NCBI GenBank assembly: GCA_030581615.1
Contig: JAKTTT010000023.1
Span: 1 to 64,000 of the forward strand
DNA: 64,000 nt
Reading direction: 5' to 3'
Origin: Alloascoidea africana
Taxonomy: Eukaryota > Ascomycota > Alloascoideomycetes > Alloascoideales > Alloascoideaceae
Made by a program: the position numbers and the translations under genes. Positions within the stretch are counted from its first letter, which is position 1, and each line of letters starts with the position of its first letter. Positions 1 to 64,000 of the stretch are shown here, piece by piece. The notes beneath the pieces are model-generated. The model saw only the letters and a list, made by a program, of their open reading frames with translations, was not told the DNA's origin and made no database searches.

Positions 1-33
1 CAGTCAAAGATCAAAAACAAAATAGAAGTAAAC

Positions 34-78
34 CTTGGTGATGCTGGCATCGGGATCCCCTTTCAGCATCGCTACCAT
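34..78 (-). other. possible first exon of a gene leaving the window on the left
   Basis: Read on the minus strand, an ATG at 78 opens 15 codons (MVAMLKGDPDASITK), followed by a possible donor GTTTAC at 33-28. The peptide vaguely recalls the N-terminus of Cu/Zn superoxide dismutase (a MVxAVAVLKGD-type start), and fungal SOD1 genes often carry an early intron. The match is very short, the donor is not of the commonest type, and the rest would lie outside the window, so this is only a hint. Nothing else is recognisable in 1-283. Confidence 0.18.
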
Positions 79-283
79 GTGTAAGAGAACAGAGCCTCAG
101 CTCTGAACTCTTAGGCAGTGGGTTTTGGTTCATAAAATTGTATTCAGGTAACTTGTAGAAAAGAACAAGGAAACTATAGAAACTAACTTTAAATACACAA
201 AACAGTATTCATTATACACATGTGACCAAATGTGCTATCGAAACAAAGAGTAAGAATTATAATTCTTACAAAAATCGAAAAAC

Positions 284-355
284 GGGTGGTTAGTGTAGTG
301 GTTATCATACTTGCCTTCCAAGCAAGTGACAGGGGTTCGATTCTCCTACCACTCA
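284..355 (+). tRNA. tRNA-Gly (anticodon UCC)
   Basis: The 72-nt sequence folds as a standard cloverleaf. The acceptor stem pairs GGGTGGT with ACCACTC (one G-U pair). The D-arm region reads TTAGTGTAGTGGTTA. The anticodon stem CTTGC/GCAAG closes a 7-nt loop with anticodon TCC. The T-arm contains GGTTCGATTC. The discriminator base is A, no intron is present and CCA is not encoded, as expected for a eukaryotic nuclear gene. The sequence closely resembles the known budding-yeast tRNA-Gly(UCC). T-runs directly downstream (357-376) can serve as RNA polymerase III terminators. Confidence 0.97.
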
Positions 356-1593
356 TATTTTTGGCTTTTTGCCCTCTTTTCTCTTTCACATTTTGGCTTA
401 ATGGGAAAACCCCCCATAGCGCTAGAAGAATAGCTACTGGAAATTTTCTTCAGAATTGCCTGTGACTGACACACAACCTTCACATATCTCGGAGTGTTAG
501 ATAGATTTCTGTACAAGGACTTAAAAAATTCAGAGTGTATGATATTTTAGAGCATTTTGTCTTATGCAAACCGCAAAGTCTCTTTTTACTGGGAACTGGA
601 AATAGATATTTTCTTGGGAAAAGAACTAGTGGTTGATTGAATATGACAGGAAGATGTCATTTCTTGCACCAAGGCCAATCATCAATCACAATGCTTTAAG
701 AAACATCAGAAATGATATCTTCCTACCAAACATGAATATTCACAAATCAACCTCTAGCTCCCAATACGGACTTGGCCCTGAAATCATTTGTAAATTATCT
801 GCCGTTAAATCTGTTCTGATTAACCAAGCAATTGAGGAACCAATAGCTAAGTTTCTGATGTTTGTTATTGTTTCCTTTACTACAAAATTGTCTGTTGATA
901 CTCAACAAAACAAATGGTTATGTTCATAGATGCAGAAGCCTAAGGGATCTTCAACTATGTAAAACCAAAAGTTAGGACTATAGGCCAATAACTCCATAAG
1001 TATAAAACTACTGGCATTCGAGTGATCCAACTCAGATTCGGCTTGGCCCAAGCTCATCATCAATCACAATTAACCAACTACATCGAAGAAACCCTGGGCG
1101 CTTTGTTTCCCACTAACCTTTACAAATACTTGGAAAAAAACAAACTAAGTTGTCTGTTGCTTGAGCAATTTTTGGTTTGTACACCTACACTAAACAGAAA
1201 TGCCATTCTCTTGATTTTAGGAACTTAATCAGACCCTTAAAGAATATGCTGATTCCCTTTTTGATCTTTAAATTATTGGAGTATGCTCGCGATAGAAAAG
1301 CCAAGCGCTATTGGATTCAAGCTGTTACACAAAGAGCATTTTACAATTTAATCTGATAAATTTGTGTGAATCAAGTACAAGATTGGAAAGATAATTTTTA
1401 TTTCATTACACAGAGATGGTACAAGAACCCATCAATCTAGTTTTGAAATCTGTAACACTTAAACTGGCGCAAAAATATGAGGTATCTGGGAATGTCATTA
1501 CCTATTCTCTCTCATAATCACCAGAAGCTCTATTCCAGGCAGCAACGCATTATACACATCATAGATTAAAGAGCATGCAAACAAATTGGGACT
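356..1593. other. gene-free stretch between tRNA-Gly and eS1
   Basis: About 1.2 kb without a convincing gene. Two short open frames (about 98 codons near 633-929 and 68 codons near 1022-1228) lack ATG starts and any family resemblance. A short shared string (catcaatcacaat) occurs near 678 and 1061 in similar surroundings. It may be a trace of a small duplication but is too short to interpret. The 3' UTR of the eS1 gene lies at the right end. Confidence 0.6.
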
Positions 1594-2364
1594 TTAAACC
1601 GATTCCAGGACGCGCTCCTTGAACTCTGTGGCGACCTTCTTTCCCTTATCCTCAGCCGATCCCTCACCGTGTAGAGCCAACAAAGCACCCAAATCAAACT
1701 TGGGCTGTTTCAACAGCTTGACCTTGCGAACATGGACGTTCTGTAATGGGTAGATGCCGTATGTGGATTTTTCAATCTCACGTCCAATAACTTCTGGAAT
1801 AAGTTTGGAAGTGAGCTGTGCAAGAGTGACGGTGGAAACCTCACGTGTGACAATTTCTGTAATCTTCTTTCTGATTTGTCTGATTTTTGAGCTCTGAGCA
1901 TAGGTTGTCTTCTTAATCTGGTTGGGCAATCTTCTTGTGAAGGCAATTACAAACACTCTCAAGTAGTAGTCGTCGGTGGTCTTAACTGTGACGTTGGCCT
2001 CAATCAGAGTCTGCCATTTGCGGACGAGCGAACGAAGCTTATCCGAAGTGAAATCCAAGCCATGGAAGTTGGTGAGAAGGTTCTTACCCTGAACCTCATC
2101 GACACGGAGCTTGACCTTTCTGAAAGAATGGTCCTCCTGTCCCTGCAAGTCAGCAAGGTTGACCTCAATGATTCGGCCTTTGAGAGCATCACTGGAGTTC
2201 TTCAAACCGGTAGACTTGTTGACAAGAGTCTTTCCGACATTTCGGTTCTCAAAAGTTGAGGGTGCCTTGATATCGAACCAGTCCTTTCTTGTGAATGGGT
2301 CGACGACCTTCTTCTTAAGACCTTTCTTGCCCTTGCTGAGTCTCTTATTTTTGCCTACAGCCAT
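1594..2364 (-). CDS. RPS1: 40S ribosomal protein eS1 (Rps1/S3a)
   Basis: The 256-residue protein is a full-length match to yeast Rps1A/B (255 aa), the eS1 component of the small ribosomal subunit near the mRNA exit channel. The basic N-terminus [19 protein letters not shown], followed by [17 protein letters not shown], is diagnostic of the family, and conservation continues through [29 protein letters not shown] and on to the C-terminal [12 protein letters not shown]. The start is the first ATG and matches the conserved N-terminus. No intron is present. The gene is divergent from RXT3, with about 256 bp between the two start codons, so they share an intergenic promoter region. Identity is very secure. 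Confidence 0.98.
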
Positions 2365-2620
2365 GTTGCAACTTGTGGTTGGTTTTTGTCGAGAGAGTCC
2401 AGGGCTACATGCACTTTTCTCAAACCATCACATAATGTGCTGAGATGTACGCACGGACCGCAAAGCTGCGTTGGGTGACACAAAACTACTAAAACAGTAA
2501 TGCGGCGCACATGATTCCAGATAGGGCACAGCCCTGTAACTTACCCGGCTCCGCTCGCTTTTCCTGTCTCGCTTTGTCTTCTGAGAGCGAGCGAGAAGAC
2601 CAAAACACTTACTCTTGCGA

Positions 2621-4819
2621 ATGTCCAACACAAATACTCCCCAGATGCCGACTCTGCCCCATCTGTCCAGGTCCTTGGACAACCGGCACTTGCCGGATTC
2701 AAATTCCTTCCAATCTGCCCAGGTGAGCGGCACACCCCAGAGTAACAATACCACTGGTGCTGGTAGTCCCACAACAACCGCAACCGCAAACAGTACGACC
2801 GAAGCGATGGCAGCATCGGGCTCGCAGGCACAACACGGTATTAGGCTTCCACCAATCTCGTCATTGAGCACCCCCCTGCCCCGAAACAGCTCAATGTCGA
2901 TTTCTGGACTGTTAGATGGCGACTCGTACTCGCCCATGTCTGCTGAGACGGCTGTTGGATCGAACAACGCGGCGGGTTCTGGAACGATTGTTTCCCAGGT
3001 AAGCCCATCAGCACAGTTTCCACGGCCCTTTTCTCTAAACAAGCCATACGAGGACGACTCCTCGGTCATCAAAAGAGAAGGAAACCCCAATTCTGGAAAC
3101 ATAGTTTTGCCAAGCATATCGAATGCCACAGGTGCAAAGTCAGTGATTACGAGCACGCCAACTCGCCATCTGGATACCCCTTCCAAAACAGGAGATAGTA
3201 GCCAACAGGAAGAGCATCGCCGGACTTCTTCGTTTACTTCTTCTTACCGATTACCTGCAGTTTCATTTGATAGTGTGGTTGACCGGAGAAAGCAGAACAT
3301 TGAATCCAATGCGCCTCTCAACAGAATTTCCATACCTAGCGCAACGCCAGACCTTAACGTCACTTCAGGACAAGGAGGAATCTTGGGGGATAAAGCAGGG
3401 AGTCCCTCAGCAGCTTCTCCTTCATCTCCTTCTCAGCGGCCTTCTGCTCAAGAGGCATCCCCGAGCAATTCGGCTGTTCATTCACATACCCATTCCCATG
3501 TCTTCACACCCGGACATGAACACACTCACAGTCATTCAATATCTCCTTCACATCATCACCATCTCGTAGCAAAAGATGGCTCTACAAAACTTGAAGACAT
3601 TGAGAAAATTGTCCCTTCAAATCAGTCTCACACGATAACGGGTCCCCACCACCATCACATTGTAATTCACCATCGAAACCACGAAGATTCTCCAAGCCAA
3701 AGCGGTGCCCAGCAGGATGAGGATAAAACCACACCATACGACCAGGCAACTGACAAAGCTGCCAGAGATAACAGTGAACCCGCAATAGTCATTGACAATA
3801 AGGACGTTTTGAATTATGCAAACACCTTCCCAAGGAGTCATCTTGGATGCATCAGATACACAACGGACCCTATAACCTGGCCGCCTCCTCCTTCCTCATT
3901 ATCACTATCAGTTGTGGCAAAGGGGAGCTCTAAAAGAACGGGGCCAATGACAGCCTTTAAACATGGCCGAGATCAGAATCGGCAACATGTTAATCTAGCA
4001 CAGCACAAACCGGGGAGCTTATTGAACAAGTTGTCTCAAAGTCAAGCGAATTCCGGTTTGCCAAGTATAGATTTTCTGACGCGTAAGCGCTCAAGTGTGT
4101 TATTACCTGATGAGTTAGAACAACATATAAACTGCCTGTTAACTGTACGAATTGAGCGGCGGTATCTGACAATGACGAATTCGAATGTTCAAAAGAGAAA
4201 AATATGGGGGTCTGATGTATATACGGACGATTCGGACATTATTTGTGCGCTATATCATTCGGGATTTTTATGGAGAAATACCAAAAGTCGGAAGGTGGAC
4301 AGCAACGACAACGAGGAGAAAGATCATGAGTCTAATGGCACTGCAGAGGATGAAGACCAAGGAGAAAAGGGTCTCGGAGAAGAGATATTTTCTATACGAA
4401 GTTTACGAAAACCGGCGTCAAAGGGAGAGGAATATAGAGATTCTGGAGATTGTTTAGCAACCATCCAGATATTACCAAAACTACAATCTTACAGAGGGTG
4501 TTTTAGAAATGGACTAAACTCACGGAACTGGCTCAGTCGTCATGATGGCGCTTCCTTTCGGATTTTCAAAGTCGAGTTTATACCTTTAGGGAAAGCGCTC
4601 TCGAACGGGAATACTGTTCGTGATGGGGGGAAAGGTGCCACGAAGAAGAGGCGACTTTACGAACTGGATCTGATGAGACGGGAAAATGAAAAACTGGAAC
4701 TTGCAATCCTGAAAGAGGGCAGAAGCCAGATCTTTAAACTTGGTGCTTGGAAAAGAATCAAGGTCTCTTCTGACTCTAATGAAATTGGCCAGAAGAATGA
4801 CACACAAGTGACGGCTTGA
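2621..4819 (+). CDS. RXT3: Rxt3-family subunit of the Rpd3L histone deacetylase complex
   Basis: The protein has 732 residues from the ATG at 2621; an upstream in-frame TTG is not used. The first ~400 residues are Ser/Pro/Asn-rich and apparently disordered, including a striking histidine-rich block (residues ~287-355, with HTHSH, HEHTHSH and two HHHH runs). The conserved Rxt3 domain spans residues ~405-660. It begins near FPRSHLGCIRYTTDP, contains a VRIERRYLT segment and the signature KRKIWGSDVYTDDSDIICALYHSGF, and ends with a segment around RNGLNSRNWLSRHDGASFRIFKVEF. In Saccharomyces, Rxt3 belongs to the large Rpd3 complex, which deacetylates promoter nucleosomes. Yeast Rxt3 is much shorter (294 aa); the extra length is the disordered N-terminus. 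No intron is needed. Confidence 0.88.
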   Translation: MSNTNTPQMPTLPHLSRSLDNRHLPDSNSFQSAQVSGTPQSNNTTGAGSPTTTATANSTTEAMAASGSQAQHGIRLPPISSLSTPLPRNSSMSISGLLDGDSYSPMSAETAVGSNNAAGSGTIVSQVSPSAQFPRPFSLNKPYEDDSSVIKREGNPNSGNIVLPSISNATGAKSVITSTPTRHLDTPSKTGDSSQQEEHRRTSSFTSSYRLPAVSFDSVVDRRKQNIESNAPLNRISIPSATPDLNVTSGQGGILGDKAGSPSAASPSSPSQRPSAQEASPSNSAVHSHTHSHVFTPGHEHTHSHSISPSHHHHLVAKDGSTKLEDIEKIVPSNQSHTITGPHHHHIVIHHRNHEDSPSQSGAQQDEDKTTPYDQATDKAARDNSEPAIVIDNKDVLNYANTFPRSHLGCIRYTTDPITWPPPPSSLSLSVVAKGSSKRTGPMTAFKHGRDQNRQHVNLAQHKPGSLLNKLSQSQANSGLPSIDFLTRKRSSVLLPDELEQHINCLLTVRIERRYLTMTNSNVQKRKIWGSDVYTDDSDIICALYHSGFLWRNTKSRKVDSNDNEEKDHESNGTAEDEDQGEKGLGEEIFSIRSLRKPASKGEEYRDSGDCLATIQILPKLQSYRGCFRNGLNSRNWLSRHDGASFRIFKVEFIPLGKALSNGNTVRDGGKGATKKRRLYELDLMRRENEKLELAILKEGRSQIFKLGAWKRIKVSSDSNEIGQKNDTQVTA

Positions 4820-5056
4820 TGGCAATGGCGAGGCAACGGGAGTAGTGGAATGGACTTCTTCTTTATCTCTATTTTTTTTTCTTTTCATAATTTGCCTGTA
4901 AACCTTTAATATGTAATAGCTTTAACAGTAATCCGTATTTAATAGTGTACCTACAGCCAACATGAAGAAGACACACAACCAAACTCCAACCAAGCCAAGT
5001 AAAAGTCTCAGCGATAGACCAAGTATCAGCGTGCTAAACAGGCTACAATTGAAGAC

Positions 5057-5998
5057 ATGCCCATCTTGGAAACAGACCTAGGGGGCAAACCGGCAATAGA
5101 CCCGGCCCTTTCAAACGGTGGGCATAGAGAGACGAGTGGGAGCAGGAAAGACGACTCTGGGGTCGAACGAGAACCCGCAGAACCTCAATCAATAGCCATG
5201 ATGAGTATTGCGGTCTTCGTCTTGTACCCATATCAACTGTTTCTATATTTCATTAGAGCCCTCTGGTACTTGAAGACAAGTGTGACGAACTATCTGGTTT
5301 TGTGCTATAGGTCTATATCTCTGTCAAAGATTCTCCAGCTGGTGCCCGAAGTGCGGACTTTTGAAGAGTTCGAGGATCAAAGAAGAGACGGATTTGCTGC
5401 AAACTTTTTTCAGTATTACGACGGTCTGGAGAGCGAAGAAGAGTCTCTTTCTCCAGGGGAGGTTGAAATCTGTACAAATCTTTTTAAGAGTTGCACCTCC
5501 CCATCTACTAATTCCTCTTCATCCTCCCTCTCTGGTGTAGACAGGCCAGAACAACCAAAACGAGAATCTACAACAGCAGGACTAAAAGATACGGGATTTG
5601 ACTGGCTTCGCAGAGCACAGCAGATGCTTCACGAGGAACGGAAACAGGCGAAATTTGAGCGCAAAGTGGAGAAACAGCTCAAGATGAAAAAGGCCAAACA
5701 GGTGGAGGATGGACCACAGGAAAGCTTTTTAAAGACACAGACCGTCTCCGAGATTCGCCAGGAATCAGAAGGAGGTCTGGAAACGTGGAAAACGCGACGG
5801 ACGGCGTGGACGACGGTGCCCGAGGGAAAGACCAAGAAGGACAGTGGAGTGTCCTCCATCGACGACAAGCACAGCGAGCTCGTGTACGACCAGCTCATCA
5901 AAAAGGGCCGCCGGCTCAAAAGGGGCCTGAATCTCGCGGCCGCGGTCTCTGTGATCCACCGCGGATGGGTCCGCGAGGGCCAGTGGCCGCCCAAGTGA
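5057..5998 (+). CDS. predicted membrane-associated protein with a Gag1/DUF4050-like C-terminus
   Basis: The protein has 313 residues from a genuine ATG. After a polar N-terminus, residues ~47-85 (around SIAVFVLYPYQLFLYFIRALWYL and the following NYLVLCYRSIS) are strongly hydrophobic and could form one membrane segment or a hairpin. A Ser-rich linker and a highly charged helix (residues ~185-220, ERKQAKFERKVEKQLKMKKAK) follow. The last ~80 residues, with a Trp-containing start, Y-D-Q-L-I-K-K-G-R-x-L-K, L-N-L-A and a final GWVREGQWP, resemble what I recall of the fungal Gag1-like clamp (DUF4050) domain. That assignment is from memory and tentative. The gene lies only 120 bp upstream of VAM6 in the same direction. 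Confidence 0.55.
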   Translation: MPILETDLGGKPAIDPALSNGGHRETSGSRKDDSGVEREPAEPQSIAMMSIAVFVLYPYQLFLYFIRALWYLKTSVTNYLVLCYRSISLSKILQLVPEVRTFEEFEDQRRDGFAANFFQYYDGLESEEESLSPGEVEICTNLFKSCTSPSTNSSSSSLSGVDRPEQPKRESTTAGLKDTGFDWLRRAQQMLHEERKQAKFERKVEKQLKMKKAKQVEDGPQESFLKTQTVSEIRQESEGGLETWKTRRTAWTTVPEGKTKKDSGVSSIDDKHSELVYDQLIKKGRRLKRGLNLAAAVSVIHRGWVREGQWPPK

Positions 5999-6118
5999 AG
6001 CAGCTCTGCCAGTTCTGCTGGTCAGCCATGCTGGTCAGCCATGCTGGAGAGTTTTCACTTACTCCCACTCTCTTTCTTCTCCAACACTCCAGCCCTGCCT
6101 TCCCTTCAACGCCCAGCC

Positions 6119-9100
6119 ATGGTCGCCACTCTTGCCCCCAAAAGCTTGCTCCAGCTCCAGCCACGGGATAAGACGTCCATCCAGGCCCTGGCCTCGTACA
6201 ACGACACCCTACTGGTGGCCTACGCGAATGGCACTCTGGATTCCTACAGCATCAAACTCGATACCTCTGCGGATAATGTCTCCCCCAACAACTTCAAACT
6301 CCAGCATGTTGAACGACACAACAACCTCTCTAGAAAGCCGATCCAGGCAATGCAAGCCTTATCCGACCTTGGGTATCTGTTCATTCTCTCGGACTCTGTC
6401 GTCAACATCCATACTCTGTCCTCTTTCGAACTGGAGGATAAGCTCCCCGAGACCAAAGGCGGCTCGCTCATTTCGACTTTCCAGTCCAAGTCTAAAGCAC
6501 GGCTAGTTGTGGCGGTGAAAAGGAAAATCATTTCCTATGTCTGGAAAAAAGGTGATTTCCGTGGCTTCAAAGAGATCACCGTTCCCGATCGCATCACTTC
6601 GATTGTGTTTCTGAATGAAGACTTTATCATTGCAAACACAAACTCAGATTTCATTTACATTGATCTCGAGACAGAGAATGTATCTCCAATCTCTGCTTCA
6701 TTGGCTTCGGTCTCTCCTGTCTCGTCGTCTACTCCCATGCCTCCTTCAATTTCGGGATATGCATTCACGTCTTTCGGTTACTGGGGTTTAGGTGGTGGGC
6801 GCCATTCAAATGCACATGTAATTAATCTTCATGATTCAAACACACTTCTTGTGAAGGATTCGGGTTCTATACTTGTGGATTCAACGGGGAAATCAATAAA
6901 TAAAGCAAATCTCCCCACATTTCCCAACAACCCCACCAATATTGCTCTTTTATATCCCTACATTCTGGCCACATACCCTCAACGGGTGGATGTGAAAAAC
7001 CTGGAAACGGGAACAACTATAGAGTCGATACAGCTTTCAAATATAGAAAAGTTATACCCCTTCCCCAATGGCACATTTTCAGAGTTTATCCTCCTGGTTA
7101 GTCCGAACCAGTTAGTGTGCTGCAAGCTGTTACTTCCGTTCGAAGATCAGATAGATACGCTTGCCCAGAATTATCACACTCTGGATGAGGCAATCAGTCT
7201 GACTTCACAGTTACTTAACAGTGACACGAATTATTTGGAAGATGGCGAAGGAAAACTGAGAGAGTTACAGATTCTGAAAGGTGTACAGCTATTCAAGAAC
7301 GGCAAGTTTGAAAAGGCCATGAAACTGTTTTCAGATTATAACGCTCCTCCAGATCAGGTTATTCAACTGTTCCCAGCATCTATTTCAGGTAAAGAGGTCA
7401 AGGCAAAAAGTGAAAGTGCAGAGACTGAACAACACAAAGAAGATGATCCATCCTTGCCCACAACATCTCGGAACGAGGATTCAACAAGCATAGCATCTTC
7501 TTCCCAGCAACCGCCTTCTCCCAGAACACCCACAAGCATAAAAGTCAAACCATCAAAGATCATTCGGAAAAAGGCAAGCTTCTCTCCCAGCTTGGCTGGT
7601 AGTTTCCAGACCGCAAGCTTGGATTCTGAATCTGATGATACCGATATCGATAATATAAGCCTTTACAATTCGATGATCAGGTCTCCAAAGTTCAAAGTGC
7701 GACAGAAACTTTCTGGATCTGTTGACTCGAGAAAGTTGCTAATTCCGAAATTGTCAAAATCAGAGCGAAAGCTGTTAACTTCAATAAGACAGCTTCTTCC
7801 ATATTTAGCAGATACCAGACGTAAAATCTCAAAACTGCTAGAATGTGCTCCAAATGAGGAAGAACTAACCACAATAAACGGTGCAAAACTATCTAAATAT
7901 GTATTTGGACCTGATTTGGAAGAAGCTGCAGAGCTGGTTGATACAACACTATTTAGGTGCTATATGGTTGCCAGTCCTGGCCTCGTTGGACCCTTGGTTC
8001 GTGTCCATAATCATTGCGAGGTGAAAGTTGTTAAAGACAAGCTGTCTGTGGCAGGCAAATGGCGCGAATTGATTGATTTCTACTATGGTAAGAATTTACA
8101 CGAGGAGGCACTTGAATTGCTAAAGAGTTTGGGTATGTCCCTAAGCGGCGGCACCAAAAGGAGTAAATCTGAACGAAAAAAGCAAAATGAAAGCACAACC
8201 CCAAAGGGCGATGAAAACCAATCAAGTTCAGAAGCGATTAGAACTGAGCATGAAGAAGATGGAGATGATGGAGATGACGATTCATCACCATCAGATTTGT
8301 CCTCAACCGCCTCATCGTCCCCCTTGATGCAATCAATGTTGGCGTTTGTTGGACCGGAGCCTACAGTTCGCTATCTACAACGTTTAAACAATGATTATAT
8401 CGACATCATCTTCAAATTTGTTAAATGGCCTTTATCTATTGACTTCAAATATGGAACTGACATCTTCTTGGAGGATACTGCTCAGATCGAATCCCTTGAT
8501 CGGCACAAGGTCGTCGAGTTTCTAAATGAATTTTCCAAAACTCTTCTTGAGCAATACCTACATCATATTATAAAGAATTTTAAAGATGAAACGCCAGAGT
8601 TTCATACCAGGCTAGTGCAGATTTATCTCGGGACACTGGCAGAAAACTTGGCGGAGAACAACTTGGATGCCTGGCGCCATAATTACAGCAAACTCGAACA
8701 GTTTTTAAATCGGTCCCAGTTTTATGAACCAAGAAAAGTTTTGGAACTAATCCCCGAGGATTTGAGATATGTTGGACTCAAAGCGCTCTGTTTCAGCAGA
8801 AGAGGAGAACACTCAAAAGTTTTGAACATTTATGTTTTTAAAATGAAAGATACAATCAAAGCAAAAGAGTAAGCAGATTTGGTTTAATTTCACAAAAAAT
8901 TCTCTTCTAACTTTTTTTTTCTTTTAGATACTGTTCAAAAATATACGAAACTGATCAGGAAAAGGGAACGTTTCTTTTGCATTCTCTGTTCAAACTATAC
9001 TTTGATCCTTCAAATGCAAACAATATGGCATCGCAAGAGATAAATATTCAAGCTGGCCTTGAGCTCCTTTCTTCCCAGGGTTCCCGCATGTCACCAACCC

Positions 9101-9477
9101 AAGTTTTGAAAATCCTCCCCAATAACCTTAGCGTCAAGAGCCTTGAACTTTTTTTGCAATCTCAACTGAGGACTTTTACAAAGGACACAAACCGAACCAA
9201 TATTAATGCTTCGCTATCCAAGGTGAATCTTTTGCACCGACAAGCCGAGTTGGTCAAGTGCCAGCAAAGAGCTATTGTGATAGGTGAGTCTCGAATATGC
9301 AACGTTTGTAACAAAAGATTGGGTCATAGCGTTCTTGCTAGCTTCCCCAATGGCGACGTGGTTCATTATGGATGCACAAAGTTTTACCAACGGGAACTTG
9401 ACTCTGTTGTAGAGCAAGAACAAAACAGAGCAAAAATGTTGAAAGATTTAAACATTACTTTGAAAGCGAACTCATAG
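6119..9477 (+). CDS. VAM6: Vam6/Vps39, HOPS tethering complex subunit (one intron)
   Basis: The spliced model joins 6119-8868 to 8928-9477 and encodes 1099 aa (yeast Vam6 is 1049). The 59-nt intron has donor GTAAGC, branch CTAAC at 8907-8911 and acceptor TTTTAG. Splicing restores the family motif AKEYCSKIYE. The ATG at 6119 is preferred over an in-frame ATG at 6041 because it matches the homologous N-terminus and has a good context (cagccATGg). An N-terminal CNH/beta-propeller region is followed by Vps39 domain 1 (around residues 340-430), low-complexity linkers, clathrin-heavy-chain-like helical repeats and the C-terminal Vps39 domain 2. That domain carries the Cys pair CNVC (residues 1041-1044) and a downstream HYGC. 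In HOPS, Vps39 binds Ypt7/Rab7 on vacuoles and mitochondria-vacuole contacts. The gene is convergent with UTP21, with only 48 bp between the stops. Confidence 0.93.
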
Positions 9478-9525
9478 TCCAGATTCTTTTTAAACTTTCT
9501 ATCTATGTATATGAAAAAATATAGA

Positions 9526-12479
9526 TCAAAAAGAAGACAAGAAATTCGAAACTGTAGATGTGTATTTCACAAGATAATCCAATCTCTTGGTCGATTGCTC
9601 TTGAACTTTTTCCCAGGTATCCAGAGCCTGCTTCAAGTTTCTGTTACTTGCATAGTTTTGTAGAATAACGTCTCCATGAAATCTGAAAAACATGCGGGAC
9701 CAGGCCTCCACAAGCTCGAATTTTTCTTTCCTTTTGAGGGCAAATGTCATGGCCTGAATAAACCATATAGGCTCTTGTAATTCAATTTTATCATCATCAG
9801 AAAACGACGCAAGGGGAAGAGTATCAATGGATCTGATTTCAAGGTCTGTCATTGAAGGTGGTAAAGCGGCCATAAAATCCAAAAATGTTGAAAAGTTTTC
9901 ATCTTCAGCGCATTGTCGTAAAAGCCCAGTGAACTTGGACTCTGAAATTTGTGTGCCGTTAGCCTTTGGTTTCATGTTTGTTGTTATTCTTTGGTTTTCA
10001 TTCGAGTCATTTGCAGCGTTCTCGTCTGTTTTTGACGTAGCCGCCGAACCTAAGAAAAATGGTAATTTTGAGGGCTTCGTTGGAGGTGCCACTGGTTTAG
10101 ACCTCAACTTTATCGCCTCCAAATTTACCAAAGTGTTGAATTTCACTCTAGGCTGAAGTGAAAGCGAAATCAGGTCATGGCTTATTTCATCGATGATGTT
10201 GGTAGTCAAAGCTGGTACACCAGTAATCAATTCTTCCAACTCATCCTCATCCTCATCGTCAAATGCACCATCCAGTATACCCTTTGATCCCTCGCCTGAT
10301 ACATTAGGTAGAGCAATTTCATTAATCAGGTCCTCGTCAATTACTCGGGTTGAAATGGCTTTGAATTGAGCACGATTTGACCACAAACTTATGCCAACTC
10401 CACTGACATGAATTGTTGCGAGCATGTCTCCGGTGGGACTCATCTTCAACTGTGTTACTACATTGGGGACTCTAAAGGCGTCAATACAGCCTCCAGTTGG
10501 TAGGTCCCAAGTTCGAATGGTTGAGTCAAGAGAAGAAGAAATAATCCATCTTCCATTGGGGGTAAAATCCAGAGAAGTGATTCTATTGGCGTGTCCCCAC
10601 AATTCTCTGATTTTCTTTCTCGTTTCAACATCAATCACAACAATGGATAAATTGTCCAGTGGAAGTGCAATCAAATCCGAGGTTTTGTGATAAACCAGTG
10701 TTGTTATTGGCGATTTCAACCTCATTCTAAATCTGTGGATGCCCTTGATAAAGTCGTAAAAGTTCACTGTTCCATCCAGAGACACAGACACAAGCGTTCT
10801 ATTCAGTCCATCCATAGCTAGACCTGTAACAGCAGCGGTGTGAACATTCATAAACTTTTTGCGCAGTATTCCACTCTGCATGTTGTAAACTGCAATGCTT
10901 CCTCCAGAAGATCCTACAATGCCAAAGTTTCCACACGAAGAGATTGTAACGCTTTTTACTGTGGAGCCATCAGCAGTGGGGAGCTGCCATTTCCCAACTC
11001 TTGCTCTTTGCTTATCCCAAGTTCTTGCAAATGCCTCATTAACATGTGCGGTGAGGACATTGTCCCATTCTCCTTCTCTAGCTGACTCGTAAGCCATAGC
11101 TATAATCTCAGGGAATTTCTCTCTCAGTCCCTTGGTCAATCCGCCCACTCTAGATTTGTTTTTTCCACCAGGGGGCAAGGCCCGTTGTGAAAGCTGTTGG
11201 TTTTGTGCATCTTTTCTCAATGAATACGCCCAGAATGACTGATCTCTTGAAGCAGAGAGTAAGAAATGTGACTCTTCATCTGAAAATGAGATGCATGAGG
11301 ATGGCGAAGAGTGGCCACCTCTGGATCTTAAATGTCTTGGTGGAGAAACGATTGTTGTCGCTGTTTTCGCATCCTTGACGAGTGGAGGATCAAACACATA
11401 TTCTACAAGTTTGTTGTCGCCGCCTGTTGTAACAACAATTGGCTGACCATCTAAGAACTGAACTTTTGAGATTCCGCCGTGAATATCCGTATGTGCCCTG
11501 GGCATAAGGTGAATTCGTCTTTTTGCATCAAGGTTGTAAAAAAGTAAGTCCCCACTACTAAGCCCAATTGCTATATGAGGATTGCCATCTGTTCTAAAAG
11601 AAACTGAAGAGACTCCTGCGCTTCCTGTTTCCAAACGTCGTGTAATTCTTGCCTTTTTCAAATTGTAAAATATGATTGTACCTTTTGAAGTTCCAATAGC
11701 TACAATATCCAACATTGGTGATGGTATAATACAAGTTAGGCTTGCATCTTCTCCAAAACTCTCAGATTCTAAAAGTAATTTTCCCGTTCTGATGTTGTAT
11801 ATCAGCAGGTTTGAACTCGTGAGGACAACAATTTTGTTAAGATAGGTTGGTGGATGGATTAAGTCAATTATCTTTCCATGAAAAGGTGAAATTGTAATCG
11901 TGGTGTATAATTCAGTAGGATATTTGAGGTTTTTTAATTTGTCATCTTTAAAAACAAAAAGCTTGTCGGATTTTGCTGCTACCAAGTAGTTTCCCAAGAG
12001 TAAAATCTGAGAGATGTCTTCATTTCCAGAACCTTTACTGTCCTCGCAAACTAGAGTATCCTCCAACTTTCCTCTTTTGAAAATTCCAACTTCGGATCCA
12101 AATCCAGCATATACATATTGAAAATGGGAGTACAAGCAGGATATCCGTTTTTTGGTCTGGATGTTTGAAACAAACAAGAGTCTGAGAGTCGCAGCATCAT
12201 AAACTTGGAACGATCTTCCGACACTTGTGACTATGTAAAAGGTATCACCAAGAGAAGCTATTGAAAATGGAGTCTCATTTGTAACATTTCCAATTACCTA
12301 GCAATGTGTTAGTTCGATGTGATATCGCATTATCAGTCTTCAGAACATACCCTAAAAGGTGAGAAAATCTTTGATGGTGAAGCTGGTTTCTTGGTTGTTG
12401 TTGTTGTGATGACCTCTGCAACCTTCCTTTTCTTATTCAAAATCTCATTGCTGCTCCCAGCAACAACAGCGGAAGGCAT
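9526..12479 (-). CDS. UTP21: Utp21, WD40 subunit of the SSU processome (one intron)
   Basis: Exon 1 is 12351-12479 (43 codons, ATG at 12479). A 53-nt intron (12298-12350; GTATGT, branch CTAAC, TAG) precedes exon 2 at 9526-12297. The product is 966 aa (yeast Utp21 is 939). The junction joins KIFSPFR to VIGNVTNETPF, exactly the conserved N-terminus of the family. The body is a tandem WD40 array (for example a WDLPTGGCIDAF repeat). The last ~200 residues are the Utp21-specific C-terminal domain (LLRQCAEDENFSTFLDFMAALPP onward). Utp21 is part of the UTP-B module that assembles on the 5' ETS of pre-rRNA in the nucleolus. A TGAAAAATTA string at 12539-12548 resembles the RRPE element of ribosome-biogenesis promoters, a weak hint only. 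Confidence 0.95.
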
Positions 12480-12858
12480 ATTTGATATCTTTAAGTCGTG
12501 CTAGGAACAACTTACTGGCTCTTTTGAAGAATTCATTTTGAAAAATTATCTTTTTTTTTCCATCCCATCTGGTGTATCCGGGTAAGAAGTATGTTGTGTC
12601 ATTTTGTAGGGTAACTGCATCTGGATCTTGAAGATGCGTTTTTCTGTTTGTGTTACTACACGAGAACTTGAAGTATCTTTATCATAGGAAAGGAGTGTAT
12701 TGATCTACAAGAACTATAACACACGTATTTTCTCATTAATGTGTATAAAATTCTGCTGACCAGATTTTTTTTTAAAACGCCAAAGTTTAATTAAACTGAA
12801 AAATACAAAAAGAGCCCCAGAAAAAAAACCAAAAAAGCGTCAATCAAGTGTCCAAGAT
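12480..12858. other. intergenic region between UTP21 start and Sur7-like gene end
   Basis: About 380 bp holding the UTP21 promoter and the 3' flank of the Sur7-like gene. It contains T-runs (12550-12558, 12767-12774) and an RRPE-like string close to the UTP21 start. No gene is seen. Confidence 0.5.
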
Positions 12859-14220
12859 TTAAATAAGATCGCCACTATTGTATGTGAACTTGTAGGATTT
12901 TCTCCGTCCAGGTGCTGATTGTGATAATATATCGTTAGAGGTTCCCATTGCGTTGATAGAGGTCAAAGAGTCCGCTCTATTACGGCTTGATCCAAAACCA
13001 ACTGGTGCGTATGGCGAAGGAGGACGTAAAATGGTTCCAAAGTTGCCAATAGGACTTTGGTCAGATGAAGGTTTCAGGGACAGATTCCCTGATACTGGTG
13101 ACGATCTTCTCCTTTTGGAAGTCTGAACGCTGTCTTCGTAGCCTTTTCCCGAATCGCTGTCACTATCACTGTCAGTTTCTGTCCCGGTTCGCATTAGACC
13201 ATCTTGTGTTGTTGATTCGTCCTGTACTTCTCTGGAATAAGAGGTTTCATTTAGTAATGCATTGCCTTCAGGTTCTTCATCTTCCGACATTCCGCACCAC
13301 ACTGGGCCTGCCCAAGCTAGAAACACTAGAAACGTAGAACCACAAGAAACCCAGAGGATTGTAAATGCACCTTTTCCCACATATGCTTTGATTCCATACG
13401 CACCGAGTTGGCTATTGATCTCATCTCGCAAGTCCACATACAGAATGGTGGCAGAGATACAGGCCACCAGAACGCCCACAAAGCAAAACAAACTGATAAC
13501 AGAATTTATCCACTTTGCGACTTTGCTAAAGTAGGATCCAATGCCCAGCAATATTGCTACTAGAGGGAATGCCATTCCACCCAAAATTAGAGATCGAGTT
13601 ACCACTTCGTTCCAGTAAGTTCTGTCATCTTTGTTTTCATGATTGGTATAATCGTCTCCGTCATAGGCATATGCCAATACGATATCCAGATTAATCTCAT
13701 TTAAGCATTGATTATAGCTGAAGAAGTAAGATGATGACCTTGGCGAGCAGTGTTCGACGACTCTGGCCTTTTCAAGTGTGTGGTTATCTTCCCCGTTATC
13801 GTCTTCTTCTGTGGGAGCAGTCGAGGGATCTGTACTGTTCAGATCCTTTGTATGGTCGTAATTGCCATAGCACCAAGACCAAAGTCCGCTTATAACGAAC
13901 TGTGGTGCATTTTTCACCTGGGTTTGGCTGTATTCGTTTAACGCGATGATTTCAGATGTCGTAAGTCCAAACCCTGTGTATGTGCCTCCAAAACTGCTAA
14001 CATCAGCTCTTCCTTCTAAAGCGCTAAAGATGCCTCTTGAAACGTCGGTTCTCAGAAAGTCCATTCGAATAAAGTAGATCCGTGATGTGCTAGCCGAAGT
14101 GGTACAGGTAAGCAATGTTGCTGACAGGGCTATGGTTAGTATCAGCATCGAGAAGCGAAGAACCAGCATGAATATGGACCGACGCTGGAAGTCTCGGATT
14201 GTCTTGAAAAAGCCCGCCAT
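12859..14220 (-). CDS. Sur7/PalI-family four-pass plasma-membrane protein
   Basis: The protein has 453 residues from the ATG at 14220. The first membrane segment (residues ~17-40) follows a short basic N-terminus. A long extracytoplasmic loop (to ~208) contains the family hallmark G-L-W-x-W-C-Y-G and further cysteines. Three more hydrophobic segments lie near residues ~208-230, 238-262 and 285-312. A ~140-residue cytosolic tail rich in Ser/Asp follows, with phosphorylation-type runs and basic KRRRSS clusters. This is the claudin-like Sur7/PalI architecture. Such proteins organise eisosomes and plasma-membrane domains or act in pH and cell-wall signalling. I cannot assign it to a particular paralogue (Sur7, Fmp45, Pun1, Dcv1, PalI). 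No intron is evident. Confidence 0.75.
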   Translation of the reverse strand: MAGFFKTIRDFQRRSIFMLVLRFSMLILTIALSATLLTCTTSASTSRIYFIRMDFLRTDVSRGIFSALEGRADVSSFGGTYTGFGLTTSEIIALNEYSQTQVKNAPQFVISGLWSWCYGNYDHTKDLNSTDPSTAPTEEDDNGEDNHTLEKARVVEHCSPRSSSYFFSYNQCLNEINLDIVLAYAYDGDDYTNHENKDDRTYWNEVVTRSLILGGMAFPLVAILLGIGSYFSKVAKWINSVISLFCFVGVLVACISATILYVDLRDEINSQLGAYGIKAYVGKGAFTILWVSCGSTFLVFLAWAGPVWCGMSEDEEPEGNALLNETSYSREVQDESTTQDGLMRTGTETDSDSDSDSGKGYEDSVQTSKRRRSSPVSGNLSLKPSSDQSPIGNFGTILRPPSPYAPVGFGSSRNRADSLTSINAMGTSNDILSQSAPGRRKSYKFTYNSGDLI

Positions 14221-14459
14221 CGCAGAGGGTCGGTAGACTTGTTGAAGTAATTGCAGAAGGGTGAAAAAAAGGAAGAAAGGGGGAGTGTGATGGTTGAGGC
14301 TTAACTTTAAGGCTGCTGGTGCGCCAAGGTTACTTTGCTACCAAGAAAACAATACTACAATATATTTCATCCACTGCTGGATATAGCAAAAAAAAGTGTG
14401 CACACAGCAAACAAAAAAAGTATAGGGTCATTACATAGTTCTAAGAGGCCAAAATGTGG

Positions 14460-15265
14460 TTACCAGTGCTGATATACCAGTAATGGTTCGCCAATGTTTA
14501 CAATTTCGGGTATAGTGAGTCGTAAATCAAAAGCCTTGGATAAAACAATCTTGAAAATCTAGCGATGAAACATCAAGTTAGTAAAATGTTAGGAAACGCG
14601 GTATTTCAAGGGGAAACAGTTTGGACATACTTTTTGTACATTAATCGAATGGCTTGTTGAGCAAAAGATAAGACAGGCCTTCATTGCCTGTGCAAACCGT
14701 TGTGCTTGTATACTGATCTCCTGTTGGTCTTCATCGGGCATCTCTATAAACAGATCGTATTTGGTTCCAACAAGAAAAGGAATAGCGGTTTTGTTAAAGC
14801 CCCTTGCTTGCCGATACCACTCTTTGATACTGTTCAACGTTGACTTTCTAGTCAGGTCAAACATGAACAAAATTGCAACGGCATCATTTGACACGAGCGG
14901 GAGCATATTTATGAATTCTCTCTGTCCTCCCAAATCCCATATTGAAAAAGTAATCTCTGTGTTCCGTATTGAAATCACTTTTTCCATGTAGTTCACACCC
15001 AGTGTTTGTATATACTCCTCATCAAAGCATTCTTCCACGTATTTGACCATCAGCGAGGTTTTGCCTATCTGGGCATCTCCAATTAATCCGACCTTGAGAG
15101 TCACTCTGGTAGTGCCCACGCATACGTGTTACAACGGGAATTAAAACAGATAACACGAAAAGAGACTTACGAGTTCTTTGGCTGTTGTTGTTTATGTTGT
15201 TTGGACTGATGATGGTGGCTCGTGGCCACCTCGGAGGCTGTATTTTCAGAAGCAACTGTCGACAT
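14460..15265 (-). CDS. TEM1: Tem1/Spg1 GTPase of the mitotic exit / septation network (two introns)
   Basis: Three exons: 15171-15265, 14631-15105 and 14460-14558, giving 222 aa. Intron 1 (15106-15170) has GTAAGT and CAG. Intron 2 (14559-14630) has GTATGT, branch TACTAAC and TAG. The joined protein reads [20 protein letters not shown] at the P-loop, DLGGQRE at switch II and VGTKYD for guanine specificity. Across the second junction it reads [18 protein letters not shown], closely matching yeast Tem1. The N-terminal ~30 residues are His/Gln-rich and variable. Tem1/Spg1 sits at spindle pole bodies and activates the Cdc15-Dbf2 cascade for mitotic exit and cytokinesis. The product ends at YQHW, without the basic C-terminal tail of Saccharomyces Tem1, so it is closer in length to S. 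pombe Spg1. Confidence 0.93.
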
Positions 15266-16455
15266 GATTAGCACTCATACAAGCCCGAGGAGATAAAGAT
15301 TGTAACTTGTTTGGAGATGAAAAGAGAGAGAGAGGGTGCAAATGTTTTAGTATCGTGTTTATTCGAGCTTTCTTGTGTTGACGTCTTGCCCGATATGGCT
15401 CAAACCCCCAACCACCCGTGATGCCCGTTAATTGAAGCATTTTGGAATTCGCAATCTTTTGATAACTTGAATAGATATTGGAAACCGATTGGGTGAGAAA
15501 GACCACTGGGAAGGAATTGGCATGGGCTTTTTTGAATGTGGCGTATTTTGTCGAAGAAGAGTTGTGGAAGACGAAGAGGATGGCAAACCATGGCACTGAT
15601 CACCAACACAAACATCTAACAAATGAGGTCGGACAGAACTAAACAGGCTTCTCTAGGGACAGAAAAGGGAGGGAAATGAGTCGCTTTGATCTTCCTGAGC
15701 GTTCAGTTTTTTCACACTGGCTATTGATCCTTCTAGCAAATTCCTTACTCAAATAAAAACAAGTTGTATCACCACATCATTCTGCTCTGCTTCTATTGCG
15801 CTCAAGGCCATGTGCGTTGAAGTCAAGCCATGCTAAGCATAACACAGACTACGTGTGTCTGCTACGTGAATCTGGGGGTAAGCTTTTTCAGCAGTATATG
15901 GCCATGCCCATTGCTCACCCGTCTTTAACTTAGACTCTCTGGTCTTTTCTCTGGCTACACCTTACGCTGGGACCCAGGCACACGCCCATGGCCTCTCACT
16001 GGTCCTCTTCGACACGCCAGCCGGCCACTCTCACAGATTAGGGACCTTGATACGCATCCAGCCGATTTGAACGCTCTCAGGTCACGAAACCGCCGTTTAG
16101 AGTTTCCTCCACGAACCTGGCAAGCAGGGGTTCTATGCCCGAACGGAGGCGAAAGCGTCTGCTCTAGGGGCCCTCCAGGGATCCCGGGAGCTCTCGCCAG
16201 CAGCGCCAGCAGCGCCAGCAGCGCCCTCGCCCTCAAACAAGCCCTCAAACAAGCCCCAGGGCCATTTCCAGGAGGCTTTTGGCCGCTAGCCGGCGGGCAC
16301 TCGCCGGAGGTGTGTGGGTGTTTCCCAAAACGGCGGGCTCTTTCACAATTTCTTTTCTCGAGAAATGGCCAGCTCTCACATCATGTCCTGTCTTTGACCA
16401 GTGAGCTCTTCTTCCTTCTTTCTCCCAGCCGCCCCATAGCCGCCACCACCACTTA
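15266..16455. other. intergenic region between TEM1 and GT71 gene starts, with GC-rich promoter island
   Basis: About 1.2 kb between divergently transcribed genes. The part next to the mannosyltransferase (about 15950-16330) is markedly richer in G+C than the rest and contains short tandem repeats: a 9-bp unit (cgccagcag) about three times at 16195-16225 and a 12-bp unit (gccctcaaacaa) twice at 16229-16252. Open frames across it look like chance products of the base composition. Confidence 0.5.
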
Positions 16456-18780
16456 ATGTTCAAGATACTTGTGGCCATCCAGTCGAAGGTGCGCAGGAAC
16501 ATGGCCCGCTCGACTTCGGCCGGCGCCTCCTCCCTTTACTCAGGTCCGGACCAGGGCATGAGCCTGGGTAGCTCGCTACTACGTGTGCTCTCCAAATCGT
16601 TCTACGCAGTGATACTCATGGCCACCTTCATACTGAAAAAGCTGTCCTTTATGAAGAACCTTTTGCTTGCCATGCTCACAATAGTCCAAATATTCCTCAT
16701 ATACAACTATTTGAAGCCTCCAGATGTGATATACATAGACGGGAGAGAGAGCATAACTGCTTATCAGTCACTGCTGGACAAACATGGGAAAACGCTAAAC
16801 GGCATGTCTCTGGAGAACAAATGCAATCTCTACTTTGAGGAACTATACTACCAGAATCAGTCCTGGATAGTTGAGACATTACGAGATATTGACTACTCTG
16901 AAGAGGTTTATGACCCAACGGGATATGTCGACAAGCTGACTCAAGATATACTACGGAAACAGGCAGAGGATGCCCTAGGTGGTAGAGAACTGGAAGAAGG
17001 AGAAACGTTGGAAATTGGAGAGGCTGGAGAAGCAGAGAAAAACAAGGCTCAACTGACACTACTAGAAAAGAAAAAATTGGTTGACTATGTTGAAAAACGA
17101 ATAGTTGAAGCAATTACCCATTTGAGAATCTTTTCAAAATGTTTTTTAAAGCAAAAGACGACCCTCGATACAGTAAAATCTACACTGGCTGACACGCTTT
17201 CACAAGTCACGAGTAACGATAAATCAACAAACCCTGAATCACAAAAGCTATCTAGGAATTTTAAGTTTCATTCAAAGCACATGTGTAAGGATACTGAAGA
17301 ACGAATATTTCCCTGGATGTCCAGAAGACTGCCTGTTTACAAAAGATGGGATGGAACGGTATTTTCTGAAAGTGTCCCCGATATTAATAAGATTGCAATT
17401 AGCCACAACAAAAGAGATGCGGACGAAAACGATGAAACGGCTAAGCTTGAGCCAAAACCAGAAACTACCGAAAAGAAGGAACAAAGAGAACACTGCTTTA
17501 TAGAATATCTTCACGATTCTTTCAGGGGAAGAGGCATAACTCTTACAGTTGCTGATCAGTTTACAGAACATTTGATTCGGTTGATATATTTGTTAAGAGC
17601 TCATAATAACCAACTCCCAATCGAGTTTGTTCACAAAAATGACCTAAGCGAGGAAAACCAACAGAAGATCATTAAAGCGGCTAGAGGAACCGTTGAGTTG
17701 ACTCCAGAATTGGAGGCCCTGAGAAAAGAGCTTGATTCAAAAGGGCTTATCTCAACAACGTTCCCAAAGCAAGAAGTTTGGTTTGTTGACGTCTCCCAGT
17801 CAATATCAGAGTCGTACCATCAGTACTTTTACGGTTTCCAGAACAAACTTTTGCCAACCATTTTCTCCTCGTTCGATGAGATTATGCTGATGGATGCCGA
17901 TGTCGTCAGCTTTGTCCCACCAAAATACTATTTTGAGATGAATCCTTTTAAAGAAACGGGGACCCTTTTTTTCCATGACAGATACAATTGGATTAAGAAT
18001 CAAGGCACTGCAAGACAGTTTTTCGGTAAACTTATGCCTAACCGCATGGATGAGCTATTGTTTGGCATTCACCAACCTACCGAATTCACCATGAACAATA
18101 GATACATGGGAGACGATTATCTGCATGTGCAGGAAGCTGGCATTGTGCTACTGCGGCGTTCGGACCATTTTGCAGGACTGTTAGTTGCCACACAGCTTGT
18201 GTTTTGGGCACCTGTGGCATCTAAAGTATGGGGCGATAAAGAATTGTTCTGGTTAGGGCAGTCTATATCAGGTAATGAAAACTACAGGTTTAATGCGTTC
18301 CCTGCTGCCGCTGCAGGACAGTTGACAGAAGGAAGAAAGTCGAACGTATCATCTGAGCTGTGCACAACTCACCCTGCTCATATTAATGCCGACGATGAAA
18401 GATCCCTTTTGTGGGTCAATTCGGGTTTCAAATTTTGCGATGCTGTTAAAGGAGGAGACGAGGGATACAAAGAAGATGTTGAGAAGGATAGGTACAAAGA
18501 CAAGTACACTGCGGAAGAATTGGAGAAGTTGTATCGTTCTCCAATGAAGATCGATTCCGTAATTATACCCCCCGATGGAGGATTTCAAGTTGAACCAATT
18601 GAAGGTGAACCAGATAAGGCTTGGTCAATGACAAACTACTGTGGTAACTATCTATGGTGTGCTTACGACGTGGTTGGTTTTGGAAAGGAACGTGTAGAGA
18701 AGGGAAAGCTCATCAATTATACAAAAGAGGAGACAAAACAGTATCACTATTTCGGATCGGTTTGGGATATGCCTTTATAA
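16456..18780 (+). CDS. alpha-1,3-mannosyltransferase, Mnn1/GT71 family
   Basis: The protein has 774 residues from the ATG at 16456. It is a type II Golgi membrane protein: a basic N-terminus, a hydrophobic region at residues ~47-60 and the likely signal anchor at ~67-84 (MKNLLLAMLTIVQIFLIYNYL). The catalytic domain begins with RGRGITLTVADQFTEHLIRLIYLLR and continues with LPIEFVHKNDL. The metal-binding D-x-D (residues 480-482) lies in DEIMLMDADVVSF. FHDR, HVQEAGIVLL and a C-terminal NYCGNYLWCAYDVVGFG, typical of Mnn1/Mnt2/Mnt3 enzymes, follow. These enzymes add terminal alpha-1,3-mannose to N- and O-linked glycans. The family is often expanded, so I do not assign an exact paralogue. A 30-residue acidic insert (residues ~172-205) is variable. 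Confidence 0.9.
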   Translation: MFKILVAIQSKVRRNMARSTSAGASSLYSGPDQGMSLGSSLLRVLSKSFYAVILMATFILKKLSFMKNLLLAMLTIVQIFLIYNYLKPPDVIYIDGRESITAYQSLLDKHGKTLNGMSLENKCNLYFEELYYQNQSWIVETLRDIDYSEEVYDPTGYVDKLTQDILRKQAEDALGGRELEEGETLEIGEAGEAEKNKAQLTLLEKKKLVDYVEKRIVEAITHLRIFSKCFLKQKTTLDTVKSTLADTLSQVTSNDKSTNPESQKLSRNFKFHSKHMCKDTEERIFPWMSRRLPVYKRWDGTVFSESVPDINKIAISHNKRDADENDETAKLEPKPETTEKKEQREHCFIEYLHDSFRGRGITLTVADQFTEHLIRLIYLLRAHNNQLPIEFVHKNDLSEENQQKIIKAARGTVELTPELEALRKELDSKGLISTTFPKQEVWFVDVSQSISESYHQYFYGFQNKLLPTIFSSFDEIMLMDADVVSFVPPKYYFEMNPFKETGTLFFHDRYNWIKNQGTARQFFGKLMPNRMDELLFGIHQPTEFTMNNRYMGDDYLHVQEAGIVLLRRSDHFAGLLVATQLVFWAPVASKVWGDKELFWLGQSISGNENYRFNAFPAAAAGQLTEGRKSNVSSELCTTHPAHINADDERSLLWVNSGFKFCDAVKGGDEGYKEDVEKDRYKDKYTAEELEKLYRSPMKIDSVIIPPDGGFQVEPIEGEPDKAWSMTNYCGNYLWCAYDVVGFGKERVEKGKLINYTKEETKQYHYFGSVWDMPL

Positions 18781-20787
18781 GTTATCCATTTATCTGAGGC
18801 TCGCACATAATGATTATTCCGTCACAAGTACACAAACGAGAATGAACTCATAACCTTCACATACTTTCTTTGTCGAATCTGTAATTTCATATTAAAGTCT
18901 TTTTCCGCTCTACATATTTTTTTTTTTGCTTGTTTGACCTACTTTTGGATTTTGTTATGCATGCTGGGTTGTATAAAGAAGCACGCAATAGATTCAGTTT
19001 GAATATAGAGTACTGAGATTCATGGACTTGTCGCCTTGATTTGCAGACTAGTAGGTAATGGTTTTTGTGTGAGCAATAGCCAGGTTGGTCTAGATGCTTA
19101 GCACCAATATGCTTCACAGCATTGCCAAAAGAAATTCTTCAGGCTCATACTGCTAAGATCTTAGTTTGTTTGTTAATTTGAAGTGTCAAATCATTGCTGT
19201 TGGCACATTTGCATAAATCTTATGCTGGTTTATATTGCCGGTATAGGTTTAATTTATAAACCTGATTTCATATATTATTCAACCCGATAATTACAGATTT
19301 CATGTTTTAAGATGTCAAAACGGCTAAATTATTAACCGTAGATTGTGCTTGGTTATAAGTAGATGTTTCCCCTATGTCAAGTTTGCCTGGAATGATTGCA
19401 AATTGAGTTACTTTGGGACGTCTGAAACATAGCTTTGATTAGCAACATCTTTCAAATAAAAGGTTTAAAACAACTGGGGCGTAACCCTGGTAAGGGGAAA
19501 GAATTCTAACACGTATGTCGTGCATTGAAATCCCCTCAACGTTCAATGCAATCCAGCCTTTTATGGGGCTCCTCATTCTCCTCCAATTCGCACAGTTTTT
19601 TTTTTTTTTTGATTCCATTGACATGAGATTTTGACTAGGACAACAACAAGAATGTACGATAAAGTTGATTAATGTGAAAGATCTGCAATTAGTTCTGTCA
19701 AAGTGAAAATAAGATGTCATTATATTCAAGTCCGGTAAAATCTTAGATCGACGGCACGACAGGTATATAGAGAAACTACAAAAAAAGACCCTGTTTCTTG
19801 AAGCAAGTGTCATATTCAGGGCACATGCTCTTCTTCTAATGAATGGGCATTAACAGAGGGTTTTTCTTCAATTGCCAAGGCGGATTCCAGCCTTGATATT
19901 CAAAGTTAATGCACATAGCGCCGATTATTTTTTAATCTAGAAGATTCGTTTTGATTATTACCCTTCCTTCTCATTTGTCGGGGCCAGTTGTCTCGGCTAG
20001 GTGTTCTAAGGCATGTCGGAGTACGCTAAGACCATATGGTTTAAAAAATTTGCCTTGGCTTGGCCATACTGAACCGTTATGGCAACATCCGATCTAACCC
20101 AAGATTTATAGCTATTAGAAGTAAGCCCCAAGCCAAGGAGATAAAAATTCTCGGCATTCATAACTTTTTGCCGTCACTACTTTTCGGCCCAAATTTAAAC
20201 TTTTCCAGAAAAGCCAAGTTTTGAATTGTTATGGTAGATATGTCGGTAAACATATTTAGACTTTACCGATGCTGCAGAATTATCTCAGCCTCAGAGCCTT
20301 TCATTTTGATCAACGCTTATACTTCGTTGCGGTTTTTTTTTTCTCTGGCGCTAGTTAGCTGAATTAAAAAACAATAATTCTTGGATTATGGCATTCCCTG
20401 ATTGGACGAACAATCACACAAACAGTATCAAGAATCTGAATCTTGATTGCTTGGCGATGACTTACTTATCTTCGTTATAGTACCGTTGCAGAAAGCTTAT
20501 TTAGCCGTGCCTGAAACGAATCGATTCTTCCTAACAGCCTTGTAGCCCGTCAACGCCCAACAAAAAATGGTAGAAAACAATTCATTGCATAATAGCAAAT
20601 TCTCAGGTATAAGCGATTTTATAATGACAGTGGAGAAATCATAGAAAAATCTGCGTTTGGGAGCACGTTCTCGTACAGGTTCGTATGCTTGACTCCAGAC
20701 TACCTTGTTAACGACTCATGGAGCATTAGTAAGAGATAAGCAAAAAAAAAAAAATAGTGAAAGGTAGCTAATGCAAAGCACTGCGAT

Positions 20788-20798
20788 CGGCCGGCCGG
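20788..20798. promoter_or_regulatory. three closely spaced CGG triplets (candidate zinc-cluster factor site)
   Basis: CGG-C-CGG-C-CGG lies about 310 bp upstream of the ABC transporter start and 105 bp upstream of its TATA box. Zn2Cys6 regulators (the class that includes Pdr1 and Tac1) bind CGG triplets and control this transporter family in yeasts. The exact Pdr1 or Tac1 consensus is not present, so the assignment is inferred from position and composition. Confidence 0.35.
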
Positions 20799-20902
20799 CA
20801 AGGTGAGGCACAACCGACCATGCCGCCATTCCGGGAAGGTTTAAACTTGCGTCCGTTTGGAACATCTATGTCCAGTTGGTAGGAAAAACAAACAACAATC
20901 TC

Positions 20903-20910
20903 TATAAAAG
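20903..20910 (+). promoter_or_regulatory. TATA box of the ABC transporter
   Basis: TATAAAAG lies about 125 bp upstream of the probable 5'-UTR intron and 195 bp upstream of the start codon. This is a typical position for a strongly inducible yeast gene. Confidence 0.5.
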
Positions 20911-21029
20911 AAATTGGATTCCAGCTGACTCTTTCTTTTCCTTTTTCCTTTGCGAGTTTTTGACTGAACAACCGACTAATAATTGCAATCAATTGACCCC
21001 ACACAAGTTTCAGTTGATCAGCAAACCAA

Positions 21030-21102
21030 GTAAGTTGAAGCAAAGGTTTTTGGCTTCACAAGTAGTCATCAAGCATTAACCCTGTTTTTCATTTAATCAT
21101 AG
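21030..21102 (+). other. probable 5'-UTR intron of the ABC transporter
   Basis: A 73-nt segment begins GTAAGT, has a branch-like ATTAAC about 25 nt before its end and finishes with ATCATAG, two bases before the start codon. The same signals mark the coding introns elsewhere in this window. It cannot be tested by reading frame because it lies in the leader. Confidence 0.5.
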
Positions 21103-21104
21103 CC

Positions 21105-24100
21105 ATGACAGAAAGTGTCTCTTCCTCAGCGGAAAGCTACAAAGAATATCATGGGGAGTCGGAATCGGCCGCTCCCTTTCGTGTTGCGACTCGAGTGAAA
21201 AGTAGGGATTTGGAACATGGCGAAGACGAAGAGCTCTACTCGGAACACTTGAAAACAGTTCTTAGCGATCCTCAAGTTGTAGAACGTATTCAATCTTTAT
21301 CACGTACTCTATCGCGCCGTGTTTATGCTCAAGGAAAATTTGAAGTGGACCCCGACGACTTTGACCTGAATGCCATTCTTCACTATATCAACGGAAAGAG
21401 TTACGAGCAGGGTATCGAGGACACAGCTGCAGGTATTGCATTCAAGAACTTGACTGCAGAAGGCATTGACGCTTCTGCTGCTTATGGGCCTTCGGTAAGC
21501 GAAATGCTTAGGTCCTACGCCAATATTCCAGCTCGACTTTTTAAAAGGGAGAAGAAACCGCAAAGAAAGATTATCCAGAACGTTTCAGGTACCATCAGAG
21601 CCGGCGAAATGTGTTTGGTTATTGGACGTCCAGGTGCGGGTTGTTCAACTCTTCTCAAATGTTGTTCTGGTGAGATATCGGAGCTCACCAAGGTTGAAGC
21701 CGATTGGTCTTATGACGGTCTAAACCAAGAACAGATGATGGAAAGATACAAGGGATACGTCATTTATAACCCTGAATTGGACGTTCATTTCCCCCATCTC
21801 AAGGTCAAAGAGACTATTGACTTTGCCTTGAAGACCAAAACACCCGCCAAGCGTGTTGATGGTGTTAGTCGCCAAACCTATGTCGACACGATGAGAGATT
21901 TATGGTGTACTGTCTTTGGTCTGAGACACACCTACGCTACCAAAGTTGGAAACGAATTCGTTCGTGGTGTTTCTGGTGGTGAGAGAAAGAGAGTTTCTAT
22001 TGTGGAGGCTCTGACTTGTAACGCTTCAATCTACGCTTGGGATAACGCAACAAGAGGTTTGGATGCCTCTACTGCCCTCGAGTTTGCACATGCCATCAGA
22101 ACCGCAACCAACTTGTTGAATAACTCTGCTCTTGTTGCCATTTACCAAGCCGGTGAAAACATTTACGAACTTTTTGACAAGGTTACTGTTTTGTACTTGG
22201 GAAGACAGATCTACTTTGGTCCTGCCTCAAAGGCCAAAGCCTACTTTGAAAAAATGGGATGGGACTGCCCACCAAGAATGACAACACCTGAGTTTTTGAC
22301 CTCTGTCACCGATCCTAATGGACGACATCCTCGAGAAGGTATGGAGAACAAAGTCCCCACAACTGCAGAGGACTTTGAACAATACTGGTGGAATTCTCCC
22401 GAGTATCAGGAATGTATGGACGAGTACAACCAATATACCAGCAGCCATACATACGAAACCACCAAAACCCGACTTGACTTGGCAAATTCTCAAAGAAAGC
22501 AAAAGTATCAAAGAGCACAGTCTAACTATGTTCTTTCCTACCCCTCTCAAGTTAGACATTTGATCACCAGAGGTTTCCAGAGACAACGTGGTGAAATGAG
22601 TTATCAATGTATTTACCTTATTACTTTCATTGTCAAAGGTCTGATTATTGGTTCTGTTTATTGGAACATCCCAGAGAGTACTGGTGGTGCCTTTTCAAGG
22701 TCTGCGGTTTTGTTCTATGTTCTTGTTTACTGTGCTGTTACTTCTCTTGCTGAAATTTCCCATGCTTATTCCTTCCGACCGATTCTCTTAAAGCAAAAAA
22801 CCTATTCCATGTATCATGCATCAGCGGAAGCTCTTCAAGAGATTGTTACCGAATTCCCCATTAAGTTTGTTGCCGTTATTATTCTTGTCCTGACAACCTA
22901 CTGGATGCCCAATCTGAAGGATGAAGGTGGAGCTTTCTTTATGTTTTTCATCTTTCTCCTCATTATTCAGCAGTGTATGTCTTTCATGTTCAAGGTCGTT
23001 GCAACGTTTACAAAAGATGGTGAAACTGCACACGCTGTTGCCGGTCTTATTGTTTTGATTCTTGGTATTTACACTGGATTTATCATTCCTCTTCCTCAAA
23101 TGCATCACTGGGCCAAATGGCTGAATTGGTTGAATCCAATGAGATATGGTTTGGAGTCTCTTCTTGGAAGCGAGTTCCATGGTAGAAAGATGAGTTGTGA
23201 TGCTCTGGTACCTTCTGGACCCGGATACGAGAACGTTTCTGTTGAGAACCAAGTCTGTGCTTTCACTGGTGCTGAGCCTGGACAGGATTGGGTTAGTGGT
23301 GATAAATACATTTCAGCTTACAGCGATTTTCATTTTTCGAATGTCTGGAGAGATTTCGGAATTAACATTGCCTGGACCATTGCTTTTATTGTTGTGAATA
23401 CTGTTCTTGCTGAATTTGTCAAGCCTGTTGAAGGTGGAGGGGACATGTTGCTTTACAAGCGTGGACATTTGCCCGATAGTGAGAAAGAAACTGCCGATAA
23501 CCGTGTCGCTTCTAGAGAAGAAATGATGGAGAGTCTCAACGGACCTAATGTTGACTTGCAGAAAGTTATTGAAAGCAAGGAAGTTTTTTCATGGCAGCAT
23601 GTGGACTATGTCATTCCTTATGACGGTGGCAGCAGACAACTATTGTCTGATATTCAAGGATATGTAAAACCAGGAACAATGACAGCATTGATGGGTGAGT
23701 CTGGAGCTGGTAAAACAACTCTTCTCAATGTCCTTTCACAGAGAATCAACTTTGGTGTTATTACTGGTGATATGTTGGTTAATGGTCTTGCCTCCGATTC
23801 CTCTTTCCAAAGAAGAACAGGTTATGTTCAACAACAGGATCTTCATTTGGCTGAATACTCAGTCAGAGAGTCTTTGAGATTTGCTGCTGAGCTTCGTCAA
23901 CCTAAAGATGTGCCCCTTTCTGAAAAACACGAGTATGTTGAAAAGATTATCAACCTTCTTGGTATGCAGGATTATGCTGAAGCTATTATCGGTAAGCTTG
24001 GTCGTGGTTTGAACGTTGAACAGAGAAAGAAATTGTCCATTGGTGTTGAACTGGTTGCCAAACCCTCTCTTCTCCTTTTCCTTGATGAACCCACTTCTGG

Positions 24101-25637
24101 TCTTGATTCTCAATCTGCTTGGTCTATTATTCAATTCTTGAGAGCTCTTGCTGATTCCGGACAGGCTATTCTTTGTACAATCCATCAACCTTCTGCTACT
24201 CTATTCGAGGTCTTTGATCGCCTCTTGTTACTTAAGAAGGGTGGTAAGACTGTTTACTTTGGTGATATTGGCCCCAACTCTGCTTCTTTGCTCAAGTACT
24301 TTGAACGTCAATCTGGTGTCAAGTGTGGCGTCTCGGAAAATCCTGCGGAATATATTCTTAACTGTATCGGAGCAGGTGCAACTGCTTCTGCAAACGCTGA
24401 CTGGCATGAACTTTGGATCAATTCTCCTGAATTCTCATCTGTAACGAGTGAGATCCAGAGACTTAATCAAGAACTTCCCCAGAGACCCAAAGTCCAGAAT
24501 ACTGATTCGTTAAAGACCAAGTTTGCTACAAGTTGGATTACTCAATTCAATTGTGTTTTCAGAAGAACAGGTCTCCAATTTTGGCGTTCTCCTATCTACA
24601 TCAGAGCCAAATTCTTTGAAGCTGTTGTTTGTTCTCTCTTTGTCGGATTTTCCTTTGTTAGCATTAACCATTCTATTGAATCTGCTACACAACCTCTCTT
24701 GGCTATCTTTATGATGCTTATCGTTTCACTGGCCCTTGTCAACCAAATGCATGTGTTTGCCTATGCTTCTAGGGAATTGTTTGAAGTTCGAGAATCCTCG
24801 TCAAATACCTTCCACTGGTCTGCACTTTTGCTTGCTCAAACTGCATGGGAAATTATCTGGTGTACACTCTGTCAATTTATCTGTTTCTGCTGTTTCTACT
24901 GGGCCGCAGGATTTACTGGTGAAGCTGCAGAATGTGGATACTTTTTCTTGATGTATGTGTTGATGTTCCCATTATACTATGTCACCTATGGTCTCTGGAT
25001 TCTCTACTTTTCACCAAACGTTCCTTCAGCCTCTATTCTCAACTCTATGATTTTCCCCATGTTGATGTTGTTCTGTGGTGTTTTACAACCTTACGATTTG
25101 TTACCTGGATTCTGGACTTTTATGTACAAAGTGTCACCATTGACATACTTTGCACAATCGTTTGTCTCTCCCTTGGTTCATAACAGATATGCAGAATGTC
25201 TAGATCATGAATTTAACGTGATTTATCCTCCTAGTGGCCAGTCCTGTGGTGAATATCTTAATCCCTTTATCGAGCACCATGGCGGTTATCTGAGAGACGA
25301 GAATGCTAGTGCCCAATGTCAATACTGTCCTTTCACAAGTCAGGAAACAATATTGGCAAGCTTCAATATCAAATGGGAATACAGGTGGAGAAACTTTGGT
25401 TTCACCTTTGCCTACATCATCTTCAACGTTGTTGCCATGCTTGGAATGTATTACCTGTTTAGAGTCAAGGTATGGAACTTCAAGGTCATTTCCAACTTGA
25501 AGGAATGGATTAGCGGTGGCAGGAAAGAACGCCATGAGCAACCATCAGATGTATTTCAAATCAAGCCAGGTGATGAAAAAGTCCTTAAGGAAGCAAATGA
25601 AGCAACTGAAGCAACTGAAGCAAATGAAAAGCAATAA
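21105..25637 (+). CDS. PDR/CDR-type multidrug ABC transporter (ABCG full-size)
   Basis: The protein has 1510 residues, the normal length for Pdr5/Cdr1 proteins, arranged (NBD-TMD) x2. NBD1 has the fungal-degenerate Walker A GRPGAGCSTLLK (from residue 174; Cys replaces the usual Lys) and the signature VSGGERKRVSIVEAL. NBD2 has a canonical Walker A GESGAGKTTLL (from residue 864), a degenerate signature LNVEQRKKLSIGVEL and Walker B LLLFLDEPTSGLDSQ. This asymmetry is typical of the family. Each TMD contains about six hydrophobic segments with a large extracellular loop before the last. These plasma-membrane pumps export azoles, sterols and other hydrophobic compounds. The C-terminus ends in a short acidic repeat (EATEATEANEK). 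Two CTG codons at conserved leucines (21921, 24051) show standard decoding. Regulation by CGG-binding factors is inferred from the promoter. Confidence 0.96.
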   Translation: MTESVSSSAESYKEYHGESESAAPFRVATRVKSRDLEHGEDEELYSEHLKTVLSDPQVVERIQSLSRTLSRRVYAQGKFEVDPDDFDLNAILHYINGKSYEQGIEDTAAGIAFKNLTAEGIDASAAYGPSVSEMLRSYANIPARLFKREKKPQRKIIQNVSGTIRAGEMCLVIGRPGAGCSTLLKCCSGEISELTKVEADWSYDGLNQEQMMERYKGYVIYNPELDVHFPHLKVKETIDFALKTKTPAKRVDGVSRQTYVDTMRDLWCTVFGLRHTYATKVGNEFVRGVSGGERKRVSIVEALTCNASIYAWDNATRGLDASTALEFAHAIRTATNLLNNSALVAIYQAGENIYELFDKVTVLYLGRQIYFGPASKAKAYFEKMGWDCPPRMTTPEFLTSVTDPNGRHPREGMENKVPTTAEDFEQYWWNSPEYQECMDEYNQYTSSHTYETTKTRLDLANSQRKQKYQRAQSNYVLSYPSQVRHLITRGFQRQRGEMSYQCIYLITFIVKGLIIGSVYWNIPESTGGAFSRSAVLFYVLVYCAVTSLAEISHAYSFRPILLKQKTYSMYHASAEALQEIVTEFPIKFVAVIILVLTTYWMPNLKDEGGAFFMFFIFLLIIQQCMSFMFKVVATFTKDGETAHAVAGLIVLILGIYTGFIIPLPQMHHWAKWLNWLNPMRYGLESLLGSEFHGRKMSCDALVPSGPGYENVSVENQVCAFTGAEPGQDWVSGDKYISAYSDFHFSNVWRDFGINIAWTIAFIVVNTVLAEFVKPVEGGGDMLLYKRGHLPDSEKETADNRVASREEMMESLNGPNVDLQKVIESKEVFSWQHVDYVIPYDGGSRQLLSDIQGYVKPGTMTALMGESGAGKTTLLNVLSQRINFGVITGDMLVNGLASDSSFQRRTGYVQQQDLHLAEYSVRESLRFAAELRQPKDVPLSEKHEYVEKIINLLGMQDYAEAIIGKLGRGLNVEQRKKLSIGVELVAKPSLLLFLDEPTSGLDSQSAWSIIQFLRALADSGQAILCTIHQPSATLFEVFDRLLLLKKGGKTVYFGDIGPNSASLLKYFERQSGVKCGVSENPAEYILNCIGAGATASANADWHELWINSPEFSSVTSEIQRLNQELPQRPKVQNTDSLKTKFATSWITQFNCVFRRTGLQFWRSPIYIRAKFFEAVVCSLFVGFSFVSINHSIESATQPLLAIFMMLIVSLALVNQMHVFAYASRELFEVRESSSNTFHWSALLLAQTAWEIIWCTLCQFICFCCFYWAAGFTGEAAECGYFFLMYVLMFPLYYVTYGLWILYFSPNVPSASILNSMIFPMLMLFCGVLQPYDLLPGFWTFMYKVSPLTYFAQSFVSPLVHNRYAECLDHEFNVIYPPSGQSCGEYLNPFIEHHGGYLRDENASAQCQYCPFTSQETILASFNIKWEYRWRNFGFTFAYIIFNVVAMLGMYYLFRVKVWNFKVISNLKEWISGGRKERHEQPSDVFQIKPGDEKVLKEANEATEATEANEKQ
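25590..25629 (+). repeat. 9-bp coding repeat at the ABC transporter C-terminus
   Basis: About four tandem copies of a 9-bp unit (gaagcaact with variants) encode E-A-T/N steps at the end of the protein. It looks like a small slippage expansion in a tolerant tail. Confidence 0.8.
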
Positions 25638-27946
25638 TACCTGAGCTTTTCCTCCTCTCTTTATTTTATATTCATTTTATCTTTTTAGTATCCCCTTATT
25701 CTTTTGTCATTCATAGAATCACATTCTGATTTGCCTATTCATCTTAATGATTTTTTACTACCGCGCACTTTATCTTATTCAACTGCAAAGGATATTTGAG
25801 AAACATGGATACACACATATACTATACTATATCATATAATACTACTTATACATTTGGATCTAATATATTATACATGCATATTAAGCATTTTTTTTTTTTT
25901 AGAGATTGATTTCAAAGTTGGGAAGGAGTTATAAACTTGGACTTTGGAGGATAGAATCGTTGCAAAGGAAGGAAATCCACAAAGAGGTTAAAGTGATGAT
26001 GAAACTGATAATTAAGCCCGTGGTCCATGTCGCAATTTTGCAATTATCTTATTCAGGTAGAAAATATAAACACAAAGTTTTAGTGAAACAGTAAGAATCA
26101 CTTCAAAGCCAGAGGAAAGTTCATCAAAGAGCAAAAGCAACTTAGTACAATAGGGCCTTAACTATCCAATTTAGACAAACTGGCTTTAAGTGCTTCTGTG
26201 CATTTTAAAAGTGTTTTAAATTTTTCTTTTTTCTTTCACATCACGTTCAAAACACAACTTACTGTGTTTACGTATCTCCCGAAAATTATTCCTACCCGAA
26301 CCTTAAGGTTAGCCCAAACACTTATTTTTTTGTACTAAGCTGAACTTGTTTACGTTAAGCATAATAATTTGTTCGTGGCTGACGATTAGTGGCGTTTTAA
26401 AGTAGTGACATTCTACGAGAGGGGATGAATGATCTAGTGGATCTGATTATGCTAAAGTATCGCAGATTCACCAAAATATGAGGTCATCGCAAAAACCCCA
26501 ACTCCAGGACTTCAATATTTTTATGAACCAAACTGTTCTTTTTTTTTTGGGTTCAAACAAAATGACAAGGAATACTGTTCTGAATCAAAGTAAATAGAAG
26601 TCACTGATTTCGGTTGCTTTTAAGTCGTCCAGGATGTAGCCGTTCGAAACACCAGCCTCTAAGGGTGGTGGCTCTTGACTGAGATTATGCGAAATCAGCC
26701 ACCCCTCACGACTGACCGTTGGGACTCTTGTGATATTGGTGAATTATATCATAGATTGTGCCTGACACATTTCAACGGCTATAAGAGGATTCTGTAAGGG
26801 AACTGTCACAAGTAAAATAATAACGGAACGTGCCACGATACTCTCTTCAGATTTGTTTTCAAAAAAGGAAACCCCACATTCGCCTGGCTCAAGCCTGTAA
26901 TATGTATGCAAAAATTCTGGGGAGAAAAAGTGTCAAGTACTATATGGCATACATCATTCACTCTGCTTCTACGTTTTGCATCAAGTCAATTTCATAAAAC
27001 TTATAAGATTTAATAGAATTGGTGACAGGAAGGATTGACCCCTACTTTTGTATTGTTCCATGAAGTAGGTCATCGACATCTCATATGTTTTGGATACAGC
27101 GCTTTTCAATTTGGAAGTCCTAGACGGTCAACTCAGATTGTTTTATTCCAAAGCTTGCAGCTGGTTAAACCAAAAAAAAAAAAATAACATCAAACTTATC
27201 GATAAGATGCACAAGTCAAAGAAACATCAAGAAGGAGACAAATATAGCAAACAAAAAGCCAGTAGTTGCTGTCTGTGGGCACCTAGAAAAGCTGTTACTT
27301 CATATACGGATATTTAGCTGGTCGGCGTGAACAATTCACGCCTTGTTTTTGTGTTTTTAATGAACATTTGTATTTTGAGTTTGTGTGATTACAATAACAA
27401 CTCGGCTAGAATAGGAGAAGGGAATTAGGAGTTAAAGCAGTGAAGTCTGGAATTTTAAGCCATTGGCTTTCTAAGGCTTGGCCATTTTACCGTCTGGTAT
27501 TGTGTGGCACAATGTTTTATATTTCGACTTGAGTATAGCATGGTTCTCGGCGCGCCACAGAGTTTCAAGCCTCTTCTTGTACAGAGAAATTGGGCTTAAG
27601 GGAACGACTTTATGGCTGAATAGGGACCGGGGGGCCAAGAGCTAAAGAGGCCAAACAAAAAATGGGTTTCTATTGCAAGTAGAACTTGTGAAAGCGACAT
27701 CATCATATACGACACCATATAGCTCGGTTCTAAACTCAGAATTTCCAAATTCTCTTTTTTTTATTTTCTTCTTCTTCTTTTTCAGAAGCTAGATAGATGT
27801 CTTCAAATTCTAGCGCTGTGCTGTTCAAGCCTCTCCGTGTTGTTTTTGCTGCGCCATTGGTGTGGCACAACTGGAGTTTAGTATGGCGTCATCGCGGGTT
27901 CGTATTGCGAATGGGCGAATCTGCACAGACATGAACCCACGATCAG

Positions 27947-28030
27947 TACAGAAACAGAAACAGAAGCAGAAGAGAAAACAGAAAATGAATCTTACATGCT
28001 TCTTTTTCTTTTTCTGTGTCTGTTTTCCTT
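27947..28030. repeat. imperfect purine-rich/pyrimidine-rich inverted repeat
   Basis: A tract built from cagaaa/cagaag units (27947-27986) is followed after about 12 nt by a pyrimidine tract (28000-28030) that is largely its reverse complement. It could form a hairpin or a triplex-like structure. No gene is attached to it. Confidence 0.45.
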
Positions 28031-29897
28031 GCTCTCTTTTTTGCAGTTGTCCAATTTAATTTTTTTTAAAATCTCGAGATGGCGTAGGCGTGGCTTTTTG
28101 TAGATCGGCAAGCTCGAGAGCATTTGCCGTTAGAGTAAGTTGAGACCCTGTCCCATTTTGTTTGGTTTCACAATGACATTGAGAAATTTTGACAACATTC
28201 TTCAAATTTTTTGTTTGAAAATGCAAGCGTGCACAGTCCATTCTTGTTCGAAATACCATTTCTATTCCCCCCACCTTATTCGCTTTTTCCCGGACTGTGG
28301 AGTTGCTACGATTGGCATTTTTTCCTTTAGAGGAGGACCTTGCCAGTTTGGCTAGAAGCATAGCATCGGCTTGCTACTAGGACCGTTTCCTCCTTTATCA
28401 TTAGGAAAATAGTTGCGCAGCGGCGTATTAATTTCATATTCGTAACCGTTGCATAAATCCTCATCAATCAATCACGGCTTAAACCAGACCTGACTTGAGT
28501 GTGCTATATGGTACCCCCTTCTTTGTGTATATCACCACCAAGACTAAGGGCCAAAAAAAAAAATACTCCTCCGATTATGCAAGACAAGCAATAACTGCTT
28601 TTTTCCTCAGGTACATGTCCTGCAATTGTTTTTTTTTTAATGAGATGAGAAATGACTGGTCACGAGAGTGTTCACAAAAACAAACAGCTTTTATCTTGAT
28701 CTACAAGTAATCAAGTTTGACATACGTACATGAAAGTAATGATTATATCGATTCTATTAAAAGAAAATCAATTTGAGATTTTGAGCTACTCTTTCAAGAT
28801 GGTATTTACAAAATTACGGAGTACTCAAAGATCGATTTGCAAAAATGTGTAAATGTCGGAACATTCATCCTAAATTGTGCCATTTTTGATGTGACACACT
28901 TGCCTTTACCTTTCCATATTGGTTATGGTTGCCTTTATTCTTGGTCTTTGTCCATGAAAATTCACAATCAGCCAGTGTTTGCATTTTTTTCTTGTTGCAA
29001 CAACAAGCTTGGCTTGGGTTCCACAGCCAGATGCAAGTGAACAGAAACCGAAATTGAGTTACACCCTACAGTTTACGATTATGCATGATTAGCTCGTATC
29101 CGCCAGCCGTGCTGCTGCGGATCGAAACACATCCCAGTTCTGAAAATGTAGTGTGATAGACCTCCAGGATTGACACAAGCTAAATCTTTTGGGGAAGGTA
29201 GATCCATAGACACGGAGAATTCCAGCCATCTCTCCATTTTACTCGTTCTGGGCCCAACCAAGTCTTGATCGCTATTTGGCTGTCATCACATCAGCCTACG
29301 CAACTATTGCAACGATAGATGAATTTTATATGTCAATAGAGTTTTGAATAACTGATTCTCTAGTGGGTTTTTCCAATACCCAGGGCTAACAATATTGCTC
29401 ATTTAGTTTTTTTTTCATTTTGGCTGTTTGTACTTGAGCGGACATGATTAATGCGACTGCCCAGTGGTAGTAAATTCGGCATACGGGACTAAGCTATTCT
29501 TAACCCTAGAAACTCTTAGCCTTTACACAAGCTTTTGAAAAATGCTGAATCTGGAATATTAAAGTCGATCAAAAAAGAAAAATATTCTATTGGTCTTGTC
29601 TTTCTTTGGCAATGAACTTTTTTTGTACCCTGTGTGCTGTGCTATCGGGACAAGACCAGACCAGACCAGACTAACCAAGCACATACATACCGTAAACCGT
29701 AAGTCCCCCTAGCGAAAAAGAAAATAATGGACTAAAAGAAAAAATTAATCACACTTGGAGTGATAATAAACCCAAAAATAAAGAGACCATGGAGATGGCT
29801 AAACGCAGACTGCACACCGTCTTGGTCTTTCTGGTTTGAACCTTCCCCACAACGTCACTGTGCTTTTGCTATGACCGCGAAGAGCCACGGCTGGGGC

Positions 29898-29990
29898 CCA
29901 GAGGACCAGAGGACCAGAGGACCAGCGAGCACCCAGGAGCGCAAGGACCGGGACAAGACCAGCACCTGGACCAGCACCTGGACCAGCCCC
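29898..29990. repeat. GC-rich minisatellite-like repeats
   Basis: An 8-bp unit (cagaggac) occurs three times in tandem at 29899-29925, and a 12-bp unit (gaccagcacctg) twice at 29957-29980, with degenerate continuations. They lie in a local GC-rich island about 0.6 kb upstream of the sulfate permease. Confidence 0.75.
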
Positions 29991-30382
29991 AGCACCCTGC
30001 TCAGCACCTTGCTCAGCTCGGAGCGCTGGAACGAGGCTGCAATGCACCGATGGCCTGCGAAACGGAGCTTTTCTCGCAATCACACGTGACATAGTCTCAT
30101 CAGCCCGGTGCGCCACACGCGATCTGCTGCCCGCGCCCACGAGCAGCCCGCCAGCAGCCCGCGGTTTCGGGACGAGCCCCAAATGCTGGCCCCAGGCCCC
30201 GGCCCCCAGTCTGTTTTCAGTATTTTGGAGGCCAATGCTGCTTTTGCGGGTGTGGCACTTGGCGCCGCGAGGCAAAAAAAAAAAAAAAAAGAAAATGCGA
30301 TTGTGGCCGCCAGATCCATCAAAATGCAACTCTGCCAAAAGGTAAAATGAAAAAGCACATAGAGACGCTTGCGAAATAGGAA

Positions 30383-30389
30383 TATATAG
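30383..30389 (+). promoter_or_regulatory. TATA box of the sulfate permease
   Basis: TATATAG lies about 130 bp upstream of the start codon and is followed by pyrimidine-rich leader sequence. Confidence 0.4.
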
Positions 30390-30516
30390 TCTGCTCGATC
30401 CCCCTGTCTTCTCCCTTCTCTTTTCTCCATCCTCTAGCAGTTATCGAGTCCATCTCATCTCTCATCCCATTCCTTCTGTTTTTCCCAAGTGCACTTGCCC
30501 TTGCTCAGTGTCCAAA

Positions 30517-32952
30517 ATGGTGAAACATGAATCTTCAATAATCTACCATCCTTCTCGTATCCCAACTCTTGAAAACCCCAAAAAAGCAAACATTGACGTC
30601 TCCATCCCCGAGTATGAAGAGCCTCTTATTGATATTCGTGACTTTGCCAAGGAAATCACTTCCAATCCAGGTCAACGTTTCAAAGACTACCTAGTTTCCC
30701 TCTTTCCTGTCGCAACATGGATTTATAGATACAACCTCCAATGGCTTTGGGGAGATGTCATTGCCGGTATCACTGTCGGTATTGTCCTGGTGCCCCAATC
30801 AATGTCCTATGCGAAGCTGGCTGGCCTTTCTGCAGAATACGGTCTGTACTCCTCTTTTGTCGGTGTCATGTTCTACTGTTTCTTTGCAACTTCGAAAGAT
30901 GTCTCCATTGGCCCCGTCGCTGTCATGTCTACCCAGGTTGGCAAAGTCGTATCGGCTGTCCAGGATAAATATGGAGACAAGTACCCAGCGCCTGAAATTG
31001 CTACTTTTTTGGCCCTTATTTGTGGTGGTATTGCTTTGGGAATTGGCCTCTTGAGAATAGGTTTTATTCTCGAATTCATCCCAGCCCCCGCTGTCATGGG
31101 CTTTATGACCGGTTCTGCCATTAATATTCTTTGTGGACAGATTCCTTCTCTTCTCGGTAACTCAAGCCATCTCAACACTAGAGACCCAACCTACCTGGTC
31201 ATAATCAATACCCTCAAAAACCTTAAACATTGTGGGCTTGACGCTGCTTTCGGTCTCGTATCCCTTTTTGTCCTCTACTTTTGGAGATTTTTGTGCGATT
31301 ACCTCCCAAAAAAATTCCCAAGGAGAAAGAGATGGTTTTTCTACTTGCAGGTTTTGAGAAACGCTGTTGTTATTGTGTTTGCTACTCTCATCTCTTGGAT
31401 TGTCTGCCGCTCCCATAATGAAGAAGACGGTTACCCAATTAGAATTTTAAAGACCGTTCCTTCTGGTCTTCAACATGTTGGAGTTTTGAAAATCCCCACT
31501 GGAGCCATGGACGCCATTGCTCCTGAGCTTCCCGTTTCCGTAATCATTCTGCTTTTGGAACACATTGCCATCTCGAGATCTTTTGGCCGTATCAACAACT
31601 ACAAGATTAATCCTAACCAAGAGTTGATTGCTATTGGATTCACCAACGTTGTTGGAACTTTCTTCAATGCATACCCAGCCACTGGATCCTTTTCCAGATC
31701 TGCTCTAAAAGCCAAATGTGGTGTTCGAACCCCAATCGCTGGTGTCTTGACTGGTATCGTTGTGCTTATTGCTCTGTACGCCTTGACCGATGCTTTCTAC
31801 TGGATCACACAGGCAGCGCTAAGTGCCATCATTATTCACGCAGTGGGTGATCTTATTGTGTCTCCGAAAAAGCTATGGGAAACTTGGAAGATTTATCCTC
31901 TCGACGGTGGTGTTTTCTTCATCTCAATTATCGTCACTGTCTTCTCTAGCATTGATAACGGTATCTACTTTGCCATTGCTTCTAGTTTGTTTATCTTGCT
32001 GATGAAGCTTGCATTCCCAAGAGGCGAATTCCTCGGAAGAGTGTTTATTGCGGATGTTATTGACCCTGTTGTCATTCCTTCAGCCAACGATTCCGAAGGC
32101 ACAGAGGAAAACGAAACAAAGATTCACGCCATCAAAAAGGATGCTAACCAAGCTGCTCCAAAGATTTCCTCTACTGATGCTCCCAAATACAGAATCGCTT
32201 GGGTCCCACAATCCAAACGAAATTACAATCCCGATCTCAAAGTTTTCCCTGCCCCTGAAGGTGTCATTGTCTTCCGTCCCTCTGAGTGCTTCACCTACCC
32301 CAATTCATCCATGCAAGTGGATAGAGTATACGACAAGGTTCAACAGGTGACGAGAAAGGGCAAGCTCAACTCATATGCCTCGCTCGGTGACAGACCTTGG
32401 AACGACCCAGGTCCCAGAAAGACTGTCCAATACTCAGCAGAAGAACTAGCAGAACTCGACTCCAGACCCATTTTAAGAGCAATTGTATTTGATTTTTCAT
32501 CTGTCACCTCAATCGACTCAACCGCCGTTCAGTACCTTGTCGATCTTCGAGGACAGGTTAATAGATATGCAGATAGAGAAGTTGAGTTCCACTTTGCTGG
32601 GATCCTTTCCCTTTGGGTTAAACGAGCATTGGTTGAAGCAGGCTTTGGCGTGCAGAAGGATCTGAGGCCATCTCACATTAGAACACAGGTTGTTCCGGCG
32701 AACAGAAACATCTGGGAAGATGCGATTACTGGCGGTTATGATAGCATTCGATTCCAGAATCAAGATGAAGCAGATGATGAAGAAAAACGCTTGGACGAGA
32801 AGGAAATAGGTGCTGCAGTTGCCAGTTCCGATGGCTCCTCATCTACAGATGAAAGACGATTCTTGTTGGATGAATCAGCCCAGGGCTATCTTCCAGTTCA
32901 AACAACAAACACGCCTTTCTTCCATTTGGATATCCCGAATTTGGAAAACTGA
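30517..32952 (+). CDS. SUL1: high-affinity sulfate permease (SulP family, Sul1/Sul2)
   Basis: The protein has 811 residues from the ATG at 30517; an in-frame GTG nine bases upstream is not a eukaryotic start. A ~75-residue cytosolic N-terminus precedes the SulP membrane domain. Its signature begins with GDVIAGITVGIVLVPQSMSYAKLAGL and includes SAEYGLYSSFVGVMFYCFFATSKDVSIGPVAVMS and the NVVGTFFNAYPATGSFSRSALK segment. A C-terminal STAS domain spans about residues 560-740, with the core VFDFSSVTSIDSTAVQYLVDL. These proteins import sulfate (and the toxic analogues chromate and selenate) with protons at the plasma membrane. Yeast Sul1 and Sul2 are 859 and 893 aa. The choice between the two paralogues is arbitrary; SUL is the safe level. 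Its TATA box and the long upstream region fit a nutrient-regulated gene. Confidence 0.94.
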   Translation: MVKHESSIIYHPSRIPTLENPKKANIDVSIPEYEEPLIDIRDFAKEITSNPGQRFKDYLVSLFPVATWIYRYNLQWLWGDVIAGITVGIVLVPQSMSYAKLAGLSAEYGLYSSFVGVMFYCFFATSKDVSIGPVAVMSTQVGKVVSAVQDKYGDKYPAPEIATFLALICGGIALGIGLLRIGFILEFIPAPAVMGFMTGSAINILCGQIPSLLGNSSHLNTRDPTYLVIINTLKNLKHCGLDAAFGLVSLFVLYFWRFLCDYLPKKFPRRKRWFFYLQVLRNAVVIVFATLISWIVCRSHNEEDGYPIRILKTVPSGLQHVGVLKIPTGAMDAIAPELPVSVIILLLEHIAISRSFGRINNYKINPNQELIAIGFTNVVGTFFNAYPATGSFSRSALKAKCGVRTPIAGVLTGIVVLIALYALTDAFYWITQAALSAIIIHAVGDLIVSPKKLWETWKIYPLDGGVFFISIIVTVFSSIDNGIYFAIASSLFILLMKLAFPRGEFLGRVFIADVIDPVVIPSANDSEGTEENETKIHAIKKDANQAAPKISSTDAPKYRIAWVPQSKRNYNPDLKVFPAPEGVIVFRPSECFTYPNSSMQVDRVYDKVQQVTRKGKLNSYASLGDRPWNDPGPRKTVQYSAEELAELDSRPILRAIVFDFSSVTSIDSTAVQYLVDLRGQVNRYADREVEFHFAGILSLWVKRALVEAGFGVQKDLRPSHIRTQVVPANRNIWEDAITGGYDSIRFQNQDEADDEEKRLDEKEIGAAVASSDGSSSTDERRFLLDESAQGYLPVQTTNTPFFHLDIPNLEN

Positions 32953-33724
32953 AAGCATGTTTGGAGAATCCATCATTTTCTTACAAGATACACTCTTCTA
33001 CCTGTTTTGATGTCTTCATAATTAACAACCATTATACATCCCATGCTTTGTTTTTGCATTTGTTTTGTTTTGTTTAATCTTATTTCATTGTGTTTTCTCT
33101 CTCCCCCTCAATCTTCATTGTCTTGCTCTTCTGCTTTACGAACCTAGTTGTTGCTGTTGTTGCTGCTGCTGTTGCCATTTCTTGTTACCTTTTTTTTAGT
33201 ATTTTTATTTTCATACGTTAAACGGATAAAGAGATATAGAATGCTATATTCATAGATGTTTAAATCATATAATGTTGGGTGTCGATTTTGGATATCCCTT
33301 CTTGAACCGTTATAAATAACAATACAATCTCACGCATTATAAATATTTGTGAAGTAGAGGAAAGAAGTGAGTACAAAGTTTGAAATTCGGTTATTACCAT
33401 AATAGGAAATATCGACTTCCTGATTCAACAACCTCGACATTATAAACCTATTTGCTGAATCTTTTTCCATCTGTTAAAAAAAATTTACTACTCCAGTTGC
33501 TTGCAATCATCCACTCCTATTCTGGACTTTTCGATCTAAATATTTCCCAATTAGACGAATACTCGTTCCCCTTGGAACCTGTCCGGGTAACAGCAAATGC
33601 ATGTTTATGTCCAATCACAGAGGTCAAAATGGGATGCTTACTACGCACACGGGGAGAGAAGAAACCAGTGCAATAATAATTATCTAGTTGCAAAGACACA
33701 ACTTGATTTTCTTTTCTCCATATC
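32953..33724. other. intergenic region between sulfate permease and complex I subunit
   Basis: About 770 bp comprising the sulfate permease 3' flank and the NUO51-type promoter. A short TTG/CTG trinucleotide tract lies at 33147-33176. A TATAAAT string occurs near 33310. No gene is evident. Confidence 0.5.
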
Positions 33725-35212
33725 ATGCTTTCCACATCATTCCGTGGCCGAACAATTGGTCGGTTTTCCTCACTCCCCAACCTCAAGCGAACTCTTGCCA
33801 CTGTTGCAGATGGTTCAAACCCTGCTAGTACGCGGCATTACGGAGGTTTAAAAGATTCAGATCGTATCTTTCAAAATGTATATGGCAAGTATGGACATGA
33901 TTTGAAAAGTGCACAACGGATGGGTGATTGGTACAAGACGAAAGAAATCATACTGAAAGGGGATAAATGGATCATTGATGAGATGAAGAAGTCCGGATTG
34001 AGAGGACGTGGAGGTGCTGGTTTCCCATCTGGATTGAAATGGTCATTTATGAATCCACCGGGTTGGGAAAAAAATGTTGGACCAAGATATTTGGTCGTCA
34101 ATGCAGATGAAGGAGAACCAGGAACATGTAAAGATCGAGAAATTATTCGAAAAGATCCTCATAAATTAGTTGAAGGATGTTTACTTGCCGGTAGAGGAAT
34201 GAATGCAACTGCTGCTTATATATACATCCGTGGTGAATTTTACAACGAAACAGTGATTTTACAAAATGCAATTAATGAAGCTTACAAAGCGGGACTAATT
34301 GGCAAAAATGCTTGTGGTTCAGGCTATGATTTTGACATTTTCATTCATCGTGGAATGGGCGCCTACGTCTGTGGAGAAGAAACCGCTCTTATTGAATCTA
34401 TAGAGGGTAAAGCTGGGAAACCAAGATTAAAACCACCTTTCCCTGCAGGTGTGGGTCTATTTGGTAGACCTTCTACAGTGAGCAATGTCGAAACCGTAGC
34501 TGTTGCTCCCACAATTCTAAGGCGTGGTGGAGATTGGTTTGCTTCGTTTGGACGGCCTAGGAATTCGGGTACAAAGCTGTTTTGTATATCAGGTCATGTT
34601 AATGAGCCTTGCACTGTGGAGGAAGAAATGTCAATTCCATTAAAAGAGTTGCTTGAGCGTCATTGCGGAGGTGTTCGAGGTGGATGGGATAACCTACTTG
34701 GCGTTATTCCTGGTGGATGCTCCGTTCCTATTCTTCCCAAAGACGTTTGTGAAAATGTGCTTATGGATTATGATGCTTTAAAAGATGAAGGATCTGGTCT
34801 TGGTACAGCTGCTGTGATAGTTATGGATAAGAGCACCGATATCGTCCGTGCCATTCAAAGATTTGCCTATTTCTATAAACATGAATCCTGTGGCCAATGT
34901 ACACCATGTCGCGAGGGAACAACATGGCTATTGAAAATCATGGATAGGTTGAACAATGGCCAAGCAAAGGAGAAAGAAATTGAAATGTTGTATGAGTTAA
35001 CGAAAGAAGTTGAGGGTCATACTATTTGTGCTCTGGGTGATGCTGCCGCTTGGCCTATTCAAGGGTTAATACGACGATTCCGCCCTGAAATTGTGAAGAA
35101 AATACAAACGTTTGAAGAACAAATGGGGAGCGTCTCATATGGTGGTTGGATGAAGGATGCAAAACTATTGAATGGTAAAGTTGAAGGAGCTCCTGTTCCT
35201 GGTCATCACTAA
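33725..35212 (+). CDS. NADH:ubiquinone oxidoreductase 51-kDa subunit (NDUFV1/Nuo51/NUBM)
   Basis: The protein has 495 residues, full length for the family. The N-terminal ~30 residues ([28 protein letters not shown]) are basic and hydroxylated without acids, typical of a mitochondrial presequence. The NADH/FMN-binding core includes [16 protein letters not shown] and [15 protein letters not shown]. The N3 [4Fe-4S] ligands are C389, C392 and C395 in [13 protein letters not shown], and the fourth Cys lies in [12 protein letters not shown]. This is the electron-entry subunit of respiratory complex I: it oxidises NADH with FMN on the matrix arm. Its presence means the organism has a conventional rotenone-sensitive complex I. 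No intron is present. Confidence 0.97.
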
Positions 35213-35611
35213 ACCAACTTGTGCAACTTATTTTTGTCTCTATTTATTCTCATTTATTGAAAGTCTTGGGCATTTACGTATCTTTTTTTTTTTGGAACGT
35301 GTAGTGAAATAGTTTTGTACCGGTATCATCACGATAAACATGGATATGCTTTTTTCCGATTTTTTCTGTAGAATTAACTATACTTTTGTAAGTAATTTAC
35401 CGTGCTGCTAGAATAGTATTATCCATGCTCTGAGATAATCCGGTTTCTCCTCTTGGCATCGATTCATTTTCAATTAAGATACGACCTGTGAGAAACTTGA
35501 ATTGAATTGAACGTTTCTGTCTCCTGACAGGTACCGTAATGGCACTATTAGCTGAGCACACTTTCTGCATTAAAATTTGAGATCCAAGCTTCATCTAGAT
35601 ATCCATCCCCA
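35213..35611. other. 3' flank of the complex I gene leading into helicase debris
   Basis: About 400 bp. On the minus strand a 65-codon open frame (35397-35594) with an ATG has no recognisable domain. It lies immediately outside the left arm of the inverted repeat and may be remnant sequence of the same origin. Confidence 0.35.
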
Positions 35612-35925
35612 ACAGTCAGTACTAAGCTCACATTTGGATGGTTAATGCCATGCGAAAATGTCCTGGTTCCTACATTACCCTTTCGTCACCAGTAAACCAC
35701 TTTTCATATGAGTCTTGCTTTTCAGCCCTAGCTAGCCATATCACCTGTAAATTGAACCCATGACTTTCCTGCAGCGATACTAGAAACCATATCTTTGGAT
35801 GGGCACATTATTACCGCCCTTTCACTCTCAGGAGCATCTGCAATAAATTTCTCTATAACTTTGTAAACGTAATCCAGCCATGATGTTTTCTCATGTAAGT
35901 TGATGTATAATTTGGAGAACACGAT
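35612..35925 (-). pseudogene. RecQ-type helicase C-domain fragment, left copy
   Basis: The minus strand encodes a fragment reading WLDYVYKVIEKFIADAPES, RAVIMCPSKDMVSSIAA and a following VQFTGDM. This resembles the start of the helicase C domain in RecQ-like proteins, where a strand like VIIFCxSxxxxxxIA precedes the Y/F-x-G/A-x-M step. Only this portion of a helicase is present. No Walker A or DEAH region is found anywhere in the window, so it cannot be an active enzyme. The family is common as multi-copy and subtelomeric helicase genes in fungi. I cannot tell whether the parent was a host gene or a mobile one. Confidence 0.6.
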
Positions 35926-36240
35926 GTCCTTTCAACTCCATACTTTTACCCAATAACTTACAGGAGAAAACGGCATGGCTGGATTATGTTTGCAAAGTTA
36001 TAGAGAAATTTATTGCAGATGCTCCTGAGAGTGAAAGGGCGGTAATAATGTGCCCATCCAAAGATATGGTTTCTAGTATCGCTGCAGGAAAGTCATGGGT
36101 TCAATTTACAGGTGATATGACTAGGGCCGAAAAGCAAGACTCGTACGAAAAGTGGGTTATTGGTGACGAAGGGTAATGGTAGGAACCAGTGTATTTTCGC
36201 ATGACATTAACCATCCAAATGTGAGCTTAGTACTGATTGT
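35612..36240. repeat. 0.6-kb near-palindromic inverted repeat built from helicase fragments
   Basis: The left arm (35612-35901) and right arm (35955-36240) are reverse complements at roughly 93% identity by eye, separated by a 53-bp spacer. The central ~130 bp of each arm is identical, and the differences and small indels lie towards the arm ends. Both arms encode the same protein fragment (see the two pseudogene entries). The right arm continues helicase-like sequence beyond the repeat, whereas the left arm does not. This fits an inverted duplication that copied part of the fragment. Confidence 0.9.
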
Positions 36241-36300
36241 CGCGGGTGGAATGGATCCTGTGGATATTATTCAAGTCGTGGGTGTAGCGTGCTGTTAGTT
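35955..36300 (+). pseudogene. RecQ-type helicase C-domain fragment, right copy
   Basis: The plus strand encodes the same fragment as the left arm and carries on with MTRAEKQDSYEKWVIGDEG. In a shifted frame it continues with VMVGTSVFSHDINHPNVSLVL and DPVDIIQVVG. These resemble motif V (VATxAFGMGIDxPNVRxV) and the D-x-x-Q-E-x-G-R-A-G motif VI of RecQ helicases, with the expected order and spacing; the arginine-finger residues are lost. It is a decayed partial gene copy, extending about 60 bp beyond the inverted repeat. Confidence 0.6.
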
Positions 36301-37070
36301 TTGTAACGTGAAATAACGCGAACATCAAGCCAGTGAAAAGTTTAATTGAAGGAAAAAATATGGATATGATTTCTTTTTCTTTCTATCTAAAGAATGAATG
36401 CACTATTTAAGTAATTCTACTTGTGTTAACGATAGATTGTTCATGAAGATCACCCAAGAAGATAGGGGTTTCTTGAATGATGCTCTGAAGTTTAAGAGCA
36501 TAATAATAGGAAATAGGGTACTTTTAGGTGAATAAAAGTAAATAAGATATGACCATGTCGGTCACATATTACAGTGGGGGTTCACAATAGTATTCAAGTC
36601 CTCTTCAAAAGCTGTACAGGGAAGACTTAGCAAGGTAAGTAGTCTCGGATAGTCACAGAGACGAGCTTTAAAAGTGGAAAAGGTAATAATTGAAGGCCCA
36701 CATTAGAGAAAATGATTCTATTGAACCTACAGAAAGACACCAATTCTGTAGTTGTTCAGTATGTCACCACATGCTATCTGGAACTGCCAGATCTTGACAC
36801 CTTCCTCTTGTCAAAGACCGAGACCAAACATCCTTTTAATCTATTGCCAACTGAAAAGTGGCATTCAACAGTCAGGCGCAGGTCACCTCGCCTGTTTTTT
36901 CTATCATTTATCCACCCCAAGCCAAGCTGGGAAAGCTGGAGAGAGAAGAGTCCGAATGTTCAAAACTCCCCTTTCGGAGAGGTAAAGATGTATGGATGTT
37001 TCACAGAGGTGAAGAAAGTCGAAAAAAGATGTGAAGCTAACGCTAATCGAAGAGAACAAATAGAAAAAGG
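36301..37070. other. intergenic region upstream of RCM1
   Basis: About 770 bp without a recognised gene. A 120-codon ATG frame (36712-37074) runs into the RCM1 start and overlaps it as ATGA. It has no family resemblance and is most likely leader sequence or an upstream frame. Confidence 0.45.
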
Positions 37071-38444
37071 ATGAGCTCTTTATACCATGAGGCTGTCCAG
37101 TTCTTGGACAGCAATCCCAAAAAGGGTTCTCTTCAGTCCCGAATATTCAATTCAAAACTTAAATCCGACCCCAAGCAAGTATTTGCTCTCGTTTCTTCAA
37201 CACTCAAATACAAGCGTTTTCTCGAAGTGATAATAAAGCGAGCCCAATTATTGAAACAAGAACCAAGGTTAAAACCAAATATGGCACTGCTTTTGGTTCA
37301 CGATTTACTTCTTTCAAAATCCAAGCGAATAAATATGGGGAAAAATCCACTAAAAGAGGCAGTTTTACGGCACAAGACTAGACTAAATGGAGAATATATT
37401 AAGCTGAAACTGAAACACAAAGCCAGAGATTTGGATGAGCTGATCGAAGAAGATGGGCCGCCAATCCGGTGGTTTCGAGTGAACACGATCAAGACAACAG
37501 TAGAGAAAGCAATGTCCGAATTGAAGCACCTTGCCAAGCTGGAAACCTTAGATTCTCCAGAGAAGGGAATTCCACTTAACAGTATATACCATGATAAAAT
37601 TATCCCACATTTGTTTGGGGTCAATCCTAAAGAGCCAATAGCTACTACTGGTCTTTATAAGAGAGGAGAAATAATAATACAGGACAGAGCTTCATGTTTC
37701 CCTGCTCATATCCTTCATCCAAAAAAAGGCGATACAGTAATAGATGCCTGTGCAGCTCCTGGTAATAAAACAAGTCATTTAGCCGCATATGTGGGAAATT
37801 CTCCGAATTTAGTATTTGCGTTTGAAAAAGACCCTAGAAGAGGACAAATTCTGCAGAAAATGATCTCCAGAGCAGGTGGTTCCAACTGTGTCAAAATAAC
37901 AGTTGGCGACTTTACAGAAACAAACCCCAAAGATTATGAAACGGTTAAAGGTATGGTGGTCGACCCTTCATGTTCAGGATCGGGCATTTTTGGAAGGGCT
38001 TATGAGGAACAGGACGAGGCTGAATCATACAGTAAGGACCGGCTTGCTAAACTGGCGGCATTTCAGTTTGCGATAATGAAACATTCGCTTTCATTTCCTG
38101 GAGCTTTGAAAGTTGTCTATTCCACCTGTTCTATTCATGCAGAAGAGAATGAGCAAGTCGTAAAGAAGCTACTCGAAGACCAGATGGTTCAGGGCTTGGG
38201 ATGGAAGTTATGCCGTCGGGAAGATGTCCTTCCAGAATGGACTAGACGAGGCTATCCGAAGGAGTTTTCAGGCTTCGAAAATGCCAAAGAGCTGGCTGAT
38301 GGTTGTATTCGGGTATTACCTAAGGTTGATGGTGGAATCGGCTTTTTCGCGGCTGCTTTTGAAAGAGAATCTCCCGCAACTACTCAAGATAGCGATGACG
38401 AGTATGATGAGAGCGAGAGCGAATGGGCAGGATTCAGCGATTAA
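37071..38444 (+). CDS. RCM1: 25S rRNA m5C methyltransferase Rcm1 (NSUN5 family)
   Basis: The protein has 457 residues from the ATG at 37071 (yeast Rcm1 is 490). The N-terminal domain (SSLYHEAVQFLDSNPKKGSLQSRIF) matches the NSUN5/Rcm1 subfamily. The SAM-binding fold has motif I in VIDACAAPGNKTSHLAAYV. The two family cysteines lie in motif IV (VDPSCSGSGIF) and motif VI (VYSTCSIHAEENEQVV). The enzyme methylates a cytosine of the large-subunit rRNA (C2278 in yeast) in the nucleolus. The acidic C-terminus (SDDEYDESESE) is typical of nucleolar proteins. There are no introns. The gene is convergent with the MBP1-like gene (298 bp between stops). Confidence 0.95.
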   Translation: MSSLYHEAVQFLDSNPKKGSLQSRIFNSKLKSDPKQVFALVSSTLKYKRFLEVIIKRAQLLKQEPRLKPNMALLLVHDLLLSKSKRINMGKNPLKEAVLRHKTRLNGEYIKLKLKHKARDLDELIEEDGPPIRWFRVNTIKTTVEKAMSELKHLAKLETLDSPEKGIPLNSIYHDKIIPHLFGVNPKEPIATTGLYKRGEIIIQDRASCFPAHILHPKKGDTVIDACAAPGNKTSHLAAYVGNSPNLVFAFEKDPRRGQILQKMISRAGGSNCVKITVGDFTETNPKDYETVKGMVVDPSCSGSGIFGRAYEEQDEAESYSKDRLAKLAAFQFAIMKHSLSFPGALKVVYSTCSIHAEENEQVVKKLLEDQMVQGLGWKLCRREDVLPEWTRRGYPKEFSGFENAKELADGCIRVLPKVDGGIGFFAAAFERESPATTQDSDDEYDESESEWAGFSD

Positions 38445-38742
38445 TTGACAGTTATCGACCAGACTAGTTTTCAAAGACCAATCGGCATAATTTCATCATA
38501 GCATTCTTGATTGTATAGTCATCAAACTAAGTTATAGATTAACATATAGCTTCAAAAAAAAAGAAACAAATTAAAATAAAACAGAAGGTATAATTTAGAC
38601 AAATATGCCAGAAAGACCAACCAAACCTAGCAATAAACAGTTGTATAATACAGTCAAACAGTAAAGAAAACAATAATATATCCTGAAATTATTCCCAATC
38701 AATTCCCAGAAAAAAACTTTTCAATCTAGAAAGCTTGTAATA

Positions 38743-41700
38743 TCAACTTGTAGAATTTTCATCAACTTTTCTTAAGAATCCAGCGACTCGCCCAATATCA
38801 ACTTCATCAGGATCGCTTTCGACAGCTTGTACCAAACCTTCCAGCAGTGAATCAACTCTGTCTTCTTGCACGCCTGTGCAAAGAGCAACCACTTTTCTAA
38901 ACTTTTGTTCCAGATTTCGACTCTTATTTCTCAGTTCCACGGCCAATTGTTGAAAGTTGGCCTGGTTCTTCTTGTAAGCCTCGATTCTTGCTTTCAAGAT
39001 AACCACTGGTGGCAGCAGATCCGGAGGGATAGAATCTGACTGGGCCAATATTTCCTTTTCCGTCCTGCCTTCTTCTAACAGCTTCAGAACAGGCCAGACT
39101 CGGAATGGCTCATCGGCATCAAAGTCGCCATCAAATTTCTGTCCATGACCAAAACTTGCTGTTTGTTGTTTAAATCTGCTATCTTCTTCAGCAATTGCCC
39201 TTTCCAAATTCTGTCCTCTCTGTCTTAGTTCCGTAAGCTTGCTCGTTAGAGACTTTAGATGATCAAGCTTACGTCTAGAGTCTGACAACTTTACTGTTGA
39301 ATCCCGTAATTGGCCGTGTATGTTATCAATCAACTTTTGCTTTACTTGCATTTCTTCTTTAAAGTCCTTATCCAGCCCCTGCAACAAGGTCGTTACTGTG
39401 CTAAGCGTAGTGCCCGACTGTTGGGCAGCTAAACGGTCAGGAGAAGCTGAAGGAAACCCCAGAGGTTTACTACTACTGGTAGGGGCCGTAACTCTATCTC
39501 CAGAAGGTGCTCCAGATGATAACTCTGACCCGTTGAGCATAATACCAAAATCCAAAGGTCGAAGTCCAGCTCTATTCGGGATACTTGGGTCAGCTCCAAC
39601 ATCAAGAAGTTGCTGAACAATAGCCTTGTTCCCTATTCGGGCAGCAATATTCAAACAAGTATCACCATTTCTGTCTTGAGCATTGACAACTTCGTTCATA
39701 AACCTGCCCAAGCCAATTGCATCCTTCTTCAAAAAGGAACCTTTTCTGACTATCCATTCCAATAGACATTCAAGGTAGTAACGACTTGCACTACTTCGAC
39801 CACGTACGCCTGCCGTCAGAGCTATGTGATGCAGTACAGTTCTTCCTTGTTTATCCAAGATAGTAATACAGTGATAGAGCAGGTCCAATAGTTCTGGAAA
39901 GCATCCATGGTCGTAATTATTGGTAACAAGTGTTGCTCTGACAAGCGCTGTTTCTCCATTGTCATTCACACGAATTCTGTTGCAACCATTCTCAATTAAA
40001 TCCTTGACCAAAGGTAATCGAGCTAGTGCCGCGGCCCAGTGCAATGGAGTGTGTGCAGAATCGTCTATTGGTATATTGAAATTTATGGTCTTGATCGTAT
40101 CCTCATTTCCAAAAATGTCAAGCAGAGTGCTTCCAGGGTTTCCTAAGAATATTTGCGTAATCATCTCAGTGGATTGTTCGAATTCAGGAATTTCGTTCTT
40201 ATCTAGAGGAGGGATTCCAAATGGTTGATTTGGATTTTCGATTTCCTGTTCAAAAACCTCATTTAGAATACTATTATCGCCGTTAGAAGGGGAACCAAGT
40301 TCTTGTCCTTGACTAGGAACAGTGCCGTTTGAGGCTTGAGTGGAGCTTCCGGACACTAATCTTCTCCTTTTGATATTCTCTGGCTCCTTTTGATCGTAGA
40401 AAGAACCATTGTTCCGTTTTCCCGAGCCACTATCAAAAGCCGCCAAACTGTTCAAGGCAGCATTCGCGCTAAGACTTAGACTGTTATTTATATTGTTGTT
40501 CCTATCAAGCGCGTATTGGGAAGGATGCTGCTGCTGCTGCTGCTGCTGCTGAGGTTGTTGTTGCTGCTGTTGTTGTTGTTGTTGTTGTTGTTGCTGCTGT
40601 TGTTGCTGTTGCTGAGATCCTCCATAGATTCCACTTCCTCCAGACATGCCCATATCCATCACCGGAAAACTATCCGTTAGGCGTTTTCTTCTGGCAGCCA
40701 TCGCTTGTTCTTTCGTGGGTGTTGGCGTAGAACCACCATTTTCTGACCCGTTGAGATCATAGTGTAATAATGGGGCGAGCAAGTCATACACAGAGTATTG
40801 TCTACACAATTGAATTCCCCGTTGATAAGGGACCCAGGTCCCCTGGTATTTACCATATCCTCCTTGGACCTTCTCAATGTCGCCGGGCAGAATTTCTCTT
40901 TCCAGAATCTTTGTTCGACGAGCTTTATCAACTCCAGCCACTTTTAAAATTTGGGTAGCATTCAGAGAAGAGTCATACATTCTTCTCATAACCGAAACAC
41001 CGTTCACCGTCATTTCGAGTACCCGAACGCTAGAGTATGTGGCCTTGAAATGAAAACCGTTAGATACGAAACTTAATAATCAGTGCCCTAGAAAAGAGAC
41101 TTACGGTATAAATATCGCTCAGATCATTGCGCTGGCTCATTATGAAGCTATGAGGGTTGTTTCTGAAATTGAACGATGCTGGGCCTGGTTGGGACTGTTG
41201 TCCCATGCTCTGGGATGTTTGAGTCTGTGGCTCTGCTTGCGACTGCGTTTGCGGCTGATTTTGCGTCTGTGCCTGAGTGGGTGACTGCGATTGCGAATGC
41301 AATTGGGGCTGAGATTGAGATTGAGAAAGACTTGAAGAGCTAGTCGTGGGGCCCGCGGTAGTGTTTGCCGTGTTTGCTTGGGTGGGTAGAGACATCTGGT
41401 CTGAAGGGATCGAATGGGGAACATTACTGTCCTCTGGCGTGGGGGGATCTTGAAACGAAGAGCCTGCTCTTAACGTGTCCATATTTGAAGGTTTTATCGT
41501 AGTGTCTGGCACTGTGTTGATATCTTTTGCTCTGGGAGCCAGACTTCCATTCGAAGCACCGTTACTAGAATTGGCATCAGCATCCACATCAGTATCAACA
41601 GTCGGTTCCTTATTATTGTCATTCTTCTGTTCTGCACCGGAAACGTAAGCCAGCGAACCATTGTTGCCATCATTCAAAGGGTTGTCTACATCCATTGCCA

Positions 41701-41758
41701 TGTTCACAGAACTTTGATCTTGTTGGTCCTCGGAACCATCTTGGGAAGACTGCATCAT
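38743..41758 (-). CDS. MBP1: Mbp1/Swi4-type APSES transcription factor with ankyrin repeats (one intron)
   Basis: Exon 1 is 41105-41758, the intron is 41044-41104 (61 nt; GTAAGT, branch CTAAC, CAAG acceptor) and exon 2 is 38743-41043, giving 984 aa. The junction joins DIYT to ATYSSVRVLEMTVNG, the start of the APSES/KilA-N DNA-binding domain. It continues [35 protein letters not shown] and KVQGGYGKYQGTWVP. Ahead of it lies an unusual ~215-residue Ser/Gln-rich extension; Saccharomyces Mbp1 begins almost directly at the domain. A polyglutamine tract follows (residues ~370-400). Then come ankyrin repeats (TPLHWAAALARLPLVKDLIENG, TALVRATL, TVLHHIAL, TCLNIAARIGNKAIVQQLLD) and a coiled-coil C-terminus that pairs with Swi6-type partners. 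It drives G1/S genes through ACGCGT-type sites. Mbp1 and Swi4 cannot be separated with certainty here. Confidence 0.9.
40528..40614 (-). repeat. CAG/CAA polyglutamine tract in the MBP1-like gene
   Basis: Twenty-nine codons encode 28 glutamines interrupted by one proline. One end is an almost pure CAG run and the rest mixes CAA and CAG. The tract lies between the APSES domain and the ankyrin repeats and should be length-polymorphic. Confidence 0.95.
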
Positions 41759-41798
41759 CAGACGAAGATAGGCAGGAAGAAAACTGTGAGAAGTAGAA

Positions 41799-41808
41799 AA
41801 CGCGCGTT
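41799..41808. promoter_or_regulatory. palindromic MCB-like site in the MBP1/VTA1 intergenic region
   Basis: AACGCGCGTT is a perfect palindrome that presents the MCB core ACGCG on both strands, 40 bp upstream of the MBP1-like start codon. MBF binds ACGCGT-type elements, so autoregulation of the factor is plausible. This is inferred from sequence only. Confidence 0.4.
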
Positions 41809-42035
41809 AAAAAATCAAGCAATATTGATGGAGACACCTCAGAACTCAAGTTCCACTCGATGTATTAGGCTTGGCTCGGTGGAGCTACTTTCTTCTCGAC
41901 GGACCGGTCTACGCGAAAGTGGTGAAGAAAAAGTGGTGTCGTTCCATGGTGTGTAAACCATGGTCCGTGACCACGCTTACACCCATGTCTGGACATACAA
42001 GATTGTGCCACCAGAGCCAAGCTCTTTAAACAAAA

Positions 42036-43333
42036 ATGGCTAACCTTCCTGTAGTGCCCCAAAGTCTGAAGAAGCTGGTTCAGGCTCCATTGGCAAGATC
42101 AAAAGAGCTCGAAGCGGTAGACCCAATTGTGTCGTACTATTGTAAGTTTGTGTTAAAGTCTCTGTGGCAATAGAAGCACTCTATCTAACTCTGATTCCCA
42201 GGCCGATACTATGCTGTTCAGCAAGTTCTTGAGAGTGGACTACATTTAAAAGACAATGAGGCTGCGGAGTTTGCAGGCTCTCTTCTTGATAACATTGAAC
42301 AGCTGAAGGCTTCTCCTCAATTGAACACGGAAGATGCCAAAGACGTTTTGGCTGATGATGTTAGCGCAAAAGCATATGTTGAAGCTTTTGCAATGAAGAT
42401 ACTGAATAAAGCAGACCAACAAGTGATTAACAAAAAGTCTACAAAGTATGGAAACACATGATTGACTTCGATTACCAAAATTGCTAATCCAATCTCATTT
42501 AAACTAGGGCTACTGCGAGTACCTTTGTGGCGGCATCTGTGTTTTTAGAAGTATTAAAAGTATTTGGTAAACCAGAACCAGACATTTTGGAAAGGATAAA
42601 ATACTCAAAGTTTCACGCAGCAAGAATTCTCAAGACGATTCGTGAAGGAGGTGACCCAAATGATTATGACCTTCCCATCCAAGAACAAACAGAGGAGGAA
42701 CAGGAGTTACAAGATATGTTGAACCAAGCCACATCTGAGAAGCCACCAACGGCTGAAGATGAGGATTATTCAAATATACGGAAGGTTACGATAGAGGATG
42801 TCTCTGACAGAGACATTGCCGATGCTCCATCGGGATCAACTGTGGGGAATACCATCATACCGGATGCCCCGAGCTCACCGCCAACTACTTCTACTTTTGG
42901 TGCCAATTTCCCCTCTCCTCCGAAAGATAAGGATCAAGCAAATACAAATGACAACGAGCTTCCTCCGCCTCCGACCGTGCCAAAAGTGTCAGACCTGTCC
43001 TTTGAGGATGATGACGATATAAGTATAGAACCAACATCAAAAGCAGCATCACCTCCACCTTTCAAATCTCCAGAACCTCCTTCACCAAAACCCACTCCAC
43101 AACCTAAACCAAAAGCACCCACTTCGACAACAAAACCGGCCTTCTCTCGGCCTCGTCTCTCAGAACGAGAACAAGCTCAGCTGGATATTCGTAAAATCAT
43201 GGATGAGTCGGCCATCTTCGCGGGGGCTCAGAAGCACGCCAAGTTTGCAATTTCCGCGCTGAACTACGAAGATGTGCCAACGGCCAAAAAAGAACTCTTA
43301 GCGGCCTTGGAAATGCTCAATAGTCTTGAATAG
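42036..43333 (+). CDS. VTA1: Vta1/LIP5, activator of the Vps4 ESCRT ATPase (two introns)
   Basis: Three exons: 42036-42141, 42202-42445 and 42508-43333, giving 391 aa. Introns of 60 and 62 nt carry GTAAGT/CAG and GTATGG/TAG, with branch-like CTAAC and CTAAT. The first junction produces DPIVSYYCRYYAVQQVLE, the LIP5/Vta1 hallmark (PVxxYYCRLYAxQ). The N-terminal ~160 residues form the paired MIT-like helical domain that binds ESCRT-III. A long Pro/Ser-rich linker follows. The C-terminal ~45 residues (AQKHAKFAISALNYEDVPTAKKELLAALEMLNSLE) are the VSL domain that binds and stimulates Vps4 at multivesicular bodies. The gene diverges from the MBP1-like gene (277 bp between starts) and lies 206 bp upstream of SUI2 in the same direction. 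Confidence 0.93.
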
Positions 43334-43539
43334 ATACAATCAATAGCCATCGCATGAACTTGGTGTAGGACGCCGGTATAGGTTGTACTGTTCCGGTCTG
43401 TTATTTACGCCTCCCACTCATTTTTTTCAATCGTAGTCACAAATTTCAAAAGTGGTGAACCCACATAAAGAAGAGCACTCCCATAGTTGCATTTGTCACT
43501 TTTGTTACAAGATACTACTACCAAACGATCTAAGACATC

Positions 43540-44614
43540 ATGAGTAGTACCAGTTGCAGATTTTACGAGAACAAGTATCCCGAAGTGGATGATCTGGTCA
43601 TGGTTAATGTCCAGCAGGTTAGTCAAAGACACTCCTCTTTTTTCCAATTGATCCTGAGAGGTTGGGATCGGGAAGGGCAAAACACTAACAATATCATGTT
43701 TTATTGCATGTCTAGATTGCTGATATGGGCGCATATGGTATGTTTTCAACTTCAGTTCCTATCTTGATCCGAATTGCGGTCTAACACACCGATCTATAGT
43801 TAAACTATTAGAATATGACAATATTGAGGGCATGATTCTTCTCAGCGAACTCTCTCGTCGTCGTATTCGCAGTATTCAAAAGTTGGTTCGTGTGGGCCGT
43901 AACGAATCAGTGGTTGTTCTCAGAGTCGACAAGGAAAAGGGATACATTGATCTTTCCAAAAGTCGAGCTTCGCCAGAGGACATTGCAAAATGTGAGGAAA
44001 AGTACAATAAATCAAAAGCAGTCCACTCTATTCTTAGGCATGTGGCTGAAAAGCACAGCTTACCATTAGAAGATCTTTACAGAAGCATTGGATGGCCGTT
44101 GAACAAGAAATACGGCCACGCCTACGAGGCATTTAAGATTGCAATTACAAACCCAGAGACAGTATTCAAAGGCATTACACCCCCTTCCCAGGCCGTTTTG
44201 GATGACCTACTCGCCTACATTTCACGCCGTTTGACCCCACAACCTACGAAAATCCGTGCGGATGTTGAAGTTACCTGTTTTGGCTATGAAGGTATCGACG
44301 CAGTCAAGGCCGCTCTTCTTGAAGCAGAAAAGTTGAGCACTGAACATGTCCCTATAAAAGTCCGGTTGGTCGCAGCTCCTCTCTATGTTTTAACCTCTCA
44401 ATGTCTTGATAAGAATCAGGGAATCGCGCTTTTGGAAAAGGCGATTGAAAAGTTGACAGAGCATATTACGAAACTGGGAGGTAACTGTGCAGTTAGTATG
44501 GCACCAAAGGCCGTCACAGAATCTGATGATGCTGAATTGGCTGCTCTAATGGAACGAAAAGAAGCTGAGACCCGACAAGTTTCAGGGGATGAGGATTCTG
44601 AAGAAGAGGATTAG
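43540..44614 (+). CDS. SUI2: translation initiation factor eIF2 alpha (two introns, 22-nt middle exon)
   Basis: Exons are 43540-43617, 43716-43737 and 43800-44614, giving 304 aa, the same length as yeast Sui2. Intron 1 (98 nt) has GTTAGT, branch CACTAAC and CTAG. Intron 2 (62 nt) has GTATGT, branch TCTAAC and TATAG. Splicing yields [47 protein letters not shown], essentially the universal eIF2-alpha S1 domain. The regulatory serine of the [11 protein letters not shown] loop (Ser51 after Met removal), target of the Gcn2 kinase, is present. The helical domain and the C-terminal alpha-beta domain (TPQPTKIRADVEVTCFGYEGIDAVK) follow, and an acidic tail ends the protein. It carries initiator tRNA to the 40S subunit as part of the ternary complex. 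The gene is convergent with STE11. Confidence 0.97.
43716..43737 (+). other. SUI2: 22-nt micro-exon of SUI2
   Basis: The middle exon encodes IADMGAY plus one base. It is flanked by TCTAG upstream and GTATGT downstream. It is needed to supply the conserved residues between VQQ and VKLLEY, and both junctions are in frame. It is too short to appear as an open frame. Confidence 0.92.
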
Positions 44615-44817
44615 CCATTTACAATTTTAAATGAGGTTATTCACTAGTACACAGTCGTATTATAGGTGAATCTAAATTTTTGGTGTATTGTAAAAAATCT
44701 CCTCATTATACCTTACTCAGTATTCTGCGCCTTCCTAATGCTAAACTAGATATTTATCAAGTAGTTTTTTGATCCCATTCTCTCGCCAAATCCAAATGTC
44801 TTGTTCTTTTCGTTCTC

Positions 44818-47660
44818 CTAGTTCTTTGACATCAACAGCGAATTCAAAAATCTATGTGAGAGCAGTTCTAAAGCACTTGCTCTTTTCTCATAATCACCAA
44901 CAAACGATTTTGCCAGAAAATCTTTTGCATCTTCTGTACAACAATTAGGGATTTCAGGGGCAGCCATCATCCCGATCTTGAAAATGGCCTGGACCAGCGT
45001 GAAATTGGGGAAAGGATGCTTCCCTGTGTACATCTCAACGATGAGAGAACCGAGAGACCAAATGTCTGCCTTGGGAGTGTAAGCAGTCTGTTTCACAACT
45101 TCTGGTGCCATCCAATATACAGAGCCTTGCATAGATGCTCTCTTGTTGGCATTATTTTTCACGCTTGACAGCAACTTTGTATTTACTTTTTTCGAAATTC
45201 CAAAATCTGTGATTTTAACTCCTCCTTTAATGTCAATCAAAATGTTTGCACCTTTGATATCTCTGTGGATAATGTTTCTGCCATGTAGATAGTTTAGGCC
45301 TAACAAAATCTGGCGCACAAAGTTTCGAACAAGTGGCTCTTCAAAGGGTCCATATGTGCTGAGCATTGAAGAAACAGACCCACCAGGAACATACTCGATG
45401 AAAATGTTGAAAAATCCGTCCTCAACACTTGATCCAAAATAGCTGACAATGTTTTCGTGATGTAGTTCGCGCAAAAGACCCATCTCTCTCTGTAACGCGT
45501 CTATCATTCCCTTTTGGCGTTCTTCGATTTCCCCTTGAGAGTCTTCCGGGGGTATTTCAACCTGCTTAACAGCCATAATCTCTCCTGTCATGGCATTCAT
45601 CCCTAAACATACGCACCCAAAGCTGCCCGCTCCGATATGTGCGCCTTTAATCCACTTTTTAGGTCCCGAGTTGAGACGGCCTTGAAAGAAAGCCTCCTCA
45701 TCTACATCATCTTCGACGACGCCGCTGTTTCGTACAGAAGCAAATGTGCTCGTTCCTTGCATTGAATTTGGATCTAGAGATGGCATGCTATCTATACCTG
45801 ACGCTATCGTTGAGGCATCAGTAGAGATAGCGGCAGGGCTACCTTCGTTTATAGAGGTCAGGGTCCCTTCTTGAATTTCATCATCCTCGCTATCAAACTC
45901 ATCATCCGAATTGATAATTTCCAAGCGCGACATGCGATTGGAAACCCCCGACATTACTGAAAAGCGATTGCTTTGAGAAGATGATAATCTTTTTATCACC
46001 GAGAGTCTATCATTCGTACTGGATGCTCCCGATTCCCTCCTTCTAGCAGCGGCAGCAGCTTCCGCACTGAAAGGGGGTAACGGGGGAACTGGAGGCGCTG
46101 ACGGAACATGGAGACTTGAAGCTATTGAGCTTGGCCGTAGAGTTGAACCGATCGTAGCTTCATCTACTGCAGTTGCACCGTTTAGCCAAATGTCGCCGAC
46201 TGTCGGGGCACCACTACTTCCACTAGAAGCGGAGATGCCAGAAGATGTACTCCAAATTGACATTGGACGAGCTGATATCCCGCCAAATGAGCTTCTGGAC
46301 ATTCTAATGGAATATCGGACTGAATTGCGAATTGTTTCCTGTAGCTCTTCTGATTTTGCTTTTGGAAAATACTCAGCCAAATTTGTAGATATTAGTTCGC
46401 TTGGTGGACGTTGCCCAAATATGTGACGCAACTTGTGCTCTGTATCTATTCCACGGTATGACTGCCGTGGTGGAGCTATATTTTCACCGAGATGGTACTC
46501 ATCCTGTCTTGGTTCAGAAATCTTTGGTATCTTTGATTTCGAGGTGTCAGCAATGACTTTTCTTGAAGCCGTAATAGCACCATCACTAGGCTTTTCATTT
46601 TTCTTGCAGAGAATCAGTCTGTTTCGCTCTTCTCTATCTGCAGAGTGGCATATTGTTACCAGCTCATTATCAGAAACAGTTCTTTCTCTATTTGTTCTGG
46701 GGTCGGTTACAAAGACTGAATAACTGTCTGGAGAACTGGATATTTTTTCTCCACTTGCGTTGCTGCCGGAACTGGCAGCCAAAAACTTTGAAATAGCCTT
46801 CTTTTTTATGCTTCCCGCATTGAAGCATCCAGATATGTTGACACTTTTTATTTGAACGGAGGATGCCGAATCTGATGGGTTGGCCACCGTCAGTGAATAA
46901 ATGAACTTGACCACTCCTTTTCGAACCTCCGTCATGCTCAAGATCCCACCGCTGGCAGATTCTGATCCAAAGGTTGTGTCGTTGCTATTTGTGCTCATTC
47001 GATTCCCATTTCGCCCTAATGTCCCCTCGTCATCGGCATCCTCCTGATCGCTTGCGTTATCAGAAAGAACAGAAGAGTAATAGTCGAGTCCAAACCCATC
47101 GTCTGATGCCGGGCTCAATATCGTGCCTAGTTTAGCGGAGCTTGGTGCGCTTAGGCTGTTATTTCCATTTGTCGTAATGTCAGAGCGGGAGAGTCCAGGG
47201 CCTTCTGAAACAGAAGAAGAAGGAACTTTCTTGGAGTTTTGTTCCTTCAGTTTCCGTCCTAAGGCTGCTATTGCAACCAGAATACGTATTCTATCGCCCA
47301 CTTTCGTTATTCCCAGGTCTTTGAGAACGGAGGAGTCGAAATCAAGCAACAAGTCACCAGTTATTTCATTGTCTAAATGTCGCTGGTTAGTGGCTGTTAA
47401 ACTCTCATCAAAGTAATAAAGAGAATATACCTGTAAAATTCTGGCTATAATGTGCACATCCGATGGAATCCAGCCACTTTTTGATATCTAAATCCGCGAG
47501 AGAACTTATGAAAAGTTATGGTTAGCTCTACAGGCCTCCCTCTAGTTTTTCATTGCGTACCGGAGAACGACATCTTGCAACCATACCTCGAGATATCAGA
47601 GCCATTCCGTATGGGCGACGGTAAAGCATCCACGGCCTGGGTGCTCGTTAAGCTGGACAT
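44818..47660 (-). CDS. STE11: Ste11-family MAPKKK (two introns)
   Basis: Exons are 47561-47660, 47431-47487 and 44818-47372, giving 903 aa (yeast Ste11 is 717). Intron 2 (58 nt; GTATAT, branch CACTAAC, TTTAG) restores the SAM domain WLDSIGCAHYSQNF-TDNEITGDLLLDFD...LKDLGITKVGDRIRIL. Intron 1 (73 nt) has branch GCTAAC and TTTAG but an unusual GTACGC donor, so the first 33 codons are less certain. After the SAM domain (~34-95) comes a Ras-association/RBD-like region (~200-310), Ser-rich linkers and the kinase domain (~626-895). Visible kinase motifs are GAGSFGCVC, AVKQVEI, HRDIKGANIL, ITDFGISKK, GSVYWMAPEV and KADIWSLG. Ste11 relays pheromone, osmotic and filamentation signals through Ste7 and Pbs2. 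Two pheromone-response-element-like sites lie just upstream. Confidence 0.93.
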
Positions 47661-47725
47661 TGTAGTGGCCAAGGGCACGTACCTCATCCTGAATCTTAAG
47701 ATAAGAGGAGGTGTGGATGTGATGA

Positions 47726-47804
47726 TGTTTCAAAATGGGCAAGGGTGACAGGCGCTACTGGTGCTGCTCCACCATAACTCGAAAAATTTACAGAGAATGA
47801 AACA
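47726..47804. promoter_or_regulatory. two TGAAACA (Ste12-type) sites upstream of STE11
   Basis: TGAAACA occurs on the minus strand at 47732-47726 and on the plus strand at 47798-47804, within the 174 bp between the STE11 start and the end of the SKG3-like gene. TGAAACA is the pheromone response element bound by Ste12. Binding here is inferred. Confidence 0.4.
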
Positions 47805-47834
47805 AGTAAAGAGAATTCAAACAGTAAACCTAAT

Positions 47835-50800
47835 TTAAATAAGCATTGCACGATACATTTGCCTTTGGTTCTTAGCATTCGCCTTTTTAGAAGGTGCTAC
47901 TCCAACTCCGCTAATATCCAAAACAGACGGCTTTTGGTCAGGCCTCTTCAACGGAGGTTGCGTGGGATAATCATTCCCTATGTTAGAATTAGGTTTAAGC
48001 TGGTGGCCCGGTAAAGCGTCTGGTCTGTGCTGATGCGGTCGTGGGCCATGGTGCGAAGACTGGGGATTGGGAGATCGGGATCCTGATCGAGACCTATTCC
48101 CTGCTACGGGGTGCTGCTGTCTGGGACTAGGGTTGGGACTGTGATTATACCTTGAGGGCGATAAAGGTTTAGGCGAGGGATTTCTTGCCGAGCTCTGTTG
48201 CCCCGGCCTCAGTAGCTGCTGTGGCTGGGGGTCAGATCGAGGTTGGCCTTGGGGCTGCTGATACTGAGAAGCTGAAGCTGAGCGGTTATAGCCTTCGCCA
48301 TCTTTGGGGGGTGGTCTTCGCTGAGGTCTCTTCTTGACAGGACTAGATTGGTTTACAGGGCTTTCGCCTGGGGAACTTTTTGGTTGTTGACTTTGCTGAT
48401 GCTGGGGAGACCGCATCTGTTCTCGTGGCTGTTGTTGGCGATTATAGAGCTGACCGTTTCCTCCACTATTCATATTGTGACTCTGAGGAGGTTCGTGAAC
48501 AGATCCTGGAAACATTTTCCCTTGGCTCTGAGCAGGAGATTGGCTCGGGTCTGGTCTGTGTGGATCCTGGGGTTGAATACGATGTTGGAGTCGTTCAGCG
48601 GATACACTTGGTGGTCCATAACTTTGACCCTTATCGTAGCCATGGGCATGATTATTACCAGAAGTTTGGATCGGGTGAGGCGGTTGTCTTGTTTGCTGAA
48701 CTGTAGGAGTTGATGCTTCATATTCTTGATTGTAAACAAGATCATAAGGAGTTTTGGGCTCTTCATAAGAAGTTCTCGGCATAGGAGCATTTCTATGAGC
48801 AACTTGAACTGGAGAAGGCTTTGCTTTTTCGGGATTTTGCCGACTACGCTGAGTATTCTCGTATTCATTGTAGTTTTGAGGCCTTGATCTTGGATCTGAT
48901 CTTTCAAAGGTTTGCTGATCATATGGTGATCTCGGATTCTGTGGTGGTACTTGTGCTTGTGCTTGGGCCTGTTGCTGATATGCTCTCTGGTCATAATCAG
49001 GACTACTCTGTGTATACGGTTCTTGAGATTTCGCAGAATGGGCTCTACTCTGCGGATTCTGATATCCAGGAGGGGGCCCAGGGGGAGGAGCATACCTTTG
49101 ACTGTTGCTTTGAATACCATTTGGGTCGTTATGGTGCCTTTCATCTGGCGCATTACGGCTGTCGGCATATTGCTGGGGGTATGGCTGTGACCTATCAATT
49201 TCTTGAGTAGAATCATTAGGCGCTCTAGAGAGCATCTGTTCTGGATTTCGGGCTGGTTGACTATCATAGCTCCCAGGGATAGTATCACCGGATCTTGAAG
49301 AAGTAGACTGGACATCATTAGAAGGAGGAACAAAAACAAAACTCGGATCAAATATGTCATCGTTCATAACAGACGATGGGGCTATTAAGTCAGGCTCAGA
49401 TGGCTTTCGGAAGCTCTCATTTCTTGACCGGAAATTATCGTCTTGAAGATTCATGCGTTCCATAGAATGTGCAACATTATCATCATTAGCTACTCCTGGT
49501 TTATTCAACTGGGGAGCACTCTGCGTAAAAGATGAAGGTGCTCCTGGAGGAGGTCCATAAATATCTGTTGATGGGTGTTGAACAGGTAAATCTATTTCAT
49601 CATTAGAATAATACTGCTTGGGTTCGTGCTTAGGTTCAAAACGCTCCCATTGTGCTTGTGATTGCGGCGGATAGCCACTCGCTTGGGCATAAGAAGGATT
49701 TTTGTTGTCATAAGATGTCGGAGGCTGTTGTGTATTATCATATCCAAAAGGAGGAAGATCCCTTGGCGATCGTGCTTGTCGATTATACGGATCTTGTTGA
49801 GTGCTGGGCTGGTACTCGCGATTATGGGCGGCTGGTCCCAGTCCAGGGCGGGACATGGAACCTGCAGCAACAGCGACTCCGGCCACAGCCGCTCCTGCTC
49901 CAGCAGTAACTGCCATTTCGCTCATCGAGGGAATCGGTCCTGCTGAAGGATAGACGGATGGGCCTTGAGGCCTCTGAGGTGCCGAATACGGCACATTCAT
50001 GCCCATGTTCATATCCATTTGTGGAGCGGCATTGCCTGAGGGTTGCTGAACATAGCCAGGCCCTCGTGCTTGGGGGTTATAATTAGGACTGTATTGATCA
50101 TATCCTGGAGCGCCTGGTGGGCCATTTTGCGGACTGTGAGCAGGACCGGGTCGCGGTTGATATCCAGCTTGCATTTGGGGTGGGCCATTTTGCAATTCTC
50201 TTTCCATTCCGGGGGGTTGAGCTTGGTAAGGGGACCTGGGTCCACTGACACGTTGCTGGTTCATAGGACTTCTTAATGGAGACGAAACACTGGGTATTGT
50301 TTCACCAGAGCTACCTTTAGATGTAAACGTGTCCGACCTTGAGGTCAGACTGCTTCCCGAGGAGCTTCTCTGGTCTCCACCGACAACAATCTTGGGAGGC
50401 GGAGCATTAATATTGCCACAGCCCTCCCAACCCGATCTGACCTTCTGAGCCAGCACTTCTTTATTCTTGAAGAGCCAATTCTGGTTCGACCAGTTTTCAA
50501 CCATAGGCGAAGAGGCTATCAATTTAACATCTGAAAGCTCCATATACTGACATTTGGGGAGTACAGGTAGTCCAAACAATAAGGACTCTGGATCCTGCTT
50601 GTCTGCTTTGAGCCTCGTGGGCCTCCCATACAGATGAAAAGCGTCGAGCATTGGTATCAGCCATCTAATTAGCGTTTCATATCCTGTGACGGCTGGATGT
50701 GGCTCGGGTCGTATGTGCATTGTAGTGATCCTCGAAGGCTGTCCAGAGTGAAAAACAATCGTTCCTTCGAGTTTTATTGTTGTGGAAGTATCGATTAGTA

Positions 50801-51617
50801 CCGGTGATTCTGGATAAACTGCATACGCATCCGTAGCAGCGACAATAGTAGCCACCAATTGTTTTTTGCTCTTCTTGTCATTCTCATAAATCTGAACAGA
50901 CCCAATGGTTTTTTTCTTGCCCTTGCCCTCGGGAGGGTTAACAACTCCAAAGTACCGTCTGAACTGACCCGAGCCTATTTGAAGCTCGATCCATTCCTCT
51001 TTCTTAAACTTGGTTTCTGCAAGCAGTACCTTGATATCCCCTATATCCCGACCCTTAGCAGAGAGTAAAGAAGCGGTATAAGCTTTCTGGAAGAGCGTAG
51101 ACTCAAAATCTGAGAGTCTAAATGCACCATGCCAAAGGTTAAAGATTTCGCTGGTACCGCATTGCAAAAGGTACCTGCTCTTTGAAGATGTTGTCACAAC
51201 CACGGTGTTCTTAATGTTGCCAGACGAGGACGGCAGGGTTCTCATCGCTTGGACTTCAGATTCTGCTAGCCCAATATATCTCGGCTTAGCGTTGGACAGG
51301 CTAACATGGCCCTTTCTGGACTCTGTGACTTGGGAAGCATCATAAACGACTAGCTGGGTCCCCACAAGAGTGGCATATTTCTCGCTCCAGGACCTGTCCT
51401 GCTGGCCTTCTGGACCCGACTCACACAAAAACATGAAATATCCCGAGAAATAGTGGCGCTTTTGGTGGGCTGTGATCAAGCGCACAATGGGGACTAAACC
51501 AGGGTCTACCGCATCCTTGGCAGCTCCCGAATAGTCTTTGCTGGAAGCAGCACTGGAGCCACGGCTCCTGTTGGATCTGGAGGAGGACTTAGGGGAAGAT
51601 GCGCCGAAGAGTCCCAT
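47835..51617 (-). CDS. Caf120/Skg3-family PH-domain protein
   Basis: The protein has 1260 residues from the ATG at 51617. Residues ~45-420 form the conserved part, with PH-like folds. It includes HYFSGYFMFLCESG, WSEKYATLVGTQLVVYDA, ARPRYI-type and LTDFE-type family segments, and KKEEWIELQIGSGQFRRYFGVV. This layout matches yeast Caf120 and Skg3, which are linked to the Ccr4-Not complex and to bud-neck/cell-wall integrity functions. The remaining ~800 residues are low complexity, dominated by Pro, Gln, Ser, Asn and Tyr, with many PPGPPPG-type and RSP segments. They end in a conserved-looking basic tail GVAPSKKANAKNQRQMYRAML. I cannot separate Caf120 from Skg3. No intron is evident. Confidence 0.85.
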   Translation of the reverse strand: MGLFGASSPKSSSRSNRSRGSSAASSKDYSGAAKDAVDPGLVPIVRLITAHQKRHYFSGYFMFLCESGPEGQQDRSWSEKYATLVGTQLVVYDASQVTESRKGHVSLSNAKPRYIGLAESEVQAMRTLPSSSGNIKNTVVVTTSSKSRYLLQCGTSEIFNLWHGAFRLSDFESTLFQKAYTASLLSAKGRDIGDIKVLLAETKFKKEEWIELQIGSGQFRRYFGVVNPPEGKGKKKTIGSVQIYENDKKSKKQLVATIVAATDAYAVYPESPVLIDTSTTIKLEGTIVFHSGQPSRITTMHIRPEPHPAVTGYETLIRWLIPMLDAFHLYGRPTRLKADKQDPESLLFGLPVLPKCQYMELSDVKLIASSPMVENWSNQNWLFKNKEVLAQKVRSGWEGCGNINAPPPKIVVGGDQRSSSGSSLTSRSDTFTSKGSSGETIPSVSSPLRSPMNQQRVSGPRSPYQAQPPGMERELQNGPPQMQAGYQPRPGPAHSPQNGPPGAPGYDQYSPNYNPQARGPGYVQQPSGNAAPQMDMNMGMNVPYSAPQRPQGPSVYPSAGPIPSMSEMAVTAGAGAAVAGVAVAAGSMSRPGLGPAAHNREYQPSTQQDPYNRQARSPRDLPPFGYDNTQQPPTSYDNKNPSYAQASGYPPQSQAQWERFEPKHEPKQYYSNDEIDLPVQHPSTDIYGPPPGAPSSFTQSAPQLNKPGVANDDNVAHSMERMNLQDDNFRSRNESFRKPSEPDLIAPSSVMNDDIFDPSFVFVPPSNDVQSTSSRSGDTIPGSYDSQPARNPEQMLSRAPNDSTQEIDRSQPYPQQYADSRNAPDERHHNDPNGIQSNSQRYAPPPGPPPGYQNPQSRAHSAKSQEPYTQSSPDYDQRAYQQQAQAQAQVPPQNPRSPYDQQTFERSDPRSRPQNYNEYENTQRSRQNPEKAKPSPVQVAHRNAPMPRTSYEEPKTPYDLVYNQEYEASTPTVQQTRQPPHPIQTSGNNHAHGYDKGQSYGPPSVSAERLQHRIQPQDPHRPDPSQSPAQSQGKMFPGSVHEPPQSHNMNSGGNGQLYNRQQQPREQMRSPQHQQSQQPKSSPGESPVNQSSPVKKRPQRRPPPKDGEGYNRSASASQYQQPQGQPRSDPQPQQLLRPGQQSSARNPSPKPLSPSRYNHSPNPSPRQQHPVAGNRSRSGSRSPNPQSSHHGPRPHQHRPDALPGHQLKPNSNIGNDYPTQPPLKRPDQKPSVLDISGVGVAPSKKANAKNQRQMYRAMLI

Positions 51618-51956
51618 CGGGTACCGTGACAGTTAGAGTTGGCGGTGGCCTTGGCACAGTGGAGGGAAGTGGAACGGAACAGGAAGAAGGGCTACTGGGA
51701 TGAGGGAAGGGTGGTGGTGATATATGGACGGGTGCAGAGGCGCAGCCAGACGAGCCTTTTCGGCTTGAACACGAACCAAGGGAAACAATCAAAAATCTCA
51801 TTAAAGCTCTGGGTAGAGGGTTACAGGGACGCCTGTTTATATAGCGACGATTGAATAGAACTAAACGCTTGAAACTAACTAAAGGGAATGCTGTAGTTGG
51901 TGTCGGACACAATGCCAGCCCAGCATGGTGCGTGTGGGCCACTTGGTTCCAACTCT
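51618..51956. other. intergenic region upstream of the Caf120/Skg3-like gene
   Basis: About 340 bp between two genes on the minus strand. It holds the promoter of the Caf120/Skg3-like gene and the 3' flank of the Skg6-like gene. Nothing else was seen. Confidence 0.5.
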
Positions 51957-54627
51957 CTACTTTCTGCCCATACTGAATCTGAGGCCGCTCTTGCGCTTCG
52001 GAGCCTCAGGTTTGCCGCTCTGCTCGAAGGTGAACCGGTTGGCGGTGCTGCCGGAGCCAAACGAAGACCCCGAGGGGTTGCGTTCGTGGTAAGCATTGAT
52101 GTCCTCACCATTGGAGTTGGCAGAGTAGACAGACCGGCTTTCAGAGACGCTAGAACTGGTCTCGGAACTGCTGCTTCGGTTATGAAGACAGTGGTGACGA
52201 CTGGCTCGGGATTTGGGTTTCTTGGGGCGGCTGGTGCTTGGGGAATAAGAATATGTCCTGGTGGAGCCCATCTTGCTGATCTTACGGATCAGCCTGTCTG
52301 GCCCTATACTTGATCGCGGACGGCTCCGTGATCCTCGGCGGCGATGATGATGCCGATAGTTGTCATCAGAAGACACGGCCGATGCCAGATTGTCTGTTGG
52401 ATTTGACTGGCGAACAATGTTTTGGCTAATGTCTGAGCCTTGGGAAATGGAATTGGTCGTGGAGGAAGACAATGTGGACCTGGTACTATCCTGTCGGTAG
52501 TGCTCAAATGTCACCACTTGTGGGCTACCATTCCCGATACTGAGACGAGACTTACTCAAGTTCTTGGTGAATCGGCGCTTAATTATAACTGGAGAGAGCG
52601 TTGGCGGCGTTATCAAATACTGGGAGTTGGACCAGCGACCAGTCCATGAATTGCGACCCAAGCTCTGTTTGTGGGAATGGCCAGAGCCAGAAGCTTCACT
52701 CAAGGAGCTCTTGTCTGAAGTCGATCCATGCTTTGAAGATGTTGTCTTTGATGTCCTATTTGCTACAGAAGGGTTGCGGGACGCTCTCTTTATTGAAACG
52801 TGTGCTGCTGCGCTCGGCTGAGGATGATAATCCGATTCGAGGGTACTACTGCTCGAATTGTCCCGAGGAAAGTTTCCAACAGTGGGACTTCGCATTTTCA
52901 TTGATCCTCTTGTTGAATAGGCTTCTACTGCAGAGGTTCCGTTTCCAGCGCCAGTCTCAGGAACGGCCAAAGATTCGTTCTTGACCCTATCAACAAGGTA
53001 GTTTTTCAAAGAATTCTTACGTCTATGCTGAGATGCCTTGGAATTTCCTTCCTTCAAGTACGCTGGAACAGATCCAACCTGATAGATATGTTCATCGCCT
53101 GGTTCTGCACTTCTTCTTTTGGAATTAACAACGCTATTGTAAAGGTTCCTGACAACTTCTTTTGTTTTAGCCCCAGAATCGGTGGAAGATATTGACCCAA
53201 ACACTGGTCTGTGGTCATGCCTGAACTTGGTAGCTATCATGGAGTTACTCTTGGAGCCCTCGGAGCCAGGTACTTCTGTAATAGGCTCCAAGCCTGGGAC
53301 TCCATAAAACAAGTTACTCGGAGGAAAAGAAAGACTGGGGTCTCTGTCGTGTGGGTTGTCGTCGGGTTCTTGAACGTTAAAGTCGTGATCTATGTTTTCC
53401 AATTCACGTTGTTTCTCAATGGCATCCTCAAATTCCTCGTCATTCAAAGTCTTTTCATCGTTTGATTGCTTTTGCCTTCTACGTTTTCTGAAAAACAACC
53501 AGATCATGATGATTCCAGCCATGATGGCCAACACGCCAACTGGAATCCCAATAGACAACTGGTACACTTGAGTCTTTGTTAAACCAGATTCCTTCAAAGA
53601 CTGAGAGTTGCCTGTTTCAATTTGTATTGGTGTGGAGCTTGTTGCCGTGGGTTGAATGCTAGAACTGATAATGGAGGTAGCTGTCACTACATTCGTTTCT
53701 GTATAAACAGCACTAATGTCAATAGAAGTTATGGTATCATCAGTTGTTTGATCTTCCTGTGTTGAACTTTCTTTGGTCGCTTCTGCGGTAGTAACAGTTT
53801 TGTACGAAGCAGTTTTTTGATCTTTTTGAATAGAAGTTGCAGACGTATCAAAGAGCAAAGCAGTTGCTGTTGGTGGCACAATGTCTGAAACAATGTTAAC
53901 TTTGGACAAATCAATGCTAACGCTGGTAGTCCCAGGAAGCTTTGTAGTGCTTGTTTTGTAGACTGTTCTGGGAGTGGTTGCTTGAGAAGTGACTTGATTA
54001 TTTTCCGCAATCGTGGTAGGATTGCTTCTTTCATTATCAAAAGTGCTGGCTGGAGAGATTGTTTCATCCTCTGAGGTTTTGAGTGGACTAGTCTCATCAC
54101 CCTCTGAGTCGTCAAAAGGCATAAATGTCTTTTGAGTAGTTGTTGGATCTAAGGTAGTTGAGGTCTTATACTCAGTAGTTGTATGGATCTTTTTTTCTTC
54201 AGATGTGTCCTCATTGATGTTGGCATTTGTGTCACTTTCTTCTTCAGATGTATCTTCATTGTTGTTGGTAGTGTCACTTTCTCCATCATCCAATTCGGTG
54301 TCTTCATCTGGATAATAAGTTTCAACTTCGGTGAAAACAGCTGTAGATGTGGTCCCTTCATCAGTTGCGGTGAGTATAGTAAGTGTTTTAGTGGGTTCTG
54401 TAGAATAGAAAGTAGCTACAAGTATCTGTAAGTTACTGAAGCCTATATACAATGTATAGTTTTTACTCCATAGACTTACCAATATTAGTCTTTTCGACCA
54501 CGCTTTGGAGATGGGTGATGATATCGCGTTGAGCTATTGCGATGTGATCGTTTTCCTGTGGCTTTCCGGACTGAGATGCTTTTGTTGAAAGATCAAAGGT
54601 TGTGGTAACAGGCGATGCCATTATCAT
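51957..54627 (-). CDS. single-pass Ser/Thr-rich membrane protein, Skg6/Tos2/Tda7-like (one intron)
   Basis: Exon 1 is 54480-54627 and exon 2 is 51957-54415, giving 868 aa from the first ATG; the second ATG, two codons on, is also possible. The 64-nt intron has GTAAGT and a TAG acceptor chosen because it alone keeps the frame (TNI-ATFYSTEPTK). The first ~335 residues are Ser/Thr-rich with acidic repeats (NEDTSEEE-type) and look like a heavily O-glycosylated ectodomain. One membrane helix (~336-359, IGIPVGVLAIMAGIIMIWLFF) with the GIPVGV start typical of Skg6/Axl2-type segments is followed by a basic stop-transfer FRKRRRQK. The ~500-residue cytosolic tail is rich in Ser and basic residues. No classical N-terminal signal peptide is seen, as in Tda7/Skg6-type proteins. 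A Mid2-like wall sensor is an alternative. Confidence 0.65.
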
Positions 54628-57600
54628 TTATGGTCCAAACTTCAACTCTTGAACATATATTAACTTAAAAAAAGTGTTTGAAAAGTGAAATATAATAGAC
54701 GATTTGAACTGAAATAAAGATATTTCTGATTTTGAATAAATCAGAAATTACAAACGAAAGGAAACTAGTCAATAGTCGAGGAACTGAAAATGAGTTGAGT
54801 GGTGAATCGAGACTTCACAAAAAAAAAGTGGGACTTGTGTTGGCAACTATGAGGCGCTCTGCTTGTGCTGAAGTAGTGCTGTGTGTCAGAATATGCCTCT
54901 TGAAGGACAACGGGAATGCCTAATACAAAAATATGTTGTAGAAGTTTTTGCGGTCGAGATGGTCACCGAACTATGGGGAAGTATCACCAAAGAGCTGAAC
55001 AAGTGAATGTAACTTCCTGATAAAAGCAAAGAGAAGAAAGCCAAGAGAGATGGATAGAGTAAAACAAGCAAAACTTAGGAGTCTTCAAAACCAGAATTGA
55101 CAATTGAAAGGGATAAAGCAGTACAATTTAATCCTAAAACCGTCTTGCATGATACCAAGAATACTTGACTGACAGCTGTGCCGCACGTCAAACAAAATCC
55201 TCAGAACAAGTACCTTTTGCTTGTGCAAGTGTTCGGTGTAAGGCGTTTCTGCTACTTTGACACTTTTTTGCTTTGCAAGAAGACTACATGGAGCGAAAAA
55301 AAAACTGCAGGGCATCGAAGAAGTAGTAAAGGGTCCTTGATGGATTTACAAGAAAACCAAGTCTTACATTTACGCAATTCCTTTTTTAAAACAAATGACT
55401 TCTCTAAAAGATAACAGTTTTGGTCTTTCTGATATCAATGAATTCTGGAGTGCTCTAGTAAGCTGGTTTCTCCGGTACAAGTTTTTTGGCGTATTCTACG
55501 TGCATATAGGACAGAAACAGTTAATAAAAAAAGATTTCACGTTAATGTGAAAAATGGTGAAATTGAAAAAGAAATGGGGAATACTATTGTTCAAAAGTAA
55601 AGTAACTCAGTTCTATCTGCAACAATGGAACATAAAACATCTTAACTGGTCAGAGTCCATAGATCGAGCTTACAGCATTTATGCATTGGTTTCACAGCTT
55701 GAAGAATCTTTTTCGATAATCATTAGTTAGCGGTCTGAATAGAGCTCTACATTTATAGCATTGCCTGGTTTCCATAGATCAATGTTCGAGTTTCACATAG
55801 CTATTTGGTCCTTGAAACTGTAAGCACTTGAATTTATTTCTGCAACTCTGAAACCAAACCTTTGGCATAAGAATATTTAATGGGTTGTTAAGCTGTTCTT
55901 GTTTTTAGAATGGTTTGGTTTTCAAGTTGGAAAGCACTGATAGTCAATGAGAGTGTGCATTTCTATTCTTTGGGAACTAGCAACATGATGGTGGAGGCAT
56001 AATGTAACAATGATTCCATTTATGTGGTCATCAGGAATTAGGCAATGACGCCAGTTTAGAGTAAATGAGATTTCTTGAAGTGGCTTTCACGTTCGCAGAG
56101 ATTTGAGAGGGTTCCTGATTAAAGAATGCGTATTTTATATCTTCAGAAGGATGAAGTTGGCCTTTTATTTAAACAGAAATAAAATCCAAGTATGATCGCT
56201 GAATGATTCATACTGATCATGATTGAGATCAATTTAGATATTGTGCTTATAGGATCATTTGTTATCATCTTGGTTCAGCATTTATAAGGTGAAATTCAAA
56301 TCTCATTCGGGTATGATGTAACATTAAGGATCATCAAAGTGTAATCATTCGTTAACTGGTCAGGATATTTTCTGTAATACAATCAGAACATATTTCCAGC
56401 AAAATTCTTCAAGTCAGAAATCATTTTATTGGCTCGAGCTCTCTATTCTGAAGGCCTTTCAACCAAGACCAGTAGCTAATTGGAGTGTTAACGAACTTAT
56501 TCCACAGCAGACTGTGCAAAACTTTTGATTTTTACATAAGATATGAAAAACCGGCAGACCAGCAAAATTAATAATGAACTCGTTGATTTCACCAAACATA
56601 AAAGAACTGAGCACGACTGGGAAAACATGGCCAGTTGAGCGCGTTTTTTGATGCAAAGTTTTCTAATTATACCAACTCTTTTTTTTTAATGAAAATCGTG
56701 ATGATACAAAACATTGAGAACATATTATTAGATTATGATTTAACTGGCAAAAAGATTGAGTCCAAAATTAGATCTTTTCGTTTCTCTCACACAGCTCAAA
56801 GAGTTTTTCGTTTCTGATTGTAATGTAAGCTTAATAAACTAAATCAAGCCCAGAAAAAAGAATTGGAGTAAGAAAAAAGACAGCCATTTAATTTTGGAAG
56901 GCACTGAAGCTTTTCCTCTTGAAATCTTAAAAATCCTAAATATGGGGATAATGCGAGCGTATCATCTTTTGTATTATAGTCCTATTAATCTAATATGCCC
57001 TTTCATGCTATCTCAGGACTCTTAGTGGGTTGTCATTTTTACGTTGTTACTGGTGACAACAAGAACCAGTTTCGGTGCTGGGTTGTAGCACATCGCTCAA
57101 AGGCTTGTCTCTCCGCTTTAATTCTATTTGTAGATCTACAGTCAGAGAGAAAGTTGATAATGCTTAACAATTGGATAATATTAAAATTCATAACATTACT
57201 ATCTGGCCAAAGGGCAACTTTCGAGTTTCATGATACTGTACACATTAGCTTCTTGCTTTTAGCTTTTTCCGAACCCTTACAATATTATTTTCCATAGATT
57301 TATTGAGTGAGATATGCACTTCTTGAGATCATTGGATTTCGTGTTTCAAAGCTGACAAGAATTGTGTTACGAAAAGAATACACGATCAACGCTACAGCCT
57401 GTTCCTCTCTATACCCTTTAGACTGAAAGTAATCCCTAAATTAAGAGTTACTCTTTGCTATATCCGTTTGTTTTTGACGGTTAGCGAAGCATCTCAATTG
57501 CCTCACAAAGTGATTTGTTCCCATCAGGCCATCTCATGCATATAAGACTGAGTTTCTTGAGCAATCTGGTCTGCAGAGTTATAAATTGGTATTGGAAGGT

Positions 57601-58739
57601 TATTCTTTATTGCAGACAGAATGAGATAGAGCTTGTGTAGAGGCTTTGGTGCGAAAGAGACGCAAGAGCCGGCCCTTTGGGCACCAATCACTAACCATCG
57701 ATAATTTCTCTTTGCTCATTCATCAACAGAGTATAAAATGCTAAATCCAGTTAAAAACAGTAGCATCATTAGCCCATCTATTCCCAGCAGATCAAGGAAC
57801 CCAAGTACACGGTAGATTGCACTTTGTATAGCGCTTCCTGGCATGAGCAGGAGATTGACCATATTCTCAACACTTGAGAGCCTGAAAAAACTCTTCGTGC
57901 ATAGACGTCTAAAGTGATTCAAACTAGATTATTATCTTTCACTAGAGCCAATTTATTCAAATTATTCGCGAGTGTGTCCACCATCCATTCTAGTCTTAAT
58001 GTAGTTCCAGGAACAGAGAAGATCTCAACAGCCTTCCAAATACTGAGCTTTGGATCTCATTAAAGCAAGGATTAATGGACGCTATTATTTGACGGGACGT
58101 ACTATGTGGACGAAGATATTATACTTTAAAGGAAATGGTGAGATTTAGTTGGAGAAAATGGTCCGTTATTATGTGTACTCCGCTCTTATGCGACATGCAT
58201 TAGTGAACTGAACACAATGGGGAAGAATTTTAACGAATGCACAAAAAAATCTATACTTTCATTATCTTTGCTTTTCGTTCCACTTTCTGCTCATTTATTT
58301 ATGCTCCTGTTTTTGCAATTGAAGTAGACGTTTGTGTTTTGGCAATGAATTTAATAGTAATTTGGCAACATAATGAACAACATTCGAAATAAGCTTAATG
58401 CATCTCGTGATAGTGATGGCCTTATATCATGATAATTCAAATAGAACTATTAACTGAATATCGCCACTAGTAAAATCGATGCTTTTGGCTTGCTGACTCG
58501 GAATAAACAGAGATCAAATGAGACCTTCTGTACATATTTTTCCGTTATCGGTTTGCTCCGACTGAAAGGTTTCAGATCCAATTTGCCTAATTTGGAAGCT
58601 CATCGATTTGATACGTCCAATCAGGTGGCTGTAAATGTCAGCACACTGACCCAAGTATAAGGAATAAAAAGACCAAGAATTCTTGTTCTTGTCTTCAATT
58701 TTTCTTCCCGACAAATTTCTCGCAATTTATAAAGCAAAA
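54628..58739. other. 4.1-kb AT-rich gene-free stretch
   Basis: The stretch is AT-rich and has no open frame above about 100 codons and none with a recognisable domain. I found no tRNA, tandem repeat array or mobile element. It lies between the start of the Skg6-like gene (divergent) and the start of the Cys-Pro-repeat gene. It therefore contains both promoters but is far larger than normal promoters here. A centromere, replication origin or long ncRNA cannot be judged from sequence alone. Confidence 0.5.
58578..58621 (+). promoter_or_regulatory. two CCAAT boxes upstream of the Cys-Pro-repeat gene
   Basis: CCAAT occurs at 58578-58582 and 58617-58621 (the latter as CCAATCA), about 160 and 120 bp upstream of the start codon. 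CCAAT is bound by the Hap2/3/5 complex, which regulates respiration and, with HapX-type partners, iron and heme genes in many fungi. Function here is inferred. Confidence 0.3.
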
Positions 58740-60719
58740 ATGTCATCATCAGAAGAACTGGCTTGTGGAGAGGCTTGCACTTGTAAAAGTGAAAAGTCTC
58801 TTTGCTGCTTGAGAAAAAAGGCCTTTGCCAAGATTGCCTTGGTAGAAGATGCCGCTTTGTTGAAAAGTATTTCTAACCTTTTGATCACCAAAATGAACAG
58901 TACTACTGCGCTTGAAGATTTGCTGCAAAAAGTAGAAGATCCAGAGTTTGACAGCATTGTAAACGAGAATCAATCTTCTTTGCTTGGAACTTCAGGATGC
59001 CCTAATAGCGAAAATGATTGCAAAGAGAATCAAGATAGTTGTAAGAAATCGATTTCTTTCGCTGATAATGCTTCTCGATCTTACCATAGATCTATTGGAA
59101 AAGCATCTTGCCCTTATATGAAGGCCAAAACAGCTCGCTGTTCTCCCGAACACAACAAACCATTAAGAAACCACCGAAGCCATCAAAGCGCAGATTTCTC
59201 TTGCTCGAGCTTTTCCTCCGGAGAAGAAGAAACCCAGTCGGAAAAAAGTTGCTGCCGAAAGTCTTCTACTAGTTCACAACACGGCTGCGAATGTCAGACT
59301 GCTTACAATGGAGAAAGGTGCAAATGCAAAGCATTTAATGACGCTTTCAATAGAGAATCACGGGTCCACCCTTCCAACTACGAAAATCCAAAGTGTTCTG
59401 CATTCAATTACAATTCAAAGACAAATAAATTTCAATCTAAACCTTTCAACAACCACTGGAACTCTTATCACAATCACAAGTTTAATTCTCACCATGGTGG
59501 CTTCAACCGTCCCGGATTCTTCAAAGAATTTGGGTACGAGTGGATGGAGCATCACATGCATTATCCTCATATAACCTCTTTCCCTTTTCAAGATAGATGC
59601 TCTTTCCTTCACTGTCCTCATGATCAAAGAGATTGTTACTCAACCCAGAGATGCCCTATGAGATCCTGCCCCGCAATCCACCAATGTCCAGCTTTTTATG
59701 AAAGAGACCAGCAAGGATGCCCTATGAGAAAGCATAAAAGTTTTGAAAATTGTCCAGTTTGGCAGTGTGGCTCTTTTCATGGTCACAGAGAGTGTCCCTT
59801 ATTTGAGTCCAGTTCTCATTCTTCCAATTGCCCGATGAGACCATTCCCAAACGCTGAGAAATGTCCTGTTTTCCATTCATTTGATGAGACTAAGGCTGAA
59901 TGCCCAATGAGATCGTGTCCAGCAACAGAGAAATGCCCTGCTTTCGAATCCAGTTCTCATTCTTTCAAATGTCCTATGAAATTGTACCCAAATGCCGAGA
60001 AATGTCCTGCTTTCCATTCACATGCCGAGACTGAGAATAAATGTCCTATGAGATCTTTCCCAAATGCTGAGAAATGCCCTGCTTTTCATCCAGATTATGA
60101 GGCCAAGGTTGAATGTCCTATGAGATCGTTCCCAAACGCTGAGAAATGTCCTGTTTTCCATTCATTTGATGAGACTAAGGCTGAATGCCCAATGAGATCG
60201 TGTCCAGCAACAGAGAAATGCCCTGCTTTCGAATCCAGTTCTCATTCTTTCAAATGTCCTATGAAATTGTACCCAAATGCCGAGAAATGTCCTGCTTTCC
60301 ATTCACATGCCGAGACAGAGAATAAATGCCCAATGAGATCATGCCCGGCGACTGAGAAGTGCCCTGCTTTCCATTCTCATGATGAGATTATGACTGAATG
60401 TCCTATGAGATCCTGTCCAGCAACAGAAAATTGCCCGGCATTCAAGGATAAGGAAAGCAAAGACAAACTGGTTTTGGATGGTTGTAGTTGTGATTGTGAT
60501 AAAAAGAAAGAACGAGAAAGCACTTCTAAATTTATCCACCCCCCATTTACATCTGGGTCATCGTTGAAGTCAACTTCTGGTTGCCCCTATCCTAAATCGA
60601 AGAGTCGACAGACTGAAGATCAGGAACACGAGACAACGCCAGATTCCAAAGATGAATTGGAAACGGAGATAAACAGGGATGGAGTGCCTAAGAATTCAGC
60701 TGACAGTGACTCGATATAA
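58740..60719 (+). CDS. unrecognised cysteine-rich protein with tandem Cys-Pro (heme-regulatory-motif-like) repeats
   Basis: The protein has 659 residues from the ATG at 58740. I do not recognise the family. Residues 1-60 include C-x3-C-x-C and CC clusters, then helical sequence. Residues ~130-300 hold further CC, CEC and CKC clusters and a His/Asn/Phe-rich section. Residues ~305-570 are at least eight tandem units of 23-25 residues. Their pattern is CPM-[RK]-x-[CFY]-P-[AN]-x-E-K-CP-[AV]-F-[HE], followed by a 9-10-residue spacer. The protein has about 32 Cys-Pro dipeptides, many as KCPAFH or KCPVFH. These resemble the CP heme-regulatory motifs of Hap1, Bach1 and heme oxygenase-2. A CSCDC cluster and an acidic tail follow. 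No signal peptide or membrane segment is seen. A heme-buffering or heme-sensing role, or metallothionein-like metal binding, is inference. It is convergent with the permease. Confidence 0.7.
   Translation: MSSSEELACGEACTCKSEKSLCCLRKKAFAKIALVEDAALLKSISNLLITKMNSTTALEDLLQKVEDPEFDSIVNENQSSLLGTSGCPNSENDCKENQDSCKKSISFADNASRSYHRSIGKASCPYMKAKTARCSPEHNKPLRNHRSHQSADFSCSSFSSGEEETQSEKSCCRKSSTSSQHGCECQTAYNGERCKCKAFNDAFNRESRVHPSNYENPKCSAFNYNSKTNKFQSKPFNNHWNSYHNHKFNSHHGGFNRPGFFKEFGYEWMEHHMHYPHITSFPFQDRCSFLHCPHDQRDCYSTQRCPMRSCPAIHQCPAFYERDQQGCPMRKHKSFENCPVWQCGSFHGHRECPLFESSSHSSNCPMRPFPNAEKCPVFHSFDETKAECPMRSCPATEKCPAFESSSHSFKCPMKLYPNAEKCPAFHSHAETENKCPMRSFPNAEKCPAFHPDYEAKVECPMRSFPNAEKCPVFHSFDETKAECPMRSCPATEKCPAFESSSHSFKCPMKLYPNAEKCPAFHSHAETENKCPMRSCPATEKCPAFHSHDEIMTECPMRSCPATENCPAFKDKESKDKLVLDGCSCDCDKKKERESTSKFIHPPFTSGSSLKSTSGCPYPKSKSRQTEDQEHETTPDSKDELETEINRDGVPKNSADSDSI
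59844..60413 (+). repeat. 285-bp in-frame tandem duplication within the Cys-Pro-repeat gene
   Basis: Segment 59844-60128 is followed directly by 60129-60413. The first ~195 bp of the two are almost base-identical, including silent positions, with one difference seen at 60031/60316. The remainder is diverged or converted from other units. The unit equals 95 codons (four of the 23-25-residue repeats). The near-identity marks a recent expansion. Confidence 0.9.
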
Positions 60720-61115
60720 CTACTTATGCAATGTGTTAAACAGTATCTTTTGAATGCAACTTGTAAATAGATTATGAGAAAACGAGAATAGTCAAATCAG
60801 GGTGAAAGTTGCTACATGATTAAATGATTTAGATATTCGCCTAAAAAGGAGATGTTAAACATGTCTTCGCTTACTAAACTTGGCTTATCTTCATTTCACC
60901 ACTTTTTTCATCTACCATTCACCTATCGTTAATGCTTTTTTTATTGTTACATTTTCATTTGATAAAAGATCAAAAATAAAACCGAACACACAAAAAAATA
61001 GCACAAATAATGTTTAACCATCAAATAAAATGAGATGCAAGAATAAAATACATGAACGGCTTTCCGGGTATCCTTGAATTAACTCATCTGGATCAGGGAA
61101 GAAACAGATACGCCC
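60720..61115. other. shared 3' region of the Cys-Pro-repeat gene and the permease
   Basis: About 400 bp of AT-rich sequence between convergent genes, with A- and T-runs suited to 3'-end formation. No gene was seen. Confidence 0.5.
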
Positions 61116-62846
61116 TCAAGCAACAACAATCCAGAACTTTTGCCATAAATTTTTAGGGGGAACCTCTTCCCAAACAATGGCATCCGCCTCCCTTCGACCA
61201 GAATCAAGGTCAACCTCTTCCGCTTTATGCCAAAATTTGTCTCTGAAAATAAAAGCTTGGAAAATGATCCACAATATAGCAAACAAAATAAGGGAAATAT
61301 AAGCCGTGAAAAAATCTGTCGCATTGAATCCAAAAAATGCTGAAAATCCTTGTACCAAAGATATCAGAATGATAAAACCGAGAGAGTAGTATGATGCCCA
61401 CGGTTGCCACTTTGCTTTGAAAGGAAGGTCATCTCTTGAAATGCCCTGAGCTTTAAGAGCTGCCATAAAACGGATATGAGATAGTGATATACAACCCCAT
61501 GAAACCAACCCCGCAATTGCCGAAATATTGACTAACCAGTCAAACACTTTCTGTGCTGAGCTTGATGTAGCTAAAAAGGCCAAAAGGCCAAAAAGAGAGG
61601 TGAAAAACACTCCAAATATGGGTATTCCCCATGAAGTGGTATAACCAAAAAACTTGGGAGCAACGCCACTGTGGGCCAAAGCATAGAGAACACGAGACCC
61701 AATGTAAACATTAGAGTTACCAGCAGAGATGATTGTGGTCAAAATGACAGCGGTCATAATATGTGGTAGCGTTTTTGTCCCTGAGTTAATAATTGCAATG
61801 ACAAAGGGAGAGGCCGAGGTATAACTATCAGAGTTTCTCAATTGATCATCGTCATAAGGAATTAAAAGTCCCATAAACAGCACGGACAAGATATAGAAAA
61901 TGACAATTCGGAAAAATACTTTGTTGATAGCAGAAGGAACATTTTTCCTTGGGTTTGCCGATTCACCAGCAGATATACCAACAAGTTCTGTACCCTGATA
62001 TGTGAAAGCAGCGTTAATCAAAGATGAAAGCCATCCAAGAAATCGGCCGGTGTGGATATTGGACGTTACTAGATATCCTGGGCCCCAAGGACCTGGATTT
62101 TTCCAGTACCTGAAGCCAACAGGACCTGTTTTGCCAGCTCCACAAACCATACAAAAGGCATAAATGAGCCATCCCAAAATAGCCAAAACTTTGATCGATG
62201 CTATCCAGAACTCCACCTCACCATAAACGCGAACAGGAAACAAATTCGTAACCGTCAAAACCACAAAAAATATGGCAATCCAGGCGGCATGTGGCACGGC
62301 ATCTGTCCAAAATTCGATAATCAACCCAACAGCATCAAGTTCAATCGCAAATGTTGTGGCCCAGGAAAACCAGTACATCCAACCGTTGGCAGCACCAAGA
62401 GCTGGTGAGCAAAACCTTGTCGTAAAAGCAGCGAGAGAACCGGGGATGGGTATATAAGTGGCCATCTCACCTAGAGATTGTGTTACACTGTAAACAATCG
62501 TACCCATCCAGATGTATGATATTAGCATCGAGACCGGGCCGGCCTGTTGCAGAGGAGTGGCTGTCCCGATGAACAAGCCAGTTCCTATCGTCCCTCCAAG
62601 AGCAATCATGGAGACGTGACGAGCTTTTAGGGCTCTCTTGACTTCTGTTCTTTGAACCGTGCCCCTGCCCTCTTCATACTTAGACTCCAAATCATAGGAA
62701 TCATGTCTGCTAGAAAAAGTGGAAAATTCGGTTCGCTTTTTCTTATTGAGTTCAGTGGGGACCTTGGATTCATGATACTCTACATTAGCGTTTGGCAAAG
62801 CCGAGTTCTCACCAATTTCTGCATCTCCAACATTTCTATGTCCCAT
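61116..62846 (-). CDS. CAN1: basic amino-acid permease, Can1/Lyp1/Alp1 type
   Basis: The protein has 576 residues (yeast Can1 is 590). It belongs to the yeast amino-acid transporter family, with about 12 membrane segments. After a ~75-residue hydrophilic N-terminus rich in Lys and Ser, the core begins [27 protein letters not shown]. It continues with [43 protein letters not shown] and [20 protein letters not shown], and ends with the family-specific C-terminus [21 protein letters not shown]. The FAIEL motif and this C-terminus are typical of the arginine/lysine permeases. Arg versus Lys specificity cannot be read from sequence. The enzyme family imports amino acids with protons and is controlled by nitrogen-dependent endocytosis; lysines in the N-terminus could be ubiquitin sites. 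Several GATA motifs lie upstream. Confidence 0.92.
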
Positions 62847-63726
62847 TTTTGTAAAGGATTTACCTTAGGGATACACGCTTGGATGAAAGATGAGATGGAA
62901 AGAAAATGAGGAAATGACGCAGGTTTTGTATTTTTTTTTTTTTTACCTTTTGCTGCAGAGAGAGCATGCTGATGGGGTTTTCCGGTGTCCTTCTATGCCA
63001 GGCACTCCTTTACAGTGTGTAACCTAGTTTCATTTTTCCGACTGTAGCATTGTATCTTTCCCTTTCTTTCTGTCTATATTCCTTGTTTTCAAAAAACAAG
63101 CAGCATACTCGGCATTCGGCTCCATTGATAATAGATATGTAGGGGCATGCTTGGAGCTGATAAGGGTAAAAAGAACCTCGTTTTTTGCTTGGTAGACTAT
63201 TGTAACCATGCATCATATCGATAAATTCTTTTTTTCATTGCTCTAGCACTTGCTTTATGGATGACAAGGAGAAGGAATTCTATTTTCATTAATTGTTCAC
63301 TAGCTGTTGCGGGTCAATAAACGACTACTGCTTTTTGTTTGCCCCGGTCGTTTCCAAACAAAGCTATACTTCCCTGGAGAGAATTCTGGTTTTATCACCG
63401 AAACTGATGTCAATAGTGGTAGGGTTGGGGATAATCAGGGCATACTTAGGCTTTAGGGTTTAAAGTTTGATCCGCCGCGGCCCCTCATTCTCCGGCCGAG
63501 CTAGAGTTCAAGAGTTTCTCATCTGCCGGTGTCAGAAAAAATGTTGCTGGCAAGGGTTCTTTTTATCTATTCTGGGGGCGGGGTTCAGACACTGGGACTT
63601 ATGAAGATAAAGACCACAAGGTTTAGGTCCAGTATGTACTGGAACACATAATCGATACATGCTTATATCGGTGACTCCTGTTTCCTTTCCGGGTAATCAG
63701 AAGGACTTCTATTTAGACAGATGCTT
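62847..63726. promoter_or_regulatory. promoter region of the Can1-type permease with GATA motifs
   Basis: About 880 bp between the permease start and the end of the next gene. GATAA cores occur at 63127-63131, 63159-63163 (as GATAAG), 63220-63224 and 63606-63610, and as TTATC at 63392-63396 and 63563-63567. GATA factors (Gln3, Gat1) mediate nitrogen control of permeases in yeasts. The motif is short, so only the cluster is suggestive. A GC-rich patch with CCGCCGCGG and CCGGCC lies at 63471-63500. Confidence 0.35.
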
Positions 63727-64000
63727 CTATAGATTTTTCAATTTTAATGCAACAATTTCTTCTTTGAGCTTTTTGATCTCCTTTGAATGTGCTTGCAGCT
63801 TTTCTTTGGTCAAATCGGCAACTTGTTCCTTGATGAACTGTGTTATAAAACCCTCAACTTTGGGACTCTTTCTTCTCTGTAGCAAGTTCTTGCCCCAATT
63901 TGGCTTCCCAAATTCAATTTCGTCCTCTGACGAATCTATAAAGTTCTCTTGGTCATCCAATACTAGGGAAAGCCTATCGGTTTTCCCGTTTCTAGATATC
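63727..64000 (-). CDS. C-terminal part of an unrecognised coiled-coil protein (runs off the right edge)
   Basis: The frame is open on the minus strand from the window edge to the stop at 63727, giving about 90 codons. It begins ISRNGKTDRLSLVLDDQENF and passes through an acidic stretch (DSSEDEIEFG) and a basic KSPKVEGF segment. It ends in a ~35-residue Lys/Glu/Leu heptad-like helix (KEQVADLTKEKLQAHSKEIKKLKEEI). A C-terminal coiled coil of a larger protein is the likely reading. I do not recognise the family. No start lies within the window. Confidence 0.6.
   Translation of the reverse strand, partial: ISRNGKTDRLSLVLDDQENFIDSSEDEIEFGKPNWGKNLLQRRKSPKVEGFITQFIKEQVADLTKEKLQAHSKEIKKLKEEIVALKLKNL

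Follow-up and report, generated by a model that had tools for sequence, protein, structure and literature searches.

A gene at positions 58740-60719 on the forward strand is a real, selected, and unusual gene for a repeat protein that is built largely around Cys-Pro (CP) pairs. It lies in a window of 64,000 nucleotides (the whole stretch of DNA that was analyzed) from a budding yeast with a genome of 23.2 Mb in 138 contigs. Judged from the motifs, heme is the leading candidate ligand and a plausible one. The best reading of the protein, which we consider a real possibility somewhat short of an even chance, is that of a multivalent scaffold of thiolates, disordered and located in the cytosol, with heme buffering as its role.

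A Cys-Pro-rich protein encoded in a single exon

The reading frame is open for 659 codons from its ATG, occupies a single exon, and shows no sign of an intron. The product contains 54 Cys (8.2%), 35 His, 17 Met, and 40 Phe. An earlier note on this DNA had put the number of CP motifs at about 32; the count is exactly 32, whereas the same residues shuffled 5000 times yielded 4.37 on average and never more than 13. The window holds 21 other frames of at least 200 amino acids, 18 of which were compared, with three overlapping or fragmentary ones omitted. Their Cys content ranged from 0 to 2.6%; 17 of the 18 had no CP, and one had two. By hydropathy only, the protein has neither a membrane segment, as the earlier note had stated, nor a strongly hydrophobic signal: the highest Kyte-Doolittle mean over a 19-residue span was 1.34, at residue 32.

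The codon adaptation (CAI) of the gene was 0.485, fourth among 19 window frames. Three GAPDH genes and the ribosomal-protein gene at 1594-2364 served as the reference; the latter ranks first in the list but belongs to the reference set. From this codon usage, the gene is therefore likely to be decently expressed. A pheromone precursor was considered and rejected, as the protein has only KK and RK sites, no KR, and ends in DSDSI.

Upstream of the gene, a 4.26-kb stretch (54483-58739) contains no frame of at least 200 amino acids and is the second longest gap between the listed window frames. This stretch could serve as a large regulatory region, or an unrecognized gene may lie in it. Elsewhere in the window, the minus strand at 38743-41758 encodes a protein with a long glutamine run, adjoining a second frame at 41060-41758; this may be a cell-cycle factor of the Swi6/Mbp1 type, split by an intron. 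Among other proteins of this yeast, the complex I subunit NUBM is nearest PDB chain 6gcs_B, from Yarrowia lipolytica, and of three esterase matches the one compared has no close counterpart among solved esterases.

Anatomy of the repeat

Residues 291-596 (59610..60527, forward strand) contain 29 of the 32 CP pairs, 34 Cys (29 of which belong to CP), and 11 CPM units, mostly 23-24 residues long. The motifs had been described as standing in tandem; this holds for the 29 central ones, while three, at residues 87, 124, and 615, are outliers. In the DNA, TRF detected a period of 72 bp in 8.5 copies and one of 285 bp in 2.0 copies with 91% matches. The TRF array, which is defined by DNA alone, extends from 59835 to 60443 and comprises nine units.

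The consensus CPM-x-x-[CFY]-P-x-x-[EH]-[KNQ]-CP-[AV]-F describes 10 of the 11 CPM units; the unit at residue 327 is the misfit. The formula given in the earlier note had E-K in place of [EH]-[KNQ], and fits the same ten units once it is widened at these two positions. It had also ended in His or Glu, whereas the residue after the core in the ten fitting units is His in six, Glu in two, Tyr in one, and Lys in one. Each unit consists of a first half, CPM[RK]x[CFY]P, and a second half that in most reads E-K-CP-[AV]-F, mostly with His or Glu next. Within the array, successive CP pairs are mainly 11 and 13 residues apart; units that have a middle CP show spacings of 5, 6, and 12-13. Eight core positions (1, 2, 3, 7, 10, 12, 13, and 15) are constant in all nine array units and read C, P, M, P, E, C, P, and F. 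The middle Cys is replaced by Phe or Tyr in five of the nine, and its Pro is retained.

Selection and probable exchange among the units

For the selection test we used the seven distinct units of the TRF array, with two exact DNA copies dropped, in 105 pairings. Synonymous differences averaged 17.9 per pairing and non-synonymous ones 13.1, with synonymous sites making up 20.4%. The dN/dS in the coding frame was about 0.19 (median p 5e-6, worst of the 105 pairings 0.0018), a value that treats as independent units that are not fully so if gene conversion acts. The two other reading frames of the same DNA, used as a control, gave 1.60 and 1.36. When all nine distinct CPM units were taken, including the misfit at residue 327, the dN/dS was 0.29 (median p 1.4e-5, worst 0.013), and the other two frames gave 1.33 and 1.16. 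Eight cores chosen by protein pattern pointed in the same direction, but this choice favors synonymous change, and it fixes Cys, Pro, Met, and Phe. Across the ten cores, TGC and TGT are used 5:5 at both Cys positions, and three different codons occur at each Pro position. Because the differences are biased toward synonymous change in the coding frame and not in the other frames, the CP pattern has been kept and not merely copied. The repeat is maintained by selection as protein.

The period of 285 bp reflects a tandem duplication of a block of 95 codons: residues 364-458 recur as residues 459-553 (59829..60398, forward strand), the two copies differing at 26 of 285 bases. Codons 369-430 (62 codons) match their counterparts exactly, and the ends of the blocks are divergent. 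This pattern suggests recent exchange, and with it that the array underwent conversion or unequal exchange; the number of repeats may differ between strains.

Recent exchange or duplication within an array is typical of structural repeats, and mammalian high-sulphur proteins are structural proteins cross-linked through their cysteines. A protein of this kind, located for instance in spores or the wall, would agree with a sequence that is repetitive, probably disordered, and rich in Cys-Pro. However, the neighbors of the cysteines are constant too (CPM, E-K-CP-[AV]-F), not Cys alone, and the lack of a hydrophobic signal or membrane segment (hydropathy only) also speaks against it. We regard a cross-linked structural role as improbable.

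Homology searches

No Pfam family matched the whole protein at E <= 1, and no Pfam model matched the repeat region at E <= 10, a search in which the HMMER filters drop most matches above 0.1. The PDB gave no match to the sequence or to the repeat profile. The matches to Pfam (whole protein and three parts) and to the PDB were all at chance level: the first 90 residues reached 0.071 with HEV_ORF1 and 0.11 with an insect allergen repeat, and the whole protein 0.44 with a methyltransferase. The claim that no described family has this repeat has thus stood up in Pfam and in the PDB. Within the same genome, we detected no paralogue with the whole protein, the N-terminal 132 residues, the repeat protein, or a DNA pattern; the CPM DNA pattern occurs at 10 places, all of them within the gene itself.

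Six short peptide patterns had no match in viral contigs, and the six pattern matches in prokaryote genomes were not confirmed. Among plasmids, 10 records matched, none covering >80% of the query, and two were inspected. The matched frames in these two do contain CP (30 in 192 residues, with SMCPMA repeated, and 6 in 152 residues). Both consist of tandem DNA repeats with a short period, and the genes annotated there run in another frame without CP; both were therefore taken as chance likeness and rejected as relatives. In one of these, at 1501-2076 of the Haliscomenobacter plasmid pHALHY02, an 18-bp tandem repeat encodes SMCPMA when read in the matched frame, and NVSNGV when read as annotated. 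There is no convincing relative in Pfam, the PDB, the yeast's own genome, or the viral, prokaryote, and plasmid sets; within this scope, which leaves aside other fungal genomes, the gene is at most a candidate orphan. The literature matches listed, from a search with subscription journals and preprints outside its scope, included no Cys-Pro tandem-repeat protein.

The same profile searches bear on the possibility that the repeat is a row of degenerate zinc fingers of the CCCH type with RNA as its target. Nab2 and ZC3H14 are CCCH zinc-finger arrays, and the finger pattern is C-x4-15-C-x4-6-C-x3-H. The likeness to arrays of this type consists of the spacing of one core, the unit at residue 530 (C-x4-C-x5-C-x3-H), and of three more loose matches starting at residues 292, 299, and 327, which makes four in the entire protein; C-x10-C-x3-H also occurs at seven places. 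However, only one of ten cores has all four ligands, with a ligand missing in the other nine, and the other three loose matches are differently spaced. With no Pfam model for the repeat region and no PDB match to the repeat profile in the searches above, we consider a zinc-finger array very improbable.

Predicted structure and the regions beside the repeat

The first 100 residues are acidic and include a Cys cluster at residues 9-23 (58764..58808, forward strand, from the translation), with C9, C13xC15, and C22C23. The linker at residues 101-290 (59040..59609, forward strand; pI 9.15) is basic, contains Cys, and is rich in His and Asn. The acidic tail carries the final CP at residue 615; a C-terminal Cys cluster, GCSCDC, lies at residues 581-586 (60480..60497, forward strand). 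In the whole protein, CxC occurs at residues 13, 183, 194, 582, and 584, CC at residues 22 and 171, and CxxC not at all. The earlier note had placed CC and CxC clusters at both ends, which is right for CxC, whereas CC is confined to the two positions named.

AlphaFold2, run on the single sequence, predicted with modest confidence a small helical region at residues 21-81 (58800..58982, forward strand), with helices at 21-33, 38-51, 55-66, and 68-81. The full-length model had a mean pLDDT of 35.9, and only residues 11-70 had block means above 60 (62-78). When the first 90 residues were modeled alone, the mean pLDDT was 55.9, and the block means for residues 11-70 were 59-69. Outside the helical region the model was coil of low confidence; the linker was mostly coil, with a pLDDT of about 27-38. 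Low pLDDT is no proof of disorder in a single-sequence model made without an alignment; the protein is probably largely disordered, as modeled, and the low-confidence coil prediction would place the CP motifs on an exposed stretch. A Foldseek search of the PDB with the N-terminal model returned 15 matches; the best had an E of 2.3, and none reached E <= 0.001.

A helical N-terminus (as predicted) joined to a long coil-like CP region would also suit a redox or regulatory scaffold, in which the CP cysteines would be thiol switches or a signal under heme control, and the helices at the N-terminus would hold a partner whose fate is controlled. The motifs of HO-2 are described as thiol/disulfide switches in work cited by PMC8808069. 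However, 32 similar sites seem more than a sensor needs, and Pfam, PDB, and Foldseek searches found no partner or domain match. This role, too, appears improbable to us.

Candidate ligands: heme

The earlier note had likened the motifs to heme-binding CP motifs, in which a basic or polar residue precedes CP and a hydrophobic residue follows, and this description applies well: 28 of the 32 are polar or charged-C-P-hydrophobic. Six copies read CP[AV]FH, in which the His is four places past the Cys. The nonapeptides around CP are neutral or positive in 26 of 32 cases (positive in 13) and negative in six. Both proportions, 28 of 32 and 26 of 32, speak for heme. According to PMC6356037, negative charge hinders and positive charge helps heme binding of CP nonapeptides, a rule with which the 26 agree, and Pro after Cys turns the following backbone away from the porphyrin; PMC13135908 states that this Pro exposes the thiol. 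HRMs are described in a review as Cys-Pro "and often a distal histidine" (PMC8808069). Phe or Tyr in place of the middle Cys, with the Pro kept, suits a contact with the ring. Judged by sequence features of this kind, the earlier heme interpretation is partly supported.

By motif, the protein is allied with the heme-regulatory CP proteins (Hap1, the heme lyases or HCCS, HO-2, Gis1, and Hhy1), which share Cys-Pro, typically a hydrophobic neighbor, and often a nearby His; the array of 29 motifs sets it apart. In those proteins, which are enzymes or regulators, a folded domain is accompanied by few motifs, whereas here 29 motifs form an array with no recognized domain. Hap1 is reported to have a cluster of six CP plus one (PMC5758875). 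Pfam at E <= 1 gave no Zn2Cys6 DNA-binding domain of the Hap1 type anywhere in the protein, and Cyto_heme_lyase (PF01265) is absent from it, with its genome matches on other contigs (C5 and C41). Plasmodium falciparum HRP2 is a repeat protein that binds heme, and its repeat peptides hold several hemes according to PMC4232395, so that a multivalent heme holder made of repeats has a precedent. The repeats of HRP2 are based on His (Ala-His-His), and we claim no relation in sequence.

A genome search for the pattern CP[VIM]DH gave 10 places, and the reversed pattern gave one. Two heme-lyase loci contain four of the 10; the remaining six fall in frames only 21-54 codons long. The locus C5:155191-155995 has KCPVDHS and VCPVDHT near the N-terminus. 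The locus C41:167888-168781 has TCPIDHT and VCPVDHS near its N-terminus, and the match there crosses two stop codons, perhaps an intron. KCPVFHS and KCPAFHS of the repeat resemble the CP[VI]DH motifs of the heme lyases, KCPVDHS and VCPVDHS among them. The looser pattern CP-x-F-H has 82 places in the genome, six of them in the CP-repeat gene, against 36 for a control; it is common by chance, and a single such motif therefore means little. Some yeast CFEM proteins take up heme, and seven CFEM-domain matches in the genome are above the Pfam cut-off. Together with two heme-oxygenase matches above the cut-off (C1:92598-93266 and C67:34684-35349), they were counted for the heme reading. Neither heme-oxygenase frame contains Cys-Pro, which counts against it.

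Other observations also weigh against heme. The six-motif cluster of Hap1 is reported to bind heme strongly and to have no role in regulation (PMC5758875), and the CP motifs of yeast heme lyase were reported unnecessary (PMC3884852), whereas an older study cited in PMC4158909 held them to be important. In S. pombe Hhy1, one of two CP is described as dispensable, and loss of CPC made binding 7.4-fold weaker (PMC13135908); HO-2 with its CP cysteines mutated still reduces labile heme, according to PMC8808069. As peptides, CP motifs do bind heme, yet published ones often prove dispensable, and they predict function poorly. In the repeat protein, Ala directly follows CP in 13 of 32 motifs, which would make a weak contact, and only 13 nonapeptides are positive and six are negative. 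The first CP is invariably followed by Met, although other hydrophobic residues should serve. The upstream 1 kb has no ATCWGATAA and no Hap1-type site; it has three CCAAT and five HGATAR, numbers that say little given averages of 2.53 and 3.38 per kb in the intergenic parts of the window.

Candidate ligands: copper or zinc

The invariant Met, the CxC clusters, and the His would be equally suited to copper or zinc. A metal buffer, which the earlier note had offered as the alternative, is a close rival of the heme buffer. Such a protein, like a metallothionein, would bind Cu(I) or Zn(II) through thiolates, the constant Met, and His at many weakly ordered sites, the CxC and CC clusters being the tightest. 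Its 54 Cys, 35 His, and 17 Met, the five CxC and two CC, and the Met after the first CP in all nine array units are consistent with this role. Apo-metallothioneins are coil-like, as the protein is predicted to be; it resembles metallothioneins in being Cys-rich, in its CxC and CC clusters, and in having no other recognized domain. However, metallothioneins have a very high Cys fraction in CxC, CC, and CxxC spacing, far above 8.2%, whereas this protein is much larger, is rich in Phe (40), and has five CxC, two CC, and no CxxC against 32 CP. The cysteines of the repeat region belong mostly to CP (29 of 34), and the middle one gives way to Phe or Tyr in five of nine array units. In the upstream 1 kb we found no Ace1-, MRE-, or zinc-type site, and one Mac1-like TTTGCTC. 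On balance, a metal buffer seems rather unlikely.

A proposed multivalent heme buffer

The heme buffer that we prefer would consist of a flexible chain with many similar, exposed thiolate sites in the tandem CP repeat. Ferric heme would be held reversibly, most likely one per CP or per CPM...CP[AV]FH unit, and a nearby His, Phe/Tyr, or Met may serve as the second ligand or contact the ring. The His four places past the Cys in the six copies, or a neighboring Phe, could provide this second contact. Many weak and similar sites would give a high-capacity store with fast exchange, and as a working role the protein would be a multivalent heme buffer or a reservoir for hand-over, presumably in the cytosol. 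The N-terminal helices may dock it to a partner. A stronger version, a dedicated cytosolic heme sponge that holds ten to thirty hemes and sets the free-heme level of the cell, we consider unlikely; to our knowledge, no yeast protein has been described with the role of a heme sponge alone.

The proteins that buffer labile heme seem to have been identified only in part. With many similar CP sites in one natural array, it would be possible to measure stoichiometry, affinity, and release, and the effect of gene loss would be directly readable. If the ligand is copper or zinc, the protein would represent an uncharacterized type of metal-holding repeat.
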